Assembly: GCF_001277215.2 (NCBI RefSeq)
Contig: NZ_CP013940.1
Span: 2,666,001-2,730,000, forward strand
Length of the DNA stretch: 64,000 bases
Direction of reading: 5' to 3'
Origin: Cronobacter malonaticus LMG 23826
Lineage (GTDB): Bacteria; Pseudomonadota; Gammaproteobacteria; Enterobacterales; Enterobacteriaceae
The notes below the pieces were generated by a model. The model ran no database searches. It saw nothing but the letters and a program-made list of their open reading frames with translations, and was not told the origin of the DNA. This document shows, piece by piece, positions 1 through 64,000 of this stretch (position 1 is its first letter; every line of letters starts with the position of its first letter). Position numbers and translations under genes: made by a program.

Positions 1-43
1 TCTCCTTTTCAACAACTTACTGGTAAACAAGAAGTTAGCCTCC

Positions 44-1726
44 GTGAATATAAACGTCGCAGATTTGTTAAACGGGAATTACATCCTGTTATTATTTGTG
101 GTGCTGGCGCTCGGCCTGTGTCTTGGCAAATTACGCCTGGGTTCTGTGCAACTGGGTAATTCCATTGGCGTTTTAGTCGTTTCATTATTATTAGGCCAGC
201 AGCATTTTTCGATTAACACCGACGCACTTAACCTCGGCTTTATGCTGTTTATTTTTTGCGTCGGTGTGGAAGCCGGCCCTAACTTTTTTTCTATTTTCTT
301 TCGCGACGGTAAGAATTATCTGATGCTGGCACTGGTGATGGTCGGCAGCGCCCTGCTTATCGCGCTCGGTCTTGGGCGCGCGTTCGGCTGGGATATCGGC
401 CTCACCGCCGGGATGCTCGCAGGCTCGATGACGTCAACCCCCGTGCTGGTGGGCGCAGGCGACACATTACGCCACGCCGGTATGGAAGGCGCGCAGCTTG
501 CCCAGGCGCTGGATCACCTGAGCCTCGGCTATGCGCTGACGTACCTTATCGGGCTGGTGAGCCTGATTTTCGGGGCGCGCTACCTGCCGAAGCTCCAGCA
601 TCAGGATCTGCAAACCAGCGCTCAGCAGATTGCGCGCGAGCGCGGTCTCGACACCGACGCCAACCGCAAAGTCTATTTGCCGGTTATCCGCGCCTATCGC
701 GTGGGGCCGGAGCTGGTCGCCTGGGCCGATGGCAAAAATCTGCGCGAGCTTGGCATTTACCGCCAGACCGGCTGTTATATCGAGCGCATCCGCCGCAACG
801 GCATTCTCGCGAACCCGGACGGCGACGCGGTCTTGCAGATGGGCGATGAGATTGCGCTGGTAGGCTACCCGGACGCCCACGCGCGCCTCGACCCGAGCTT
901 TCGCAACGGCAAAGAGGTGTTCGACCGCGATCTGCTCGATATGCGTATCGTCACCGAAGAGATTGTAGTGAAAAACCATAACGTGGTGGGCCGCCGTCTT
1001 GGCCAGCTTAAGCTCACTGACCACGGCTGCTTCTTAAACCGCGTCATCCGCAGCCAGATTGAGATGCCGATTGACGATAACATCGTTCTTAACAAAGGCG
1101 ACGTCTTACAGGTGAGCGGCGACGCCCGGCGCGTGAAAACCATCGCCGACCGCATCGGGTTTATCTCCATCCACAGCCAGGTAACGGATCTTCTCGCCTT
1201 CTGCGCCTTCTTTATTGTTGGCCTGATGATCGGGATGATCACCTTCCAGTTCAGCTCGTTCAGCTTCGGCATCGGTAACGCCGCCGGTCTGCTGTTTGCC
1301 GGTATCATGCTCGGCTTTCTTCGCGCCAACCACCCGACATTCGGCTATATCCCGCAGGGCGCGCTGATGATGGTGAAAGAGTTTGGCCTGATGGTGTTTA
1401 TGGCGGGCGTGGGCCTGAGCGCGGGCAGCGGCATCGGCCACGGCCTCGGTGCCGTGGGCGGCCAGATGCTGTTTGCGGGTTTGATAGTGAGCCTGCTGCC
1501 GGTGGTGATTTGCTTCCTGTTCGGCGCGTATGTGCTGCGCATGAACCGCGCGCTGCTGTTCGGCGCGATGATGGGCGCGCGCACCTGCGCACCGGCGATG
1601 GAGATCATCAGCGATACCGCGCGCAGCAACATCCCGGCGCTCGGCTACGCGGGCACCTATGCGATCGCCAACGTTCTGCTGACGCTCGCCGGTACGCTTA
1701 TCGTCATCATCTGGCCCGGCACATAA
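44..1726 (+). CDS. ybjL: YbjL, putative AAE-family transporter
   Basis: A 560-residue inner-membrane protein nearly identical in layout to E. coli YbjL (561 aa). It has five or more hydrophobic helices at the N-terminus, a soluble middle section (about residues 200-380) with two RCK_C/TrkA-C-like regulatory domains, and a second membrane half to the C-terminus, the plan of the aspartate:alanine exchanger (AAE) family. The substrate is not known. The start is a GTG at 44; the residues that follow (MNINVADLL) match the E. coli start. The gene is followed directly by the rybB sRNA gene, as in E. coli. Confidence 0.95.
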
Positions 1727-1753
1727 AAAAACGAGAAATTTTGCAGATGGCGC

Positions 1754-1780
1754 GAACTTTTCGAAAAAGCGCCAGTCTCA
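1754..1780 (+). promoter_or_regulatory. Sigma-E promoter of rybB
   Basis: GAACTTT at 1754-1760 and TCTCA at 1776-1780, separated by about 16 bases, fit the sigma-E (RpoE) -35 and -10 elements. They end 6 bases before the first base of RybB. This is the known arrangement by which envelope stress induces RybB in E. coli and Salmonella. Confidence 0.85.
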
Positions 1781-1786
1781 ATTAGT

Positions 1787-1865
1787 GCCACTGCTTTTCT
1801 TTGATGTCCCCATTTTGTGGAGCCCATCAACCCCGCCATCTTGGTTCAAGGTTGATGGGTTTTTT
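1787..1865 (+). ncRNA. rybB: RybB small regulatory RNA
   Basis: The sequence starts GCCACTGCTTTTC, the conserved 5' seed of RybB that pairs with outer-membrane-protein mRNAs, and ends in a strong intrinsic terminator (CCCATCAACC at 1823-1832 pairing with GGTTGATGGG at 1850-1859, then a T run). The length of about 79 nt and the position next to ybjL match E. coli RybB, an Hfq-dependent RNA that represses porin synthesis under envelope stress. The whole RNA was recognised from memory of the E. coli sequence. Confidence 0.93.
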
Positions 1866-1937
1866 GTTGCCTGGGGTTTACGCTTTTAACATTTAATTAG
1901 TTACCAGACCGCTTTTGGACGGATGGCGACAAAGCTG

Positions 1938-2511
1938 CGGCAGCCCTATGCATTAACGCCGGCAAGCATTTTCCATCTTCTTGAGCCTGATATTAACCAG
2001 GAGATTTACCGGCTTCCCGGCTGCCTCTCAGCCATTCCTCCGTCCTGCTAAACGAGTCCGCCACGCTGTTCCGTCGTAAATATTACATTAACGGCAGTCA
2101 TGCAGGCGTATTCATGTATATGACCGACGCCGCGCAGAACCAGGAAGATGTAAACAATCTCCGCAATGCGATGAAAAGTGCCAAAGGAGCGGGCAACTTC
2201 CGCAACCTGTTTATGTACTCGCCCAACGGCAAAAAGGACGGTATCCAGATCATCCCGCTGTCAGAAGTGGCGGCAAAGGATGAGTTTTGAACATCAAGAA
2301 TGTGAGCCGCGATGACATGATGGCAGCGCATCGGGTGCCACTGCAGATGATGGGGATTATGCCGAGCAATGTTGGGGGGTTTGGGGATGTAGAGAGGGCA
2401 AGCCTCGTCTTTGTCCGCGATGAGCTGATGCCATTGCAGAGGCGTCTGCAGGAACTGAATAACTGGTTGAAGAAGGATGTAGTGAATTTTGCATCCTGTG
2501 ATTTAAAGTGA
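1938..2511 (+). pseudogene. P2-like phage portal protein (gpQ), C-terminal remnant
   Basis: Conceptual translation across three frames gives a recognisable C-terminal part of the P2 portal protein. The pieces include FHLLEPDINQEIYRLP (from about 1968), then LLNESATLFRRKYYINGSHA with MYMTDAAQNQEDVNNLR (about 2045-2285), then NIKNVSRDDMMAAHRVP and IMPSNVGGFGDVERAS (about 2287-2511). Frame changes lie near 2036-2046 and at 2284-2290, where a T appears to be missing from a run. The N-terminal half, normally within a protein of about 340 aa, is gone. It marks a decayed P2-family prophage beside rybB and cannot make a functional portal. Confidence 0.88.
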
Positions 2512-2533
2512 AAATTCAAATAGTACTTATTTA

Positions 2534-3400
2534 TTACTTCAACCACTGTGCATAATCAAAAGGAGCTATTTCCTTAAGAGTAGTGATAGCTATAGCTTGC
2601 CCTACGCCTGTCAAATTAACGCCACCGATTTGTGGGGCGTTAATTTTATTAATAAAACGAAATATTGCAGGAGCAATAAAACCCAATTTCTTCTTAGCTT
2701 TTTCAACGTTACTTGCACCAAAGTAAGCATATTTATGGAGATAACTATCAACCGTGTCACGCACCATAAAATCATTATAATTACATGCACCGGTATAGCT
2801 TAGGTGTTTTAAACTTGTAGGCGACAAATCAAATTTACTACCCAGATACTGTTCAAACTTTTGATGGAATGATTCTAACATATGAAGTATATTCCCCGCA
2901 GGAATCGCAGTCATTTGAACATCATTTAAGACAAAAATCACACAAATCAAAGAAATCTGAGGTTTAGTAAGTTTAGGGACAACACTAACTGCTTCATTCA
3001 GTATAATTTCCATCAAATCCGAATTACCCCCAGACACTTTTTCTACTATTAATTTAGACAACAAATCTGGATGAGATTTCTTACCCTTTCTTGCAGCAAA
3101 GGTCAATGCATCACTCAACAATGCCTGAATGTCTGGATCCTTAAACTTGTCTATAATTATTTTTTCTGAATTCTTGTGTAGTTCACTAATCACAAGCGTT
3201 TCCAGTTCCCTCCGATTGCTAATTGCCTGCTCTCTAGCAACCTCCTGAATCTTGGGGAATTGGTTTTGAAAAAGGACATCAAAAAGCTGAATCACGTCTG
3301 CAGCTGACAATCCTGTTGTAATTTTAATATCACCACCGGCCTGTAATGCAAACGAGCCATCACTTACAGATTGGTTAGCACCTTTACCAATAATTCCCAT
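2534..3400 (-). CDS. LPO_1073/Vpar_1526-like protein of unknown function
   Basis: A 288-residue predicted soluble protein. The N-terminus carries a short glycine-containing beta segment (SFALQAGGDIKITTG, about residues 15-29), followed by a charged helical stretch with an FxDPDIQ motif and then mostly alpha-helical sequence. From memory this resembles the LPO_1073/Vpar_1526 family, which has no established function. The ATG at 3400 was chosen because AAGGAG lies upstream and the previous gene's stop codon (3402-3404) sits just before it. The gene forms a two-gene operon with the small membrane protein upstream. Base composition is much more AT-rich than the backbone, and the gene lies right at the 3' end of the broken portal gene, a position where P2-like phages carry variable cargo. 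Confidence 0.75.
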   Translation of the reverse strand: MGIIGKGANQSVSDGSFALQAGGDIKITTGLSAADVIQLFDVLFQNQFPKIQEVAREQAISNRRELETLVISELHKNSEKIIIDKFKDPDIQALLSDALTFAARKGKKSHPDLLSKLIVEKVSGGNSDLMEIILNEAVSVVPKLTKPQISLICVIFVLNDVQMTAIPAGNILHMLESFHQKFEQYLGSKFDLSPTSLKHLSYTGACNYNDFMVRDTVDSYLHKYAYFGASNVEKAKKKLGFIAPAIFRFINKINAPQIGGVNLTGVGQAIAITTLKEIAPFDYAQWLK

Positions 3401-3401
3401 T

Positions 3402-3641
3402 TTATTCTTTCTCCTTTCCAGTAGAGATAGTGACATTCCCCCCAGCTTGTATCCCACATGAATTTCTTGAAACTTTTTGTCTCAAAGAATTAACATTTAA
3501 TTTATCTGAGGCAAACAATCCTAATAACATAATCAATGCAGTAATGGCTGCAATTCCAGAGTCGAATCCAGGCTTTAACCAAAACCAAGCCCCTGAAGCA
3601 ACTAGCAAAATTAGAGCCAGTATTTTAATCAAAAACTTCAT
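3402..3641 (-). CDS. Small two-helix membrane protein with a QAGG tail
   Basis: About 79 residues. Two hydrophobic segments (about residues 1-20 and 26-45) are followed by a short cytoplasmic-looking tail ending in a GIQAGGNVTISTG motif and EKE. The ATG at 3641 has GGAG nine bases upstream; an in-frame ATG at 3656 is possible but would sit almost at the transcription start. The stop lies one base from the start of the downstream 288-aa gene, so the two are probably translationally coupled. The tail motif resembles the N-terminal motif of that partner, suggesting the two proteins share a structural element or interact (inference). I do not recognise the family. Confidence 0.65.
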   Translation of the reverse strand: MKFLIKILALILLVASGAWFWLKPGFDSGIAAITALIMLLGLFASDKLNVNSLRQKVSRNSCGIQAGGNVTISTGKEKE

Positions 3642-3844
3642 ATATATATGCTCCATTTTTTCTTTTTATATCTAAGATTAATTTTTTGTGCAACTACAAC
3701 TTTACGGTATGCGCGCGCTCGTATCCCCGCCACGCCTGCCCGCTTTATGTGATGGTTTTCATACACCTGCATGACATAAGCAAAAGCCCGCCATTTCTGG
3801 CGGGCCTCAGCAAAAACGATCCTCAAACGATCATGCGTTTTCAT
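3638..3844 (-). CDS. Possible small P2-like phage protein, 3' end altered
   Basis: An open frame of 68 codons whose first 50 or so residues are basic and helix-like. The final 15 residues run into the AT-rich sequence that holds the cassette promoter, and base composition changes sharply near 3695-3700, so the natural 3' end may have been replaced when the cassette was inserted. A terminator-like hairpin lies inside the frame, which argues against coding. I do not recognise a function. Confidence 0.3.
   Translation of the reverse strand: MKTHDRLRIVFAEARQKWRAFAYVMQVYENHHIKRAGVAGIRARAYRKVVVAQKINLRYKKKKWSIYI
3665..3693 (-). promoter_or_regulatory. Predicted sigma-70 promoter of the two-gene cassette
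   Basis: On the minus strand TTGCAC (3693-3688) and TATAAA (3670-3665) are separated by exactly 17 bases, close to the sigma-70 consensus. The start codon at 3641 is about 24 bases downstream of the -10 element. The cassette therefore probably has its own promoter. Confidence 0.55.
3782..3805 (-). terminator. Intrinsic terminator-like hairpin, minus strand
   Basis: GCCCGCCA (3786-3793) and TGGCGGGC (3798-3805) form an 8-bp stem with a four-base loop. On the minus strand the stem is followed by TTTT (3785-3782). It could end leftward transcripts from the phage genes to its right. Confidence 0.5.
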
Positions 3845-3898
3845 ACAGCATAGACATGCACAATAGCACTAACGCCTCGCATGGCTCGTTGTACAACC

Positions 3899-3933
3899 TT
3901 GCTGGCGTTAGAATCCAATCCTAACGCCAGCAA
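3899..3933. repeat. Perfect 13-bp inverted repeat in the prophage remnant
   Basis: TTGCTGGCGTTAG (3899-3911) and CTAACGCCAGCAA (3921-3933) are exact reverse complements with a nine-base loop. No T run follows on either strand, so a simple terminator is unlikely. It may be a protein-binding site or RNA hairpin of the old phage. Confidence 0.6.
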
Positions 3934-3944
3934 CGTTCCTATAT

Positions 3945-4132
3945 CTAACTGGGGAGATTCATTGAACGGTTGTACTCATGAGTACGGATTTTCGCCATCG
4001 ATTCATCTGTCAGCTCCGAAACCCACTGGATAGCAAGCCGCTTCTCTTCATCATCGCACTCACTGGCCGCTACAAGCTTCACAAAAAATCAATGCGCTGG
4101 AGCTTCAACGACTCCAAAAAATAGTCCTGCAT
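3945..4132 (-). pseudogene. Frameshifted small phage gene
   Basis: Reading from ATG at 4132, the minus strand gives MQDYFLESLKLQRIDF and then a stop. Adding one base in the run of six As at 4083-4088 (Ts on this strand) opens a continuous frame through VKLVAASECDDEEKRLAIQW and on to a TAG at 3945. The interval is 188 nt, one short of 63 codons, as a single-base deletion would leave. It resembles small acidic proteins of P2-like prophages, but I cannot name it. A LexA-type box lies about 20 bp upstream. Confidence 0.6.
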
Positions 4133-4153
4133 TTTCCCCTCCATTCAAAAAAA

Positions 4154-4169
4154 CTGTATTTAAATACAG
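4154..4169. promoter_or_regulatory. LexA-type SOS box
   Basis: CTGTATTTAAATACAG is a perfect 16-bp palindrome fitting CTGT-N8-ACAG with an all-A/T centre, the LexA box consensus. It lies between the frameshifted phage gene on the left and the small gene on the right, so it could control either direction. P2/186-type phages are known to carry LexA-controlled genes. Confidence 0.7.
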
Positions 4170-4268
4170 CATATAATTAACCATCAAATGTTAATTGTTT
4201 TTTCTATATTCAAACAGATGGATCAAGTGCGATGCTTTAAAGGAGACAACGGGATAAAGGATAAATCG

Positions 4269-4496
4269 ATGCGTAAAGCATGTATTGAACTTATGGCGGG
4301 AACTAACGCAGCCTGCCTGGTTGCAGGCGAACCTGGCACTGGCCGCTGCCTTTACTTGGTTGTGGTAATGGAGGACATATTTGGTAAGCCTACAACAGAA
4401 CAATGGCTAAAAGCCTTAAGGCTTTGCGAGGCCAAAGCGGCTGAACTTAAGTATGAAGTTGCCCGCATTCGCGGTAAGAGTCTGGCTGGATTGTAA
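4269..4496 (+). CDS. Small protein of unknown function in the prophage remnant
   Basis: From the ATG at 4269, preceded by AAAGGA about six bases upstream, the frame encodes 75 residues; the same frame is open from 4188 and could give up to 102. The protein has a central hydrophobic stretch (CLYLVVVMEDIF) and a helical C-terminus rich in Ala, Lys and Glu. I do not recognise it. A LexA-type box lies about 100 bp upstream, so SOS control is possible. Confidence 0.5.
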   Translation: MRKACIELMAGTNAACLVAGEPGTGRCLYLVVVMEDIFGKPTTEQWLKALRLCEAKAAELKYEVARIRGKSLAGL

Positions 4497-4514
4497 CGCT
4501 CCATCTAAGGTGCC

Positions 4515-4838
4515 TTAGTACCACTGCCGCCATTTGCCATCTTCTTGCAGACGGTGGTTGCGGTAAAAAATACGCAGCCCGGCACCTGACGGAATACTGC
4601 CGCCGCGCAGAAGTAGGTTAATCTTTGTCTCGTTGCCATCGAACCCTCTGGAACTCAGTTCTACCCCAAGCTGTAGGCGCTGCTGATCCGAAATACTCTG
4701 CTTGTATGCTTTTTTCCGCTTCGGTTTTACCAGTCTTAGCCGGGCAACCAATTCCCACCACTCTTTTTTTCCCATTCCATGCAGGTATTCTTGCAGCGTC
4801 TTTCCATCCATGGACCTAATATCCGGTACTTCACCCAC
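4515..4838 (-). CDS. Hypothetical protein, 107 aa, paired with a DUF1493 gene
   Basis: A basic protein of 107 residues with a lysine- and arginine-rich middle ([11 protein letters not shown]) and a tryptophan-rich end (GKWRQWY). No signal peptide or membrane segment is visible, and I do not recognise a family. Its ATG (4838) lies inside the last codons of the upstream DUF1493-family gene (8-nt overlap), so the two are a translationally coupled operon. The pair sits between prophage remnants and rcdA, where E. coli K-12 has no such genes. Confidence 0.6.
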
Positions 4839-5151
4839 TTGACCACCGTCCCGCCTTTACCGACGCCACAAACATCCTGATTGTCAATGGCGGTTTATCC
4901 TGTATCACTGGCTTGCGTGAAAACCATCCCGAGGTTTTCCACGGATAGTAGGCGGCCAGATCGAAGCAGCTGTGCTCTGTTCCGAAATGTCTAAAAAGCG
5001 CCTGCGCCATCTCGGCGATATCCTCGGCTTCAAACGTTTCCTGCAAAGGACTGTCGATATCAGGCGTTTGTATTTTAAGTGTAAAAGACGTCATCAGCGG
5101 CAATTCTTTTAAGATCATTGCCTGAATCTCTTTATCAGATACCGTCTCCAT
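4831..5151 (-). CDS. DUF1493 family protein
   Basis: A 106-residue soluble protein. The C-terminal pattern [17 protein letters not shown], the acidic motif before it ([13 protein letters not shown]) and the DLAAYYPW segment match my memory of DUF1493 proteins, small enterobacterial proteins of unknown function often found near mobile elements. Start at ATG 5151, with a purine-rich GGGAGCGG just upstream. It overlaps the next gene by 8 nt. A role as one half of an interacting pair is possible but not shown. Confidence 0.75.
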
Positions 5152-5265
5152 CCGCTCCCGTCCTTTTTGCGCACAAATATATTAAAGCGAAATGCCGTCG
5201 AGGGGATTTTGCATCATTTTAATTAGGCTTAATTGACCAGAAGTCTCTTTCTCGGTTTCGTGTAT

Positions 5266-5820
5266 TCAGTTCCCCTCACCCTCCCCCACAATTCTCCCCA
5301 CCATACTGCGGATGGTTTCGCGGTTCAGCGGCTCGCGGTCAACGACGTAGTGCAGCGTCATTCCTTCGACAAACGCATCGAGCGCGCGGGCGGTCGCCGG
5401 GTCGAACCAGGTTTCGAGCGTCTGCTGGCTGCGGCGCATCCAGTCCTGCATGATGATTTTGAGCTGTGGCTGGCGGCTCGCGTAGGCGTAAAGCTGATAC
5501 ATCAGCTCCATATTTTCAGGCGTCGTCACCTGCGCGCCGCAAATCAGTGCCGTTAACGCCTCGCAGGCCTCTTCGCGGCTCTGCGCCTGCGCCATCAGCG
5601 CCTGGTACTGGCGCGACATGCTCTCGGCGAAACGCGTAAACGCCTCGGCCAGCAGCGCCTCCAACGAGGTGAAATAATAAGTGACGGAGCCGAGCGGCAC
5701 GCCGGCCTCAAGGGCGATTTTTCGGTGCGTAATATGATGAAAGCCGTGCGTGGCGATGCAGGCGAGTGTCGCTTCAAGAATGCGCTCGCGGCGCTGCGGG
5801 TCGTTTTGTCGTGTCGCCAT
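5266..5820 (-). CDS. rcdA: TetR-family regulator RcdA (YbjK)
   Basis: A 184-residue protein with an N-terminal TetR helix-turn-helix (about residues 8-52: [17 protein letters not shown], then [20 protein letters not shown]) and an all-helical C-terminal ligand and dimer domain. The position divergent from ybjJ identifies it as YbjK/RcdA, which in E. coli activates csgD and affects biofilm genes. The ATG at 5820 gives a normal TetR N-terminus; an upstream ATG at 5907 would add 29 atypical residues and run through the operator. The palindrome at 5858-5875 probably allows autoregulation. Confidence 0.85.
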
Positions 5821-5857
5821 GGGTGTCGAAATCTCAAGCGGAAAAGCATTTTCTGTA

Positions 5858-5875
5858 TGTGTACAAATGTACACA
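5858..5875. promoter_or_regulatory. Palindromic operator between rcdA and ybjJ
   Basis: TGTGTACA (5858-5865), AA, TGTACACA (5868-5875): a perfect 8-bp inverted repeat with a two-base spacer in the 105-bp divergent intergenic region. The shape and place are those of a TetR-family operator controlling both rcdA and ybjJ. Binding by RcdA is inference. Confidence 0.65.
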
Positions 5876-5925
5876 ACCTTGCTACGTTTTAAAGGTTTCT
5901 TTTTCACTCTCCAGGCGAATGGACT

Positions 5926-7152
5926 ATGTCATCCGACGTGAATCACTCTTCCGCGCTGCGTCACCGGACGTGGGCGCTGTTTCTGTTTTTCTTTCTGCCG
6001 GGCCTGTTGATGGCCTCCTGGGCGACCCGCACGCCGTCCATTCGTGATGTGCTGGCGGTCTCCACCGCCGGGATGGGCATCGTGCTGTTCGGGCTTTCCG
6101 TTGGCTCCATGAGCGGTATTCTCTGCTCCGGCTGGCTGGTGAAGCGCCTCGGCACGCATACGGTTATCCGCAACGGCATGGCGCTTGGGGTTATCGGGAT
6201 GCTGCTGATGGCGCTCGCGCTGTGGCTCGCCTCGCCGTTGCTGTTTGCCTGCGGGCTGGCGGTGCTGGGCGCGGGCATGGGGTCCGCCGAAGTGGCGCTG
6301 AATGTCGAAGGCGCGACGGTTGAGCAGCTACAGAACAAAACCGTGCTGCCGATGATGCACGGCTTTTACAGCCTCGGCACGCTGATTGGCGCAGGCATCG
6401 GCCTGAGCCTGACGGCGTTTCATTTTCGCGCCGATCTGCATCTCACCATCGCCACGCTGGTGACGGTCATCCCGATCATCGTCGGGCTGCGGGCTATTCC
6501 GCACGGCGTCGGTAAAGAGGCGAAAGAAGCGCGCCAGCAACGCCCTGCCGGTCATATCCCGTTCTGGAAAGATACCCAGTTGCTGCTGATTGGCCTGATT
6601 GTGCTGGCGATGGCGTTTGCCGAAGGCTCCGCCAACGACTGGCTGCCATTATTGATGGTGGACGGCCACGGTTTCAGCCCCACTTCTGGCTCGCTGATTT
6701 ACGCGGGTTTCACGCTCGGCATGACGCTCGGACGCTTCTTTGGCGGCTGGTTTATCGACCGCTACAGCCGCGTGAATGTGGTTCGCGCCAGCGCCTTAAT
6801 GGGCGCGCTCGGCATCGGGCTGATTATCTTTGTTGATAACCCGATTATCGCGAGCGTGTCGGTGCTGCTATGGGGGCTGGGCGCGTCGCTCGGCTTCCCG
6901 CTGACCATTTCGGCGGCGAGCGATACCGGGCCAGATGCGCCGGTGCGCGTTAGCGTGGTCGCCACGGCGGGCTATGTCGCCTTCCTGGTCGGCCCGCCGT
7001 TACTCGGCTTCCTGGGGGAACATTACGGATTACGCAGCGCGATGCTGGTGGTGTTGTCGCTGGTGGTGCTGGCGGCCCTGGTGGCCCGCGCGGTGGCGAA
7101 ACCCGCCACGCCGGTTGAGTCAGCGTCCGGGCAGGCGCGTGACGTTATTTAA
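5926..7152 (+). CDS. ybjJ: YbjJ, MFS transporter
   Basis: A 408-residue major facilitator superfamily protein with about 12 hydrophobic helices, similar to E. coli YbjJ (402 aa). Its substrate is not established. Start ATG at 5926, divergent from rcdA with an operator-like palindrome between them. The final codons overlap the 3' end of the convergent flagellin gene by 8 nt (7145-7152), leaving no room for a terminator. In K-12 ybjJ is followed by ybjI; here the flagellin gene has been inserted between them. Confidence 0.9.
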
Positions 7153-8596
7153 GGAGCGCGAGCACGCTCTGCGCCTGCTGGTTCGCCTGTGCCAGCACGG
7201 CGTCCCCGGCCTGTTGCAGGATCTGCGTGCGGCTGAGGTTGCTCGCCTCTTGCGCGAAATCCGCGTCTTCAATGCGGCTGCGCGCGGCGGTCGTGGCGAC
7301 GGTCTTCTGGGCCATCGCCTCTTTCGCGGAGTCAAACGTGTTCACCAGGCTGCCGTAAGTGCCGCGATACGCGCTTACGGTATCGATCGCATGATCGATG
7401 GCGTCTATGGCCTGCGACGCGCTCTGCTGATTATCAAGCCGCGCGGTATCAAGGCCGAGCGTTTTGGTGTCCGAGGGCGTGCCGGGGATGGTTTTATACT
7501 GCACCGCCTCGCCGTAGTCGGCGCTCATCACAATATCCGTATTGGTGCTGACCGGCCCGTTATCCGGCGAATCGGTGGGCTTTGGCAGCTTACTCCAGGT
7601 CATATCGCCATAGAACGAGCCGTTGCCCACTACCATAATGATCACATCTTCTGTGACCTTATCAATGGAAAGCCGTTCCAGATAGTCACCTGGCGACACA
7701 GTACCGTTGTTGGCCCAGCCTGTCGCGGGTGTCTCGTAACGGTCGCCATCGCCGCTGTAGGTAATAGTCATGCCGTTGTACTGCTTCACCGCGCCGCCAT
7801 TGACGTTGTAAGTGGGCGGCCCCTGCGTCAGGTTCGCGTCGCTATAGCTGGCACCCGGCAAAAAACCGTTATCGGTAGAGATAATTTTAGTATTCGCCAT
7901 CGCTGTGCTGTTCACCCCGTTATTCGTCCAGGTGAAATCGCGCGTAGGGCCATTCACCGGTGTGCCGACGAGATGGCTGCCATCGCGGCTGAACAGCTGG
8001 ATATCGTCATCCATCCAGCCCGAGTTAATGGTCAGCGTAATATTGGTCGCCCCAGCCGGAATATAGGCCAGCGGCACCAGCCCGGAGGTAAAGGTGTACT
8101 GCTGGCCGGGCACCGGAAAGCGCTGGTTAATAGATGGAATATTACCGAGCTGCGGCGCGGGCGGTGGCGGCGATGCCGCGGGCGCCAGCGGATATTTGCC
8201 AAAAATCGTCGTCCCTGTGGAAATGGCGTCCATCTGCGCTTTGATCTCGCTGAATTCAGCGGAAATCGCCGCGCGATCGCTCGTGTCCAGCGTGCCGGTC
8301 GCGGACTGGACGGCCAGCTCTTTTGCACGCGTCAGCAGATCGGTGACTTCAGAAAGTGCCCCCTCGGCCGTCTGCGAGAGGCTTATCCCGTCGTTCATGC
8401 TGCGCGAGGCCACGTCATTCGCCCTGAGCGTGGCCGACATACGGTTGGCAATAGCCTGCCCGGCGGCGTCATCCTTCGCGCTGTTAATGCGCATGCCGGA
8501 TGAGAGGCGCTCGATGGACTGGCTTAAGCTAGCGGCCGTTTTTTGCTGCTGCTTCAGGACATTGCCTGACATCAGGTTGTTGAAGATAGTCGCCAT
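7145..8596 (-). CDS. Orphan flagellin with atypical central domain
   Basis: A 483-residue flagellin. Residues about 1-135 are a standard D0/D1 region ([35 protein letters not shown]) and the last 105 or so are the matching C-terminal D1/D0 ([20 protein letters not shown], ending VLALLK). The middle, about residues 140-385, is unlike the usual FliC D2/D3: it begins with a Pro/Ala-rich linker ([12 protein letters not shown]) and continues as a Gly/Asp/Thr-rich, beta-strand-like domain with [19 protein letters not shown] see no HExxH zinc-protease motif. Start ATG 8596 gives the canonical MATIFNN N-terminus. No other flagellar genes lie nearby, but a sigma-28-type promoter lies upstream. Confidence 0.9.
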
Positions 8597-8638
8597 AGGG
8601 TTGCCGTTTCGCACATCGGAGAGTCGTTAACAAGGCTA

Positions 8639-8666
8639 CTATCGGCCCCCAGGCAGTTTAGCTTTA
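8639..8666 (-). promoter_or_regulatory. Sigma-28 (FliA) promoter of the flagellin gene
   Basis: On the minus strand TAAAGCTA (8666-8659), twelve bases, then GCCGATAG (8646-8639) closely match the class-3 flagellar consensus TAAAGTTT-N11-GCCGATAA. It lies about 40 bp upstream of the flagellin start, suggesting co-expression with the main flagellar regulon although the gene is elsewhere. Confidence 0.8.
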
Positions 8667-8776
8667 GGTGTAAATTTGAATTAAGTGAAAATTCTTTTAA
8701 TAACCACAGCTTATGTTAACAGCCCATTATCCGCCCTTTTAGCGTATCAGGCCGGGTAAATCCTTAAGGAGCGTTT

Positions 8777-9589
8777 ATGACAGTTAAGTTAATCGCCGTG
8801 GATATGGACGGCACCTTTTTACGCGATGACAAAACCTATCACCGCGAGCGTTTTCTTAAGCAGTACGCCGAAATGAAAGCGCGCGGCATCCGTTTTGTGG
8901 TGGCGAGCGGCAACCAGTATTACCAGCTGACGTCGTTCTTTCCGGACATCGCCAATGAAATTGCCTTCGTGGCGGAAAACGGCGCGTGGGTGGTCTGCGA
9001 AGGCGAAGATGTGTTTAACGGCGAATTGAGCGATGATGAGTATCGTCACGTCATTGACCACCTGATGACGCTTGACGATTTAGAGATTATCGCCTGCGGA
9101 AAAAACAGCGGCTACACGCTCAAGCGCTACGACGAGCGCTTCAAAAAAATGGCGGCGCGCTACTATCACCGCCTGGCGTTTGTCGATGATCTGCACGATA
9201 TCCACGATATTTTCTTTAAATTCGCGCTCAACCTGCCGGATATCCAGCTGCTGAAAAGAATGGACGAACTGACCAAAGCGTTTGAAGGCATTGTGGTGCC
9301 GGTCTCAAGCGGCCACGGCTCTATCGATCTCATTATTCCGGGGCTTCACAAAGCCAACGGCATTCAGATGCTGCAACAGCGCTGGGGCATTGCAGACAGC
9401 GAGGTCGTGGCATTTGGCGACGGCGGCAATGACGTCGACATGCTGCGCCATGCGGGGTTTGGGTTTGCGATGGACAACGCGCCGGACGCGATACACAAAG
9501 TGGCGCGCTACCGTGCGCCGGCCAACCATCAGGATGGCGTGCTGGAGATTATCGACAAGGTGCTGAACGGCGAAGCCCCGTTCGCCTGA
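8777..9589 (+). CDS. ybjI: YbjI, Cof-type HAD phosphatase
   Basis: A 270-residue cytosolic haloacid-dehalogenase-fold hydrolase matching E. coli YbjI (271 aa), reported to dephosphorylate FMN and similar small phosphates. Motif I is DMDGTF with nucleophile and acid Asp (residues 9 and 11), motif II lies near VVASGNQ, and motifs III/IV are represented by the conserved Lys region and GDGGNDVDML. A C2-type cap lies between motifs II and III. AAGGAG seven bases upstream supports the ATG at 8777. Confidence 0.92.
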   Translation: MTVKLIAVDMDGTFLRDDKTYHRERFLKQYAEMKARGIRFVVASGNQYYQLTSFFPDIANEIAFVAENGAWVVCEGEDVFNGELSDDEYRHVIDHLMTLDDLEIIACGKNSGYTLKRYDERFKKMAARYYHRLAFVDDLHDIHDIFFKFALNLPDIQLLKRMDELTKAFEGIVVPVSSGHGSIDLIIPGLHKANGIQMLQQRWGIADSEVVAFGDGGNDVDMLRHAGFGFAMDNAPDAIHKVARYRAPANHQDGVLEIIDKVLNGEAPFA

Positions 9590-9591
9590 GA

Positions 9592-9613
9592 CGACGGCCC
9601 AGGCGGGCCGTCG
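9592..9613. terminator. Hairpin between ybjI and mdfA
   Basis: CGACGGCCC (9592-9600) pairs with GGGCCGTCG (9605-9613) around a four-base loop between the convergent ends of ybjI and mdfA. A long T run is missing on both sides, so termination may be weak or aided by other factors. Confidence 0.5.
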
Positions 9614-9622
9614 CGTTATGCG

Positions 9623-10855
9623 TTACGCTTCCGGGCGGGTGCCTACGGTTTTGTCCTTCAGGAAAATCACCATCAGGCCCAGCCACAGCAGGCCGCTTGC
9701 GAAGTTAAACAGGTTAAACAGCGCATTGCCGCCGCCAATCCAGGCGTGTTTGCTGACCTCAATACCCACCGTGAAAATGGTCATCTGTAACATGCCCATC
9801 GCCGCCGAGACGGTGCCTTTGCTGATATCGCTGGCAAAGAGCGTCAGGCGCACCAAGCCCGCGTTGGCAATGCCGATGCCGAAAGCGTAAATACTTAAGC
9901 CCGCCGTCATCCAGAGGTACGCGTGGGAGGAAATCACCGTGGCGAGCGCCGCCAGCGCCAGCCCGAACATCATCGGCCAGCCGCCCATGACAATCAGCGA
10001 GCGCACGGAGCGCCGGGCGGTGAGCTTCGCCAGCACCAGGTTGCCAATGATCAGCGCGCCGAAAATCGGCACCTGCAACAGGCCATATTCATAGGTGCTC
10101 ATCTGCTCGCCGCTGATGATAATGACCGGCGACTGCGCAATCCACGCCAGCAGCGGCAGGCTGACAAAGCCTATCGCCAGCGCTCCGGACACAAAGCGCA
10201 GGTTTTTCAGCACCGCTTTATAGTCGCGGCCCAGCTCCCGCAGCGACAGCTTCTCGCCAAGCCGCGTGGCCGTCTCCGGCATGGCGCGCCACAGGCCAAA
10301 GAACGAGATGGCCGCCAGCACGGCGAAAAGCACAAACATCATCTCCCAGGGCGCGGCGTGCACCCAGGCAGCCCCGACGAGCGGCCCGAGCAGCGGCGCT
10401 ATCAGCGCGACGTTCGCCATCAGCGCGGTGATTTTGATACACACCGCCTCTTCAAACGACTCCTGAATCGCGGCATAGCCCACCGCGCCGATAAAGCACA
10501 GGCTGATGCCCTGCAAAAAGCGCAGCACAGTGAACTGTTCAATGTTCTGAGCGAGCAGCGTGGCGAGGCAGGTGACGATAAACCACGCCACACCCGCCAG
10601 CATCACCGGGCGTCTGCCGATACGGTCAGAGAGCGGGCCGAGCAACCACTGTAAAAACATGCCGCCTGCGAGGTAGGCGGTCATGGAGGTGGGCACCCAT
10701 TCGACGCCCGCCTGATACTGTTCCACGACCGCGAGCATGCCAGGCTGGATCATGTCGTTGCCGATATAAGTCGAGAATTCGTAGAGCACCAGGCAGAGCG
10801 GGAACAGCAGCGCCTGGCGTCCGAGACGTCCGGTTCGGTTTGCGTGAGTTTGCAT
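9623..10855 (-). CDS. mdfA: Multidrug efflux MFS transporter MdfA
   Basis: A 410-residue, 12-helix MFS antiporter very similar to E. coli MdfA (410 aa), which exports lipophilic cations, chloramphenicol and other drugs in exchange for protons. The key acidic residues E26 and D34 are present in the first helix ([15 protein letters not shown]), as are motif A ([13 protein letters not shown]) and the motif B/C region with [10 protein letters not shown] containing the essential arginine. The ybjH gene that K-12 has beside it is absent. Confidence 0.95.
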
Positions 10856-10959
10856 GAGTCATCCATCTATAAAATCGCGCAAAGTGTAATGAATTGCCGC
10901 GCCGCGCGATAGTGAATTATGTGCGACAACCGTGGCGTGGCGCGCCTTTAGCTCTGCTG

Positions 10960-10976
10960 TTTAAGGTTTTCTTAAG
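10960..10976 (+). promoter_or_regulatory. PmrA (BasR) box upstream of the PAP2-ybjG pair
   Basis: TTTAAG (10960-10965), five bases, CTTAAG (10971-10976) is an exact fit to the PmrA direct-repeat consensus YTTAAK-N5-YTTAAK. A -10-like TATGCT follows at 10987-10992. PmrA control of ybjG is known in E. coli and Salmonella. This placement implies the upstream PAP2 gene is co-regulated. Confidence 0.7.
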
Positions 10977-11022
10977 TAAGCCGCTTTATGCTGGCCCTTT
11001 TCAGCTTCCGGATGACGCCGCG

Positions 11023-11763
11023 ATGCGTACTTTATCTCCGCTTTTCTGGCCTGCCAGACCCCGGATAAATAAGACAATCTCCCTTTATTCCCTGCCCGTG
11101 CGCTTTTATGTTGGTCAGCTTGCGCTGCTAACGGCGCTGGGCGTGCTGTTCACCTGGCTGTCACGCACCGAAACGCTGGACCGCTGGCTGACGCAGATGT
11201 GGTTTGACGCCGCCGCAGGGAATTTTCCCTGGCAGGACAACTACTGGCTTGATCTGCTCAACCACCGGCTCGCCAAATATTGCGCTATCGCGGTCGCCGT
11301 CGGGAGCCTGCTGTATGGCGTGATTCGTCGCCATCCGCGCTGGATAATGGTCGCGGTGCTGATGGGCCTTGGCGCCGCCGTTGTCGGCATCCTGAAGGCC
11401 ACCAGCCATCATAGCTGCCCGTGGGATCTCGTTGAGTATGGCGGAAAGGCGCTTTCTTATCCGCTTTTTGGCGCGGTACCGGACGGCAGCGGCCCTGGCC
11501 GTTGTTTCCCTGGCGGCCACGCCTCCAGCGGCTTTATGGTGATGGGCCTCTGGTTCGGCCTGCGGCGCGAGCATCCGGGGTACGCCCGGCTGGCGCTGGC
11601 GGCCGGCATTGCGCTCGGGCTCGCGATGGGCTTCGGCCAGGTGATGCGCGGTGCGCATTTCTTCACCCATAACCTGTGGGCAGGCTGGTGGGTGTGGCTC
11701 ACGCAGGTGGTGACGTGGGGCGTGACCACCACATTGATGAATAAGGAACCCGCAACCCTATGA
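11023..11763 (+). CDS. PAP2-family membrane phosphatase
   Basis: About 246 residues with roughly six membrane helices. The PAP2 signature motifs are present in a variant form: KATSHHSCPWDL (motif 1), PGGHASSG (motif 2) and MRGAHFFTHNLWAGWW (motif 3 with the catalytic His). Enzymes of this type remove phosphate from lipid A, undecaprenyl pyrophosphate or phosphatidylglycerol phosphate; the substrate here cannot be told. The ATG at 11023 is favoured because the PmrA box and -10 lie at 10960-10992; a longer TTG-started frame from 10894 would include the promoter. The stop overlaps the ybjG start (ATGA), so the two are coupled. K-12 lacks this gene here. Confidence 0.85.
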   Translation: MRTLSPLFWPARPRINKTISLYSLPVRFYVGQLALLTALGVLFTWLSRTETLDRWLTQMWFDAAAGNFPWQDNYWLDLLNHRLAKYCAIAVAVGSLLYGVIRRHPRWIMVAVLMGLGAAVVGILKATSHHSCPWDLVEYGGKALSYPLFGAVPDGSGPGRCFPGGHASSGFMVMGLWFGLRREHPGYARLALAAGIALGLAMGFGQVMRGAHFFTHNLWAGWWVWLTQVVTWGVTTTLMNKEPATL

Positions 11764-12353
11764 TGGAAGCGTTGAATCAATTTCTGTTTTTGCACATTAA
11801 CGCGACGCCCGCGTCGCCGGGCTGGCTTATCGCGCTGGCGACGTTTATCGCCCGCGATCTTATCTCGATTGTGCCGCTGCTGCCGGTGGTACTGTGGCTC
11901 TGGCGTCCGACCGAGCGCAGGCTGGTGGTGAAGTTCGCGCTGGCACTGCTCATTAGCCTCGCCGTCTCCTGGCTTGCGGGCCATCTGTTTCCCCATCCGC
12001 GCCCGTTTGTGGTCGGCCTCGGTCATCAGTTCCTGCCGCACGCGCCGGACGACTCCTATCCAAGCGATCACGGCACCGTGATTTTCACCTTCGCGCTGGC
12101 GTTTCTCTTCTGGCATCGCGTCTGGTCTGGCACGCTGTTAATGGCCGTCGCCTGCGCGATTGCCTGGTCGCGTATCTATCTCGGCGTCCACTGGCCGCTC
12201 GATATGGCGGGTGGTCTGCTGGTGGCGATGCTTGCCTGTCTGAGCGCGCAAATCCTCTGGGCACCGCTTGGCGAACCGCTCTACCGCACGCTGCGCCAGC
12301 TCTATCGTCTCTGCTTCGCGCTGCCTATCCGTAAAGGCTGGGTGCGTGACTAA
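11760..12353 (+). CDS. ybjG: Undecaprenyl-diphosphatase YbjG
   Basis: A 197-residue PAP2 membrane enzyme matching E. coli YbjG (198 aa), one of several enzymes that recycle undecaprenyl pyrophosphate to the monophosphate carrier for peptidoglycan and O-antigen synthesis. Motifs: HPRPFVVGLGH (motif 1), PSDHGT (motif 2), SRIYLGVHWPLDMAGG (motif 3). It starts at ATG 11760 (or the next codon, also ATG), overlapping the stop of the upstream PAP2 gene, and is probably transcribed from the PmrA-box promoter. Confidence 0.93.
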   Translation: MMEALNQFLFLHINATPASPGWLIALATFIARDLISIVPLLPVVLWLWRPTERRLVVKFALALLISLAVSWLAGHLFPHPRPFVVGLGHQFLPHAPDDSYPSDHGTVIFTFALAFLFWHRVWSGTLLMAVACAIAWSRIYLGVHWPLDMAGGLLVAMLACLSAQILWAPLGEPLYRTLRQLYRLCFALPIRKGWVRD

Positions 12354-12432
12354 CCGCAGGTCCACAGGTAAGATTGCACGACTTTTCAGGTGCCGCGCGA
12401 CGGGCGTGGCGCCGGGTTGAGCAAGAGGGACT

Positions 12433-13197
12433 ATGGAAACGCGGCGTGACGAGCGACTGGCGCAACTGCTCCAGGCACTGAAGCGACAGGATAAAATGCA
12501 TCTCAAAGAGGCGGCGGCGCTGCTTGGCGTCTCGGAGATGACGATTCGCCGCGACCTGCAGGGTAATGACGCGCCGGTCACGCTGCTTGGCGGTTACATT
12601 GTGCTGGAGCCGCGCGGCGTGGCGGTAAGCCGCTATCTGTTAAGCGATGAACAGACCCGGCTGGTGGAGGAGAAACGCCACGCGGCCGCGCTCGCGGCGT
12701 CGCTTGTCCACCCGCACCAGACGCTCTTTTTCGACTGCGGCACCACCACGCCGTGGATCATCGACGCGCTGGACGACGCCCTGCCTTTTACCGGCATCTG
12801 CTATTCGCTTAACACCTTTCTGGCGCTCCAGGAGAAACCGCACTGCCGCGTTATCCTCTGTGGCGGCGAATTCCACGCCAGCAACGCGATTTTCAAACCG
12901 CTGACCTTCCAGGAAACGCTGCGCAATCTCTGCCCTGATATCGCGTTTTTTTCGGCAGCGGGCGTGCATCCCCAGTATGGCGCGACCTGTTTTAATCTCG
13001 ACGAACTGCCGGTGAAACACTGGGCGCTGGAGATGGCCCAGCGTCACGTGATCGTGGCCGATCACAGCAAATTTGGGCAGGTGCGGCCCGCCTGCATGGG
13101 GCCGCTTGAGGCATTCGATACTATCGCGACTGACCGCATGCCCGACGACGCGTTTATCGCCTGGGCGCAGGCGGCGAACGTCAGCGTGATGTGGTAA
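12433..13197 (+). CDS. deoR: Deoxyribose operon repressor DeoR
   Basis: A 254-residue DeoR-family regulator matching E. coli DeoR (252 aa), which represses the deo nucleoside catabolism genes and responds to deoxyribose 5-phosphate. The N-terminal helix-turn-helix (residues about 20-45, HLKEAAALLGVSEMTIRRDL) is followed by the sugar-phosphate sensor domain with FDCGTTTPW and VADHSKFGQ motifs. The targets (deoCABD, nupG, tsx) are not in this window. The ATG at 12433 is preceded by AGAGGG. Confidence 0.95.
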   Translation: METRRDERLAQLLQALKRQDKMHLKEAAALLGVSEMTIRRDLQGNDAPVTLLGGYIVLEPRGVAVSRYLLSDEQTRLVEEKRHAAALAASLVHPHQTLFFDCGTTTPWIIDALDDALPFTGICYSLNTFLALQEKPHCRVILCGGEFHASNAIFKPLTFQETLRNLCPDIAFFSAAGVHPQYGATCFNLDELPVKHWALEMAQRHVIVADHSKFGQVRPACMGPLEAFDTIATDRMPDDAFIAWAQAANVSVMW

Positions 13198-13198
13198 A

Positions 13199-13219
13199 CG
13201 CTCCCTTAAGCCGGGAGCG
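13199..13219. terminator. Hairpin between convergent deoR and dacC
   Basis: CGCTCCC (13199-13205) pairs with GGGAGCG (13213-13219) in the 27-bp gap between the two convergent genes. No clear T run follows; a bidirectional or weak terminator is likely. Confidence 0.45.
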
Positions 13220-13224
13220 CACGG

Positions 13225-14436
13225 TTACGAGAACCAGCTCCCGAACCACTGATGGAATTTCATTAGCACGAAATCCCACATCCGGCTGAAGAAACCGCCT
13301 TCATTTACCGCTTCCATGACCACCAGCGGGCGCTGCTCAATGCTCTTGCCGTTAAGCTGAAAATCGATAGTGCCCACTACCTGGCCCTGTTTCAGCGGCG
13401 CGGTAAGCTGCGGCGAATTGAGCGTATAGGTGGCTTTGAGGTTTTTCAGCTGGCCTTTGGGGATCGTCACCGAACCCGCCTCGCCCGCGCCGAGTTTCAC
13501 TTCGCTGCTGTCGCCAAACCAGACGCGCTGGTTAACGAACGCGGCATCCGGCTTAATCGGCGTGACGGTTTCAAAGAAGCGGAAGCCCCATGTCAGCAGC
13601 TTTTCCGATTCACGAAAACGAATGCCGTCGGTTTTCGCGCCTAGCACAACCGAGATCAGGCGCATATCGCCCTGCGTCGCCGAGGCGACCAGGTTATAGC
13701 CCGCCCCCGCCGTGGTGCCAGTTTTCATTCCGTCGACGTTCATGCTGCTGCTCCACAACAGGCGGTTGCGGTTCGGCTGGCGGATCTTATTGAACGTAAA
13801 CTCTTTCTCTTTATGGATGGCATACTCATCCGGCACGTCGTGGATCAGCGCCTTGCCGAGCAACGCCATATCGCGCGCGGTGCTGAACTGCCCTGGCGCA
13901 TCGAGGCCGTGAACCGTTTTAAAGGTCGTGTTAGTCAGCCCCAGGCGTTTGGCGTAGCCGTTCATCAGGCTGACAAACGCGTCCTGGCTGCCCGCCACAT
14001 AATCGGCGATAGCAATACTGGCGTCATTGCCGGACTGAATAATCACGCCTTTGTTGAGATCGGCCACCGACACCTGATCGCCGGGTTTTAAGAACATCAG
14101 CGACGAGCCGCGCAGCGCCGGGTTGCCGGTCGCCCAGGCGTCTTTGCCGACGGTCACTTTATCATCGAGATGAATTTTACCGGCCTTCAGCGCCTGACCG
14201 ACCACATAGCTGGTCATCAGTTTGGTAAGGCTTGCCGGATCGAGTTTTTCATCCGCGTTGCCTTCAGCCAGCACTTTGCCGCTGTGGTAGTCCATCAGGA
14301 TCCAGGCGCGGGCGTCGACGTCCGGCGCGGCGGGCGCCATCGGGTCGGCCGCGTGGGCGGTGGAGAGGGAAATCAATAGAAACGCGCCTGAGAGAGCCAG
14401 CACGCGACGAGCGCCGGAGCGTGAGAATGAGGTCAT
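13225..14436 (-). CDS. dacC: D-alanyl-D-alanine carboxypeptidase DacC (PBP6)
   Basis: A 403-residue penicillin-binding protein that trims the terminal D-Ala from peptidoglycan pentapeptides in the periplasm. A signal peptide of about 30 residues ends at AHA. Catalytic motifs are all present: S69-x-x-K72 (PASLTK), SGN (IQSGNDAS) and KTG (MKTGTTAG). The C-terminus ends in an amphipathic helix ([12 protein letters not shown]) that anchors it to the inner membrane. The ATG at 14436 is preferred over one seven codons upstream because AGGTGG lies six bases before it. Confidence 0.95.
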
Positions 14437-14682
14437 AAGAGCCACCTGAATATCCATTCCAGAAACTACTACAAATCAACCGTATCGGTGAAAAGATGAG
14501 TAATAACGCACAAACGCCATCAATGAAACAGCGCGGGGGTAAAGTTTTTAAAGTTTCACTTTCCGGTCACAAAGTGACACGGCATTTTCAGGCAGTTGCG
14601 AAAGCGCGGGGATTATTCCACCATGGAATATCTTCGTGGCGCGCCGTCGCCACGGCATCGTTCATCTGCAAAGGAGCAAGAT

Positions 14683-15309
14683 ATGATTACCGTATGGGGT
14701 CGAGAAAATTCCACTAACGTGAAGAAGGTGCTGTGGTGTCTGGAAGAGCTGGAGCTGCCGTATAACCGCATTCCGGCGGGCGGCAAATATGGCATTAACC
14801 ACGACGCGGATTATCTGGAGATGAACCCGAACGGGCTGGTGCCATGCCTGCGTGACGATGAAACTGGGCTGGTGCTGTGGGAATCCAACACTATTGTGCG
14901 TTATCTGGCGGCGCAGTATGGACAGGGCCGTCTGTGGCTGGAAAGCCCCGTTGAGCGCGCCCGCGGCGAAAAGTGGATGGACTGGGCCATCAGCACGCTG
15001 CCTGCCCCGCACCGCGGCGTCGTCTTCAGCCTGGTGCGCACGCCGCCCGAGCAGCGCGATCCGGCGCTGATTGAAGAGAGCAAAAAGCAGTGCGACGCGC
15101 TGTTCGCCATTCTTGACGCCGAACTGGCGAAAACCCCGTGGCTCTCCGGCGACGCGTTCGGCATCGCCGATATGGCCCCTGCGCCACACATCTATAACCT
15201 CTTTAACGTCGGCATCGAGTGGACGCCGCGCCCGCACCTGGAGCGCTGGTATCAGCAGCTCACCGAACGCCCGGCGTTTCGCAATATCGTGATGATCCCG
15301 GTGAGCTGA
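14683..15309 (+). CDS. gstB: Glutathione S-transferase GstB
   Basis: 208 residues, the same length as E. coli GstB (YliJ). The N-terminal thioredoxin-fold domain (residues 1-80) binds glutathione and shows the ESNTIVRYL motif, followed by an all-helical C-terminal domain with the [11 protein letters not shown]-capping box. In E. coli it conjugates glutathione to bromoacetate and similar compounds. AAAGGAG upstream sets the ATG at 14683. The stop directly abuts that of the convergent yliI. Confidence 0.93.
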
Positions 15310-16422
15310 TCACGACGCCGGGCTGACTTTCAGTAGCTGACCGTCGGTTTCGTCGGTCAGCACATACAGGAAGCCGTCCGGCCCGACGCGCACGTCGCGA
15401 ATGCGTTTATTCTCTTTCTCCAGCAGTCGGCCATCTTCCGTCACCTTTTTGCCGTTCACCGACAGCTGAATCAGGTTCTGCTCCTTGAGCGCGCCGATAA
15501 ACAGCTTGTTTTTCCACTGCGGAAATTTATCAGCGTTATAAAACGCCATGCCGCTCACCGCGGGCGAGACTTTCCAGTAGAACAGCGGCTGTTCGGTGCC
15601 CGGCGCTTCGCCGCCTTTGGCCTCCGGAATAGGCTCGCCGCTGTAATTGATGCCCCAGGTGGCGAGCGGCCAGCCGTAGTTTTTGCCCGCTTCGGGAATA
15701 TTGATTTCATCGCCGCCTTTCGGGCCGTGCTCGTTAAGCCATATCGTCTGGCTCCAGGGGTTGAGCGCCAGGCCCTGCGGGTTGCGAATGCCGTAAGACC
15801 AGATCTCCGGGCGCACGCCCTGTTTGCCGACAAACGGGTTATCCTTCGGCACGTCGCCATTTTCCGTAAGACGCACCACTTTGCCCTGAAGCTTATCGAG
15901 ATCCTGCGCCGTCGGGCGCTGGTTATTCTCGCCGAGCGCAATGAACAGATGCCCTTTACCATCAAACGCCATACGCCCGCCAAAATGGTTGCCCACCGAG
16001 AGCTTCGGCTGCTGGCGGAACACGACCTTAAAATTTTCCAGCCGCTGCATATCGTCGCTAAGCCGCCCGTAACCCACCGCGGTGCCCGCTTTACCGTCGC
16101 TGCCGCCTTCGGCATAGCTCAGCCAGACGCGGCGACTCTCGTTAAAATCGGGCGCCAGCACCACGTCCAGCAGTCCGCCCTGCCCTTGATGCCAGACCGT
16201 CGGCACGCCGGAGATGGCGGCGGAAAGCCCTTTACCCGGCTGCCAGCGTTTCAGCTCGCCGCCGCGAAGCGTTATCAGCATGCCCTGGTTATCCGGCAGA
16301 AACGCCAGCGACCACGGGTTTTCGAGATTATCGGCAAGCACATCCACCTTTGCAGGCAGCGCGGCGGCGGAGGCGCTCACAACGAGCAGCAGAGCGAGTA
16401 AACGTGGCGAGCGTAGCGGCAT
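15310..16422 (-). CDS. yliI: PQQ-dependent aldose sugar dehydrogenase YliI
   Basis: A 370-residue periplasmic protein, close to E. coli YliI (371 aa). After a signal peptide (about 20 residues) comes a six-bladed beta-propeller typical of soluble glucose dehydrogenase-type quinoproteins, with the conserved motifs GGRMAFDGKGHLF, GIRNPQGLA and NEHGPKGGDEIN. It oxidises aldose sugars using pyrroloquinoline quinone. The ATG at 16422 has AAGGAG upstream. Divergent from rimO; K-12 has bssR in this area, missing here. Confidence 0.92.
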   Translation of the reverse strand: MPLRSPRLLALLLVVSASAAALPAKVDVLADNLENPWSLAFLPDNQGMLITLRGGELKRWQPGKGLSAAISGVPTVWHQGQGGLLDVVLAPDFNESRRVWLSYAEGGSDGKAGTAVGYGRLSDDMQRLENFKVVFRQQPKLSVGNHFGGRMAFDGKGHLFIALGENNQRPTAQDLDKLQGKVVRLTENGDVPKDNPFVGKQGVRPEIWSYGIRNPQGLALNPWSQTIWLNEHGPKGGDEINIPEAGKNYGWPLATWGINYSGEPIPEAKGGEAPGTEQPLFYWKVSPAVSGMAFYNADKFPQWKNKLFIGALKEQNLIQLSVNGKKVTEDGRLLEKENKRIRDVRVGPDGFLYVLTDETDGQLLKVSPAS

Positions 16423-16592
16423 AGCGTTCTCCTTATGGCAGTCCCGATTAAGGGTAGCCAGCCGCAGAACGGCCCGGCTGACTTTTACAAAATCTTTAAC
16501 ATCGCGCGGGCGCAAGATACCAGTACAAATTTCCCACCAACCTCTGTAAAATCCCCGCCCTGATAACTCCATAAATGATGAATTTTTGACCT

Positions 16593-17918
16593 ATGAGCAA
16601 TGTAATGCAGCAGCCAAAGATCGGCTTCGTTTCGCTGGGCTGCCCAAAAAACCTAGTGGACTCTGAGCGCATCCTGACAGAGCTTCGCACCGAGGGCTAT
16701 GACGTGGTGCCACGCTATGACGACGCCGATATGGTTATCGTCAACACCTGCGGTTTTATCGACAGCGCGGTGCAGGAGTCGCTGGAGGCGATCGGCGAGG
16801 CGCTGAATGAAAACGGCAAGGTGATTGTCACCGGCTGTCTCGGCGCGAAAGAAGACCAGATCCGCGAAGTGCACCCGAAAGTGCTGGAGATCACCGGGCC
16901 GCACAGCTACGAGCAGGTGCTGCAACATGTTCATCACTATGTGCCGAAGCCGAAGCACAACCCGTTCCTGAGCCTCGTGCCGGAACAGGGGGTGAAGCTG
17001 ACGCCGCGCCACTACGCCTACCTGAAAATTTCTGAAGGCTGTAACCATCGCTGCACCTTCTGCATTATCCCGTCGATGCGCGGCGATCTCGACAGCCGCC
17101 CGATTGGCGACGTGCTGGCCGAGGCCAAACGTCTGGTGGAAGCAGGCGTTAAAGAACTGCTGGTGATTTCGCAGGACACCTCCGCTTACGGCGTGGACGT
17201 GAAACACCGCACCGGCTTCTGGAACGGCTCCCCGGTTAAAACCAGCATGGTGAGCCTGTGCGAACAGCTCGCGAAGCTCGGCGTCTGGGTGCGTCTGCAT
17301 TACGTCTACCCGTACCCGCACGTGGACGATGTGATTCCGCTGATGGCGGAAGGCAAAATCCTGCCGTACCTGGATATCCCGTTACAGCACGCCAGCCCGC
17401 GTATTCTGAAGCTGATGAAGCGTCCGGGTTCGGTAGACCGCCAGCTGGCGCGCATTAAGCAGTGGCGCGAGATCTGCCCGGAGCTGACCCTGCGCTCGAC
17501 GTTTATTGTCGGCTTCCCTGGCGAAACCGAAGAAGATTTCCAGATGCTGCTCGATTTCCTGAAAGAGGCGCGTCTGGATCGCGTGGGCTGCTTTAAGTAC
17601 AGCCCGGTTGAAGGCGCCACCGCCAACGATCTGCCGGATCAGGTGCCGGAAGAGGTGAAAGAAGAGCGCTGGAACCGCTTTATGGCGTTGCAGCAGCAGA
17701 TTTCCGCCGAGCGCCTGCAGGAGAAAGTGGGCCGCGAGATCCTGGTCATCATAGATGAAGTGGACGAGGAAGGCGCGATTGGCCGCAGCATGGCGGATGC
17801 CCCGGAAATCGACGGCGCGGTGTACCTGAACGGTGAAACCAAACTGAAGCCAGGCGATGTGGTGCGCGTGAAGGTGGAGAACGCCGACGAGTATGATCTG
17901 TGGGGAAGCCTGGTATAA
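16593..17918 (+). CDS. rimO: Ribosomal protein S12 methylthiotransferase RimO
   Basis: A 441-residue radical-SAM enzyme, the length of E. coli RimO, that methylthiolates Asp88 of ribosomal protein S12. The N-terminal UPF0004 domain carries the first cluster cysteines (GCPKN, NTCGF, TGCLG), the radical SAM core has C150-x3-C154-x2-C157 ([10 protein letters not shown]), and a C-terminal TRAM domain covers about residues 375-441. A good intrinsic terminator follows. Confidence 0.97.
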
Positions 17919-17942
17919 GGTTTCTGCGCTCAGTGAAAGTGA

Positions 17943-17970
17943 AAAGGCTGCCGGTGGCAGCCTTTTTTAT
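17943..17970 (+). terminator. rimO intrinsic terminator
   Basis: AAGGCTGCC (17944-17952), three-base loop, GGCAGCCTT (17956-17964), then a T run: a strong rho-independent terminator just after rimO. Confidence 0.85.
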
Positions 17971-17984
17971 GGCGAGTGCATTAC

Positions 17985-18310
17985 ATCGGCGGGTGCGCTG
18001 CGCTTACCCGCCCTACATACAACCAACCTGTCCCGTAGGGCGGGTAAGCGTGCGCACCCGCCATTCGCAACCAACCTGTCCCGTAGGGCGGGTAAGCGTG
18101 CGCACCCGCCATTCGCAACCAACCTGGCCGTAGGGCGGATAAGCGTGCGCACCCGCCATTCACAACCAGCCTGTCCGTAGGGCGGGTAAGCGTGCGCACC
18201 CGCCATTCACCACCAACCTGCCCGTAGGGCGGGTAAGCGTGCGCACCCGCCATTAACAATCAACCTGTCCGTAGAGCGGGTAAGCGTGCGCACCCGCCAT
18301 CCCGATGCGC
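17985..18310. repeat. Tandem REP/BIME-like array, 47-48-bp period
   Basis: The core GTAGGGCGGGTAAGCG followed by TGCGCACCCGCC recurs at 18035, 18083, 18130, 18177, 18224 and 18271, a period of 47-48 bp. Each core is itself palindromic (GGCGGGTAAGCG against CGCACCCGCC). A partial head copy in the opposite sense (GGCGGGTGCGCTGCG) starts at about 17989. Short spacers (CATTC, CAACC) separate units. It fills the 409-bp gap between the convergent rimO and gsiD genes; open frames across it are repeat artefacts. Confidence 0.9.
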
Positions 18311-18327
18311 ACCCACCACTTCCCGCC

Positions 18328-19239
18328 CTACCCCTTAATCTTCGGATCCAGCGCGTCGCGCAACCCGTCGCCCAACAGATTAAATGCCAGCACCGTCAGG
18401 AAAATCGCAAGGCTCGGGAAAATCGCCACGTGCGGGGCCATCACCATATCCGCACGGGCCTCGTTCAACATCGCCCCCCACTCCGGCGTCGGCGGCTGCG
18501 CGCCAAGCCCCAGAAACGACAGGCTGGCGGCGGAGATAATCGACGTGCCGATGCGCATGGTGAAATAGACCACAATCGACGACACCGTGCCCGGCAGGAT
18601 ATGCCGGAACAGAATGGTGGCATCAGACGCCCCGATACTACGCGCCGATTCGATAAAGGTCTGATGCTTCAGCACCAGCGTATTGCCGCGCACGAGGCGG
18701 GCAAAGGCCGGGATACTGAAAATCGCCACGGCGATAATAACGTTCGCCATCCCGCTGCCCATCACTGCCACCACGGCGATGGCGAGCAAAATGCCCGGGA
18801 AGGCGAACAGCACGTCGCAGATGCGCATGATCACGCGGTCCCACCAGCCTTCGTAAAAGCCCGCCAGCAGCCCCAGCACAGTACCGATAATCGCGCCTGT
18901 CAGCACCGCAAACACCCCGGCGGCGAGCGAAATCCGCGCGCCGACGATCACGCGGCTGAAAATATCGCGCCCCAGCGAATCGACGCCGAACCAGTGCACC
19001 ATCGACGGCCCTTCATTCAGGCGGTCGTAATCGAAATAATTTTCGGCGTCGAACGGCGCAATCCACGGCGCGAACAGCGCCAGCGCGATGAGCAGCAACA
19101 CAAAGCCGCCCGCCACCAGCGCGACCGGCTGGCGCTTCAGGCGATGCCAGAATTCGTGCCACGGCGTGCGCGTCTGCTGCGGGCGAACGGTGGGCAGGCC
19201 GTTTAAAATCGCCTGTCGGCGCCAGTTGAAAAGTCGCAT
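18328..19239 (-). CDS. gsiD: Glutathione ABC importer permease GsiD
   Basis: 303 residues, as in E. coli GsiD. An inner-membrane permease of the dipeptide/oligopeptide (DppC-type) family: an N-terminal helix, then a five-helix transmembrane core with the EAA-type loop [20 protein letters not shown] that contacts the ATPase. It pairs with GsiC and GsiA to import glutathione. Its ATG lies two bases after the gsiC stop. Confidence 0.95.
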
Positions 19240-19241
19240 CC

Positions 19242-20162
19242 TTACTTGTACCTGATAGCCGGGTTAATGGCGGCGTAGAGCACATCCACCACTAAGTTGA
19301 TAAGAATAAATTCGAGCGAGAACAGCAGCACTTCGGCCTGAATGACCGGGTAGTCGCGCATCTCCACGGAATCGACCAGCAGACGCCCCAGCCCCGGCCA
19401 GTTAAAGACTTTCTCCACTACGATAGAGCCGCCCAGCAGAAAGCCGAACTGTAGCCCCATCATGGTGACGACCGGGATCATGGCGTTGCGCAGGCCATGT
19501 TTCAGGATAACCCACTTTTCGCTCACCCCTTTGGCGCGGGCGGTGCGCATATAGTCTTCGCCCAGCACATCCACGAAGGAGGCGCGGGTGAAACGCGCCA
19601 TGACGGCCGCGACGGCCGCGCCCAGCGTCAGCGATGGTAGAATATAGTGCCGCCAGGTATCGGCGCCCACGGTGGGCAACCAGCCGAGCTGCACCGAGAA
19701 AATATGCATCAGCAGCATACCGAGCGCGAAGGCGGGGAATGAAATACCGGAGACCGCGAGCGTCATGCTCAGACGATCCGGCCAGCGGTTGCGCCAGACC
19801 GCCGCGACGATCCCGGCGGCGAGCCCGAACACCATCGCCCAGCTCATGCTGGCGAGCGTCAGCCAGAAAGTCGGCATAAAGCGGCTGGCTATCTCTTCCG
19901 AGACCGGACGGCGTGAGACCAGCGAGGTGCCGAAATCGCCGCGCACCACGTTGCTGATGTAGTGCCAGAACTGCTGCCAGAGCGGCTGATCAAGCCCGAG
20001 CTGGTGGCGCACCATGCCAATGACCTGGGCGTCGGCCTCAGGCCCGGCGACGAGGCGCGCCGGATCGCCCGGCAGCAGATGAACAAACAAAAACACCAGC
20101 ACCGCCACGATGAGCAGCGTCGGGATAAGCCCCAGCAGGCGTTTTATGATGTAGCTAAACAT
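19242..20162 (-). CDS. gsiC: Glutathione ABC importer permease GsiC
   Basis: 306 residues, the E. coli length. DppB-type permease with the family N-terminus ([30 protein letters not shown]) and the EAA loop ([20 protein letters not shown]). It is separated from gsiB by 227 bp that holds a repeat cluster, an unusually long gap inside the gsi operon. Confidence 0.95.
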
Positions 20163-20217
20163 GCGAAACCCTGTTTTCCTTCATGATCGCGTCTTCTGTT
20201 AGAGGATTGGCACTGTG

Positions 20218-20372
20218 CCGCTGGCGGGTGCGCTACGCTTACCCGCCCTACGGTTTACATCGCTAACCCTGGGCTGGCGGGTGCACTTCGCTTACCCGCC
20301 CTACCGCGGTTGGGAGGGTAAATGTAGGGTGGGTAAGCGTAAGCGCACCCACCTCCCGGCCATTTACGCCCC
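20218..20372. repeat. REP/BIME-like repeats inside the gsi operon
   Basis: Three related palindromic cores: GGCGGGTGCGCTACGCTTAC near 20223, GGCGGGTGCACTTCGCTTAC near 20276, and GTAGGGTGGGTAAGCG near 20324 with the pairing arm GCGCACCCACC. They belong to the same repeat family as the clusters at 18 and 50 kb. Such elements between cistrons commonly stabilise the upstream mRNA and can lower expression of downstream genes, here gsiC and gsiD. Confidence 0.8.
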
Positions 20373-20389
20373 CCACCTTCCGGCGACGC

Positions 20390-21928
20390 TTATTTAATAT
20401 CCGCGTCCTCAAAACTAAAGCCCGTATCCGGCATCATGTAAAACCCGGTCAGGGATTTGCTGTGCGCAGAGACCAGTTTTTCCACCACCAGCGGCACCCA
20501 GGGCGATTCCTTCCACAGCGTATCCTGCGCAGCTTTATAGAGCGCGGCCTTGCGGGTTTTATCGGTGGTTTTCAGCGCGTCGGCGAGATCTTTATCCACC
20601 GCCGGGTTGCTGTAAAACGCCGTGTTAAACAGCGTCGGCGGCCAGTTCTGCGAGGCGAAAAGCGGAGAAAGCGCCCAGTCGGCTTCGCCGGTCGACGCCG
20701 ACCAGCCGGTGTAGAACATCCGCACGCCGCTCTCTTTCTGTCCTTTGCCTTCCACTTCCGAGGCGCGCTGGCCCGCGTCCATCGCCGTCACTTTCGCCTT
20801 AATGCCCACCTGCGCCAGCTGCTGCTGCGTAAACTGCAACACCTTCTGGGCGGTGCTGTGGTTATGCGACGACCAGAGCGTGGTGCTAAAGCCGTTCGGA
20901 TAGCCCGCTTCTTTCAGCAACTCACGCGCTTTGGCCGGGTTGTATGGCCACGGCTGATACTGCTGCGCGAACTCAATCGTCGGCGGCACCACGCCGGTGG
21001 CAGGCGTCGCGTAACCCGCGAACGCTACTTTTACCAGCGCCTGACGGTTAATGGCGTAGTTAATCGCCTCACGCACTTTCGGGTTATCGAACGGCTTCTG
21101 GGTCACGTTCATGCTGATATAGCGCTGCATGATTGACGGCGTTGCCACCAGATCCAGTTTGCTGTTTTTCTCAAGCAGCGCGGCCTGCTCGTAAGGGATC
21201 GGGAAGGCGAACTGCGCTTCGCCGGTTTGGAGCATCGAGGCGCGCGTATTGTTGTCCACCACCGGGCGCCAGGTGATGGCGTCAAGCTTCGGCAGCCCCG
21301 GCTGCCAGTAGTGGGTATTTTTCTTCACCTTCACAAAATCGGTCGGGTTCCAGGTCACCAGTTCATATGGCCCGGTGCCGACCGGATGAAAACCGATATC
21401 TTTGCCATATTTCTCCAGCGCCGCCGGAGAGATCATCGCGGTCGCCGGGTGCGCCAGAATATTGATAAACGCCGAGAACGGCTGTTTCAGGGTGATTTTT
21501 ACCGTCGTCGGGTCCACCGCCTCGGTGCTGGCGATGTTTTTATACAGGTTATAACGCTTCAGGTGGTTATCCGGATTGCTGGCGCGATCGAGGTTCACCT
21601 TTACCGCCGCGGCGTTAAAATCGGTGCCGTCCTGGAACTTAACGCCGCTGCGCAGCTTGATGGTATAGACCAGCCCGTCATCCGACACGCTGTAGCTTTC
21701 CGCCAGCACATTCTGCACTTTCATCGATTTATCGAGGCCAAACAGCCCCTGATAGAACGATTTGGCGACCTGCTGGGAGAGCGTGTCGTTGGCGTCATAC
21801 GGATCGAGCGTGGTGAAACTGGAACCCACGGCCACGACAATCTCTTTCTGCGCAAAGGCGGGTGCGGCGGCCAGTACAGAAGCCAGCCCTGCCGCGACCA
21901 GCCAGCGGCGTGCGATGTGTTGTGTCAT
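20390..21928 (-). CDS. gsiB: Glutathione-binding protein GsiB
   Basis: A 512-residue periplasmic solute-binding protein of the DppA/OppA (SBP_bac_5) family, the length of E. coli GsiB. The signal peptide ends at about residue 26 (APAFAQ). Recognisable family signatures are [31 protein letters not shown] and the closing [17 protein letters not shown]. It captures glutathione and delivers it to GsiCD. The ATG lies 29 bp after the gsiA stop. Confidence 0.95.
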
Positions 21929-21957
21929 AGTCTTCTCCTGAAAGCCGTACCTGAAAA

Positions 21958-23832
21958 TTAAAAATGGTGGTCCGTCGCCCCGACGGGATGACGCGCCACA
22001 TAATGTCCCTGCCCCACCTGCACCAGCGGCGCGACAAACGGCGCGTCGCCTTTCGGGCGCGTGGCGCTTGGGATCTCATCGGAAAGGAGTACAGGCTGGC
22101 GGCGCGGATGACCAGGGTCGGCCACCGGTACAGCCGCCATCAGCTTGCGGGTGTAGGGGTGTTGTGGGTTTTCAAACACCGCGCGGCGCGGGCCTATCTC
22201 GACAATCTGCCCGAGATACATCACCGCCACGCGGTGGCTGATGCGCTCCACCACCGCCATATCGTGTGAGATAAACAGAAACGAAATACCGAAGTCGCGC
22301 TGTAAATCGAGTAACAAATTAATGATTTGCGCGCGAATTGAGACATCAAGCGCGGAGACCGACTCATCGGCGATCACCACTTTCGGGTTGAGCGCCAGCG
22401 CGCGCGCGATGCAGATACGCTGGCGCTGGCCGCCGGAAAACTCATGCGGGTAACGCGACGCGTGCTCGGGCTTCAGCCCCACGCGCTCCAGCAGCCACGC
22501 CACGCGCTTGCGCGCCGCCTCGCCGTCAAGCAGCCGGTGCACCAGCAGCGGCTCCATAATGGAATAGCCCACCGTCAGACGCGGATCGAGCGAGGCGTAA
22601 GGATCCTGAAAGATAAACTGCATATCGCGGCGCACCGCCTGCATCGCGCTGTCGGAGAGCGTATCGATGCGCCTGCCGCCAAAGGTAATCGAGCCGCCCT
22701 GCGTCTCAACAAGCCGCAGCAGCGAGCGCCCGGTGGTCGATTTACCGCAGCCCGATTCGCCCACCAGCGACAGCGTTTCGCCGGGCCAGAGGTCAAAACT
22801 CACTTTCTCTACCGCGTGAACTTCGCGCTTCACGCGGTTAAAGATGCCGCTGCGCACCGGAAAGCGCGTGACGAGATCGCGCACCTGGAGAATCGGCTCA
22901 CTGTCCGGCACCACCGTATCCTGCTCGGCGTCGGGCGGATCCATATCAGAACGCGGCGCGTGGTTAAGCGGGAATTTACGCGGTAGATCGGTGCCGTTCA
23001 TCGCGCCTAATCGCGGGACGGCGGCCAGCAGAGCGCGGGTATACGAGTGTGCCGGACGGCGGAAAATCTCCTCGACGCTGCCGGATTCCACGGCCTCGCC
23101 CTGATACATCACCAGCACCCGGTCAGCCATATTGGCGACCACGCCCATGTCGTGGGTGATAAAAATCACGCCCATCGACATCTCCTGCTGCAAAACGCGG
23201 ATAAGCTGCAGGATTTGCGCCTGAATGGTGACGTCCAGCGCCGTGGTGGGTTCGTCGGCAATCAGCACCGCCGGGCGGCACGAGAGCGCCATCGCAATCA
23301 TTACGCGCTGGCGCATTCCGCCGGAGAGCTGGTGCGGAAAGCGCGCCAGCATTGCTTCCGACTCCGGGATGCGCACTAAATCGAGCATCCGTTTGGCCTC
23401 GCGCATCGCTCTTTCGCGCCCGAACCCCTGGTGTAGGCGAATGGATTCGGCGATCTGCTCACCCACCGGAAAGACCGGGTTCAGAGAAGTCATCGGCTCC
23501 TGAAAAATCATCGCCATGTCAGCGCCGCGCACGTCGCGCATCTGTTTCTGGCTGAAGGTGCGCAGGTCAATCACCTGTTCGCTGCGTCGGCGCAGCAGCA
23601 GCGGCCCGCTCTCCATCTCACCGCCCGCCTGTTCAATCAGACGCATCAGCGAGAGCGCCGTGACCGATTTCCCCGAGCCGGATTCGCCGACAATCGCCAG
23701 CGTTTCGCCGCGCTTCAGGCTGAATGAGAGCTGCAGCACCGCGTCGGTGGTGCCGCTTTCGTCTTTAAAACGCACGCTCAGGCCAGAAACCGATAACACC
23801 TGCTCTTCAGGCAATACGTCAACTTTAGGCAC
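21958..23832 (-). CDS. gsiA: Glutathione importer ATP-binding protein GsiA
   Basis: 624 residues (E. coli 623): a fused double ABC ATPase. Domain 1 has Walker A GESGSGKS, signature LSGGMRQR and Walker B VLIADEP; domain 2 has [17 protein letters not shown] and VVIADES. Each carries the C-terminal oligopeptide-transporter (oligo_HPY) tail. It powers glutathione uptake. First gene of gsiABCD here; the iaaA gene that precedes it in K-12 is absent, so gsiA is directly divergent from moeA. Confidence 0.95.
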
Positions 23833-24067
23833 TGCGGTTCCTCACTGGTGATGGTTCGGCGCGTAAGCATTTCGCAAAATGATTCTGGGGCGGCTGCGTT
23901 TTTTCTATAAATATCATTATTGTTGCCGCGCTTTCAGACGAATTTTGAATATAGAAAGAGGTAAATGTGATGTAAAGCCCGGCGGGTGCGGCTGCGGGCG
24001 AAACATACATCCCCACCGCCCTTTCTGTCATAATAGGCGCTTTGTGACTGTCGCGCTGGAGTGAAAC

Positions 24068-25297
24068 ATGGAACCGACCGCCGGACTGATGTCCCTGGAA
24101 ACCGCCCTTGAGGAGATGCTCTCCCGCATCGTTCCCCTGAGTGAGACGCAAACGCTGCCGCTGTTAAAAAGCATGGGCCGGGTGACGGCGCGCGCCGTGA
24201 CCTCGCCACTGGACGTACCGGGCTTTGATAACGCCGCGATGGATGGCTACGCCGTGCGTCTCGCCGATCTCGCGTCCGGCGAGTGGCTGCCGGTGGCGGG
24301 CAAAGCGTTCGCAGGCCAGCCGTTTAGCGGCGAATGGCCTGCGGGCACGGTTATCCGCATCATGACCGGCGCGCCGGTGCCACCGGGCTGTGAAGCCGTC
24401 ATCATGCAGGAAGAGGCGCAGACCAGCGACGCGGGCGTGCGCTTTACCGCTGACGTGCGCGCGGGCCAGCACATCCGCCGTCGCGGCGAAGATATTCGCC
24501 AGGGCGCGGTGGTCATGGAAGCAGGCCAGAAACTGAGCGCCGCCGAACTGCCGCTGCTCGCCTCGCTCGGCATTGCGGAAGTGGACGTGGTGCGCAAGCC
24601 GCGCGTCGCGATTTTCTCCACCGGCGATGAACTCCAGCTCCCCGGCCAGCCGCTGGCGGAAGGCCAGATTTACGACACCAACCGTCTTGCGGTACACCTG
24701 ATGCTCGACGCGCTCGGTTGTGACGTGGTGAACCTCGGCATTATTCGCGACGACCCGGACGCCCTGCGCGCCGCGTTCCTGGAAGCCGACCGCGAGGCCG
24801 ACCTGGTGTTAAGCTCCGGCGGCGTCTCCGTCGGCGAAGCGGACTACACCAAAACGCTGCTGGAAGAGCTTGGCGAAATCGGCTTCTGGAAGCTCGCCAT
24901 CAAGCCTGGTAAACCGTTCGCCTTTGGCCGCCTTTCCAGTAGCTGGTTCTGCGGTCTGCCGGGCAACCCCGTTTCCGCCGCCGTCACGTTCTATCAACTG
25001 GTGCGCCCGCTGCTTGCGAAACTGAGCGGCCAGAAAGATATTTTCGCGCCGCGCCTGCGCGTGCGGGCGGCGACGCGGCTGAAAAAATCCCCCGGACGGC
25101 TCGATTTCCAGCGCGGCGTGCTGCTCACCGGCGCAGATGGCATGCCAGAAGTGATGAGCACCGGTCATCAGGGCTCGCATATTTTCAGCTCCTTCACCCA
25201 GGGCAACTGCTTTATCGTGCTGGAGCGCGAGCGCGGCAACGTTGAGCCGGGCGAGTGGGTTGAGGTGGAGCTGTTTAATCACCTGTTCGGAGGCTGA
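24068..25297 (+). CDS. moeA: Molybdopterin molybdenumtransferase MoeA
   Basis: 409 residues (E. coli 411). It inserts molybdate into adenylylated molybdopterin in the cytosol. Recognisable motifs: [11 protein letters not shown] near residue 58, [32 protein letters not shown] and the GLPGNPVSA loop of the MogA-like catalytic domain, then the C-terminal domain IV. GGAG upstream supports ATG 24068. It is directly followed by moeB. Confidence 0.96.
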
Positions 25298-25298
25298 G

Positions 25299-26057
25299 AT
25301 GACCGAGGCGTTAAGCGATGCCGAGATGCTGCGCTATAACCGGCAAATTATCCTGCGGGATTTCGATTTTGACGGCCAGGAACGGCTGAAGGCCGCCAGC
25401 GTGCTGGTGGTGGGCCTCGGCGGTCTTGGCTGCGCGGCCGCGCCTTATTTAGCGGCGGCGGGCACCGGCAGGCTGACGCTGCTTGATTTCGATACCGTCG
25501 CGCTCTCCAATCTCCAGCGCCAGGTGTTGCACCGCGACGCCACTATCGGCCAGCCGAAGGTGGAATCGGCGCGTGAGGCGCTTGCTGCCATTAACCCGCA
25601 CTGCGTTATCGAAACGGTAAACGCGCAACTGGATGACGCCGCGCTCGCGGCGCTTATCGCCCGCCATGACCTGGTGCTCGACTGCACCGATAACGTGGCG
25701 ACGCGCAATCAGCTTAACGCCGCCTGTTTTCATCATAAGGTGCCGCTGGTCTCCGGCGCGGCTATCCGCATGGAGGGCCAGATCAGCGTCTTTACGTGGC
25801 AGCCCGGCGAGCCGTGCTACCGCTGCCTGAGCCGTCTTTTTGGCGAAAACGCGCTGACCTGCGTGGAAGCGGGCGTAATGGCCCCACTGGTGGGCGTAAT
25901 TGGTTCGTTACAGGCGATGGAAGCCATCAAAGTGCTGGCGCGCTACGGCGAACCGTGCGCCGGAAAGCTGGTTATCTATGACGCGCTGCGCACGCAGTTT
26001 CGCGAAATGAAACTGGCGCGCAACCCGCGCTGCGAGGTCTGCGGCGACGGGCATTAA
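25299..26057 (+). CDS. moeB: Molybdopterin-synthase adenylyltransferase MoeB
   Basis: 252 residues (E. coli 249), an E1-like ThiF-fold enzyme that adenylates the C-terminus of MoaD. It shows the ATP-binding GLGGLGCAAAPYLAAAG, the catalytic-region DCTDNVATRNQLN, and zinc cysteines CYRC and CEVC. The ATG at 25299 lies one base after the moeA stop; longer in-frame starts inside moeA are not needed. The stop overlaps the convergent LacI gene by 4 bp. Confidence 0.96.
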   Translation: MTEALSDAEMLRYNRQIILRDFDFDGQERLKAASVLVVGLGGLGCAAAPYLAAAGTGRLTLLDFDTVALSNLQRQVLHRDATIGQPKVESAREALAAINPHCVIETVNAQLDDAALAALIARHDLVLDCTDNVATRNQLNAACFHHKVPLVSGAAIRMEGQISVFTWQPGEPCYRCLSRLFGENALTCVEAGVMAPLVGVIGSLQAMEAIKVLARYGEPCAGKLVIYDALRTQFREMKLARNPRCEVCGDGH

Positions 26058-27124
26058 TCGTACAGGCCGTCGCGCTGCACACTGGCGCTCCCCCGCCCCG
26101 GCCTGACGCGACGCACCGATTCACGTACGTCCAGCGTGCCGTTCAAAAGCAGCGTGCCGACCGCCGCCTGCGGGCGGATAAGCCGCTGTTGCAGCATGAA
26201 CACCGCCTCTTCGCCGAGCGCGTCGCGCGGCACATGCACCGCCGTCAGCGGCACATCTTCAATCGCCGCCAGGTTAAAGGCGTCGATGCTCATTACGGAA
26301 ATGTCCTGCGGCACCCGCAGCCCGGCGTTTTGTAACGCTTTTACCGCACCTGCCGCCATAAAATCGCCGCCCACCAGCAGCGCGCCGGGAAGCCGCGCCG
26401 CGGGCGTTTCCTCAAGAAACCGTGCGATCAGCGCCTCGCTGCCCCTGGCGCTGAAATCGGGCGCGGTCAGCAAATGGCGCGTCTCGTCAAACGCCAGATT
26501 CTGCGCCTCCCAGGCGTCGCGGATGCCCGCCAGACGCAGTTCCATCGTATAGCGGCGCAGGCACAGCACGTTCAGCACCTCGCGGTGGCCCATCTCAAAG
26601 AGATAGCGCGCCGCGTTTTCGCCAATCGCCCGGTGATCTGGCGCGACCGCCGGCAGGCGCATTTTGCGATCGCGGCAGTTGATCAGCACACACGGTTTGC
26701 CGACGTCACACGCCAGATCGTGAATGTGCGGATCGTCGATGCCGAGCAGCAGCGCCGCCTCGGTCTGCGGATCGTTCATCCGCGCGAGAAACAGGTTGGC
26801 GTCGGCGTCGTTTTCCTCCAGCGCGCAGTAACGCAGCCGCACTTCATGAGGCTCCAGCGCTTTGTTGATGCTCTGGATCACACGGTAATAAAAGATGTCG
26901 GACCGCTCATCAAACGCGCGGCGCGGCGCGAATACCACCAGGCTGTTCAGCAGCAGCCTGCCTGCCGCCATATCTTCCAGCACGCCCAGCGCTTTCGCGC
27001 ACTCACGCACCCGGCGGCGCGCCTTTTCACTGGTGTTGGCTTTGCCCGCCAGTACGCGGGAAACGGTGCTGAGCGACAGCCCCGTTTGTTCGGCGATCCG
27101 GGCGACCTGGAGCTTTTTACTCAT
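26054..27124 (-). CDS. LacI-family regulator of the adjacent sugar operon
   Basis: About 356 residues. The N-terminal LacI helix-turn-helix (VARIAEQTGLSLSTVSRVLAG, residues about 6-26) is followed by a hinge region and a periplasmic-binding-protein-like sensor domain (VVAPDHRAIGENAARYLFE-type and GGDFMAAGAVKAL motifs). It is divergent from the MFS-GH31 pair and probably represses it; a 14-bp palindrome lies between them. An ATG four codons further upstream (27136) is possible. The inducer is unknown. K-12 has no such gene beside moeB. Confidence 0.85.
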   Translation of the reverse strand: MSKKLQVARIAEQTGLSLSTVSRVLAGKANTSEKARRRVRECAKALGVLEDMAAGRLLLNSLVVFAPRRAFDERSDIFYYRVIQSINKALEPHEVRLRYCALEENDADANLFLARMNDPQTEAALLLGIDDPHIHDLACDVGKPCVLINCRDRKMRLPAVAPDHRAIGENAARYLFEMGHREVLNVLCLRRYTMELRLAGIRDAWEAQNLAFDETRHLLTAPDFSARGSEALIARFLEETPAARLPGALLVGGDFMAAGAVKALQNAGLRVPQDISVMSIDAFNLAAIEDVPLTAVHVPRDALGEEAVFMLQQRLIRPQAAVGTLLLNGTLDVRESVRRVRPGRGSASVQRDGLYD

Positions 27125-27150
27125 TTTGTGATCCATCTCCGGTTGTGAAA

Positions 27151-27164
27151 TGAAAAATTTTTCA
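27151..27164. promoter_or_regulatory. Probable LacI-type operator
   Basis: TGAAAAATTTTTCA is a perfect 14-bp palindrome within a longer imperfect symmetry (TGTGAAA ... TTTCACA-like flanks) in the 305-bp region between the divergent regulator and transporter genes. It is 27 bp upstream of the regulator start. Assignment is by position and shape only. Confidence 0.5.
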
Positions 27165-27429
27165 CAGCTGGTTTTAAAGATATATCCGTTCCAGCAGGCC
27201 TTCTTTTAACACATCACTGCGATTGATGAAAATTCTTGCATAAAAGAGGCTACTACCATTCCAGTTGCTGCTCTACTCTCAGGTTGTCGTACAACTTTTA
27301 TCGAAAACGTGTATGACAAACCCTACAAAAAGCATGTTAATTCAAATAAATAGCGGTCTCTGCTGTGGTTTCCGGCACGCCCGGAATGCGAGTTGTTATA
27401 CCCGTCAGGCTAACCGTGGAGAAGAATCA

Positions 27430-28740
27430 ATGAGTCAGAGCATTAATCAGGATGTCGGCGCGGTGAAAACCCGCACCCGCCGCGCCATCCGTCATCTGCG
27501 CTGGTGGGTGCTGGTGCTGTTTTTAATGGGCGTGACCGTCAACTACATCACCCGTAACTCCCTCGGCATTCTTGCGCCGGAGCTGAAAGAGAGCCTGGGC
27601 ATCACCACTGAGCAATACTCTTATATCGTCGGCGCGTTCCAGCTCGCCTATACCCTTTTTCAGCCGCTGTGCGGCTGGCTGATTGACGTGATTGGCCTAA
27701 AGCTTGGCTTTCTGATTTGCGCCTCCATCTGGGCGCTGATGTGTATTTTCCACGCCGGTGCCGGCAGTTGGCTGCATCTGGCTATTTTGCGCTTCTTTAT
27801 GGGCGCGGCGGAAGCGGCGGCCACACCCGCCAACGCCAAAACGCTCGGCGAATGGTTCCCGAAAAAAGAGCGTCCGGTCGCCGCAGGCTGGGCGGGCGTC
27901 GGGTTCTCCATCGGCGCGATGCTTGCACCGCCGATTATTTACTTCGCGCATATCTCCTTCGGCTGGCAGGGCGCGTTTCTCTTTACCGGCGTGCTGGCGC
28001 TGCTCTGGGTCGCGCTGTGGTGGCTCTTTTACCACAACCCGGAAAAACATCCGCGCCTGAGCCAGGAAGAGCTGGCGTTCATCCGCCAGGATAACGAGCC
28101 GCCGCCGGTGCGCCTGCCTTTCTTCACCGCGCTGAAAACCGTCGCCAAAAACAAACGCTTTTACGGCATCGCCATCCCGGCATTTATGGCCGAACCTGCC
28201 TGGGCGGTGATGAGCTTCTGGGTGCCGCTCTACCTCGCCAAAGAGCACGGCATGGATCTCAAGCAGATTGCCATGTTCGCCTGGCTGCCGTTTCTCGCCG
28301 CCGATTTAGGCTCTGTCGCGAGCGGCTATCTCACGAAGCTGTATGTGCGCGTCTTTGGCTGTACGCAGATCAACTCAGTAGTCGCAAGCTCGGTGACCGG
28401 CGCGTTCCTCATGGTGTCTCTCGCGATTGTCACCATTACCAAAGACCCGTACATCACCATCATTCTTATCTCCATCGGCGGCTTCGGGCATCAGATTATC
28501 TCCTGCATGCTGAGCGCGCTGGTGGTGGAATCGTTCGATCGCGGCCAGATGGCCACGGTGAACGGGATGCGCGGCTCCTGCGCCTGGATTGCGAGCTTTC
28601 TGTTCTCACTGATTATCGGGGTGACCGCTGACAAAATCGGCTTCAACCCGCTGTTTGTCGCCATGGGGTTCTTTGACCTGATTGGCGCTGTGTTCCTGGT
28701 TGCCTTTATTGCCGAGCGCCGCAACAAGCGCGCTTTATAG
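27430..28740 (+). CDS. MFS transporter of the ACS (hexuronate/anion) family
   Basis: A 436-residue, 12-helix transporter. The sequence resembles ExuT/GudP-type anion:cation symporters (NYITRNSLGILAPELKESLG, GAAEAAATPANAKTLGEWFP, KERPVAAGWAGVGFSIGAM). The ATG at 27430 is preceded by GGAGAAG and gives the conserved N-terminus; the open frame extends upstream but without a credible start. It is followed after 10 bp by a GH31 glycosidase, so it probably imports the glycoside or its released sugar acid (inference). Confidence 0.85.
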   Translation: MSQSINQDVGAVKTRTRRAIRHLRWWVLVLFLMGVTVNYITRNSLGILAPELKESLGITTEQYSYIVGAFQLAYTLFQPLCGWLIDVIGLKLGFLICASIWALMCIFHAGAGSWLHLAILRFFMGAAEAAATPANAKTLGEWFPKKERPVAAGWAGVGFSIGAMLAPPIIYFAHISFGWQGAFLFTGVLALLWVALWWLFYHNPEKHPRLSQEELAFIRQDNEPPPVRLPFFTALKTVAKNKRFYGIAIPAFMAEPAWAVMSFWVPLYLAKEHGMDLKQIAMFAWLPFLAADLGSVASGYLTKLYVRVFGCTQINSVVASSVTGAFLMVSLAIVTITKDPYITIILISIGGFGHQIISCMLSALVVESFDRGQMATVNGMRGSCAWIASFLFSLIIGVTADKIGFNPLFVAMGFFDLIGAVFLVAFIAERRNKRAL

Positions 28741-28750
28741 GGAGATGTTG

Positions 28751-31114
28751 ATGAAAACCCTCAAACACTGGAGATACACCCATTCTGACGACCACCACGT
28801 CGAGCTGAACGTCGATGATGCCCATACGCTCTGCCTCTGGGTGCTGGAGCCGGGTCTGTTCCGCGTGGCGGTGAAACGCCGCGGCGCGTATGCGCTCAAC
28901 CGCACGTGGAGCATTGCGCCTGGCAACGACACGCCGTGGGAAGGCCGCCCGCGCGACAGTCTCGACGGCTTTAGCCTGCCCGGTTTTACGCTTGACGAAA
29001 CGCCGGAGCGCCTTGTCATCAGCAGCGATAAACTGCGTGTAACGGTGCATCAGCCGCTGTGGCTGGAGTGGCACTACCGTGACGATAGCGGCCAGTGGCA
29101 GTTTCTTACCAGCGACCGCCCCACCAGCGCTTATCTTATCAATGCGCATGGCGACGGCGTGGCGCACTATCAGCGCCGCCAGAAAGATGACCACTATTAC
29201 GGGCTGGGCGAAAAAGCGGGCGACCTGGAGCGCACCGGCCGCCGCTTCGAGATGCGCAACCTGGACGCGATGGGCTATAACGCCGCCAGCACCGATCCGC
29301 TGTATAAACATATTCCGTTTACCATTACCCGCCGCGAGCAGGTGAGTTTTGGCCTGTTTTACGACAACCTGAGCAGTTGCTGGCTCGATCTCGGCAATGA
29401 GATAGACAACTATCACCTGCCCTACCGCCGCTGGCAGGCCGAGGCGGGCGATATCGATTACTACCTGTTCGTCGGCCCGCGCGTGCTGGATGTCACCAAA
29501 GCCTTTGTGCGCCTGACCGGTAAAACGCTGTTCGGCCCGAAATGGAGCCTCGGCTACAGCGGCTCAACGATGCATTACACCGACGCGCCGGATGCGCAGA
29601 ACCAGTTGATGAACTTTATTCGCCTGTGTGAAGAACACGCGATCCCGTGCGACTCCTTCCAGCTCTCGTCGGGGTACACCTCCATCAATAACAAGCGCTA
29701 CGTCTTTAACTGGAACTACGACAAAGTGCCGCAGCCGAAAGCGATGAGCGCGGCGTTCCATGACGCCGGGCTGAAGCTCGCCGCCAATATCAAGCCCTGT
29801 CTGTTGCAGGATCACCCGCGCTATCAGGAGGTCGCGCAGCAGGGGCTGTTTATCCGCGATTCCGAAACCGACGCGCCGGAACGCTCCAGCTTCTGGGATG
29901 ACGAAGGCTCGCATCTCGATTTCACTAACCCGGCGACCATCGCCTGGTGGCAGAACGGCGTCACCACGCAGCTGCTGGAGATGGGCATCGATTCCACCTG
30001 GAACGACAATAACGAATATGAAGTCTGGGACGGCGAAGCGCGCTGCCACGGCTTCGGCGAGCCGGTGGCGATTAAACATATCCGCCCGGTGATGCCTTTA
30101 TTAATGATGCGCGCCTCGATGGAGGCCCAGCAGACTTTCGCGCCAGAGAAACGCCCGTATCTGATCTCGCGCTCCGGCTGCGCCGGGATGCAGCGCTACG
30201 TCCAGACATGGAGCGGCGATAACCGCACCAGCTGGCAGACGCTGCGCTACAACATTCGGATGGGCCTCGGCATGAGCCTCTCGGGGCTGTATAACGTCGG
30301 TCACGACGTGGGCGGATTCTCCGGCGATAAACCGGACGCCGAGCTGTTTGTGCGCTGGGTACAGAACGGCGTGATGCATCCGCGTTTTACGATTCACTCT
30401 TGGAATGACGATCATACCGTTAACGAGCCGTGGATGTACCCGGCAGTGACGCCCGCCATTCGAAGCGCCATTGAGCTGCGCTACCGTCTGCTGCCTTATC
30501 TCTACACGCTGCTGTGGCAGGCGCATGCTGATGACGAGCCGATGCTACGCCCGACGTTCCTCGATCACGAACACGACCCGCAGACCTTTCGCGAGTGCGA
30601 CGAGTTTATGCTGGGCCGCGACGTGCTGGTGGCGAGCGTGGTTGAGCCAGACGCGCGCAACCGTACGCTCTGGCTGCCCGCCAACCACCACGGCTGGTAC
30701 GATTTCCACACCGGTCAGTGGTATTCAGGCGGCCAGTGGGTAACGCTGGACGCGCCGCTGGAACGACTGCCGCTGCTGGTGCGCGCAGGCGCCGGTCTGC
30801 CGCTTAGCGCACGCCTGCGTCATGTAGATGCGCAGCGCGACGACGCGCGCGAGCTCAGGCTCTACCCTGTGCCGGGCAACGGTGAGAGTTCGGGCCTGCT
30901 GTTTGAGGACGACGGTGAAAGCTGGGGCTACCGCGAGGGCAACGCGCTGTGGGTGAACTGGCAGATGCGATGCAGCGCCGGGGCTATTTATCTCACATTC
31001 TCGACGACCGGCGATTACCAGCCTGCGTGGGATGCCATTGACGTTACGCTCCCTGCCAATGAGCACCGCACGCTTTATATTAATGGCAAGCCGGGGCAGC
31101 GCTGGGCACGTTAA
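28751..31114 (+). CDS. Family 31 glycoside hydrolase
   Basis: A 787-residue cytosolic enzyme with no signal peptide. It has the GH31 plan: N-terminal beta-sandwich (1-230), (beta/alpha)8 barrel (about 240-590) and C-terminal beta domains. The expected nucleophile is D419 in TWNDNNE and the acid/base D490 in WSGDN. Family members hydrolyse alpha-glucosides, alpha-xylosides or sulfoquinovosides; it is not YicI or YihQ by length, and the substrate cannot be read off. The ATG at 28751 has AGGGAG six bases upstream. It forms an operon with the MFS transporter and ends at a strong terminator. Confidence 0.88.
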   Translation: MKTLKHWRYTHSDDHHVELNVDDAHTLCLWVLEPGLFRVAVKRRGAYALNRTWSIAPGNDTPWEGRPRDSLDGFSLPGFTLDETPERLVISSDKLRVTVHQPLWLEWHYRDDSGQWQFLTSDRPTSAYLINAHGDGVAHYQRRQKDDHYYGLGEKAGDLERTGRRFEMRNLDAMGYNAASTDPLYKHIPFTITRREQVSFGLFYDNLSSCWLDLGNEIDNYHLPYRRWQAEAGDIDYYLFVGPRVLDVTKAFVRLTGKTLFGPKWSLGYSGSTMHYTDAPDAQNQLMNFIRLCEEHAIPCDSFQLSSGYTSINNKRYVFNWNYDKVPQPKAMSAAFHDAGLKLAANIKPCLLQDHPRYQEVAQQGLFIRDSETDAPERSSFWDDEGSHLDFTNPATIAWWQNGVTTQLLEMGIDSTWNDNNEYEVWDGEARCHGFGEPVAIKHIRPVMPLLMMRASMEAQQTFAPEKRPYLISRSGCAGMQRYVQTWSGDNRTSWQTLRYNIRMGLGMSLSGLYNVGHDVGGFSGDKPDAELFVRWVQNGVMHPRFTIHSWNDDHTVNEPWMYPAVTPAIRSAIELRYRLLPYLYTLLWQAHADDEPMLRPTFLDHEHDPQTFRECDEFMLGRDVLVASVVEPDARNRTLWLPANHHGWYDFHTGQWYSGGQWVTLDAPLERLPLLVRAGAGLPLSARLRHVDAQRDDARELRLYPVPGNGESSGLLFEDDGESWGYREGNALWVNWQMRCSAGAIYLTFSTTGDYQPAWDAIDVTLPANEHRTLYINGKPGQRWAR

Positions 31115-31140
31115 TGCCTGAATAATACACTGCTATTAAC

Positions 31141-31171
31141 ACGCCGCCGCAATTTTGCTGCGGCGTTTTTT
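31141..31171 (+). terminator. Terminator of the MFS-GH31 operon
   Basis: ACGCCGC (31141-31147) pairs with GCGGCGT (31160-31166), followed by a T run. Rho-independent. Confidence 0.85.
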
Positions 31172-31841
31172 ATCTGAATAATTCCATGATTACTTACCGA
31201 ATAATAAATCTATTTTTGCAGCATAATTATTCGGGGAAATAATGACGAATAAAAAGTGTGTTATTGAGTCACATTTTATTTTAATCATCAGCAATAGTGA
31301 TTCTTTATCATTATATATCATCCGGAATCGCACTTTCTTTCAGGGTTCACCTTAGCATCACGCCTTTTACTATTTATTTATTAATCAAGGCATTAACCAC
31401 AAGAAAGTCAAAGCAAGTGATTCACACTAAAAATATAATAGTGTTTCGTATTGATTAATAAGTGAAAACACTTAACCACTACCAACCCATCGCTATTAAC
31501 TATCTGACTTAATAAATCCTGTTTGTTAACGTCACCGCAAATACTTTTTTGGTACTTTTTCTGGGACATACGAGCACCCCCTGGTCACAGCTATACATGA
31601 TTTTATGCCGGAAAATATTCCACATTTGATAACGTTATTCCGCACCGGATTGCATAACAGCGACACAAGGAGCCTGACGTGATACCCGTCTGCAAAAATC
31701 ATATTGCACCTTATATTCGCGCTGGATAAACAGCGCGCCGTATCACTATTACCCTCAGATTTTCTCTTTATGAGAAAAAACCGGCCTGCCGGTAATAACG
31801 GCGGCAGGCTATTTTATTTTCTGTAAAATGAAGGACTATTT
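31172..31841 (+). promoter_or_regulatory. Long AT-rich leader of the TPS exoprotein gene
   Basis: A 670-bp non-coding stretch, clearly more AT-rich than the backbone. It contains several short palindromes, including TAAGTG-AAAA-CACTTA at 31459-31474. Just before the gene, GCCTGCCG (31784-31791) and CGGCAGGC (31802-31809) form a hairpin followed by TATTTTATTTT, a terminator or attenuator shape in the probable 5' leader. Silencing by H-NS-type proteins is plausible from composition but not shown. I see no gene or RNA that I recognise. Confidence 0.45.
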
Positions 31842-33986
31842 ATGAAAATGCCAGTATTGTCACCGCAATATCGCATCAACGCCCTGTGCCTGAGCACCTG
31901 GCTCGCGCTTGGACTGGTCACACAGGCGCATGCCGCGATTGTTGTTGATCAACAAAAGTCCCCAACGACAACAGTTAATGTCGCCGGCAATGGCGCGACG
32001 GTGGTTGACATCAGCGCGCCGTCCGATGGCGGTGTCTCGCATAACTATTACAAACAGTTTGACGTTAACAGCGCGGGTGTGGTGCTCAATAACGGCGCAG
32101 GCAGTAGCAGCACGACGCTTGCTGGTAACGTCGATGGCAATACGAATATGTCTGGCGGTGGTGCCAGCGTGATTTTAAACGAAGTAGCATCATCTAACCC
32201 CAGCCAGTTAAACGGTATGGTGGAAGTGGCGGGTAAAGAAGCGGCCGTCATTATCGCCAACCCATCGGGCATTACCTGCGACGGTTGCGGTTTCATCAAT
32301 ACCAGTCGCTCAACGCTGGTCACCGGCAGCGTTGAGATGTCCAATGGCAAAGTCAGCGGTTTTAACGTTACTGATGGAAAAATCGTGATCACTGGCAAGG
32401 GAATGGACGATCATGCGACGGACTACACCGATATTATCTCCCGCTCGGCGGTCGTTAACGCACAGCTCACCGCGCGCGATCTGCGTGTCGTCACCGGCAC
32501 CAATAAAGTGAATTACAAAACGCTGGATACGAAAGCGATCAAACCCGAAGCGTTCAGCGGCAAACCTGAGCTGGCGCTGGACGTCTCAAGCCTTGGCGGC
32601 ATGTATGCCAATAAGATTGAGCTGATTGGCACGGAAGATGGCGTCGGCGTACGCAACAACGGCATTATCTCCACTGCGGCGGAAAGCCTGAGTATCAATA
32701 TTAATGGCGAACTGGAAAACAATAATATCATTTCGGCTAATAAAGATTTGCTCATTGATACCAATCAGCATGCTGTAGATAACGACAACGGCACGCTTCA
32801 GGCCGAACGTGATTTAGCCATCGCCAGCAGTAAGCTTGATAATAATAAAAATGGGCTAATCACCGCTGACAATATTAATATCAATACACACGGCGAAACG
32901 CTGGATAATAATGGGCAGGGCATTATCGCGCATGACGATATCAGCGTCAGCGCGGGCGATATTGATAATGGCAGTCGCCTGAAGGGTGGTGGTCAGATGA
33001 TTATCAATGCCGATGAGCTCAGCAACCGTGGTGAAATCAGCGCAGATACGCTGTCCATCTCAGCGCATAAGATCAATAACCAGAATGAAATTCAGGCGCA
33101 AAACGCGCTGACCATCACCAGCGACACGCTGGAAAATGAAAAAGATGGACTTATCAGCAGCGCAGGTGATATGGCGCTCAAAACCCATGATATTAGCAAT
33201 CGTGGCAAAATCTATGCGCAAGGCGCGCTGGATGCGTATGCGTCACACGATCTGGATAATAAAAATGGCGAACTGGCAGCTGTCGGTAATATGACGATTG
33301 ACACCAAAACGTTAACCAATACCGCAGGCGCGATTTTCAGCGCCAGACAGCTGGATATCGTCGCCGACAAAATCGATAACAGCGCGGATATGTGTGATAG
33401 CGGCGGCACCATCGCTGGTAATAATGTCAGCATGAGTAGCGGTTATTTGAATAACGATAAAGGAACGCTTAAAGGTAATACCGTCTACTTACAGGGTGAT
33501 ACGTTTGACGTGGGTAACGGTACGATCTCAGCAACCGGCAATATTACCGTGAATGCCGATGAAGATTTCTATGTGAATAACCACGGCTCCGTAGAATCAC
33601 GTGGGGGTGATATTACTGTCAATGCCGCCGACAATTTCTCCAACGACGGCACAATTAAAGCGACCGGTGCGATTAACCTCAATAGCAGTACATTCTCTAA
33701 CAAAGGCAGTATCTCCACCGGCGATGAAATCGCAATTTACGCAGCAAAATCGTTCGTGAATGAAAACGGCGGCTATATTAACGGCCGCGACGGGCTGTCG
33801 ATCGAGGCGGTGAATACGCTGGATAACGAGGGTTCGCTCTATTCTTACGATACGATCACGCTGCGTTCCCATAAAGTTACTAACCATAGCGGCGCTAAAA
33901 TCTCCAGCGACGATAATGAGATCTTCACCGATCGCTTTGTGAATCATGGCCGCATCGAAGGGTATTACGATCTGCATGACTACTGA
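31842..33986 (+). CDS. Short CdiA/FHA-like two-partner secretion exoprotein
   Basis: 714 residues. A signal peptide of about 31 residues ends at THAHA-like QAHA. Residues about 35-265 form a TPS (haemagglutination activity) domain with the hallmark ANPSGITCDGCGFINTSR, which directs secretion through a TpsB/CdiB pore. The rest (about 270-710) is a beta-helix of degenerate FHA-type repeats rich in LDNxxG and IxTxxxxL. It stops cleanly with no pretoxin VENN motif, toxin domain or immunity gene. No TpsB gene is present in the window. CdiA proteins usually exceed 3000 residues, so this is either a small independent adhesin or a heavily shortened relic. Confidence 0.88.
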   Translation: MKMPVLSPQYRINALCLSTWLALGLVTQAHAAIVVDQQKSPTTTVNVAGNGATVVDISAPSDGGVSHNYYKQFDVNSAGVVLNNGAGSSSTTLAGNVDGNTNMSGGGASVILNEVASSNPSQLNGMVEVAGKEAAVIIANPSGITCDGCGFINTSRSTLVTGSVEMSNGKVSGFNVTDGKIVITGKGMDDHATDYTDIISRSAVVNAQLTARDLRVVTGTNKVNYKTLDTKAIKPEAFSGKPELALDVSSLGGMYANKIELIGTEDGVGVRNNGIISTAAESLSININGELENNNIISANKDLLIDTNQHAVDNDNGTLQAERDLAIASSKLDNNKNGLITADNININTHGETLDNNGQGIIAHDDISVSAGDIDNGSRLKGGGQMIINADELSNRGEISADTLSISAHKINNQNEIQAQNALTITSDTLENEKDGLISSAGDMALKTHDISNRGKIYAQGALDAYASHDLDNKNGELAAVGNMTIDTKTLTNTAGAIFSARQLDIVADKIDNSADMCDSGGTIAGNNVSMSSGYLNNDKGTLKGNTVYLQGDTFDVGNGTISATGNITVNADEDFYVNNHGSVESRGGDITVNAADNFSNDGTIKATGAINLNSSTFSNKGSISTGDEIAIYAAKSFVNENGGYINGRDGLSIEAVNTLDNEGSLYSYDTITLRSHKVTNHSGAKISSDDNEIFTDRFVNHGRIEGYYDLHDY

Positions 33987-34022
33987 TCGACACAAGACCG
34001 TTTAAAGTAAGGCCATAAAAAA

Positions 34023-34056
34023 ACGGGTAGTCATCTGACTACCCGTTGTTATTTTA
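34023..34056. terminator. Terminator between the TPS gene and ybiT
   Basis: ACGGGTAGTC (34023-34032) pairs with GACTACCCGT (34037-34046) around a four-base loop, followed by TGTTATTTT on the plus strand; A residues before it (34017-34022) make it usable for ybiT on the minus strand too. Confidence 0.8.
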
Positions 34057-34069
34057 ATGTGGAGAAGCG

Positions 34070-35662
34070 TTATTCGATGCCTTTGCTGCGCAGATAATCT
34101 TCGTAACCGCCGGAGAAATCCACCACGCGTTCTGGGGTAATTTCAATCACGCGGGTCGCGAGAGAGCTGACAAACTCACGGTCGTGGGAGACGAAAATCA
34201 GCGTACCCTGGTACATTTCCAGCGCGGCGTTCAGCGATTCGATCGATTCCATATCCAGGTGGTTGGTCGGTTCGTCCATCACCAGAATGTTCGGTTTTTG
34301 CATCATCAGCTTGCCGAACAGCATACGGCCCTTTTCACCACCAGAGAGCACTTTAGCGGGCTTTTTGATGTCATCCTGGCTGAACAGCAGACGTCCGAGA
34401 ATGCTGCGTACCGCCTGCTCGTCGTCGCCTTCCTGCTTCCACTGGCTCATCCAGTCGAAAACGGTCAGATCGTTTTCGAACTCATACTCGTGATCCTGCG
34501 CGTAGTAGCCAATCTGCGCATTCTCGGACCATTTTACGGTGCCGTTATCCGGTTGCAGTTCGCCCACCAGCGTTTTCAGCATGGTGGATTTACCCACGCC
34601 GTTCGCGCCGAGGATCGCCAGCTTCTCGCCCACTTCCAGCAGCAGGCCGACGTTTTTAAACAGCGGGCCGTTATCGAAGCCTTTGGTCATCGCTTCCACT
34701 TCCAGCGCGTTGCGGAACAGCTTTTTATCCTGCTCGAAGCGGATAAACGGGTTCTGGCGGCTGGAGGCTTTCACCTCTTCCAGTTTGATTTTATCAATCT
34801 GGCGGGCGCGGGAGGTCGCCTGACGGGATTTCGAGGCGTTGGCGCTAAAGCGGCTCACGAACGATTGCAGGTCGGCGATCTGGGCCTTTTTCTTGGCGTT
34901 GTCCGCCAGCAGGCGTTCGCGCGCCTGGGTCGCGGCGGTCATGTATTCGTCGTAGTTGCCCGGATAAACGCGCAGCTCGCCGTAGTCGAGATCCGCCATA
35001 TGGGTGCAGACCATGTTCAGGAAGTGACGGTCGTGCGAAATGATAATCATGGTGCTGTCGCGATCGTTCAGCGTCTGCTCCAGCCAGCGAATGGTGTCGA
35101 TGTCCAGGTTGTTCGTCGGTTCGTCGAGCAGCAGGATATCCGGGTTGGAGAACAGCGCCTGCGCCAGCAGGACACGCAGCTTCCAGCCAGGGGCAACTTC
35201 GCTCATCGGGCCGTAGTGCTGCTCCAGCGGAATACCGACGCCCAGCAGCAGCTCGCCCGCGCGGGACTCCGCGCTGTAGCCGTCCATTTCGCCATATTTC
35301 ACTTCGAGATCGGCCACCTTATAGCCGTCTTCTTCGCTCATCTCCGGCAGGCTGTAGATGCGATCGCGTTCCTGCTTCACTTCCCACAGCTCGCTGTGAC
35401 CCATAATTACGGTGTCCAGCACGGTATATTGTTCAAACGCGAACTGATCCTGACGCAGCTTACCGATGCGTTCGTTCGGATCGAGCGAGACGTTGCCCGC
35501 GCTCGGCTGTAGATCGCCGCCGAGGATTTTCATGAAAGTGGACTTGCCGCTCCCGTTGGCGCCAATCAGACCGTAACGGTTGCCGCCGCCAAACTTGACG
35601 GAAATGTTTTCAAACAGCGGCTTACTGCCGAACTGCATGGTGACGTTGCTGGTAACTAACAC
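34070..35662 (-). CDS. ybiT: ABC-F family ATPase YbiT
   Basis: 530 residues, matching E. coli YbiT. Two ABC cassettes without membrane segments: Walker [10 protein letters not shown] and GANGVGKST, Walker [13 protein letters not shown] and [12 protein letters not shown], with the ABC-F linker in between. ABC-F proteins act on the ribosome. The GTG at 35662, with AGGA seven bases upstream, gives the conserved start ([12 protein letters not shown]); the open frame runs 24 codons further but into the promoter. Confidence 0.95.
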
Positions 35663-35881
35663 GCGTAATTCCTGGGTAAGATGTGTGATAAACAACGCAT
35701 TATGCCATAACTCCGAATTTATTTCCCCCGCCAATGGACTGACTACACTGACTCAGGAATGGGAAAAAAATGTGAATAAACACACAACTCAATTCCCTGC
35801 TACGGAGAATGCACATATAATGCGCTCCCTGTATTGTTTCGTTCACTCTAACGGCCGGTCTGGCAACGATATTTGCATAAC

Positions 35882-36802
35882 ATGAAGATGAAATTACGCA
35901 CGCTTTTAGTGGCAGCCTTCGCAGTCGTCGGGTTTTGTAAATCCGCCTCTGCGGTGACTTATCCTCTGCCGACCGACGGTAGCCGTCTGGTGGGTGAAAA
36001 CCAGGTGGTGACGATCCCGGAAGGCAACAGCCTGCCGCTGGAAGATTTCGCCGCACAGTATCAGATGGGGCTTTCCAACATGCTGGAAGCCAACCCGGGC
36101 GTTGACCCGTATCTGCCGAAAGGCGGCACCATCCTCAACATTCCTCAGCAGCTGATCCTGCCGGATACGCCGCATGAAGGGATTGTGATTAACAGCGCCG
36201 AAATGCGTCTGTATTACTACCCGAAAGGCACCAACACCGTTATCGTGCTGCCGATCGGTATCGGTCAGCTCGGTAAAGACACCCCGATCAACTGGGTGAC
36301 CAAAGTGGAGCGCAAGCGCGCGAACCCGACCTGGACGCCAACCGCCAAGATGCATGCGGAATACGCGGCCGCGGGCGAACCGCTGCCGCCGGTGGTACCG
36401 GCTGGCCCGGATAACCCGATGGGCCTCTACGCGCTCTACATCGGCCGCTTGTACGCTATCCACGGTACCAACGCCAACTTCGGTATCGGCCTGCGCGTGA
36501 GCCACGGCTGCGTGCGTCTGCGTAACGAAGACATTAAATTCCTGTTTGAGAACGTGCCGGTCGGCACCCGCGTACAGTTTGTCAACGAGCCGGTGAAAGC
36601 GACTACCGAGCCGGATGGCAGCCGTTACATCGAGGTACATAACCCGCTCTCTACCAGCGAAGATCAGATCAACAACAACGAACTGGTGCCGATTACGCTG
36701 ACCAAGGCGGTAACCACCGTCACCAGTCAGAGCGATGTCGATCAGAACGTCGTTGAGCAGGCGGTACAGAACCGTTCCGGTATGCCGGTTCGTCTGAACT
36801 AA
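35882..36802 (+). CDS. ldtB: L,D-transpeptidase LdtB (YbiS)
   Basis: 306 residues, E. coli length. It attaches Braun lipoprotein to peptidoglycan in the periplasm. A signal peptide (to about residue 24) is followed by a LysM domain (about 40-85) and a YkuD catalytic domain with HGTNANFG and the active-site SHGCVRL. The ATG at 35882 gives the E. coli-like N-terminus (MKMKLRT); a TTG three codons upstream is not needed. Confidence 0.96.
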
Positions 36803-36818
36803 TCTGCCGCAAGGCGAT

Positions 36819-36858
36819 AAAAAAACCCCGCGCGCATCGCTGCCCGCGGGGTTTTTTA
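36819..36858. terminator. Bidirectional terminator, ldtB and efflux operon
   Basis: ACCCCGCG (36825-36832) pairs with CGCGGGGT (36845-36852), flanked by A and T runs on both sides, between the convergent genes. Confidence 0.85.
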
Positions 36859-36873
36859 TTGGCGGTGAATGCC

Positions 36874-38415
36874 CTAGCTGCGCGGTGCGGGGCCGAAAAC
36901 GTCGTAATCCGGCAGGCGCACGTTCTGGTATGGCTCCCAGCCGCCGCCGAGCGCTTTGTAGAGCGCGACCAGATCGAGACTGCTCTGCACCCGCGCCTGC
37001 GCGCGCTGCTGCTCGGCCTGTGCCAGCTGGCGCTGGGCGTCGAGCACGTCGATAAACGTGGCGATGCCTTTACGGTAGCTGTCGCTCGCCAGATCGAACG
37101 AGGTTTGCAGCGCGTCCAGGGTTTTCTCAAGCCCCGCCTCGCGCTGCTGGTCGGTGCGATAACTCACCAGCGCATTTTCTACATCGCTCAACGCCGTCAG
37201 CACCGTCTGGCGATACTGCAACGCCGCCGCGCCCTGCTCCGCGCGGGCCAGTTTCACGCTGGAGACCAGCCGCCCGCCCTGGAAGATGGGAATCGAAACC
37301 TGCGGGCCAAAGCTGTAAAAATGGCTGCTCCAGTCGGTCAGATAATCGGTTTCGCTGTTACGCATCCCGAACTGGCCCGAGAGCGACAGGCTCGGGAAGA
37401 GCTGCGCCACGGATACGCCGATTTGCGCGGTCGCGGCGTGGAGCCGTGCTTCGGCTTCGCGCACGTCCGGGCGGCGGCGCGCGAGCGTTGAGGGAATGCC
37501 CACCGGCACGATTTCCGGCAGCTCCGGCAGCGGCTGTGCGGCCTGCAATTCGGCGTCGAGCGCGCCCGGCGGTTTGCCAAGCAGTACCGCCAGCCCGTTC
37601 ATCGCCTGGCGCTCCTGCGCCTGATACTGCGGCAGCTGCGCCTGGAGCGTACCAAGCTGGGCGCGGGCGTTTTCCACATCCAGCTGCGGCGACAGCCCGC
37701 TTCGCTGGCGGCTTTCGGTCAGCTCCAGCGTCTGCTGCGCCGAGGCGATTTGCTGATTCATGGTGGCGAGAATGCTCTGCGCGCCGCGCAGTTGCAGCCA
37801 GGCACGCGCCACTTCAGCCTCCAGAGAAACCAGTGCGTCGTTGCGCTGCTCAATCGCCGCCTTCTGCTGCGCGTCTGCGGCTTCCACCTGACGGCGCACT
37901 TTGCCCCACAGGTCGATTTCCCACTGCGCGTCAAAGCTGCCCTGATAGAGGTTAATCGGCTGCGTCAGCGGCCCGAGCGCGGAGCTGATTTGCGGATCGA
38001 CCGCATCAAGCTGGCCATAGACATCATGCGATTTTAGCTCGCCTTCCAGACCGAGCTGCTGGCGCGTGGCGCGCACATTGCCGTTGACCGCCGGAAAAAA
38101 CGCGCCGCCCGCCTGGTTTATCTGTTCACGGGCACCCGCGATACGCAGTACGGTTTGCTGTAGCGATAAGTTACCGGCGATGGCGCGCTCGATCAGACTG
38201 TCGAGCTGCGGCGATTTAAACGTGCGCCACCAGCGCGGATCCGGCGCGGTACTACGCGCCTTCGATGCCACATCTGGCGCGTTCTGCCGGGCGGTTTCGC
38301 CGAAAGCACCCGGCGTGACGGGTTGCGGCCGTTGGTAATCGGGGCCAACCGCGCAGCCTGCCAGCAGCAGCGCCAGCGCCGTAAGTGTAAAGGGGAAGGT
38401 CACTCTCCCGGACAT
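36874..38415 (-). CDS. NodT-family outer-membrane efflux lipoprotein
   Basis: 513 residues. A lipoprotein signal peptide with lipobox LLAGC (about residues 17-21) precedes the family start VGPDYQRP. The body shows the duplicated outer-membrane-factor plan (TolC/OprM superfamily) with long helices and conserved segments RRPDVREAEARLHAA and AEQQRAQARVQSS. It would form the outer-membrane exit channel for the adjacent EmrAB-type pump. Last gene of the operon; its ATG lies one base from the emrB-like stop, with AGGAG upstream. Confidence 0.92.
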   Translation of the reverse strand: MSGRVTFPFTLTALALLLAGCAVGPDYQRPQPVTPGAFGETARQNAPDVASKARSTAPDPRWWRTFKSPQLDSLIERAIAGNLSLQQTVLRIAGAREQINQAGGAFFPAVNGNVRATRQQLGLEGELKSHDVYGQLDAVDPQISSALGPLTQPINLYQGSFDAQWEIDLWGKVRRQVEAADAQQKAAIEQRNDALVSLEAEVARAWLQLRGAQSILATMNQQIASAQQTLELTESRQRSGLSPQLDVENARAQLGTLQAQLPQYQAQERQAMNGLAVLLGKPPGALDAELQAAQPLPELPEIVPVGIPSTLARRRPDVREAEARLHAATAQIGVSVAQLFPSLSLSGQFGMRNSETDYLTDWSSHFYSFGPQVSIPIFQGGRLVSSVKLARAEQGAAALQYRQTVLTALSDVENALVSYRTDQQREAGLEKTLDALQTSFDLASDSYRKGIATFIDVLDAQRQLAQAEQQRAQARVQSSLDLVALYKALGGGWEPYQNVRLPDYDVFGPAPRS

Positions 38416-38416
38416 A

Positions 38417-39988
38417 TTAATGTGCTCCTGCGGAGCCTTCGCTCTTAATGGGCGAAAGCAATAAACAAAACGGAATCAACAGGATCGCCACCACGCTCAG
38501 CATGGTGAACACGTCGACATACGCAAGGATGCGCGACTGGGCAATCATGGTTTTATAAAGCTGCCCGGTGGCGATGCCGGTCGGGTCGCCCAATTGTGCG
38601 GTGAAATTACGTACCGCCTCGGCGCCGCTGCGTATCGCCTGCTGGAACTGTTCGTCAAAAGGCGTCATGTGCGCGCTCAGATGGGCGCTCTGCACCTGCG
38701 AACGTTCGGTAATCGCGGCGGTGGAGAGCGAAATGCCTATCGAGCCTGCGACGTTGCGGAACATCGTAAACAGCGCCGCCGCGTCGGCGTTAAGCTTCTG
38801 CGGAATGGTGATAAACGCAATCGTGGTAAGCGGCACAAACAGAAAGCCAAGCCCGATTGACTGCGCGCTGCGCATCAGCACCAGCGTTTCGAAATCGACG
38901 TTCGGCACCAGGTTGCGCGACCAGAAAAACGACACGCCAAGGCAGAGGAAGCCGAACGCGATGATCCAGCGGGTCTGCACCAGCGGCATCAGCTTCAGCA
39001 CAATCGGGATGGTAAATACAATCAGCACCGCGCCGGGCGAGAGTATTAGCCCCGACCAGGTGGCGGTATAACCGAGATCCTGCTGCGCGAGCTGCGGAAT
39101 AACCACCGAGCTACCGTAGAGGATCAGCGCCATGCCCGCCATCAGCACGCTGGAGACGGCGAAGTTTTTATCCCGCACGCAATGCAGATCCACCACCGGA
39201 CGGCGGGTGTAGATAAGCCAGTAAATCGCGCCGACAATCCCGATAAGCGTCAGCACCGCGAAGGTGCGGATAAAATCGGACGCGAACCAGTCTTCGTCTT
39301 CGCCGCGATCGAGCATCACCTGCAGGCAGCCGAGGCCCAGCGCAATCAGCCCGATGCCCGTCCAGTCTACCGGGATTTTCTCCTCGGACTTTTTCTCCCA
39401 CGGCGGATCTTCCAGCAGCTGATAGACCGCCAGCACGCAGACGATGCCGACCGGGATATTAATGAAAAAGACCCAGCGCCAGGAGTAGTTATCGGTTATC
39501 CAGCCGCCGAGCGTGGGGCCAAGCACCGGTGCGACGATAATCGCAATGGAAGAAAGCCCGAACGCCTTGCCACGATCTTCCGGCTTGAAGTAATCGAGCA
39601 GCACCGACTGCTGCGTCGGCTGGAGGCCACCGCCGAAAAAGCCCTGCAGAATACGAAACAGAATAATTTGCCAGAGCTCAGTGGCGATGCCGCACAGAAA
39701 CGAGCAGACGGTAAACATCACGATGCAAATCAGGAAAAACTGTTTGCGCCCGAACAGCCGGCTGAAAAACGCCGACAGCGGCAGCACGATACCGTTCGCC
39801 ACCAGATACGAGGTCAGGACCCACGTCGATTCGGAATAGCTCGACGACAGCGACCCGGCGATGTGCGGCAGCGCCACGTTAACGATGGTGGTGTCGAGAA
39901 TTTCCATGAACACCGCGATCGTCACGACGATCGCGACGGACCACGGATTGCTGGCCGGACGCCAGCCGCTGTGGGCCTGCTCGCTCAT
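38417..39988 (-). CDS. EmrB-like DHA2 drug:proton antiporter
   Basis: A 523-residue inner-membrane MFS protein of the 14-helix DHA2 family. Motif EILDTTIVNVALPHIAG in helix 1 and GLGFLFVPLTTIAF later are characteristic of EmrB. It works with the HlyD-type adaptor and the NodT channel to export drugs across both membranes. Its ATG overlaps the emrA-like stop by 4 nt. The location between ldtB and ybiR is not occupied in K-12. Confidence 0.92.
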   Translation of the reverse strand: MSEQAHSGWRPASNPWSVAIVVTIAVFMEILDTTIVNVALPHIAGSLSSSYSESTWVLTSYLVANGIVLPLSAFFSRLFGRKQFFLICIVMFTVCSFLCGIATELWQIILFRILQGFFGGGLQPTQQSVLLDYFKPEDRGKAFGLSSIAIIVAPVLGPTLGGWITDNYSWRWVFFINIPVGIVCVLAVYQLLEDPPWEKKSEEKIPVDWTGIGLIALGLGCLQVMLDRGEDEDWFASDFIRTFAVLTLIGIVGAIYWLIYTRRPVVDLHCVRDKNFAVSSVLMAGMALILYGSSVVIPQLAQQDLGYTATWSGLILSPGAVLIVFTIPIVLKLMPLVQTRWIIAFGFLCLGVSFFWSRNLVPNVDFETLVLMRSAQSIGLGFLFVPLTTIAFITIPQKLNADAAALFTMFRNVAGSIGISLSTAAITERSQVQSAHLSAHMTPFDEQFQQAIRSGAEAVRNFTAQLGDPTGIATGQLYKTMIAQSRILAYVDVFTMLSVVAILLIPFCLLLSPIKSEGSAGAH

Positions 39989-41142
39989 TCCACCGTCACC
40001 TCAGGCTCGACGGACAGCCCCAGCGGCAGCGGCTGGTTCCAGTTCTCAAGCCCTTTGTCGATAACGATTTTCACCGGCACGCGCTGGACGATTTTAACAA
40101 AGTTGCCGGTGGCGTTTTCCGCCGGGAACGCCGAGAAACGCGAGCCGCTGCCCTGCTGAATGCTCTCGACATGGCCCTCAAGCTCCAGATCGGGGAACGC
40201 GTCTACGGAGATCTCAACTTTATTCCCCGGCCGCATCCGCTCAAGCTGCGACTCTTTAAAGTTCGCCACTATCCAGATATCCGGCGAGACTATCGAAAAG
40301 AGCGCGCTGCCCGCCTGCACCAGCGTGCCGTTCTGGACGTTACGCTTAGTGACATAGCCGTCGAACGGCGCGCGCACTTCGGTATAAGAGAGATTCAGCT
40401 CAGCCGTTTGCAGCTGCGCGCGGGCCTGTTCCACCTGGCTCTGACGCGCTTCAACGTTGGTTTCTTGCTGACGAATTTGCAGTTGCACCTGTTCGGCCAC
40501 TTCCAGCTGCGCCTGCGCATTGGCAAGCCCCGCTTCGGCGCTGCGTAACTGAGCGCTGGCGGCGTCGATGTTTTGTTTCGAGGTGGCGCGCGGGTCAACG
40601 CCGCGCTGACGCTGGTATTCGGCGCGGGCGTTGGCAAGCTCCGCCTGGGCGCGCAGCACCTGCGCTTTCGCCTGATCGCGCTGGGCCGGGTATTGCACCT
40701 TCGCGAGCGCCAGTTGCGCCTGCGCCTGGTGGAGCTGCGACTCGGCAAGCGACAGCTGCGCCTGCGCCTGATCGCGCTGTGCGGTGGCGTCGCGCGGGTC
40801 GATAACCACCAGCAGATCGCCTTTTTTCACCCGCTGGTTATCTTTCACGCGCAGTTCCGTGACATACCCCGCCACTTTCGGCGCGACGGTCACGGCATCG
40901 CCTTCGATAAAGGCGTCGTCGGTGGTTTCAAGGTTTCGGGTCATAAACCACCAGATGATGGCACCGATAACCATAATAATGACAACAATACCGAGGATAA
41001 TCAGCGGCTTTTTACCGGGGCGCTTGCGGGTTTCCCCCTCGCCTTTCCCGTTGCCTTTGCCGTTATCCTCGTTTTTGCTGTTATCGTCTTGTGGGTCCTG
41101 ACGTTTCTCTTCGTCAGCGTTGTTATTGTGGTTTTCCGCCAT
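39985..41142 (-). CDS. EmrA-like periplasmic adaptor (HlyD family)
   Basis: 385 residues. A charged, Asn/Lys/Glu-rich cytoplasmic tail (about 1-45) precedes one membrane helix (46-66), a lipoyl half-motif, a long Ala/Gln coiled-coil hairpin (about 125-240) and the HlyD beta-barrel. First gene of the efflux operon. A small palindrome GTTTA-C-TAAAC (41186-41196) about 45 bp upstream could be an operator, but no local regulator gene is seen. Confidence 0.92.
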   Translation of the reverse strand: MAENHNNNADEEKRQDPQDDNSKNEDNGKGNGKGEGETRKRPGKKPLIILGIVVIIMVIGAIIWWFMTRNLETTDDAFIEGDAVTVAPKVAGYVTELRVKDNQRVKKGDLLVVIDPRDATAQRDQAQAQLSLAESQLHQAQAQLALAKVQYPAQRDQAKAQVLRAQAELANARAEYQRQRGVDPRATSKQNIDAASAQLRSAEAGLANAQAQLEVAEQVQLQIRQQETNVEARQSQVEQARAQLQTAELNLSYTEVRAPFDGYVTKRNVQNGTLVQAGSALFSIVSPDIWIVANFKESQLERMRPGNKVEISVDAFPDLELEGHVESIQQGSGSRFSAFPAENATGNFVKIVQRVPVKIVIDKGLENWNQPLPLGLSVEPEVTVE

Positions 41143-41242
41143 AGTTCAGCAACAGTCCTGTAAGTTAACACCATCACAAAATACCGTTTACTAAACTTAG
41201 GAGCAGTCTATACATTTGCCAGGAAAAACTGACAAATTAGCA

Positions 41243-42361
41243 TTATCTGAGAAATAGCCCCCACAGCAGCGCATATCCCACCAGCGCCGACCAGATTAGC
41301 AGCGGCAGCGAGTAGAGGTGAAAGCGCCACCAGATGCGGCGGTCAGCGGCCATACGCAGCGCAATCAGGTTCGCGAGCGAGCCGGGCAACAGCCCGAATC
41401 CGCCGATGTTGACCGCCCAAGCGAGCAGCGTCGTCGGCGGCACATAATTGAGCAGCAAAATGGTGGACGGCACGTTGCTGATAAACTGCGACAGGCCGAT
41501 GCCCAGCGCGTACAGCCCCACGGGCGGCAGTTGTGAGACATGATGCAGGCTGGTGGTCAGCGCAGGCAGTTTGGTCAACAGATGCACATCGATAAACATC
41601 GCCACGAAAACCAGCAGCAGGCTCCAGTCGATGCTAATAAGCACCCGGCGCGCCACCAGCAGGAACCCCACCGCCACCAGCGCCAGTCCCCACAGCGCGA
41701 CATTCAGCTCCAGCGCGGTTAAAAACACGATATAGAACGCAAGGCAGCTCCAGACCAGGCGCGGTTGCCAGTCGTGCTGTTTATCGTACGCCTGGTAATG
41801 CAGCGCCTTACCCGGAAAGCAAAACCAGCAGAGCAGCAGCAGACTCGCCATCAGCGCCAGCGCCAGCGGCGCCATGTGCAGAATAAATTCACCAAACGCC
41901 AGGCCGGAGCGGCCCCATAAAAGAATATTTTGCGGGTTGCCGATGGGCGTCAGCAGCGAACCGGCGTTTACCGCCAGCGCTTCAAAAATAATGAGGCGAT
42001 TAACCGGAATGGCGCACAGTTTTTTCAGCGTCAGCGTCAGCGGCACCACGATAAACAGCGCCACGTCGTTGGTTAAGAAGGTGGAGAGCAATGCGGCCGC
42101 GCAGACCAGAAAAAGCGCCAGACTGCGCTCTGTCGCAAAGCGTCGCACCAGACGGCGGCCGAGCACGTCGAAATAGCCGCTCAGTTCAACGCCTTTGGTG
42201 AGCATCATCAGCCCGGCAAGCGTAATGATGGTGCGCCAGTCCACCGCCTGCGGCCACTCGCGCGGCGCGAAAGGCACAAAAAAGGAGAGTATCACGCCGG
42301 TAATCAGTAAAAGCTGGAAAAACCGGTCATGCAGAAAAGGACGCGCGAGGCGAAGTAACAT
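41243..42361 (-). CDS. ybiR: YbiR, ArsB/NhaD-superfamily transporter
   Basis: 372 residues, as in E. coli YbiR. About 11 hydrophobic helices with the superfamily signatures TNDVALFIVVPLTL and LTPIGNPQNILLW in the first half and SQFISNVPSTILLL in the second. The substrate is unknown. Two bases separate its ATG from the mntR stop, so mntR-ybiR is probably one operon, as in E. coli. Confidence 0.93.
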   Translation of the reverse strand: MLLRLARPFLHDRFFQLLLITGVILSFFVPFAPREWPQAVDWRTIITLAGLMMLTKGVELSGYFDVLGRRLVRRFATERSLALFLVCAAALLSTFLTNDVALFIVVPLTLTLKKLCAIPVNRLIIFEALAVNAGSLLTPIGNPQNILLWGRSGLAFGEFILHMAPLALALMASLLLLCWFCFPGKALHYQAYDKQHDWQPRLVWSCLAFYIVFLTALELNVALWGLALVAVGFLLVARRVLISIDWSLLLVFVAMFIDVHLLTKLPALTTSLHHVSQLPPVGLYALGIGLSQFISNVPSTILLLNYVPPTTLLAWAVNIGGFGLLPGSLANLIALRMAADRRIWWRFHLYSLPLLIWSALVGYALLWGLFLR

Positions 42362-42363
42362 GA

Positions 42364-42831
42364 TTATTCGAACCCGTTTTGCTGGCTGAAACGGCGAAAG
42401 ACCTCAAGCGTCTCTTCGCTGACATGGTGCTCCATCCCTTCGGCGTCGCGGCGTGCGGTATCCGGGTTAACGCCGAGTGCCAGCAGGAAGTTCTCGACGA
42501 TCTGATGGCGCTCGCGGCTCTGCTGCGCCAGCTTCTCGCCTTCCGGCGTCAGAAACACGCCGCGCCACGGGATCTGCTCAATCAATCCAACGGTAGCAAG
42601 ACGCTTGAGCATTTTCGCGACCGTCGGCTGCGATACGCCAAGGCGCGCCGCCATATCCACCTGCCGCGCCTCGCCCACCTCCCGAATGAGATCGGAAATT
42701 AGCTCAACGTAATCGTCGATAAGCTCACGGCGGTGGGCTTCACGCACCTGGCGAAAGCCCTCCACATGTTCTTCGACATTGACCAGTTGCGTCACTTTCA
42801 TGCTGCTCTGCTTACCTGCCCGACGGCTCAT
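42364..42831 (-). CDS. mntR: Manganese-responsive regulator MntR
   Basis: 155 residues, the same as E. coli MntR. DtxR/MntR family: winged helix (about 35-95, [21 protein letters not shown]) and a C-terminal metal-binding dimer domain ([28 protein letters not shown]). With Mn(II) it represses mntH and mntS and activates mntP. The ATG at 42831 gives the conserved MSRRAGK start; an upstream GTG-type extension is not conserved. Confidence 0.96.
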
Positions 42832-42935
42832 TGATGCTTCCTCATTACGGTGGCGCGATACGGTTAACGCTCTTTGCGGGCCATTGTAAACCACAGATTC
42901 ACGAGCACAAAAAATTAACGCGTTAGCCATAGCTA

Positions 42936-42958
42936 TATAACATAGCCTGTGCTATATC
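42936..42958. promoter_or_regulatory. MntR box upstream of mntS
   Basis: CATAGC-CTGT-GCTATA within ATAACATAGC...GCTATATC is an imperfect copy of the E. coli MntR operator (AACATAGC-N4-GCTATGTT). It lies about 60 bp upstream of mntS and about 105 bp upstream of the divergent mntR. Confidence 0.75.
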
Positions 42959-43014
42959 TGTATGTAATGCGAACAGCCATGAGATTTTCCGGCTGTGAGA
43001 CGCGGAGGTGTGGT

Positions 43015-43149
43015 ATGAACGAATTAATGAGGTGTCTGAACGTGTTTACTCATTCCCCCTTTCAGGTGCGGCTGCGGCTGCTGAATATGCTGTGCGATAT
43101 GTTTAATCCAAAACCCCAGCCGGGCGAGGACGATAACGGGCAACCATAA
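43015..43149 (+). CDS. mntS: Small protein MntS
   Basis: 44 residues, similar to the 42-aa E. coli MntS (MNEFKRCMRVFSHSPFKVRL there; MNELMRCLNVFTHSPFQVRL here, with the conserved LNMLCDM following). It raises free Mn(II) by blocking the MntP exporter when manganese is scarce. GGAGGTGTGG upstream sets the ATG at 43015. In E. coli the same transcript was first described as the RNA RybA. Confidence 0.92.
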   Translation: MNELMRCLNVFTHSPFQVRLRLLNMLCDMFNPKPQPGEDDNGQP

Positions 43150-43441
43150 CCTGTCGCCCTTCCCCGGTTTTTTGCCATTTTTTCTTCATCTTTCTGCGTT
43201 ATCCTGAGCCCTGGCGCTCCTCACGTTGGCTTTAACCTCTCTTTTGGCGAAATTTGCAGCCTTTCTCGCAAACTAGTTGGTTTCACCCCGTTGCTATTCT
43301 TTTCGTGCGGCTCTATCTTCTTGCAGCCCTGCTCTTACGACGATACCGAATGCGGATCTCCCTCCCTTCTGGTCCAGCATTCTGGCGGGCGAATACCTTT
43401 GACGCCAGGGTTTGCGCATGGCGTTTCGTTGAATCCGTACT

Positions 43442-45025
43442 ATGAATCTAACGCTAAAAAATACTCTTGCTGCACGCGGCATCGCTCTCGATCCGTGGAT
43501 TGGCTTCTATTTTCTGCAATCGTTATTAATTAATTTCGCTCTGGGTTATGAATTCAGCCTGCTGTACGCCGTCGCGTTTTGCTGCGTGCTGCTGCTGCTG
43601 TGGAAAACCGCGCCGCGCGCGCAGAAAGCCCTTTTAGCCGTCTGCTCCGTGGTGGCAGGGCTCTATTTCCCTTTCGGACAGACCTACGGCGCGCCGAACT
43701 TCAACACGCTGCTGGCCCTGCACGCCACCAATATGGAAGAGTCCACGGAGCTGCTGACGATTTTCCCGTGGTACAGCTATCTGGTGTCGCTGTTTATTTT
43801 TACGCTCGGCATTATCGCGGTGCGCCGCACGTCATCCGCGCCGTCCCGCTGGCAGCCGTTCGACAGCCTCTGCCTTGCGATAAGCGTGGTGAGTTTTTTC
43901 GTCACGCCGGTGCAGAATCAGCTCTATGGCGGTGTTTTCGCGCTGAAAGACAGCGGCTATCCGGTGTTTCGCTTTGTGAAAGATGTGGTCGTGAATAACC
44001 ACGAAGTGCTGGAAGAGCAGCAACGCATGGAGGCACTTTCAAAAATTAAAGATTCCTGGAATGTGCTGGCGGTCGCGCCGAAATATCACACTTATGTAGT
44101 GGTCATCGGCGAAAGCGTGCGCCGCGATGCGGTCGGTGCGTTTGGCGGCCAGTGGGATAACAGTCCGTTTGCGAGCCACGTTAACGGTTATCTGTTTACC
44201 GATTACATCGCCGCCAGCGGGTCGACGCAGAAATCGCTTGGGCTGACGCTTAACCGCGTCGTCGATAATAAGCCGCAGTATCAGGATAACTTCGTCACGC
44301 TCGCTAACCGCGCCGGTTTTCAGACCTGGTGGTTCTCCAACCAGGGGCAAATTGGCGAATATGACACCGCTATCGCCAGTATCGCTAAGCGCGCCGATGA
44401 AGTGCATTTCTTAAAAAGCGGCGATTTCGAGGCGGATAAAAACACGCGTGATGAGGCGCTGCTGAAGATGACGGCTCAGGTGCTGGCGACGCAACGTCCG
44501 CAGCCGCAGCTTATCGTACTGCACCTGATGGGCTCGCACCCGCAGGCCTGCGACCGCACCCAGGGCAAGTACGAGACGTTTGTGCAGTCGAAAGAGACCT
44601 CCTGCTATCTCTACAGCATTCGCCAGACCGACGATTTGTTAAGCCAGCTTTACCAGCAGTTGCAAAACAGCGGACAGAGCTTCTCGATGGTCTACTTTTC
44701 CGATCACGGGCTGGCCGTTAAAGAGCGCGGCAAAGCGGTGCAGTACCTGGCGCACGATGATAAATTCCAGCAGAATTTCCAGGTGCCGTTTATGGTACTG
44801 TCGAGCGACGACAAAGCGCACAGGATTATCAAAGCACGGCGCTCCGCCAATGATTTCCTGAGCTTTTTTTCGCAGTGGACGGGGATAAAAGTCAAAGAAA
44901 TCGCGCCGAAATATAAATTTATTTCCGGGCAAAAGGCGGGACCAGTGTTTGTGACTAACTTTAAACTCAACAAGGTGAGCTATGATCACCTCGGCACGGA
45001 TCTGTTGGACGCACGTACCCGTTGA
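43442..45025 (+). CDS. opgE: OPG phosphoethanolamine transferase OpgE (YbiP)
   Basis: 527 residues, E. coli length. Four or five N-terminal membrane helices (to about residue 165) anchor a periplasmic sulfatase-fold domain with VVIGESVRRDAVG, the nucleophile region SGSTQKSLGLTLNR (Thr/Ser) and FSDHGL metal ligands. It adds phosphoethanolamine to osmoregulated periplasmic glucans. The 292-bp gap after mntS holds no recognised gene. Confidence 0.93.
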   Translation: MNLTLKNTLAARGIALDPWIGFYFLQSLLINFALGYEFSLLYAVAFCCVLLLLWKTAPRAQKALLAVCSVVAGLYFPFGQTYGAPNFNTLLALHATNMEESTELLTIFPWYSYLVSLFIFTLGIIAVRRTSSAPSRWQPFDSLCLAISVVSFFVTPVQNQLYGGVFALKDSGYPVFRFVKDVVVNNHEVLEEQQRMEALSKIKDSWNVLAVAPKYHTYVVVIGESVRRDAVGAFGGQWDNSPFASHVNGYLFTDYIAASGSTQKSLGLTLNRVVDNKPQYQDNFVTLANRAGFQTWWFSNQGQIGEYDTAIASIAKRADEVHFLKSGDFEADKNTRDEALLKMTAQVLATQRPQPQLIVLHLMGSHPQACDRTQGKYETFVQSKETSCYLYSIRQTDDLLSQLYQQLQNSGQSFSMVYFSDHGLAVKERGKAVQYLAHDDKFQQNFQVPFMVLSSDDKAHRIIKARRSANDFLSFFSQWTGIKVKEIAPKYKFISGQKAGPVFVTNFKLNKVSYDHLGTDLLDARTR

Positions 45026-45060
45026 TGCAGTAGCCGCGATGCGCGGCGCGATGTACAGAT

Positions 45061-45090
45061 AAAAAAAATCCGCCCGTGGGCGGATTTTTT
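45061..45090. terminator. Bidirectional terminator, opgE and ompX
   Basis: AATCCGCCC (45067-45075), two-base loop, GGGCGGATT (45078-45086), with A and T runs on either side, serving both convergent genes. Confidence 0.88.
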
Positions 45091-45104
45091 CATCACCGAA
45101 GTGA

Positions 45105-45617
45105 TTAGAAGCGGTAACCTACGCCTGCGATCCAGGTGCCGATGTCGGTGTTACGCACACGGCTCTGCTCGTAGGAGAAGTCCAGGGCTACGTCCTGAAC
45201 CGGGTTAAACTGCAGGCCTGCGCCGTAGGAGAAGCCGTAGTCGCTGGTGTCTGCTTTATCAACGCCGTTGGTAGCCTGAGCTTTATCGTAACCAACACCC
45301 ACTACGCCGTAGATGCTTGCCCAGTCATTGATACGGTAAGCCGGACCCGCGGTGATGCCGTAGTACTGGTTTTTACCATATACGCCATCTTCAGAGCGGT
45401 CTTTTTCGGTGTAGGTGAAAGAACCGATTACGCCCAGCGGGTTGGTGTCGTCGAACTCATAACGGTATTTCAGGTTGAAACCGTTCATTTTGTTCATCAC
45501 GCCCTGCGCGTCGCTCTGTGCGTAGCCACCGGTAACGGTAGCGGTGCCAGCAACAGCAGAACCTGCGGAAACGGCCAGAACACAAGCCAGTGCTGAAAGA
45601 CATGCAATTTTTTTCAT
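45105..45617 (-). CDS. ompX: Outer-membrane protein OmpX
   Basis: 170 residues: signal peptide of about 23 residues, then an eight-stranded beta-barrel ending in the C-terminal GVGYRF with terminal Phe, the BAM recognition signal. Strong identity to E. coli OmpX (TVTGGYAQSDAQG, NQYYGITAGPAYRINDWASI). The loop 2/3 region (EDGVYGKN, ATNGVDKAD) differs from E. coli as expected for surface loops. ATG at 45617 has AGGTGG upstream. Confidence 0.96.
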   Translation of the reverse strand: MKKIACLSALACVLAVSAGSAVAGTATVTGGYAQSDAQGVMNKMNGFNLKYRYEFDDTNPLGVIGSFTYTEKDRSEDGVYGKNQYYGITAGPAYRINDWASIYGVVGVGYDKAQATNGVDKADTSDYGFSYGAGLQFNPVQDVALDFSYEQSRVRNTDIGTWIAGVGYRF

Positions 45618-45966
45618 AACCACCTCAAATGTGCTTCAAGTAAGTCCTAAGATTTAAATATATCAAAACCCAGCAGGAAACTCTTTGTTGTTCGCGTTGT
45701 CTAATGCGCTCTTTCCTGTAACAGAACGTTTCCGCCCGCGTCTATCCTGCTAAAAACACTGGATTTTACCAGGCGGCAATCATTATCGTTCCAGGGAAGA
45801 CATTGCTGCATCCAGATTATTCCTAAACGCGATTGCGCGTTTTTTGCGCTAACGTGAGTATGTTACCGGTTAATCCCGCCGGGTTTTTCAATGATTGCTC
45901 AACCACACGAAAGTTAAATACAGTAAGCTATCGCGTTTACTTATCTTTAACTTTCAGGTGCGCAGG
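45618..45966. promoter_or_regulatory. Divergent ompX-rhtA intergenic region
   Basis: 349 bp containing the promoters and 5' leaders of both genes. AT-rich TTTAAATATA lies about 35-50 bp upstream of ompX. In E. coli the ompX leader is a target of Hfq-dependent sRNAs. I see no gene in it. Confidence 0.5.
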
Positions 45967-46854
45967 ATGCCGACTTTATCCCGTAAAACCCCGATCTGGT
46001 TGCCCGTTGTGGTGCTCCTCGTTGCAATGGCGTCAATTCAGAGCGGCGCTTCGCTTGCTAAATCCCTGTTCCCGCTGGTGGGCGCGCCCGGCGTTACCGC
46101 GCTGCGTCTGGCGCTTGGCACGCTGATTCTGGTTATCGTATTTAAACCCTGGCGGCTGCGCTTTACCCGCAGCCAGCGTATGCCATTGCTGGTCTATGGT
46201 CTGGCGCTGGGCGCAATGAACTATCTCTTTTATCTGTCGATCCGCACCGTACCGCTCGGCATCGCCGTCGCGCTGGAGTTTACCGGTCCGCTGGCGGTGG
46301 CGCTGTTTGGCTCACGCCGTCCGGTGGATTTTCTCTGGGTGGCGCTTGCAGTGCTTGGTTTGTGGTTCCTGTTACCGCTCGGTCAGGACGTCACGCATGT
46401 CGATCTGCTCGGCGCCGCCTGCGCGCTGGGCGCGGGCGTATGCTGGGCCATCTATATTATCGCCGGTCAGAAAGCGGGCGCGGAGCACGGCCCTGCGACC
46501 GTCGCCATCGGGTCGCTGATTGCGGCTATCGTTTTCGTGCCTATCGGCGCGGCGGCGGCGGGCGAAGCGCTCTGGCACTGGTCGGTGCTGCCCGTCGGGC
46601 TTGGGATAGCCATCCTTTCTACCGCGCTCCCCTATTCGCTGGAGATGACGGCGCTGACGCGTCTGCCCACGCGTACATTCGGGACGCTAATGAGTATGGA
46701 GCCGGCGCTGGCGGCGTTTACGGGCATGATTTTCCTGGGTGAAACGCTGACACTGGTGCAATGGCTGGCGCTGCTGTCGATTATTATCGCTTCTGTTGGT
46801 TCGACGCTGACGCTCAGACGTGAAACGCAGATAAAAAGCCTCGACATTGATTAA
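45967..46854 (+). CDS. rhtA: Threonine/homoserine exporter RhtA
   Basis: 295 residues, E. coli length. Ten-helix DMT/EamA transporter with two repeated five-helix halves, exporting threonine and homoserine. Conserved segments SIQSGASLAKSLFPLVGAPG and RLPTRTFGTLMSMEPALAA are near-identical to E. coli. The ATG at 45967 matches the E. coli start; an in-frame ATG 24 codons upstream is not conserved. Confidence 0.95.
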   Translation: MPTLSRKTPIWLPVVVLLVAMASIQSGASLAKSLFPLVGAPGVTALRLALGTLILVIVFKPWRLRFTRSQRMPLLVYGLALGAMNYLFYLSIRTVPLGIAVALEFTGPLAVALFGSRRPVDFLWVALAVLGLWFLLPLGQDVTHVDLLGAACALGAGVCWAIYIIAGQKAGAEHGPATVAIGSLIAAIVFVPIGAAAAGEALWHWSVLPVGLGIAILSTALPYSLEMTALTRLPTRTFGTLMSMEPALAAFTGMIFLGETLTLVQWLALLSIIIASVGSTLTLRRETQIKSLDID

Positions 46855-47169
46855 AAAAAATAATTATTTCCCGGCACGGTTGATGCTGCGCCGGAATAAC
46901 TTTTTATGACACTTTTAAGATATTTCTGCGTTGCGACTCATTCGCTTTTAAAATATCCCCGCGCGCGCTTCGTCTTTAATAATGCGCAGGCATAAGCACT
47001 ATAAAAATACTTACAAAATTAGACAAGCTGCTGTTTATAAAGAACAAATAATGCAAGCATACCCTCGCTATTTATTTGATAGGCACAGCCTCGCCAGCAA
47101 ACTCAAAACCCGGTGCTATACTTAATTCCGTAATTTCCTGGGACACAATCATCAAGAGGATATGAAATT
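46855..47169 (+). promoter_or_regulatory. rhtA-dps intergenic region with the dps promoter
   Basis: A stem formed by sequences around 46868-46898 followed by CTTTTT can end rhtA. At 47116-47125 CTATACTTAA is an extended -10 matching the E. coli dps promoter, used by sigma-S in stationary phase and sigma-70 with OxyR during oxidative stress. The leader carries AGAGGA before the dps start. Confidence 0.7.
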
Positions 47170-47673
47170 ATGGGTACCGCTAAACTGGTTAAAACAAAGG
47201 CTTCCGACCTGCTCTACACGCGTAACAATGTAGCAGACAGCGACAAAAAGGCCACCATCGAGCTGCTGAACCGCCAGGTGGTTAATTTCATTGACTTGTC
47301 GCTGATTACCAAACAGGCGCACTGGAACATGCGCGGCGCTAACTTCATTGGCGTACATGAAATGCTGGATGGCTTCCGTACCGCGCTGACCGGTCATATG
47401 GATACCATCGCTGAACGTGCCGTACAGCTGGGCGGCGTGGCGCTGGGCACCACGCAGGTGATTAACAGCAAGACCCCGCTGAAAAGCTATCCGCTGGACA
47501 TTCACAGCGTTCAGGATCACCTGAAAGAGCTTGCGGATCGTTACGCTATCGTCGCGAACGACGTGCGTAAAGCCATCAGCGAAGCGCAGGATGAAGATAC
47601 GGCCGATATTTTCACCGCCGCGTCCCGCGACCTAGATAAATTCCTGTGGTTTATCGAATCCAACATCGAATAA
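47170..47673 (+). CDS. dps: DNA-binding ferritin-like protein Dps
   Basis: 167 residues, as in E. coli. The lysine-rich N-terminal tail ([11 protein letters not shown]) binds DNA, and the four-helix bundle carries the inter-subunit ferroxidase residues (H in [10 protein letters not shown] in [19 protein letters not shown]). Dodecamers oxidise Fe(II) with peroxide and condense DNA in starved cells. Single-gene unit with its own terminator. Confidence 0.97.
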
Positions 47674-47704
47674 TTCGATAACGCTTCAGACGCTTTACTT
47701 ATCA

Positions 47705-47733
47705 AGCCCTCTCCTTCGTGGAGGGGGCTTTTG
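47705..47733 (+). terminator. dps terminator
   Basis: AGCCCTCTCC (47705-47714), five-base loop, GGAGGGGGCT (47720-47729), then TTTT. Confidence 0.88.
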
Positions 47734-47812
47734 CACTATAAAGGGGCACCTCTTTTCACTTTCCCACCGCAAACGTTATCTATTTGTAATAATCCCCTCA
47801 CACAATCGTTAA

Positions 47813-48793
<981 letters not shown>

Positions 48794-48821
48794 TAATACT
48801 TATTACGCAGTGAATCTCAGT

Positions 48822-48850
48822 CAGGGGCGGCCTTCGCCCCTGCTATTTTT
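48822..48850 (+). terminator. Intercistronic attenuating hairpin glnH-glnP
   Basis: CAGGGGCG (48822-48829) pairs with CGCCCCTG (48835-48842), followed by TATTTTT. Lying inside the operon, it probably acts as a partial terminator and mRNA stabiliser. Confidence 0.7.
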
Positions 48851-48876
48851 GAACCACGGTAACACAGGAAATCATC

Positions 48877-49536
48877 ATGCAGTTTGACTGGAGTGCCATC
48901 TGGCCTGCCATTCCCCTCTTGCTTGAAGGCGCCAAAATGACCTTGTGGATTTCGGTCCTCGGTCTGGTTGGCGGTCTGATAATCGGTCTGGTGGCCGGTT
49001 TCGCCCGCTCGTTTGGCGGCTGGATAGCGAATCATATCGCACTGGTCTTTATCGAAATCATCCGCGGCACCCCGATTGTGGTGCAGGTGATGTTTATCTA
49101 CTTCGCCCTGCCGATGGCGTTTAATGATCTGCGCATCGACCCGTTCACCGCGGCAGTGGTCACTATCATGATCAACTCCGGCGCGTATATCGCGGAAATC
49201 ACCCGCGGTGCGGTGCTCTCCATCCATAAAGGCTTTCGCGAAGCGGGCCTGGCGCTGGGGCTGTCGAAGCGCGAAACCATTCGTCACGTGATCCTGCCGC
49301 TGGCGCTGCGTCGTATGCTGCCGCCGCTTGGCAACCAGTGGATCATCAGCATCAAAGACACCTCGCTGTTTATCGTTATCGGCGTCGCCGAGCTGACCCG
49401 TCAGGGCCAGGAGATCATCGCGGGCAACTTCCGTGCGCTTGAGATCTGGAGCGCCGTTGCGGTGATTTACCTGATCATAACCCTCGTTCTGAGCTTTGTT
49501 CTGCGTCGTCTGGAAAGAAGGATGAAAATCCTGTGA
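48877..49536 (+). CDS. glnP: Glutamine ABC permease GlnP
   Basis: 219 residues, E. coli length. Five membrane helices of the HisMQ family; EAA loop [20 protein letters not shown] contacts GlnQ. Its stop overlaps the glnQ start by 4 nt. Confidence 0.97.
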
Positions 49537-50255
49537 TTGAATTTAAAAATGTCTCCAAGCACTTTGGTCAAACCCAGGTGCTGCACAATATCGATTTAAA
49601 AATTAACCAGGGTGAAGTGGTGGTGATTATCGGGCCGTCCGGCTCCGGCAAATCCACGCTGCTGCGCTGCATTAACAAGCTCGAAGAGATTACCAGCGGC
49701 GATCTGATTGTCGATGGTCTGAAGGTCAACGACCCGAAAGTCGATGAGCGTCTGATCCGCCAGGAAGCGGGCATGGTGTTTCAGCAGTTCTATCTGTTCC
49801 CGCACCTGACGGCGCTGGAGAATGTGATGTTCGGGCCTATTCGCGTGCGCGGCGCCAGTAAAGCGGAAGCCGAGAAGCTGGCGAAAGAGCTGCTTGCGAA
49901 AGTGGGCCTTGCCGAGCGCGGTCATCATTACCCATCCGAGCTCTCCGGCGGCCAGCAGCAGCGTGTGGCGATCGCCCGCGCGCTGGCGGTGAAGCCGAAA
50001 ATGATGCTGTTTGATGAGCCAACTTCCGCGCTCGACCCGGAACTGCGCCACGAAGTGCTGAAAGTGATGCAGGATCTGGCCGAAGAAGGCATGACGATGG
50101 TGATCGTGACCCACGAAATCGGCTTTGCCGAAAAAGTGGCCTCACGCCTGATCTTTATCGATAAAGGCCGCATCGCCGAAGACGGCAATCCGCAGGCGCT
50201 TATCGAGAACCCGCCAAGCCCGCGCCTGCAGGAGTTTTTGCAGCACGTGTCGTAA
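49533..50255 (+). CDS. glnQ: Glutamine importer ATPase GlnQ
   Basis: 240 residues, E. coli length. ABC ATPase with Walker [10 protein letters not shown], signature LSGGQQQR, Walker [13 protein letters not shown] and the switch His in VTHEIGF. GTG start at 49533, overlapping glnP. Drives glutamine uptake. Confidence 0.97.
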
Positions 50256-50272
50256 GGTTTGCGTTTTAACGA

Positions 50273-50297
50273 ACCCTCTCTCCGGAGAGGGTCTTTT
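50273..50297 (+). terminator. glnHPQ terminator
   Basis: ACCCTCTC (50273-50280) pairs with GAGAGGGT (50285-50292), then CTTTTT. Confidence 0.88.
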
Positions 50298-50326
50298 TAT
50301 GGGTTTGCGGTGGGTATGACGCTTTT

Positions 50327-50755
50327 GGCGGGTGCGCAAGCTTACCCGCCCTACATTGCTGTCCTCAGCGCTTTTGTAGGGTGGGTAAGCGCAAGGGCAC
50401 CCACCTTCACCGCCCGGCGGGTGCCCAAGTTTACCCGCCCTACATTGCTGTCCTCAGTGCTTTTGTAGGGTGGGTAAGCGCAAGCGCACCCACCTTCATC
50501 ACCCGGCGGGTGCCCAAGTTTACCCGCCCTACATTGCTGTCCTCAGTGCTTTTGTAGGGTGGGTAAGCGCAAGCGCACCCACCTTCACCGCCCGGCGGGT
50601 GCGCAAGTTTACCCGCCCTACATTGCTGTCCTCAGCGCTTTTGTAGGGTGGGTAAGCGCAAGCGCACCCACCTTCATCACCCGGCGGGTGCGCTTGCTTA
50701 CCCGCCCTATGATCCCTCAAGCTGGTTTGTCTGTTGTAGGGCGCACCCACCTTTA
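50327..50755. repeat. Tandem BIME-like array, exact 89-bp period
   Basis: Unit starts (GGCGGGTGC) fall at 50327, 50416, 50505, 50594 and 50683, exactly 89 bp apart; four full units plus a diverged partial one. Each unit has two palindromic arms in opposite sense: GGCGGGTGCGCAAG...TTACCCGCC and GTAGGGTGGGTAAGCG...GCACCCACC, joined by an invariant CTACATTGCTGTCCTCAG segment. Units differ by only a few bases. It fills most of the 622-bp gap between glnQ and ybiO. Apparent open frames over it are artefacts. Confidence 0.92.
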
Positions 50756-50877
50756 CCGTCAGGCACTGTATCCAACGGTTACATTAAACCCGCTGCGGAA
50801 TACTCCTCTTTTCCGGGCTTCGCTTATCCGGGCACTATACTTACCTCTTTGTGTCACTTTCTCAGCCGGAGGAGAGC

Positions 50878-53136
50878 GTGCCGTGGATTTTGCTGCTGCT
50901 TGTCAGCCTGTTTAGCGTCTCAGCCAATGCCGTAAGCCTGCCCGCTGCGGTGGTGGGCGCGTCAACCACGCAGAAAAGCGAGGCACCGCCCGCCGAGCCC
51001 GATGCCGATAAAAAGAAAGCCGCTTACGCAGCGCTCGCGGACGTGCTCGAAAACGACGCCTCCCGCAAAGCGCTTATCGAGCAACTGCGCCAGGCGGCGG
51101 CGACGCCCGCAGACCAGCCAACGCCGGTCATCAAGCCGCCGGTTAATGATGAAGAAGATAAAACGGTGCTGGAGAACGTCACCGAGGTCACTCGTCATTA
51201 CGGCGGCGAACTCGCCGGGCGCTTCGAGCAGTTACATCGCAATATCACCAACGCGCCGCATAAGGCTTTCAACGAAAAAACGTTTTTAAACGCGCTGACC
51301 CATTTCAGCCTGCTCGCGGTCTCGGTATTCCTCTTTTACTTCGCGGTGCGCGCCTGCGCCATTCCGCTGTACCGCAAAATGGGCCAGTGGGGACGGCGCA
51401 AAAACATCCACCGGGCGAGCTGGGTTCAGCTACCACTGATGATTATCCTCGCGTTTCTTATCGATCTCGCGCTGCTGGCGCTGACGCTGTTCGTCGGCCA
51501 GCTCGCTATAGAGATGATGAACGCCGGCAGCCGCACCATCGCCCGCCAGCAGGGACTGTTCCTCAACGCTTTCGCGCTTATCGAGTTTTTCAAAGCGATT
51601 TTACGCCTCATGTTCTCCCCGCGTTTCCCGTCGCTACGCCCGTTTGTTATCAGCGACGCCAGCGCGCGTTACTGGCACCTGCGCTTAAGCGGGCTGAGCA
51701 GCCTGATTGGCTACGGCCTGCTGGTAGCGGTGCCGATTATCTCGGCCCAAATCAACGTGCAAATCGGCGCGCTGGCGAATGTTGTCATCATGCTGACGAT
51801 GACCGCCTGGGCGCTTTATCTCATCTTTCATAACAAGCGCGCCATCACCGCCGGGCTGACGCGTCTCGCGGACCGCTCGCTCGCCTTTTTCAGCCTGTTT
51901 ATCCGCGCGTTTGCGCTGGTCTGGCACTGGCTCGCCAGCGCCTATTTCATCGTGCTCTTTTTCTTTTCGCTCTTCGATCCGGGCAACAGCCTGAAAACGA
52001 TGATGGGCGCGTCGCTGAAAACGCTGGCGATTGTGAGCGTCGCGGCGTTTATCTGCGGCGTATTCACCCGCTGGCTCAGCAAAACCATTACGCTCTCGCC
52101 GCCGGTGCAGCGCAACTACCCGGAGCTGCAAAAGCGCCTCAACGGCTGGCTGTCGGTCTCGCTGAAGCTCGCGCGCTTCCTTACCGTCTGCGTGGCGGTG
52201 ATGCTGCTGCTCAATGCCTGGGGACTGTTTGATTTCTGGACGTGGCTCACCGTCGGCGCGGGCGAGAAAGCCGTCGATATTTTAATTCGCATTTCGCTTA
52301 TCGTGTTCTTCTCCGCCGTCGGCTGGACGCTGCTGGCGAGCCTTATCGAGAGCCGCCTCGCCTCCGATATTCACGGCCGCCCGATGCCGAGCGCCCGCAC
52401 CCGCACGCTGCTGACGCTGTTTCGAAACGCGCTGGCGGTGGTCATCAGCACCATTACCATCATGATTGTGCTTTCGGAGATTGGCGTGAATATCGCACCG
52501 CTGCTGGCGGGCGCAGGCGCCCTGGGCCTCGCCGTGTCGTTCGGCTCCCAGACGCTGGTGAAAGATATTATTACCGGCATCTTTATTCAGTTTGAAAATG
52601 GCATGAACACCGGCGATCTGGTGACGATCGGCCCGCTTACGGGGACGGTTGAGCGTATGTCGATCCGCTCGGTAGGCGTGCGCCAGGATACCGGCGCGTA
52701 CCACATCATTCCATGGTCATCGATCACTACCTTCGCGAACTTCGTGCGCGGTATCGGCTCGTTTGTCGCGAACTATGATGTCGACAGGTTTGAAGATACT
52801 GAAAAAGCCAACCGCGCCCTGCGCGCGGCAGTAGATGAGCTGATGGAGCAAGAAGATATCCGTATGCTGGTGATAGGCGAGCCAAACGTAGTGGGCATCG
52901 TCGGGCTGACCAATACCGCCTTTACGATCCGCGTGACGTTCACCACCCAGCCGCTCAAGCAGTGGACGGTGCGCTTCGCGCTCGACGGAATGGTGAAAAA
53001 ACACTTCGATCTGGCCGGCATTCGCCCGCCGGTACAGACGGTGCAGGTAATGCAGCCGATGCCGGATGCCGCGGCGGCGGCCGAAGCACAGGCAGCGGCA
53101 GGCGGCGCGCTGCCGCCCGCCAACCCGACGGTATAA
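50878..53136 (+). CDS. ybiO: MscS-family mechanosensitive channel YbiO
   Basis: 752 residues (E. coli 741). Signal-peptide-like N-terminus, periplasmic helical region, about 11 membrane helices and the MscS core (about 500-720) with the pore helix NIAPLLAGAGALGLAVSFG and the beta domain after DIITGIFIQFENGMNTGDLV. It relieves pressure on hypo-osmotic shock. GTG at 50878 with GGAGGAG upstream gives the E. coli-like start; a GTG nine codons earlier would contain the Shine-Dalgarno sequence. Confidence 0.93.
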   Translation: MPWILLLLVSLFSVSANAVSLPAAVVGASTTQKSEAPPAEPDADKKKAAYAALADVLENDASRKALIEQLRQAAATPADQPTPVIKPPVNDEEDKTVLENVTEVTRHYGGELAGRFEQLHRNITNAPHKAFNEKTFLNALTHFSLLAVSVFLFYFAVRACAIPLYRKMGQWGRRKNIHRASWVQLPLMIILAFLIDLALLALTLFVGQLAIEMMNAGSRTIARQQGLFLNAFALIEFFKAILRLMFSPRFPSLRPFVISDASARYWHLRLSGLSSLIGYGLLVAVPIISAQINVQIGALANVVIMLTMTAWALYLIFHNKRAITAGLTRLADRSLAFFSLFIRAFALVWHWLASAYFIVLFFFSLFDPGNSLKTMMGASLKTLAIVSVAAFICGVFTRWLSKTITLSPPVQRNYPELQKRLNGWLSVSLKLARFLTVCVAVMLLLNAWGLFDFWTWLTVGAGEKAVDILIRISLIVFFSAVGWTLLASLIESRLASDIHGRPMPSARTRTLLTLFRNALAVVISTITIMIVLSEIGVNIAPLLAGAGALGLAVSFGSQTLVKDIITGIFIQFENGMNTGDLVTIGPLTGTVERMSIRSVGVRQDTGAYHIIPWSSITTFANFVRGIGSFVANYDVDRFEDTEKANRALRAAVDELMEQEDIRMLVIGEPNVVGIVGLTNTAFTIRVTFTTQPLKQWTVRFALDGMVKKHFDLAGIRPPVQTVQVMQPMPDAAAAAEAQAAAGGALPPANPTV

Positions 53137-54066
53137 TTACCGCAGGCGGTTTTGTGCCCAGCGTTCGCGCTGGGCCGTATCGAGAAAGCTCCAGGCGATA
53201 AAACGGCTCTGCTTCTGCCCCTGCGCCATCTCTTTTTTAACTACTTTCACCGCCCCGGCCTGTTCCAGCGCGCGGTAGAGCAGCGGCAGGTTATCGCCTT
53301 TCGACACCAGCGTGGTAAACCACAGCACCTGACGGGCGAACAGCTTGCTCTCGGCGATCATCTGCGTGATAAACCCGACCTCGCCGCCCTCGCACCACAG
53401 CTCCTGCTGCTGGCCGCCGAAATTCAGCCCTGAATCCGCCGCAAGCCCCAGGTTGCGGCGCTTGCGCGCGTTGCCCGCCTCCGCCGCGTCGGCGGAGTCA
53501 TGGAACGGCGGATTGCACAGCGTGGCGTCGTAGCTCTCATTCTTGTGAATGATGCCGTTGAAAATCGCGCCGGGGGTTTTCTGGCGGCGCAGGCGGATCG
53601 CGCGGTTCAGCCCCGGATTGGCATCGATAATCGCGCTCGCGCTGCGGATCGCCTCATCGCTGGTATCGGTGCCGGTAAAGCGCCAGCCATATTCATGCTG
53701 CCCGATGAGCGGATAAATACAGTTCGCGCCAACGCCGATATCCAGCACGCTCGCCTGCGCGGGCATCGCCCCGCCGTTGCCTTCGGCAAGCAGATCGGCG
53801 AGGTGGTGAATATAATCCGCGCGGCCAGGCACTGGCGGGCAGAGGAACCCTTCAGGAATATCCCACTCCCGCACGCCGTAAAAGTGCGCCAGCAGCGCCT
53901 GGTTCAGGGTTTTCACCGCCTGCGGATCGGCGAAATCAATTGTCGGCTCGCCTGCGGGCGACGGGCGGACAAAAGCGCCAAGCGCCGGACAGCTCTTTGT
54001 CAGCGCGTCGAAATCATAGCGGCTGTGGTGGCGGTTACGTGGGTGCAGGCCCGGTTTGCGGTTCAT
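53137..54066 (-). CDS. rlmF: 23S rRNA m6A1618 methyltransferase RlmF
   Basis: 309 residues (E. coli YbiN/RlmF 308). SAM-dependent Rossmann methyltransferase with motif [17 protein letters not shown] and the adenine-methylation motif CNPPFH. ATG at 54066 gives the conserved [13 protein letters not shown] start, with AGGA upstream. Its stop abuts that of convergent ybiO. Confidence 0.95.
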
Positions 54067-54177
54067 CGGCTTCCTCCTGTGTGGGCGCGTACAATACCCG
54101 CTGACCCGCCCCTGGTAAATAAGCGCGGCAAAATTTAGCGGGGCGGCTATGATAGTTTTTTTGCCCAGGGGAATACT

Positions 54178-54795
54178 ATGAGCTACTACTACGAACCGGC
54201 ACGCGGCCACGGTTTGCCACACGATCCGCTGAACGCCATCATCGGCCCGCGCCCGATTGGCTGGATAGCCTCACAGGACGGCGCAGGCCACCGCAACCTT
54301 GCCCCATATAGCTTCTTCAACTGCTTTAACTATCGTCCGCCGATTATTGGCTTCTCCAGCAACGGCTGGAAAGACAGCGTGAAAAATATCGCCGAAACCA
54401 AAGAGTTCGTCTGGAATCTCGCGACGCGCGACCTGGCGGTGGCGATGAACGAAACCTCCGCCTCGCTGCCCCACGGCGAAGACGAGTTTGTGCGGGCGGG
54501 CCTGACCGCCGCGCCTTCGCGCCTGGTGCGCGCGCCGCGCGTCGCCGAAAGCCCGGTGAATTTTGAGTGCCGCTTAAGCCAGTGCATTCAGCTCACTTCC
54601 GCGAGCGGCGAGCCTATCGACACCTGGCTGGTGCTGGGCGAAGTGGTGGCAGTGCATATCGCCGACACGCTGCTCGAAGACGGCATCTACCAGACGTCGA
54701 AAGCGCAGCCGATCCTGCGCGCGGGCGGCCCGAGCGCTTATTACGGTATCGATGACGCTCAGCGCTTCGATCTCGTTCGCCCTGACGCCCGTTAA
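54178..54795 (+). CDS. Flavin reductase-like FMN-binding protein
   Basis: 205 residues of the flavin-reductase/DIM6-NTAB split-barrel family. The N-terminal [23 protein letters not shown] holds the FMN phosphate loop and [21 protein letters not shown] the second family motif. Such proteins use FMN and NAD(P)H; the partner enzyme is unknown. AGGGGAA upstream of ATG 54178. Divergent from rlmF. K-12 has fiu and ybiX in this interval instead. Confidence 0.85.
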
Positions 54796-54886
54796 CCGCT
54801 GCCACGCCCGCCACGGCGGGCCATTCCCGGCAGAACACCCCGTTTTTGCTATAATAACTACTGTGTTTAACCACAGAGGAGGTCTT

Positions 54887-55153
54887 ATGGCTTCAGGTTG
54901 GGCAAATGACGGCGCGGTGCAGGATCAAATCGACAGCACCGTGGAAGATGCCGTGGCGCGCGCGCGACGCGACCTGCCACGCGGCGAAAGTCTTGAATTT
55001 TGTGAGATGTGCGACGAGCCCATCCCCGAAGCGCGCCGCAAGGCGATTCCGGGTGTGCGTCTGTGCGTTAACTGTCAGCAAAAAGAGGACGAGCACCGCC
55101 AGCGCTACTCCCTCTATAACCGCCGTGGTTCGAAAGACAGCCAGCTTCGCTAG
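54887..55153 (+). CDS. ybiI: DksA/TraR-type zinc-finger protein YbiI
   Basis: 88 residues, same length and ends as E. coli YbiI (starts MASGWANDGAV, ends YNRRGSKDSQLR). A helical N-terminus precedes the zinc finger CEMC-x(17)-CVNC-type. Related to TraR/DksA, which bind the RNA polymerase secondary channel. GAGGAGG upstream fixes the ATG at 54887. Confidence 0.93.
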   Translation: MASGWANDGAVQDQIDSTVEDAVARARRDLPRGESLEFCEMCDEPIPEARRKAIPGVRLCVNCQQKEDEHRQRYSLYNRRGSKDSQLR

Positions 55154-55346
55154 GTGCTTTCGGCTGTCCATATACACCCTTTTACCGTTTCGATGTGTCC
55201 ATTTGTGCCCTTATGCAGCGGGACGGTAAGGGCGTGTAAAGAAGCGTGGCAGAAAGGGGATATTTCTAAGTGATTCAACTGGTTATATTACATTCAAATT
55301 TTTAGAATAAGGCTGTCAATTCTCTTCGGTTTTATATTCTGCTCGT

Positions 55347-55368
55347 GAATGTGACAATCATCACATCA
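55347..55368 (+). promoter_or_regulatory. CRP site upstream of ybiJ
   Basis: TGTGA-CAATCA-TCACA (55350-55365) is a perfect core match to the cAMP-CRP consensus. It is centred about 57 bp upstream of the ybiJ start codon in a 260-bp intergenic region. Confidence 0.7.
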
Positions 55369-55413
55369 ACGGAACAACCCGTTATTTACAGAACAAACTG
55401 CGAGAGAACACCT

Positions 55414-55674
55414 ATGAAAGCCATCAAATATGCTGTAGCCGCACTTACCCTTTCCGCCTTTACCTTTGCTGCCGGCGCCGCCGAGCAGGTGAGCCCTGCA
55501 CAGGCGCAGAACCTGAACAAAATCGGCGTCGTCTCCGCACAGGGCGCACGCACCCTTGATGAACTGAACGATACGCTGGCGGCCAAAGCCGAAGCGGCGG
55601 GCGCGAAGGCGTACAGCATCACCTCTGCCCGCACCAACGATCTGGCAAGCGGCACCGCGGTTATTTACAACTGA
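55414..55674 (+). CDS. ybiJ: YbiJ, YhcN/DUF1471 periplasmic protein
   Basis: 86 residues with a 22-residue signal peptide (AGAA). DUF1471 (BhsA/McbA/YhcN) family: VSPAQAQNLNKIGVVSAQGA and the closing SGTAVIYN motif closely match E. coli YbiJ. Family members affect stress responses and biofilm. GCGAGAG upstream of ATG 55414. Ends at a strong terminator. Confidence 0.9.
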   Translation: MKAIKYAVAALTLSAFTFAAGAAEQVSPAQAQNLNKIGVVSAQGARTLDELNDTLAAKAEAAGAKAYSITSARTNDLASGTAVIYN

Positions 55675-55732
55675 TTGCCACGCGCTGACTGATACCTTCA
55701 TTACCCTTAATTGACCCTTTGTTACCCTTTTT

Positions 55733-55762
55733 GCCCGCGGCGGATGCTGCGGGCTTTTTTTC
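55733..55762 (+). terminator. ybiJ terminator
   Basis: GCCCGC (55733-55738) pairs with GCGGGC (55749-55754), then seven Ts. It overlaps the 3' boundary of the convergent ybiB. Confidence 0.8.
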
Positions 55763-55763
55763 G

Positions 55764-56732
55764 TCAAAACGTCTGTGCGATACGCGCCAGCGCCGACGGG
55801 ATATCCTGCGCCTCGCCGCTTGCCACCAGCACGCACGCCATCTGCGTTTTTAACGATTCCGGTACTGGCTCCAGCCCGGATAAGCAGCGCTCGGTCCAGC
55901 GGGCTGTCACTTCGGGGTCTTTCGCCTCCGGCAGCGCCACGGGGCTTGCCGCAGCCTCACTCTGGCGCTCCAGCAGAATACGCATCGCCTGATTCTCAAT
56001 CAGCGCGATCTGCGGGCAGCGCTGCGGGTTGGCATACACTTCGCCTTCCGTGCCGTGCATCAGCAGGCCGCGTCCGCCGATATCGATAAAGAACTGCCCC
56101 ACTTTATTCACATACTCCGGGTGCGAGACGCTGGAGAGGCGCAGCGCCTCAGATTCGCCAAACGGTGTGGCGAGCTTCGCCAGCGTATGGGCGCTATTGC
56201 GCACCCCAAGCCGCCAGCGCATACCCAGCTGTTTTTCGAGCGGCGGGCAGAGCGCCCCAACGGGAATAAAGACCGGATCGCGCCCATCCAGTTTCGCCTG
56301 CGCCTGGCCTGCATGCAGCGTCGGCGCGATGCCCATCAGCGTAAAAATCGTCTCAGTCAGCACGCGCGTCGGGTCGTCGCTGACACCATGTACAACAACC
56401 GGAAAGCCGAGACGGCTCAGTAATAGCGCCAGCAGCGGCGTCAGGTTAGCCTGCTTACGCGCGCCGTTATAGCTGGGGATGACCACCGGCATCGGTTTTG
56501 CCATCGGCGGCGACAGACGCAGCGTGTGCTGCTGCATCGCGTCGTAAAAGCCGTGCATCTCCTGCTCGCCCTCGCCTTTGATACGCAGCGCGATCAGAAT
56601 CGCGCCCATCTCCAGATCCGGCACATCGCCATCCAGCATATGGTTGTAGAGCGCTCTGGCCGTTTCGCGGTCCAGCGAGCGGGCGTGGTTTTTGCCCCGG
56701 CCTATCTCTTTAATAATGTCGCGATAATCCAT
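55764..56732 (-). CDS. ybiB: YbiB, TrpD2-family nucleic-acid-binding protein
   Basis: 322 residues (E. coli 320). Fold of anthranilate phosphoribosyltransferase (glycosyltransferase family 3), reported in E. coli as a nucleic-acid-binding TrpD2 protein rather than a tryptophan enzyme. Family signatures: MLDGDVPDLEMGAILIALRI and YNGARKQANLTPLLALLL. In E. coli it lies directly downstream of dinG and shares its LexA-controlled transcript; here 5.7 kb of fimbrial genes on the other strand separate them. Confidence 0.93.
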   Translation of the reverse strand: MDYRDIIKEIGRGKNHARSLDRETARALYNHMLDGDVPDLEMGAILIALRIKGEGEQEMHGFYDAMQQHTLRLSPPMAKPMPVVIPSYNGARKQANLTPLLALLLSRLGFPVVVHGVSDDPTRVLTETIFTLMGIAPTLHAGQAQAKLDGRDPVFIPVGALCPPLEKQLGMRWRLGVRNSAHTLAKLATPFGESEALRLSSVSHPEYVNKVGQFFIDIGGRGLLMHGTEGEVYANPQRCPQIALIENQAMRILLERQSEAAASPVALPEAKDPEVTARWTERCLSGLEPVPESLKTQMACVLVASGEAQDIPSALARIAQTF

Positions 56733-57057
56733 CTTATCCTCCCTCTGCTCCCCTTAATCATAGCCCTGATGAATATTTCTCTGCGATGCGTTGCCGTATC
56801 CTCACCGCAGACGACGCCCCGCCATTTTGCACAATACAAGTTAACCGTCTGATATGCCAAATATCCTGCAAAAACGTCGCATAACCTACGCTGCCTTTCA
56901 GGCACGATAATTTCCCGGAATTTAAATTGTATTTATTTACTAAAAGAATCGTTAAGTGTTCATAACTGGAGCCTGAGCTTAATCAGAAGCATATTTTTCA
57001 TCGAAATTATTCACGTCTTAATGATTTAAGACTTTGTTCTCTCCTGACTCAGGATCC
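56733..57057 (+). promoter_or_regulatory. Fimbrial operon leader, divergent from ybiB
   Basis: 325 bp, AT-rich towards the fimbrial side. GTCTTAA-TGAT-TTAAGAC (57015-57032) is a perfect 7-bp inverted repeat just before the pilin gene. I looked for a pair of long inverted repeats flanking a switchable promoter (fimS type) and saw none. Confidence 0.45.
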
Positions 57058-57596
57058 ATGATGAAAAAGATATTGCTTACCACCACGCTGGCCGCGCTGG
57101 CCTGCTCTTCTTCCCTTACCTGGGCGGCAGCAAGCGGTGAAGGCCAGGTAAACTTTACCGGCGAAATCCTTGATGCCGCCTGTGAAGTCGTTAACAGCCA
57201 GAGCAGTCCACTGGCCGTAGACCTCGGGAAAGTCTCTAAAACCGCGTTTACCGGCGTTGGCTCGACAACCAACATCACCAGTTTTTTCCTGCAATTAAAA
57301 AATTGTCCGGCAAGGTGACCACAGCCTCCATCAAATTCGGTGGCGATGCGGACAGCAATAATGCAAGTGTTCTGGCTCTGACGGGCGATACAGGTAAGGC
57401 CAGCGGTGTTGGCATTCAACTGGTAGATGCCGATGGCACACCGCTGGATCTCTATACCGCCTCAGCGGATTACGCGCTGCAAACCGGTACGGCGACCAAT
57501 AATCTGGAATTTGGTGCCCGTTATATTCAGACCGGCGCGGCGGTTACCGCCGGTACCGCCAATGGCTCTTCCACCTTTACCGTAACGTACAACTGA
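57058..57596 (+). pseudogene. Major fimbrial subunit, single-base frameshift
   Basis: A FimA-type pilin in two frames. Frame 1 (57058-57318) gives the signal peptide (MMKKILLTTTLAALACSSS), the N-terminal strand with GEILDAACEV and FFLQLKNCP, then a stop. Frame 3 (from about 57306) continues GKVTTASIKFGGDADSNNAS to the C-terminal FTVTYN. The interval is 539 nt; one added base makes 179 codons and a stop, the usual pilin length. The paired disulfide cysteines (AACEV and KNC) are both upstream of the shift, so the lost base lies at about 57306-57311 (CCGGCAAG, perhaps once CCGGGCAAG). It may be a mutation or a sequencing error. Confidence 0.88.
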
Positions 57597-57662
57597 TTCC
57601 CGATGGGCTATTAGCCGATTCTCATGGCCGTTAATAGCCCTTATTTAAAGAGACTTTTTATT

Positions 57663-58334
57663 ATGCGCAAATTACTCGTTATTTCAGCATTATTGATGGC
57701 GACAACGGCGGCCCAGGCAGGCGTTATTGTTGGCGGAACCCGTGTGGTCTATTCTGGCGATAAAAAAGAAGCGTCTGTGCCTGTGACGAATAATGATGAC
57801 ATTAACTATTTAATTCAGTCGTGGGTGGATACCGACACGCCTGACACGGCTAAAGCACCGTTTATGGTGACACCGCCGCTGTTTCGACTGGATGCCCATC
57901 AGGATAATACGTTGCGCGTAGTACGTACCGGCGGCAATCTGCCGGAGGATCGTGAATCGCTGTACTGGTTAAATATCAAATCTATTCCTTCAGCAGCGAA
58001 AATCGAAGGCGTGAACCGACTGCAAATTGCTATTAAAACGCGTATCAAATTGATGTATCGGCCAGCGTCAGTCAGTGGTAAACCGGAAGATGTCGCCAGC
58101 GCGCTCAAGTGGCACACCGAAGGAAATACGCTGGTGGTGGAAAACCCGACACCTTTTTATATGAATTTTAACAACATTACGATTAACGGAAATAAAGTAG
58201 GCGATATCAATTTCGCCGTTCCAAAAGGTGAAAGCCGTTATCCCTTAACCAAAGGTGTAAAACACGGTTCAATTTCATGGAACATCATTAATGATTTCGG
58301 CGCCATCAGTAAAAACTGGTCGCAGAATATCTAA
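57663..58334 (+). CDS. Fimbrial periplasmic chaperone (FGS type)
   Basis: 223 residues, signal peptide of about 19 residues (AQA). PapD/FimC-type two-domain immunoglobulin-like chaperone with the conserved edge strand (GTRVVYSGDKKEASVPVTNND), a short F1-G1 loop, and FRLDAHQDNTLRVVRTGG. It donates a strand to pilin subunits. The ATG at 57663 is chosen for its clean signal peptide; the frame is open further upstream. Second gene of the operon. Confidence 0.94.
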   Translation: MRKLLVISALLMATTAAQAGVIVGGTRVVYSGDKKEASVPVTNNDDINYLIQSWVDTDTPDTAKAPFMVTPPLFRLDAHQDNTLRVVRTGGNLPEDRESLYWLNIKSIPSAAKIEGVNRLQIAIKTRIKLMYRPASVSGKPEDVASALKWHTEGNTLVVENPTPFYMNFNNITINGNKVGDINFAVPKGESRYPLTKGVKHGSISWNIINDFGAISKNWSQNI

Positions 58335-58375
58335 CACCACGCCGTTTCCATTATTTTACTAATACGGTAATTATC

Positions 58376-60928
58376 ATGCTTCTCAATAAAGCCAGACGGC
58401 CAGGCGTTTTTCGCACCCGTCATTTAGCGCTGCTAATAGCCTGTATTTGTACAGGCCTGCCGCTGGCACCTGCGAGGGCGGATGATTATTTTAATCCGGC
58501 ACTACTGGATATTGATAACCCGAATCAGGAAAAAACCGACCTTACCCTTTATGAAAAAGGGCCGGGCCTGGCGCCGGGAAAATATCGTGTGGATATTTAC
58601 GTGAATAATAACCGTATCGATACCCGTGACGTCACGTTTACGCTGGCGACCGCCACCGATGGCAGTCGCGTTTTACAGCCCTGTTTGACGGCAGAGGATT
58701 TAAAAAGCTTCGGCGTAAAAACTGACGCTTTCGACGCGTTGCAGGCACCTGCACAGTGTGCCGACCTCTCGGTTATTCCTTCCGCCAGCGCGCATTTCAA
58801 CGTGAGCCGCCAGCAACTTCAGCTCAGCATACCGCAGAGCGCGCTGGGGCAAGTGCCGCGCGGGTATATTCCCCCGGAGGAGTTTAACGAAGGTATCAAT
58901 GCGCTCTTGCTGAACTACAGCCTGAATGGATCAAGCCAGAAATCGCTGACGCCTGGCACCCAGGACAGTCGCGATCTTTACGCCAACCTGCGCCCAGGCA
59001 TTAATCTTGGCCCGTGGCGACTGCGTAACTATTCGACGTGGCGCCAAAGCGACGACAACCAGGAAACCGAAAAGGCGTTTTCGTCCGTCTATACCTACGC
59101 ACAACGCGATATTGTCAGCCTGAAGGGCGCGCTGACGCTTGGGCAGAGCAGTTCACCGGCGGATGTTTTTGACAGCATTCCGTTTACCGGCGCACAGCTC
59201 GCCTCTGATGATGACATGCTGCCGGACGGGCTGCGCGGTTATGCGCCGGTGGTACATGGTATTGCGCGCAGTAACGCGCAGGTCATCATTCGCCAGAACG
59301 GTTACGTGATTTCCCAGAATAACGTCGCTCCCGGCGCGTTTGAGATTAACGATCTCTATCCCAGCGGCGGCAGCGGCGATCTGAACGTTACCGTGAAAGA
59401 GAGTGACGGCAGCGAACAGCATTTCGTGGTGCCTTACGCTTCTGTCCCGGTTCTGCAACGTGAAGGACGGCTGAAATACAGCCTTACCGGCGGGCGCTAT
59501 CGTTCTTATGACGATAAGGTGTTACCGACACCCTTTATTCAGGGCTCGGCAATTTATGGGCTGCCGCACGGATTCACGCTTTACGGCGGTATTCAGGCAA
59601 GCCAGCCTTACCATGCGCTGGCTTTAGGCGTCGGTGAAAATCTGGGCAAGTTTGGCGCGCTGTCGCTGGATATGACAGAGGCTACTTCCACACTCGCACT
59701 GGGAGATAAGCATACGGGGCGCTCATGGCGCGTCCGCTACAGTAAGGATCTCGCACTGACCGGTGCCACGCTCTCGGTCGCGGGCTACCGCTTTAGTAGC
59801 GAAAATTATTACGGGATGCAGGAGGTGTTTGACGCCCTGCGCTCCGATAACCAGTGGGATAATCCGCTGCGCCGCAGGCAGCGTACCGAGCTTACTCTTG
59901 AGCAACCGCTGGGTGACTCGCTGGGTTCCTTAAACGTCAGCCTGCTTAAAGAAAATTACTGGAACAGCCGCCAGGCAATGGCGTCGCTCAGCCTCGGTTA
60001 CAACAATAGCTGGCATGGCATCAGCTACGGGCTCAATTACAGCCTGAACCGTAATACCGCGAGCACGACAGGCGATAACGCCATTCGACAAAATGATCGC
60101 GTATTGTCCTTTACCCTCTCCGTACCGCTCGAACGCTGGCTGCCTGATACCTGGGCGAGCTATAGCCTGAATAACAGTCAGCAGGGAACCACGCAAAATA
60201 TCGGTATGAACGGAACAGCACTGGCCGGTGACAAGCTGAACTGGAATATCCAGCAAAGCCATGACAGCCAGGATCTTGCGAATAACACCTCGCTGAATGC
60301 GGATTATAAAGGTGCTTATGGCGAAGCCAGCGCCGGTTACGGTCAGGACAGCCACCAGCGTCAAATCCACTACGGCTTCCAGGGCGGCATTATTGCCCAT
60401 TCACACGGGATTACGTTCGGCCAGCAGATGGGGGAAACCGTCGCGCTGGTGGAAGCGCCTGGTGCAAATAACACCGCTATCGCTAACCAGACCGGCATTG
60501 CGACAGACGGCCGCGGCTACACCATCGTACCTTTCGTCAGCCCTTATCGTCGCAACGCCATAGCACTCGACACCGAAACGCTGCCCGCCGACGCCGATGT
60601 CACGCAGGCCGTACAGACCGTAACGCCAACACGCGGCGCGGTAGTGCGCGCCCACTTTGATACCCGTACCGGCGCACGCGCATTGATGACGTTACGGCGT
60701 GCAGATGGTGCTCCTGTGCCGTTTGGTGCGACCGCGACGGCACAGGGTGTCGAAGAAGCGTTTATCGTTGGTGAAGACGGTCAGGTCTATCTGACCGGCC
60801 TGCAACCGCAGGGCACGTTGCAGGTGAGCTGGGGAAAAGACGCCAGCCAGCACTGCGCGGCCACCTGGCATCTGCCCTCACAAAATAGCAGCACTCCCTT
60901 TATCACGTTTTCCGCGCAGTGTGTGTAA
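58376..60928 (+). CDS. Fimbrial outer-membrane usher
   Basis: 850 residues, normal for FimD/PapC ushers. Signal peptide (about 1-35), N-terminal periplasmic domain beginning DDYFNPALLDIDNPNQEKTD, 24-stranded barrel with plug (about 145-660) and two C-terminal domains ending in the Cys pair (SQHCAATWHL, FSAQCV). It assembles and secretes the fimbria. Its stop overlaps an ATG of the next gene. Confidence 0.95.
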   Translation: MLLNKARRPGVFRTRHLALLIACICTGLPLAPARADDYFNPALLDIDNPNQEKTDLTLYEKGPGLAPGKYRVDIYVNNNRIDTRDVTFTLATATDGSRVLQPCLTAEDLKSFGVKTDAFDALQAPAQCADLSVIPSASAHFNVSRQQLQLSIPQSALGQVPRGYIPPEEFNEGINALLLNYSLNGSSQKSLTPGTQDSRDLYANLRPGINLGPWRLRNYSTWRQSDDNQETEKAFSSVYTYAQRDIVSLKGALTLGQSSSPADVFDSIPFTGAQLASDDDMLPDGLRGYAPVVHGIARSNAQVIIRQNGYVISQNNVAPGAFEINDLYPSGGSGDLNVTVKESDGSEQHFVVPYASVPVLQREGRLKYSLTGGRYRSYDDKVLPTPFIQGSAIYGLPHGFTLYGGIQASQPYHALALGVGENLGKFGALSLDMTEATSTLALGDKHTGRSWRVRYSKDLALTGATLSVAGYRFSSENYYGMQEVFDALRSDNQWDNPLRRRQRTELTLEQPLGDSLGSLNVSLLKENYWNSRQAMASLSLGYNNSWHGISYGLNYSLNRNTASTTGDNAIRQNDRVLSFTLSVPLERWLPDTWASYSLNNSQQGTTQNIGMNGTALAGDKLNWNIQQSHDSQDLANNTSLNADYKGAYGEASAGYGQDSHQRQIHYGFQGGIIAHSHGITFGQQMGETVALVEAPGANNTAIANQTGIATDGRGYTIVPFVSPYRRNAIALDTETLPADADVTQAVQTVTPTRGAVVRAHFDTRTGARALMTLRRADGAPVPFGATATAQGVEEAFIVGEDGQVYLTGLQPQGTLQVSWGKDASQHCAATWHLPSQNSSTPFITFSAQCV

Positions 60929-60951
60929 TGCGCGTTATCAGGAAACTTTAT

Positions 60952-61932
60952 ATGCGAATCCTAAAACTGTTCAGCGCGCTGCTGGTGCTTGCAGGCAGCT
61001 TTCTGTTTATGCCCCATGCTAAAGCGGCATCCTGCACTGCGCCGATGATGCCTTACACTATCTCCGTCGCCTCCATCGCGGTTTCCAGTACTCTGCCGGT
61101 GGGCTCTGTCATACCTGGTAGTGACGAAACCGTGAATATCCACGGCTCATGCACGGCTTACTCCGGTCAGGTGATCATTAGCTGTTATTACGGTAGCGGC
61201 AGCGAAATTTCGGGCATGCCGGGTGTTTATAGTACGGGCGTGAGTGGTATCGGGATTACCTTAATTAACGATCGCGGCCAGCGCATTGTTGGCGGTGGCA
61301 TCAGTTGCGATACCCGTAATACCCCACTGGGGTATGTCTCCAGCGATGGTAATAATACTTTTAACTTTAACGTGACGCTGGCGCTGGTAAAAACCTCGGA
61401 CAGTATCGCCTCCGGCTCGCTCCAGCAGTCGCAGACGGTATTTGGCGTGGGTGTTTATAACCAGGCCCCGATCGGCACACCGAACAATATCTCCTACGCA
61501 GGCAATATTACCTATAAATCGGTCACCTGCTCCGTGGATCCGAAAAGCCTCACCATTCCCCTTGGTAATGTTCCTGCCTCTGTGTTTAAAGGTATCGGGA
61601 GTGGCTCTGGCTGGTACAATTTCGATGTCAGCGCCACCTGTAATAACCCGGTCAGCGTGGGCATAAAAGTCTCCAGCGCCAACGGTTATGCCTCCACACA
61701 GCCTTCCGTCATTAATCTGACTCCGGAGGCAGGGAACGCGACAGGTATTGGCGTCCAGATCCTCACCGATGCGCAGAATACCGATTTTGACCATTACGTA
61801 ATGGTCGGTGATATTCCTGCCGCGAATACGACGCTCAGAATTCCGTTCTCTCTCCAGTACTACCAGACCGCCGCTACCGTAACGCCGGGCTCGGCTAACG
61901 CCGTCGCCACGATTACGGTCGCTTACCGCTAG
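60952..61932 (+). CDS. Fimbrial tip adhesin-like protein
   Basis: About 326 residues, twice a pilin: signal peptide (MRILKLFSALLVLAGSFLF), an N-terminal domain (about 25-190) with several Cys that may bind receptor, and a C-terminal pilin domain (VTCSVDPKSLTIPLG through VATITVAYR). That two-domain plan and its place after the usher suggest the tip adhesin; the ligand is unknown. The ATG at 60952 has AGGAAA six bases upstream; an ATG at 60928 overlapping the usher stop is the alternative. Confidence 0.85.
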   Translation: MRILKLFSALLVLAGSFLFMPHAKAASCTAPMMPYTISVASIAVSSTLPVGSVIPGSDETVNIHGSCTAYSGQVIISCYYGSGSEISGMPGVYSTGVSGIGITLINDRGQRIVGGGISCDTRNTPLGYVSSDGNNTFNFNVTLALVKTSDSIASGSLQQSQTVFGVGVYNQAPIGTPNNISYAGNITYKSVTCSVDPKSLTIPLGNVPASVFKGIGSGSGWYNFDVSATCNNPVSVGIKVSSANGYASTQPSVINLTPEAGNATGIGVQILTDAQNTDFDHYVMVGDIPAANTTLRIPFSLQYYQTAATVTPGSANAVATITVAYR

Positions 61933-61945
61933 GGGAGCCTGGGCG

Positions 61946-62455
61946 ATGAAACAAATACTGATACTGATGATCCTTACCATCACCGCTGCGCAGGCACTGG
62001 CCGACGATATTCATCTGCAAATTAACGGTGCCATTATGGCAGCGTCCTGTGAAGTGGAAGGTGGCAGTAAAAACAAAACGGTAGAAATGGGTGAGGCGCT
62101 GGCCAGCGACTTTTCACAACCCCACGACTGGGGGCCGAGAGTGCCTTTTGAACTGAGCGTGATCAACTGCCCTGCAACGATCACAGCCGTTGAGGCTGCC
62201 TTTAGCGGAGTAAGAGATCCGCATGAAAATAACGCTTATTTAAATAATGGTACAGGACGCGGGCTGGCGTTACAGATTATTGAAAGCAACAGCGGAATGT
62301 ATATGTTGCCAGACGGTGAACCCGCCACTGCGCCCGTCGACCCCACGACGCACAGCGCCACCTGGGACTTTAGCGCACGGTACATCCGCACCACCGACGC
62401 TTTCGCACCAGGCTCATTCGATACGGCGGTCCAGGTGACGTTTACTTACCGGTGA
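61946..62455 (+). CDS. Minor fimbrial subunit
   Basis: 169 residues, signal peptide of 19 (ALA). Pilin-type protein with the Cys pair (AASCEVEG, VINCPAT) and C-terminal beta-zipper VQVTFTYR. Probably a tip-fibrillum or terminator subunit. Last gene of the fimbrial operon; its 3' end overlaps the convergent dinG by 10 nt, and no terminator separates them. Confidence 0.9.
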   Translation: MKQILILMILTITAAQALADDIHLQINGAIMAASCEVEGGSKNKTVEMGEALASDFSQPHDWGPRVPFELSVINCPATITAVEAAFSGVRDPHENNAYLNNGTGRGLALQIIESNSGMYMLPDGEPATAPVDPTTHSATWDFSARYIRTTDAFAPGSFDTAVQVTFTYR

Positions 62456-64000
62456 GCGTTGCGTCGCCGGGCAGGCGCGCCCTTGCGGCCTGTTGCCGGG
62501 CGTTTTGCTGGGGCTTTTTTGATTAACGCCTCCGGCGCTTCGGGCTGCTCAATCGCGAACACCGGCAGCGCGTCCAGCAGCCGCTTGCCGTAGGATTTGG
62601 TGAGCAGGCGGCGGTCATAAATCACCACTTCGCCCCAGCAGCTGTGGCTGCGGATAAGCCGCCCCACCTGCTGAATGAGGTTGAACGACGCCGCGGGCAG
62701 GCTTTGCACTTCAAACGGGTAGCGGTTGAGGCTTTTCAGCCATTCGCCCTCCGTGACCACCACCGGGCTGTCCACCGGCGGAAAGGCGATTTTATGGATA
62801 TGCACCTGGCTTAGCAGTTCGCCCTTAAGATCAAGCCCCTCAGCAAACGACTGCAACCCCACCAGCACGCTCGCCTCGCCCTGCTCTATTTTTTTGCGGT
62901 GTAGCTCCACCAGCCGATAGCGCGGCTGATCGCCCTGCACCAGCAGGCCGAGGCGCAGATCGGGCACAAAGGACAAAAAGGTCTGCATCGCGCGGTTACT
63001 GGCGAACAGCACCAGCATCCCTTTATGCTCGCCCTTTTTATATTCCGCGCGGAAATAGGCCGCCATCTCGGCGAGGTGCGCCTCTTCATGCTCCATCAGC
63101 GGCTCATGGCGCAGACGCGGGATCACAATTTTGCCCTGCTCGATATGATTAAACGGCGAATCGAGCGTCACGAAGCGGTCGCCCGCTTTATCGCGCAGGC
63201 CGCTCATCTCCTGTAACCGCGCGAAGCTGTTCAGCGAGCGCAGCGTGGCGGAGGTCACCACCACGTGCGGCACCTGCCGCCAGATGAGCTTTTCCAGCTG
63301 ATCGCTGACGCGAATGCCCACGCAGTGGAAGAAAATATGCGGCTGCCCTTCGCGGGTCTCGCGCGTCACCCATTTCGAGACCGGCGCGCCGGAGGCGTGC
63401 GCCAGCGAGGCGAGCCGCCAGAGCTTGCTCTGCGCTTCAAAGTGGCCGAGCGCGCGGTTCATCTGCAACAGCACCCGGTGCAGACGCACGATGTCATGGC
63501 TGCCGGTTTTTTCGCTGAGATCGTTTAAGAAAAGCTCCGCCAGCCCGCGCAGGTTTTCGGTGAGCTTCGCCAGCCGCTCGCAGATTTCCATGACCTCCTG
63601 CGGCAGCTCGCCCATCGGGAAGCGAAACTCGCTCTCCTCGCCCGGCGGCAGCAGCAGCCCGACGATACGGTTCATGCTGGCGACCAGCTCGTAGACTTCT
63701 TCGCAGTGATTGTTCAGCCGCTCCGGTGTGGAGAGCGGCGGCACGGTTTTGGGTCGGAACTGCTCAAGGCAGGTGGCGACAAGCTTACAAAAGAGATCGA
63801 GCTGCAACCGCGTCCAGGGCGCGCTGATGTCGGCGCTCATCTCCAGCGCGTCACGGGCGACGTCCGGCAGATGGTGGCCTTCATCAAGCACCAGCAGTAG
63901 ATGTTTTGGCTCCGGCAGAACAGATTCGCTTTCCAGCGCCGCCATCACTAGCGCATGGTTGGCGACCACCACTTCCGCCTCCTGAATCTCACGGCGCGCC
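62446..64000 (-). CDS. dinG: ATP-dependent DNA helicase DinG, 5' part beyond window
   Basis: The visible 518 or so codons are the C-terminal part of a protein about 716 residues long in E. coli. XPD/DinG-type superfamily 2 helicase: DEAH-box LVLDEGHHLPD, then motifs of helicase domain 2 (VTSATLRSLNS, VGLQSFAEGLDLKG, QQVGRLIRS). The Walker A and iron-sulfur cysteines lie outside the window to the right. It unwinds D-loops and R-loops and is LexA-controlled in E. coli. The basic C-terminal tail (APARRRNAHR) is lineage-specific. Confidence 0.95.
   Translation of the reverse strand, partial: ARREIQEAEVVVANHALVMAALESESVLPEPKHLLLVLDEGHHLPDVARDALEMSADISAPWTRLQLDLFCKLVATCLEQFRPKTVPPLSTPERLNNHCEEVYELVASMNRIVGLLLPPGEESEFRFPMGELPQEVMEICERLAKLTENLRGLAELFLNDLSEKTGSHDIVRLHRVLLQMNRALGHFEAQSKLWRLASLAHASGAPVSKWVTRETREGQPHIFFHCVGIRVSDQLEKLIWRQVPHVVVTSATLRSLNSFARLQEMSGLRDKAGDRFVTLDSPFNHIEQGKIVIPRLRHEPLMEHEEAHLAEMAAYFRAEYKKGEHKGMLVLFASNRAMQTFLSFVPDLRLGLLVQGDQPRYRLVELHRKKIEQGEASVLVGLQSFAEGLDLKGELLSQVHIHKIAFPPVDSPVVVTEGEWLKSLNRYPFEVQSLPAASFNLIQQVGRLIRSHSCWGEVVIYDRRLLTKSYGKRLLDALPVFAIEQPEAPEALIKKAPAKRPATGRKGAPARRRNAHR

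What the first reader, a model, noticed from the sequence alone, without database searches (positions are those of the whole stretch)
2534..3700. AT-rich two-gene cassette at a P2-prophage cargo position: candidate undescribed defence or exclusion system
Seen: two coupled genes (a 79-aa two-helix membrane protein and a 288-aa soluble protein) with their own TTGCAC/TATAAA promoter, much more AT-rich than both flanks, directly after the 3' end of a broken P2-like portal gene. Known: in P2 the region beside the portal gene's 3' end carries tin and old, and related phages place anti-phage systems there. Inferred: the pair is phage cargo, possibly a membrane-linked anti-phage module, kept intact while the surrounding phage genes decayed.
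Basis: partly seen in the sequence, partly recalled or inferred. Interest (0 to 1): 0.72.

Follow-up and report, generated by a model that had tools for sequence, protein, structure and literature searches.

The report
Motif-paired membrane gene pair, probable phage defence
Beside the DNA-packaging site of a decayed virus relic sit two intact genes, a tiny membrane protein and a soluble partner, that carry the same short sequence tag; relatives in distant bacteria keep the pair and the matching tags together, which suggests an undescribed two-part alarm that switches on a membrane effector, probably against other viruses.

Summary
On the minus strand at 2534-3641 lie a 79-aa two-helix membrane protein and a 288-aa protein, one base apart and AT-rich (36.6% GC; window 57%), between a broken P2-like portal gene and the P2 cos core (3724-3736). 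The 288-aa protein belongs to NCBIfam NF045477 (LPO_1073/Vpar_1526; 212.5 bits, cut-off 45), for which I found no described function. In all 28 loci with readable upstream DNA (many closely related) a small gene precedes the family gene. Its C-terminal tail and the large protein's N-terminus carry the same ~22-residue motif, and the two copies co-vary (13 non-redundant pairs, permutation p = 2e-5). The motif moderately resembles a published amyloid-forming, RHIM-like bacterial peptide (BASS3). 15 of the 28 sit in the same portal-cos slot of the known P2 defence hotspot; 4 of 5 E. coli copies read lie beside the Hp1-Hp3 defence genes. Others lie beside integrases, in an integron, or (2) between housekeeping genes. 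Best reading: an abortive-infection-like module in which a soluble sensor switches on a membrane effector through the shared motif. Pairing, motif, slot and purifying selection are shown by computation; anti-phage activity, amyloid assembly and direction of signalling are inferred.

The parts
3402..3641 (-). 79-aa small membrane protein: two-helix hairpin plus tail with the shared motif; proposed effector
   Evidence: PHROG 27656 E 1.8e-14; AF2 helices 2-22 and 26-47; a small upstream partner in 28 of 28 loci
2534..3400 (-). 288-aa soluble, mostly helical protein, LPO_1073/Vpar_1526 family; proposed sensor
   Evidence: NF045477, 212.5 bits vs cut-off 45; PHROG 19542 E 1.7e-61; AF2 mean pLDDT 84.2, helical from residue 33, residues 1-24 below pLDDT 50
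3417..3482 (-). shared motif, copy 1 (residues 54-75 of the small protein, RQKVSRNSCGIQAGGNVTISTG)
   Evidence: short low-confidence strands 62-65 and 68-71 in the model
3311..3376 (-). shared motif, copy 2 (residues 9-30 of the 288-aa protein, NQSVSDGSFALQAGGDIKITTG)
3665..3693 (-). promoter-like element TTGCAC-17-TATAAA ahead of the pair
   Evidence: 8 of 12 consensus positions; similar place relative to cos in L002 and L010; not reported by the scanner
3724..3736 (-). cos core GGCGTGGCGGGGA (P2: ggcgaggcgggga)
   Evidence: core found 337-343 bases upstream of the family gene's start in 15 of 28 loci
3710..3860 (.). stretch where homology to two pair-less E. coli P2-like prophages resumes: right edge of the exchanged segment, 14 bases before the cos core
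   Evidence: alignment with L083 and L084
1935..2511 (+). remnant of a P2-like portal gene (gpQ residues about 149 to the end, in three frames, N-terminal part missing)
4515..4838 (-). fragment matching the end of a gpA-type replication protein (other side of the hotspot)
   Evidence: PHROG 23581 and 14885 (unknown function) and 91 (nicking at origin, E 8.3e-8); tblastn with P2 gpA itself gave no hit in the window

Best explanation
A two-gene, motif-coupled sensor-effector module carried as cargo at the P2 cos hotspot. The 288-aa cytosolic protein is the sensor or switch. On detecting a phage-infection cue (unknown) it exposes or multimerises its N-terminal motif. That motif pairs with and templates the matching motif on the tail of the 79-aa two-helix protein, clustering it in the inner membrane so that it permeabilises or depolarises the membrane and stops phage growth at the cell's expense, in the manner proposed for RexA and RexB. 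Shown by computation: the two genes always together in the loci held, the motif in both proteins, its co-variation, predicted membrane hairpin and disordered N-terminus, constrained coding change, hotspot position, and company of known defence genes. Inferred: defence function, which protein senses and which acts, cytosolic tail topology, beta-arch or amyloid-like (RHIM-like) assembly, membrane damage.
For: Small gene with the motif upstream of the family gene in 28 of 28 loci with upstream sequence (26 by script; the two misses, L008 and L025, by eye); L027-L030 were fetched with a query that held both genes, the others were not. Profile comparison of small-protein alignment A7 with large-protein alignment A2 aligns only the motif: 25 columns, probability 97.1%, E 7.4e-11. 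Matched pairs score 54.4 on average, mismatched 40.7, permutation p = 2e-5, n = 13 of the 28, one per sequence type; without the window p = 1e-5, n = 12; main group p = 0.008, n = 8. N-terminal motif by a loose pattern in 167 of 173 family proteins with a Met start (control stretch 47 of 173, reversed N-terminus 22 of 173). A BASS3 peptide resembles the motif more than its shuffles do (7 of 1000 reach it; peptide from PMC8086366). dN/dS 0.09 to 0.24 in six comparisons. Same slot in 15 of 28 loci; PADLOC Hp1-Hp3 across cos in 4 of 5 E. coli copies read. Beside tyrosine integrases (L033, L072, L074) and in an integron array (L076).
Against: No experiment. No PADLOC match for either protein. No relative in deposited phages. 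Two of 28 loci lie between core genes (L013, L014). The membrane hairpin is not uniform: by hydropathy 7 of 13 small proteins have two helices, 5 have one and L025 has none above threshold. The likeness to BASS3 is moderate: HMM score 4.5 bits with 53 of 2000 shuffles as good, and the other two amyloid-positive peptides tried do not stand out (73 and 107 of 1000). The smaller, diverged group alone shows no significant co-variation (n = 5, p = 0.15). No sensor domain is recognised: for the window protein Pfam has only one sub-cut-off hit, and over 59 and 4 relatives the best E-values are 0.0025 and 0.009, scattered over unrelated families. So the trigger is unknown.
Confidence: 0.55

Rival explanations
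1. Constitutive membrane-anchored complex (superinfection exclusion): the motif simply docks the soluble protein on the hairpin protein all the time, and the complex blocks DNA entry or another early phage step without killing the cell.
For: The motif pairing needs no switch; the P2 hotspot carries the exclusion genes tin and old (PMC9122126 passages).
Against: Motif length and form resemble the signalling type; the pair also occurs in a Rikenellaceae and a Bacillales MAG with neighbours that are not phage genes by my reading.
Confidence: 0.17
2. Toxin-antitoxin-like pair: the hydrophobic small protein is a toxin that the large protein neutralises by binding its tail; it stabilises the prophage.
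For: Two coupled genes, small hydrophobic protein first, co-varying motif; AT-rich and intact in a decayed prophage.
Against: The large protein is far bigger than usual antitoxins (recalled) and its 257-position domain is the part that defines the family; one locus (L033) has two large genes for one small gene.
Confidence: 0.12
3. Lysogenic-conversion cargo unrelated to phages, for example an envelope-stress sensor.
For: Family namesake Vpar_1526 is listed in an outer-membrane proteome paper with unclear localisation (PMC5491611, one passage); positions between core genes in L013 and L014.
Against: Sparse distribution (3 of 295, 2 of 369 and 3 of 398 genomes, the window's own counted each time) and hotspot, integrase and integron neighbours fit accessory conflict genes better.
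Confidence: 0.12
4. Decaying or neutral remnant without function.
For: The surrounding prophage is broken.
Against: Both ORFs intact; dN/dS well below 1; pairing kept in other phyla.
Confidence: 0.04

Closest known systems
NCBIfam NF045477, LPO_1073/Vpar_1526 family protein
   Same: The 288-aa protein is a full-length member.
   Different: The NCBI match starts at residue 30, after the N-terminal motif, and the model's description gives neither a function nor a membrane partner.
Bacterial amyloid signalling pairs (BASS motifs on Bell-domain effectors and NLR receptors; Dyrka et al. 2020 not read, known here through passages of PMC7889193 and passages and one section of PMC8086366)
   Same: Adjacent genes; motif at the C-terminus of a small membrane-type effector and at the N-terminus of the receptor; motif about 20 residues; resemblance to a BASS3 peptide.
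   Different: The receptor here is not recognisable as an NLR; carriers include enterobacteria, whereas PMC7889193 describes the BASS pairs mainly from filamentous bacteria.
Lambda RexA-RexB
   Same: Prophage-borne pair of a soluble infection sensor of similar size (279 aa) and a membrane protein (PMC12894663 passages).
   Different: No sequence relation found (hhalign probability 0.4% and 0.8%); RexB is larger (144 aa). The lambda record labels both genes rexb, so which is RexA is recalled.
P2-like cos-proximal defence hotspot (Rousset et al. 2022, PMC9122126, passages read)
   Same: Position between gpA and gpQ, abutting cos.
   Different: The pair sits on the portal side of cos; P2's old-tin and the Hp1-Hp3 copies seen here sit on the other side. 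Whether the pair is among that paper's 169 listed systems could not be checked (supplements closed). That Hp1-Hp3 are the paper's three-gene anti-P1 system (3HP) is recalled.
CBASS 2TM effector model (PADLOC PDLC00710)
   Same: Two membrane helices; weak hit to 2 of 12 small proteins, best E 0.017, none to the window's own.
   Different: Hit is marginal; no cyclase was looked for.

Membership tests
NF045477 LPO_1073/Vpar_1526 | Score above the curated cut-off of 45 bits over the 257-position model | tested here: met
   212.5 bits, model positions 1-257
P2 cos-proximal hotspot cargo | Lies between gpA and gpQ next to cos, with other content in related phages | tested here: met
   none of 1372 matching E. 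coli records covers 80% of the window stretch, i.e. flanks without the pair; gpA in the window is only a PHROG-level fragment
P2 cos-proximal hotspot cargo | Anti-phage activity | not testable with these tools
   needs plating
NLR-associated amyloid signalling (BASS) | Same motif at effector C-terminus and receptor N-terminus, adjacent genes | tested here: met
NLR-associated amyloid signalling (BASS) | Receptor is an NLR (NACHT or NB-ARC NTPase) | tested here: not met
   No NACHT or NB-ARC hit among 59 and 4 members; the only ATPase-type hits are chance-level (AAA_lid_3 in 2 of 59, best E 0.065; ATPase_2 in 1 of 59, E 0.17); the model is a mostly helical domain of about 255 residues
NLR-associated amyloid signalling (BASS) | Motif belongs to one of the ten BASS families | tested here: inconclusive
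   Only one BASS3 peptide was at hand; 7 of 1000 shuffles reach its mean alignment score, 53 of 2000 its HMM score
NLR-associated amyloid signalling (BASS) | Effector carries a Bell domain | not tested
   no Bell model was at hand
NLR-associated amyloid signalling (BASS) | Motif forms amyloid and templates the partner | not testable with these tools
   needs peptides and fibres
RexAB | Homology to RexA and RexB | tested here: inconclusive
   hhalign finds none, but RexA and RexB were single sequences
Abi_alpha (PF14337) | Homology of the large protein | tested here: inconclusive
   hhalign probability 0.2% against four members
Any system in PADLOC-DB 2.0.0 | Match to a defence model | tested here: not met
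   No family at E up to 10 for either window protein

The most novel reading that the evidence does not exclude
A RHIM-like amyloid signalosome without an NLR: a large family in unicellular bacteria and their prophages in which a soluble helical sensor without a recognised fold templates a cognate motif on a minimal membrane executioner, each pair insulated by co-evolved motif sequences.
Probability: 0.33. Interest if true: 0.85.

Novelty: new variant of a known kind. Interest (0 to 1): 0.64.

Why it matters
A review of amyloid signalling (PMC7889193, passages read) asks whether bacteria use signalling amyloids in pathways not dependent on NLRs. This pair is small, modular, present in E. coli prophages and testable in a laboratory strain, and the co-varying motifs make specificity directly testable. 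It would also give a function to a named but unexplained family (1065 proteins at E <= 0.001 in the search with its diverged group) and add a system to the P2 defence hotspot.

Tried and rejected

Motif elsewhere: in 149 family genomes only the three family-positive ones gave hits at E < 0.007, and their sequences trained the model, so that is by construction; many of the weaker hits fall in giant open frames (about 2700-5900 aa), which I take from memory to be haemagglutinin-type repeats, not checked. In 139 phylum genomes 4 had hits at E <= 0.02: two family-positive (also in the training set) and two poor ones in short frames.

Published account: the family name was searched (one paper, a proteome table); amyloid or RHIM-like phage defence (0 papers; listings; PMC12881547 also by passages). 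None of what I saw describes this pair. The library lacks most subscription journals and supplements could not be opened.

Limits: the four viral-contig scans (one search found nothing) and the genome-contig scan use two peptide patterns each, so loci are lower bounds. The 28 loci are not independent: 15 are close relatives of others in the set. One search finds only DNA of roughly 85% identity or more. In the dN/dS run one value (small gene, window against L015) was out of register and was dropped. In one search several motif anchors were wrong; one search replaced it. In one search, 4 of 177 proteins lacked a Met start and were dropped, and the 120 type-B proteins are the best listed of 1065.

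Full report
WHAT IS THERE. The window is enterobacterial: the nearest relative of the larger protein is annotated Cronobacter muytjensii (97%), and the 4.47 Mb genome holds one copy of the family. Between two ordinary chromosomal genes (by my reading) lies a short wreck of a P2-like prophage. Its portal gene is reduced to residues from about 149 on, in three pieces that lie in three frames. Of the replication side only PHROG-level fragments are seen; P2 gpA itself gives no tblastn hit. Directly after the portal's end, on the opposite strand, sit two intact coupled genes: a 79-aa protein with two predicted membrane helices and a 288-aa protein. Then comes the P2 cos core at 3724-3736. The pair has 36.6% GC against 57% for the window; in L002 and in all 13 other loci measured the pair is also poorer in GC than the rest of its locus, by 2.5 to 21 points.

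THE SLOT. None of 1372 E. coli records that match the window stretch covers 80% of it: E. coli has the flanks, not the window's pair. Alignment with two of those prophages shows homology up to the end of the portal gene and again from window position 3710, 14 bases before the cos core; the pair fills the space between. L083 has no gene there, and L084 has a DUF6236 gene across cos. Rousset et al. (PMC9122126; passages seen) describe this cos-proximal region between gpA and gpQ as a hotspot of anti-phage systems and speculate that cohesive ends promote exchange there. In P2 itself tin and old lie on the other side of cos. An E. coli version of the pair (41% identical large protein) is found in 6 of 5426 complete E. 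coli genomes over at least 80% of the query. I read five of those six: all are portal-pair-cos. Four have across cos the three genes that PADLOC calls Hp1-Hp3 (tested on L002; same protein accessions and, with one variant, 57). One (L029) has two other unknown genes there. That Hp1-Hp3 are the three-gene anti-P1 system of Rousset et al. (3HP) is recalled. The pair is thus exchanged independently of what lies across cos.

THE FAMILY. The large protein is NCBIfam NF045477, 212.5 bits against a cut-off of 45. Its relatives carry the Pfam accession PF28206 in the protein database, which the local Pfam scan did not report. Members occur in 3 of 295 family, 2 of 369 class and 3 of 398 phylum genomes, the window's genome being counted each time. 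A profile of the diverged group finds 1065 proteins at E <= 0.001 among the 7997 candidates scored, and the two groups align over full length (probability 100%, E 1.6e-55). Including the window I hold 29 loci; one (L024) starts at the family gene and has no upstream DNA. In the other 28 a small motif-bearing gene lies directly upstream or overlaps: 26 by script, and L008 and L025 by eye because the overlap or start choice defeated the script. The 28 fall into 13 sequence types. By hydropathy the small proteins of 7 types have two helices, 5 have one, and L025 has none above threshold.

WHERE THEY LIE. In 15 of the 28 the cos core stands 337-343 bases before the family gene and P2-like portal sequence follows it; these are three sequence types, not 15 independent events. 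Three lie next to tyrosine integrases (L033; L006, extended as L072; L008, extended as L074). One is in an integron (L026, extended as L076): an integron integrase (TIGR02249, 421.9 bits) is present and an attC-like repeat at 6399-6473 directly follows the pair; the next repeat on the other side is at 8316-8415, beyond a further ORF. L012 lies near a terminase gene; L022 looks like the same sequence and was not examined apart. By my reading of ORFs, L007 (as L073) lies between glycyl-tRNA synthetase and other genes beside an IS3 transposase fragment, L041 near tail-fibre-like ORFs, L025 (as L075) near an rpoD-like gene, L011 near a large ORF without family match, and L013 (Rikenellaceae MAG) and L014 (Bacillales MAG) between housekeeping genes. 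L023 was not examined further.

THE SHARED MOTIF. The tail of the small protein and the first thirty or so residues of the large one carry the same pattern, roughly Q-x-V-x-x-x-S-x-[GAN]-[IV]-Q-[AV]-G-G-[ND]-[VI]-x-I. A profile comparison of the two families aligns these 25 columns and nothing else (probability 97.1%, E 7.4e-11). In 12 of 13 pairs no shuffle of 500 reaches the matched score, in L008 one does. A loose pattern finds the motif in 167 of 173 family proteins with a Met start, against 47 of 173 in residues 76-150 and 22 of 173 in reversed N-termini; of the six misses two lack the N-terminal region and the others are variants. Across the 13 types, matched pairs are more alike than mismatched ones (54.4 against 40.7; p = 2e-5). 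This holds without the window (p = 1e-5) and inside the main group (n = 8, p = 0.008) but not in the small diverged group alone (n = 5, p = 0.15). Common descent of the loci does not by itself make two different proteins of one locus resemble each other, so I read this as co-evolution of a contact, with the caution that the pairs are not independent. In the structure models the motif region of the large protein is disordered (residues 1-24 below pLDDT 50) and forms two short low-confidence strands around the GG in the small one.

WHAT IT RESEMBLES. In published bacterial amyloid signalling pairs the motif sits at the C-terminus of a small membrane-type effector and the N-terminus of an NLR receptor encoded next door (passages of PMC7889193 and PMC8086366 and one section of the latter). 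The arrangement here is the same apart from the receptor. A BASS3 RHIM-like peptide reported there to aggregate as amyloid aligns with the motif (GVQVGDGNVQIN with GIQAG-GNVTIN). Its mean score to the 23 motifs is reached by 7 of 1000 shuffles; by HMM, 53 of 2000. The three other peptides of that table do worse (73, 107 and 905 of 1000); the last is the one that did not aggregate. With four peptides tried this is suggestive, not proof. By function the nearest model is lambda RexAB, a soluble infection sensor thought to activate a membrane protein (PMC12894663 passages); there is no detectable sequence relation.

HOW IT PROBABLY WORKS. The large protein senses an infection cue with its helical domain, its free N-terminal motif assembles and recruits the tail of the membrane protein, and the clustered membrane proteins damage the inner membrane. 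Positive charges at the N-terminus and after the second helix would place the tail in the cytosol (inference). The coding changes (large gene: window against L009 dN 0.032, dS 0.175; window against L015 0.100 and 1.04; L009 against L015 0.097 and 1.04; L010 against L016 0.058 and 0.394; small gene: window against L009 0.017 and 0.117; L010 against L016 0.039 and 0.161) give ratios of 0.09 to 0.24 and say that both proteins are constrained across lineages; they do not prove selection inside this decayed prophage. Two E. coli copies likewise keep the pair intact beside a portal gene annotated with an internal stop.

WHAT SPEAKS AGAINST. There is no experimental evidence of defence, PADLOC has no model, 50,697 phage records contain no relative, although PHROGs has families for both proteins, and two loci lie between core genes. 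The hairpin is not uniform and the trigger is unknown. The family namesake Vpar_1526 appears in an outer-membrane proteome table with unclear localisation (PMC5491611, one passage), which fits membrane association but could mean another role.

VERDICT. Real, conserved, mobile, hotspot-borne; a named family without known function gains a partner, a shared co-varying motif and a testable mechanism. I put 0.55 on the motif-coupled defence module and 0.33 on the stronger claim of an amyloid-type signalosome without an NLR; the corrections made on checking did not change these odds.

Noticed in passing
7145-8614 (-): Isolated flagellin-like ORF (489 aa) whose middle looks replaced by an unrelated domain, by my reading of the translation; no flagellar neighbours in the part read.
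   Followed up: no
L033 1237-3370: One small membrane gene followed by two tandem family genes, both with the motif, right after an integrase: a possible one-effector, two-sensor arrangement.
   Followed up: partly
L076 6399-12033: The pair lies in an integron cassette array: attC-like repeat directly after it, integron integrase at 10993-12033.
   Followed up: yes
L078 1504-1908: Similar two-helix hairpin fused to a different tail without the motif, suggesting the hairpin is a reusable membrane module.
   Followed up: no
G000 contig 2 near 32408 and 34202; G108 contig 2 near 120413-122242: Motif model gives weak hits (E 0.05-0.33) in giant open frames, perhaps haemagglutinin-type repeats (from memory), as if the motif were like one rung of a beta-solenoid.
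   Followed up: no
L029 2826-3692 and 3942-4595: Two unknown genes in the cos hotspot across from the pair, without Pfam or NCBIfam match at E <= 0.001: further candidate defence cargo.
   Followed up: partly
4188-4496 (+): Small ORF matching PHROG 9726 (E 4.6e-52) of unknown function beyond cos; next to the gpA-type fragment a DUF1493 ORF at 4831-5151 (-).
   Followed up: no
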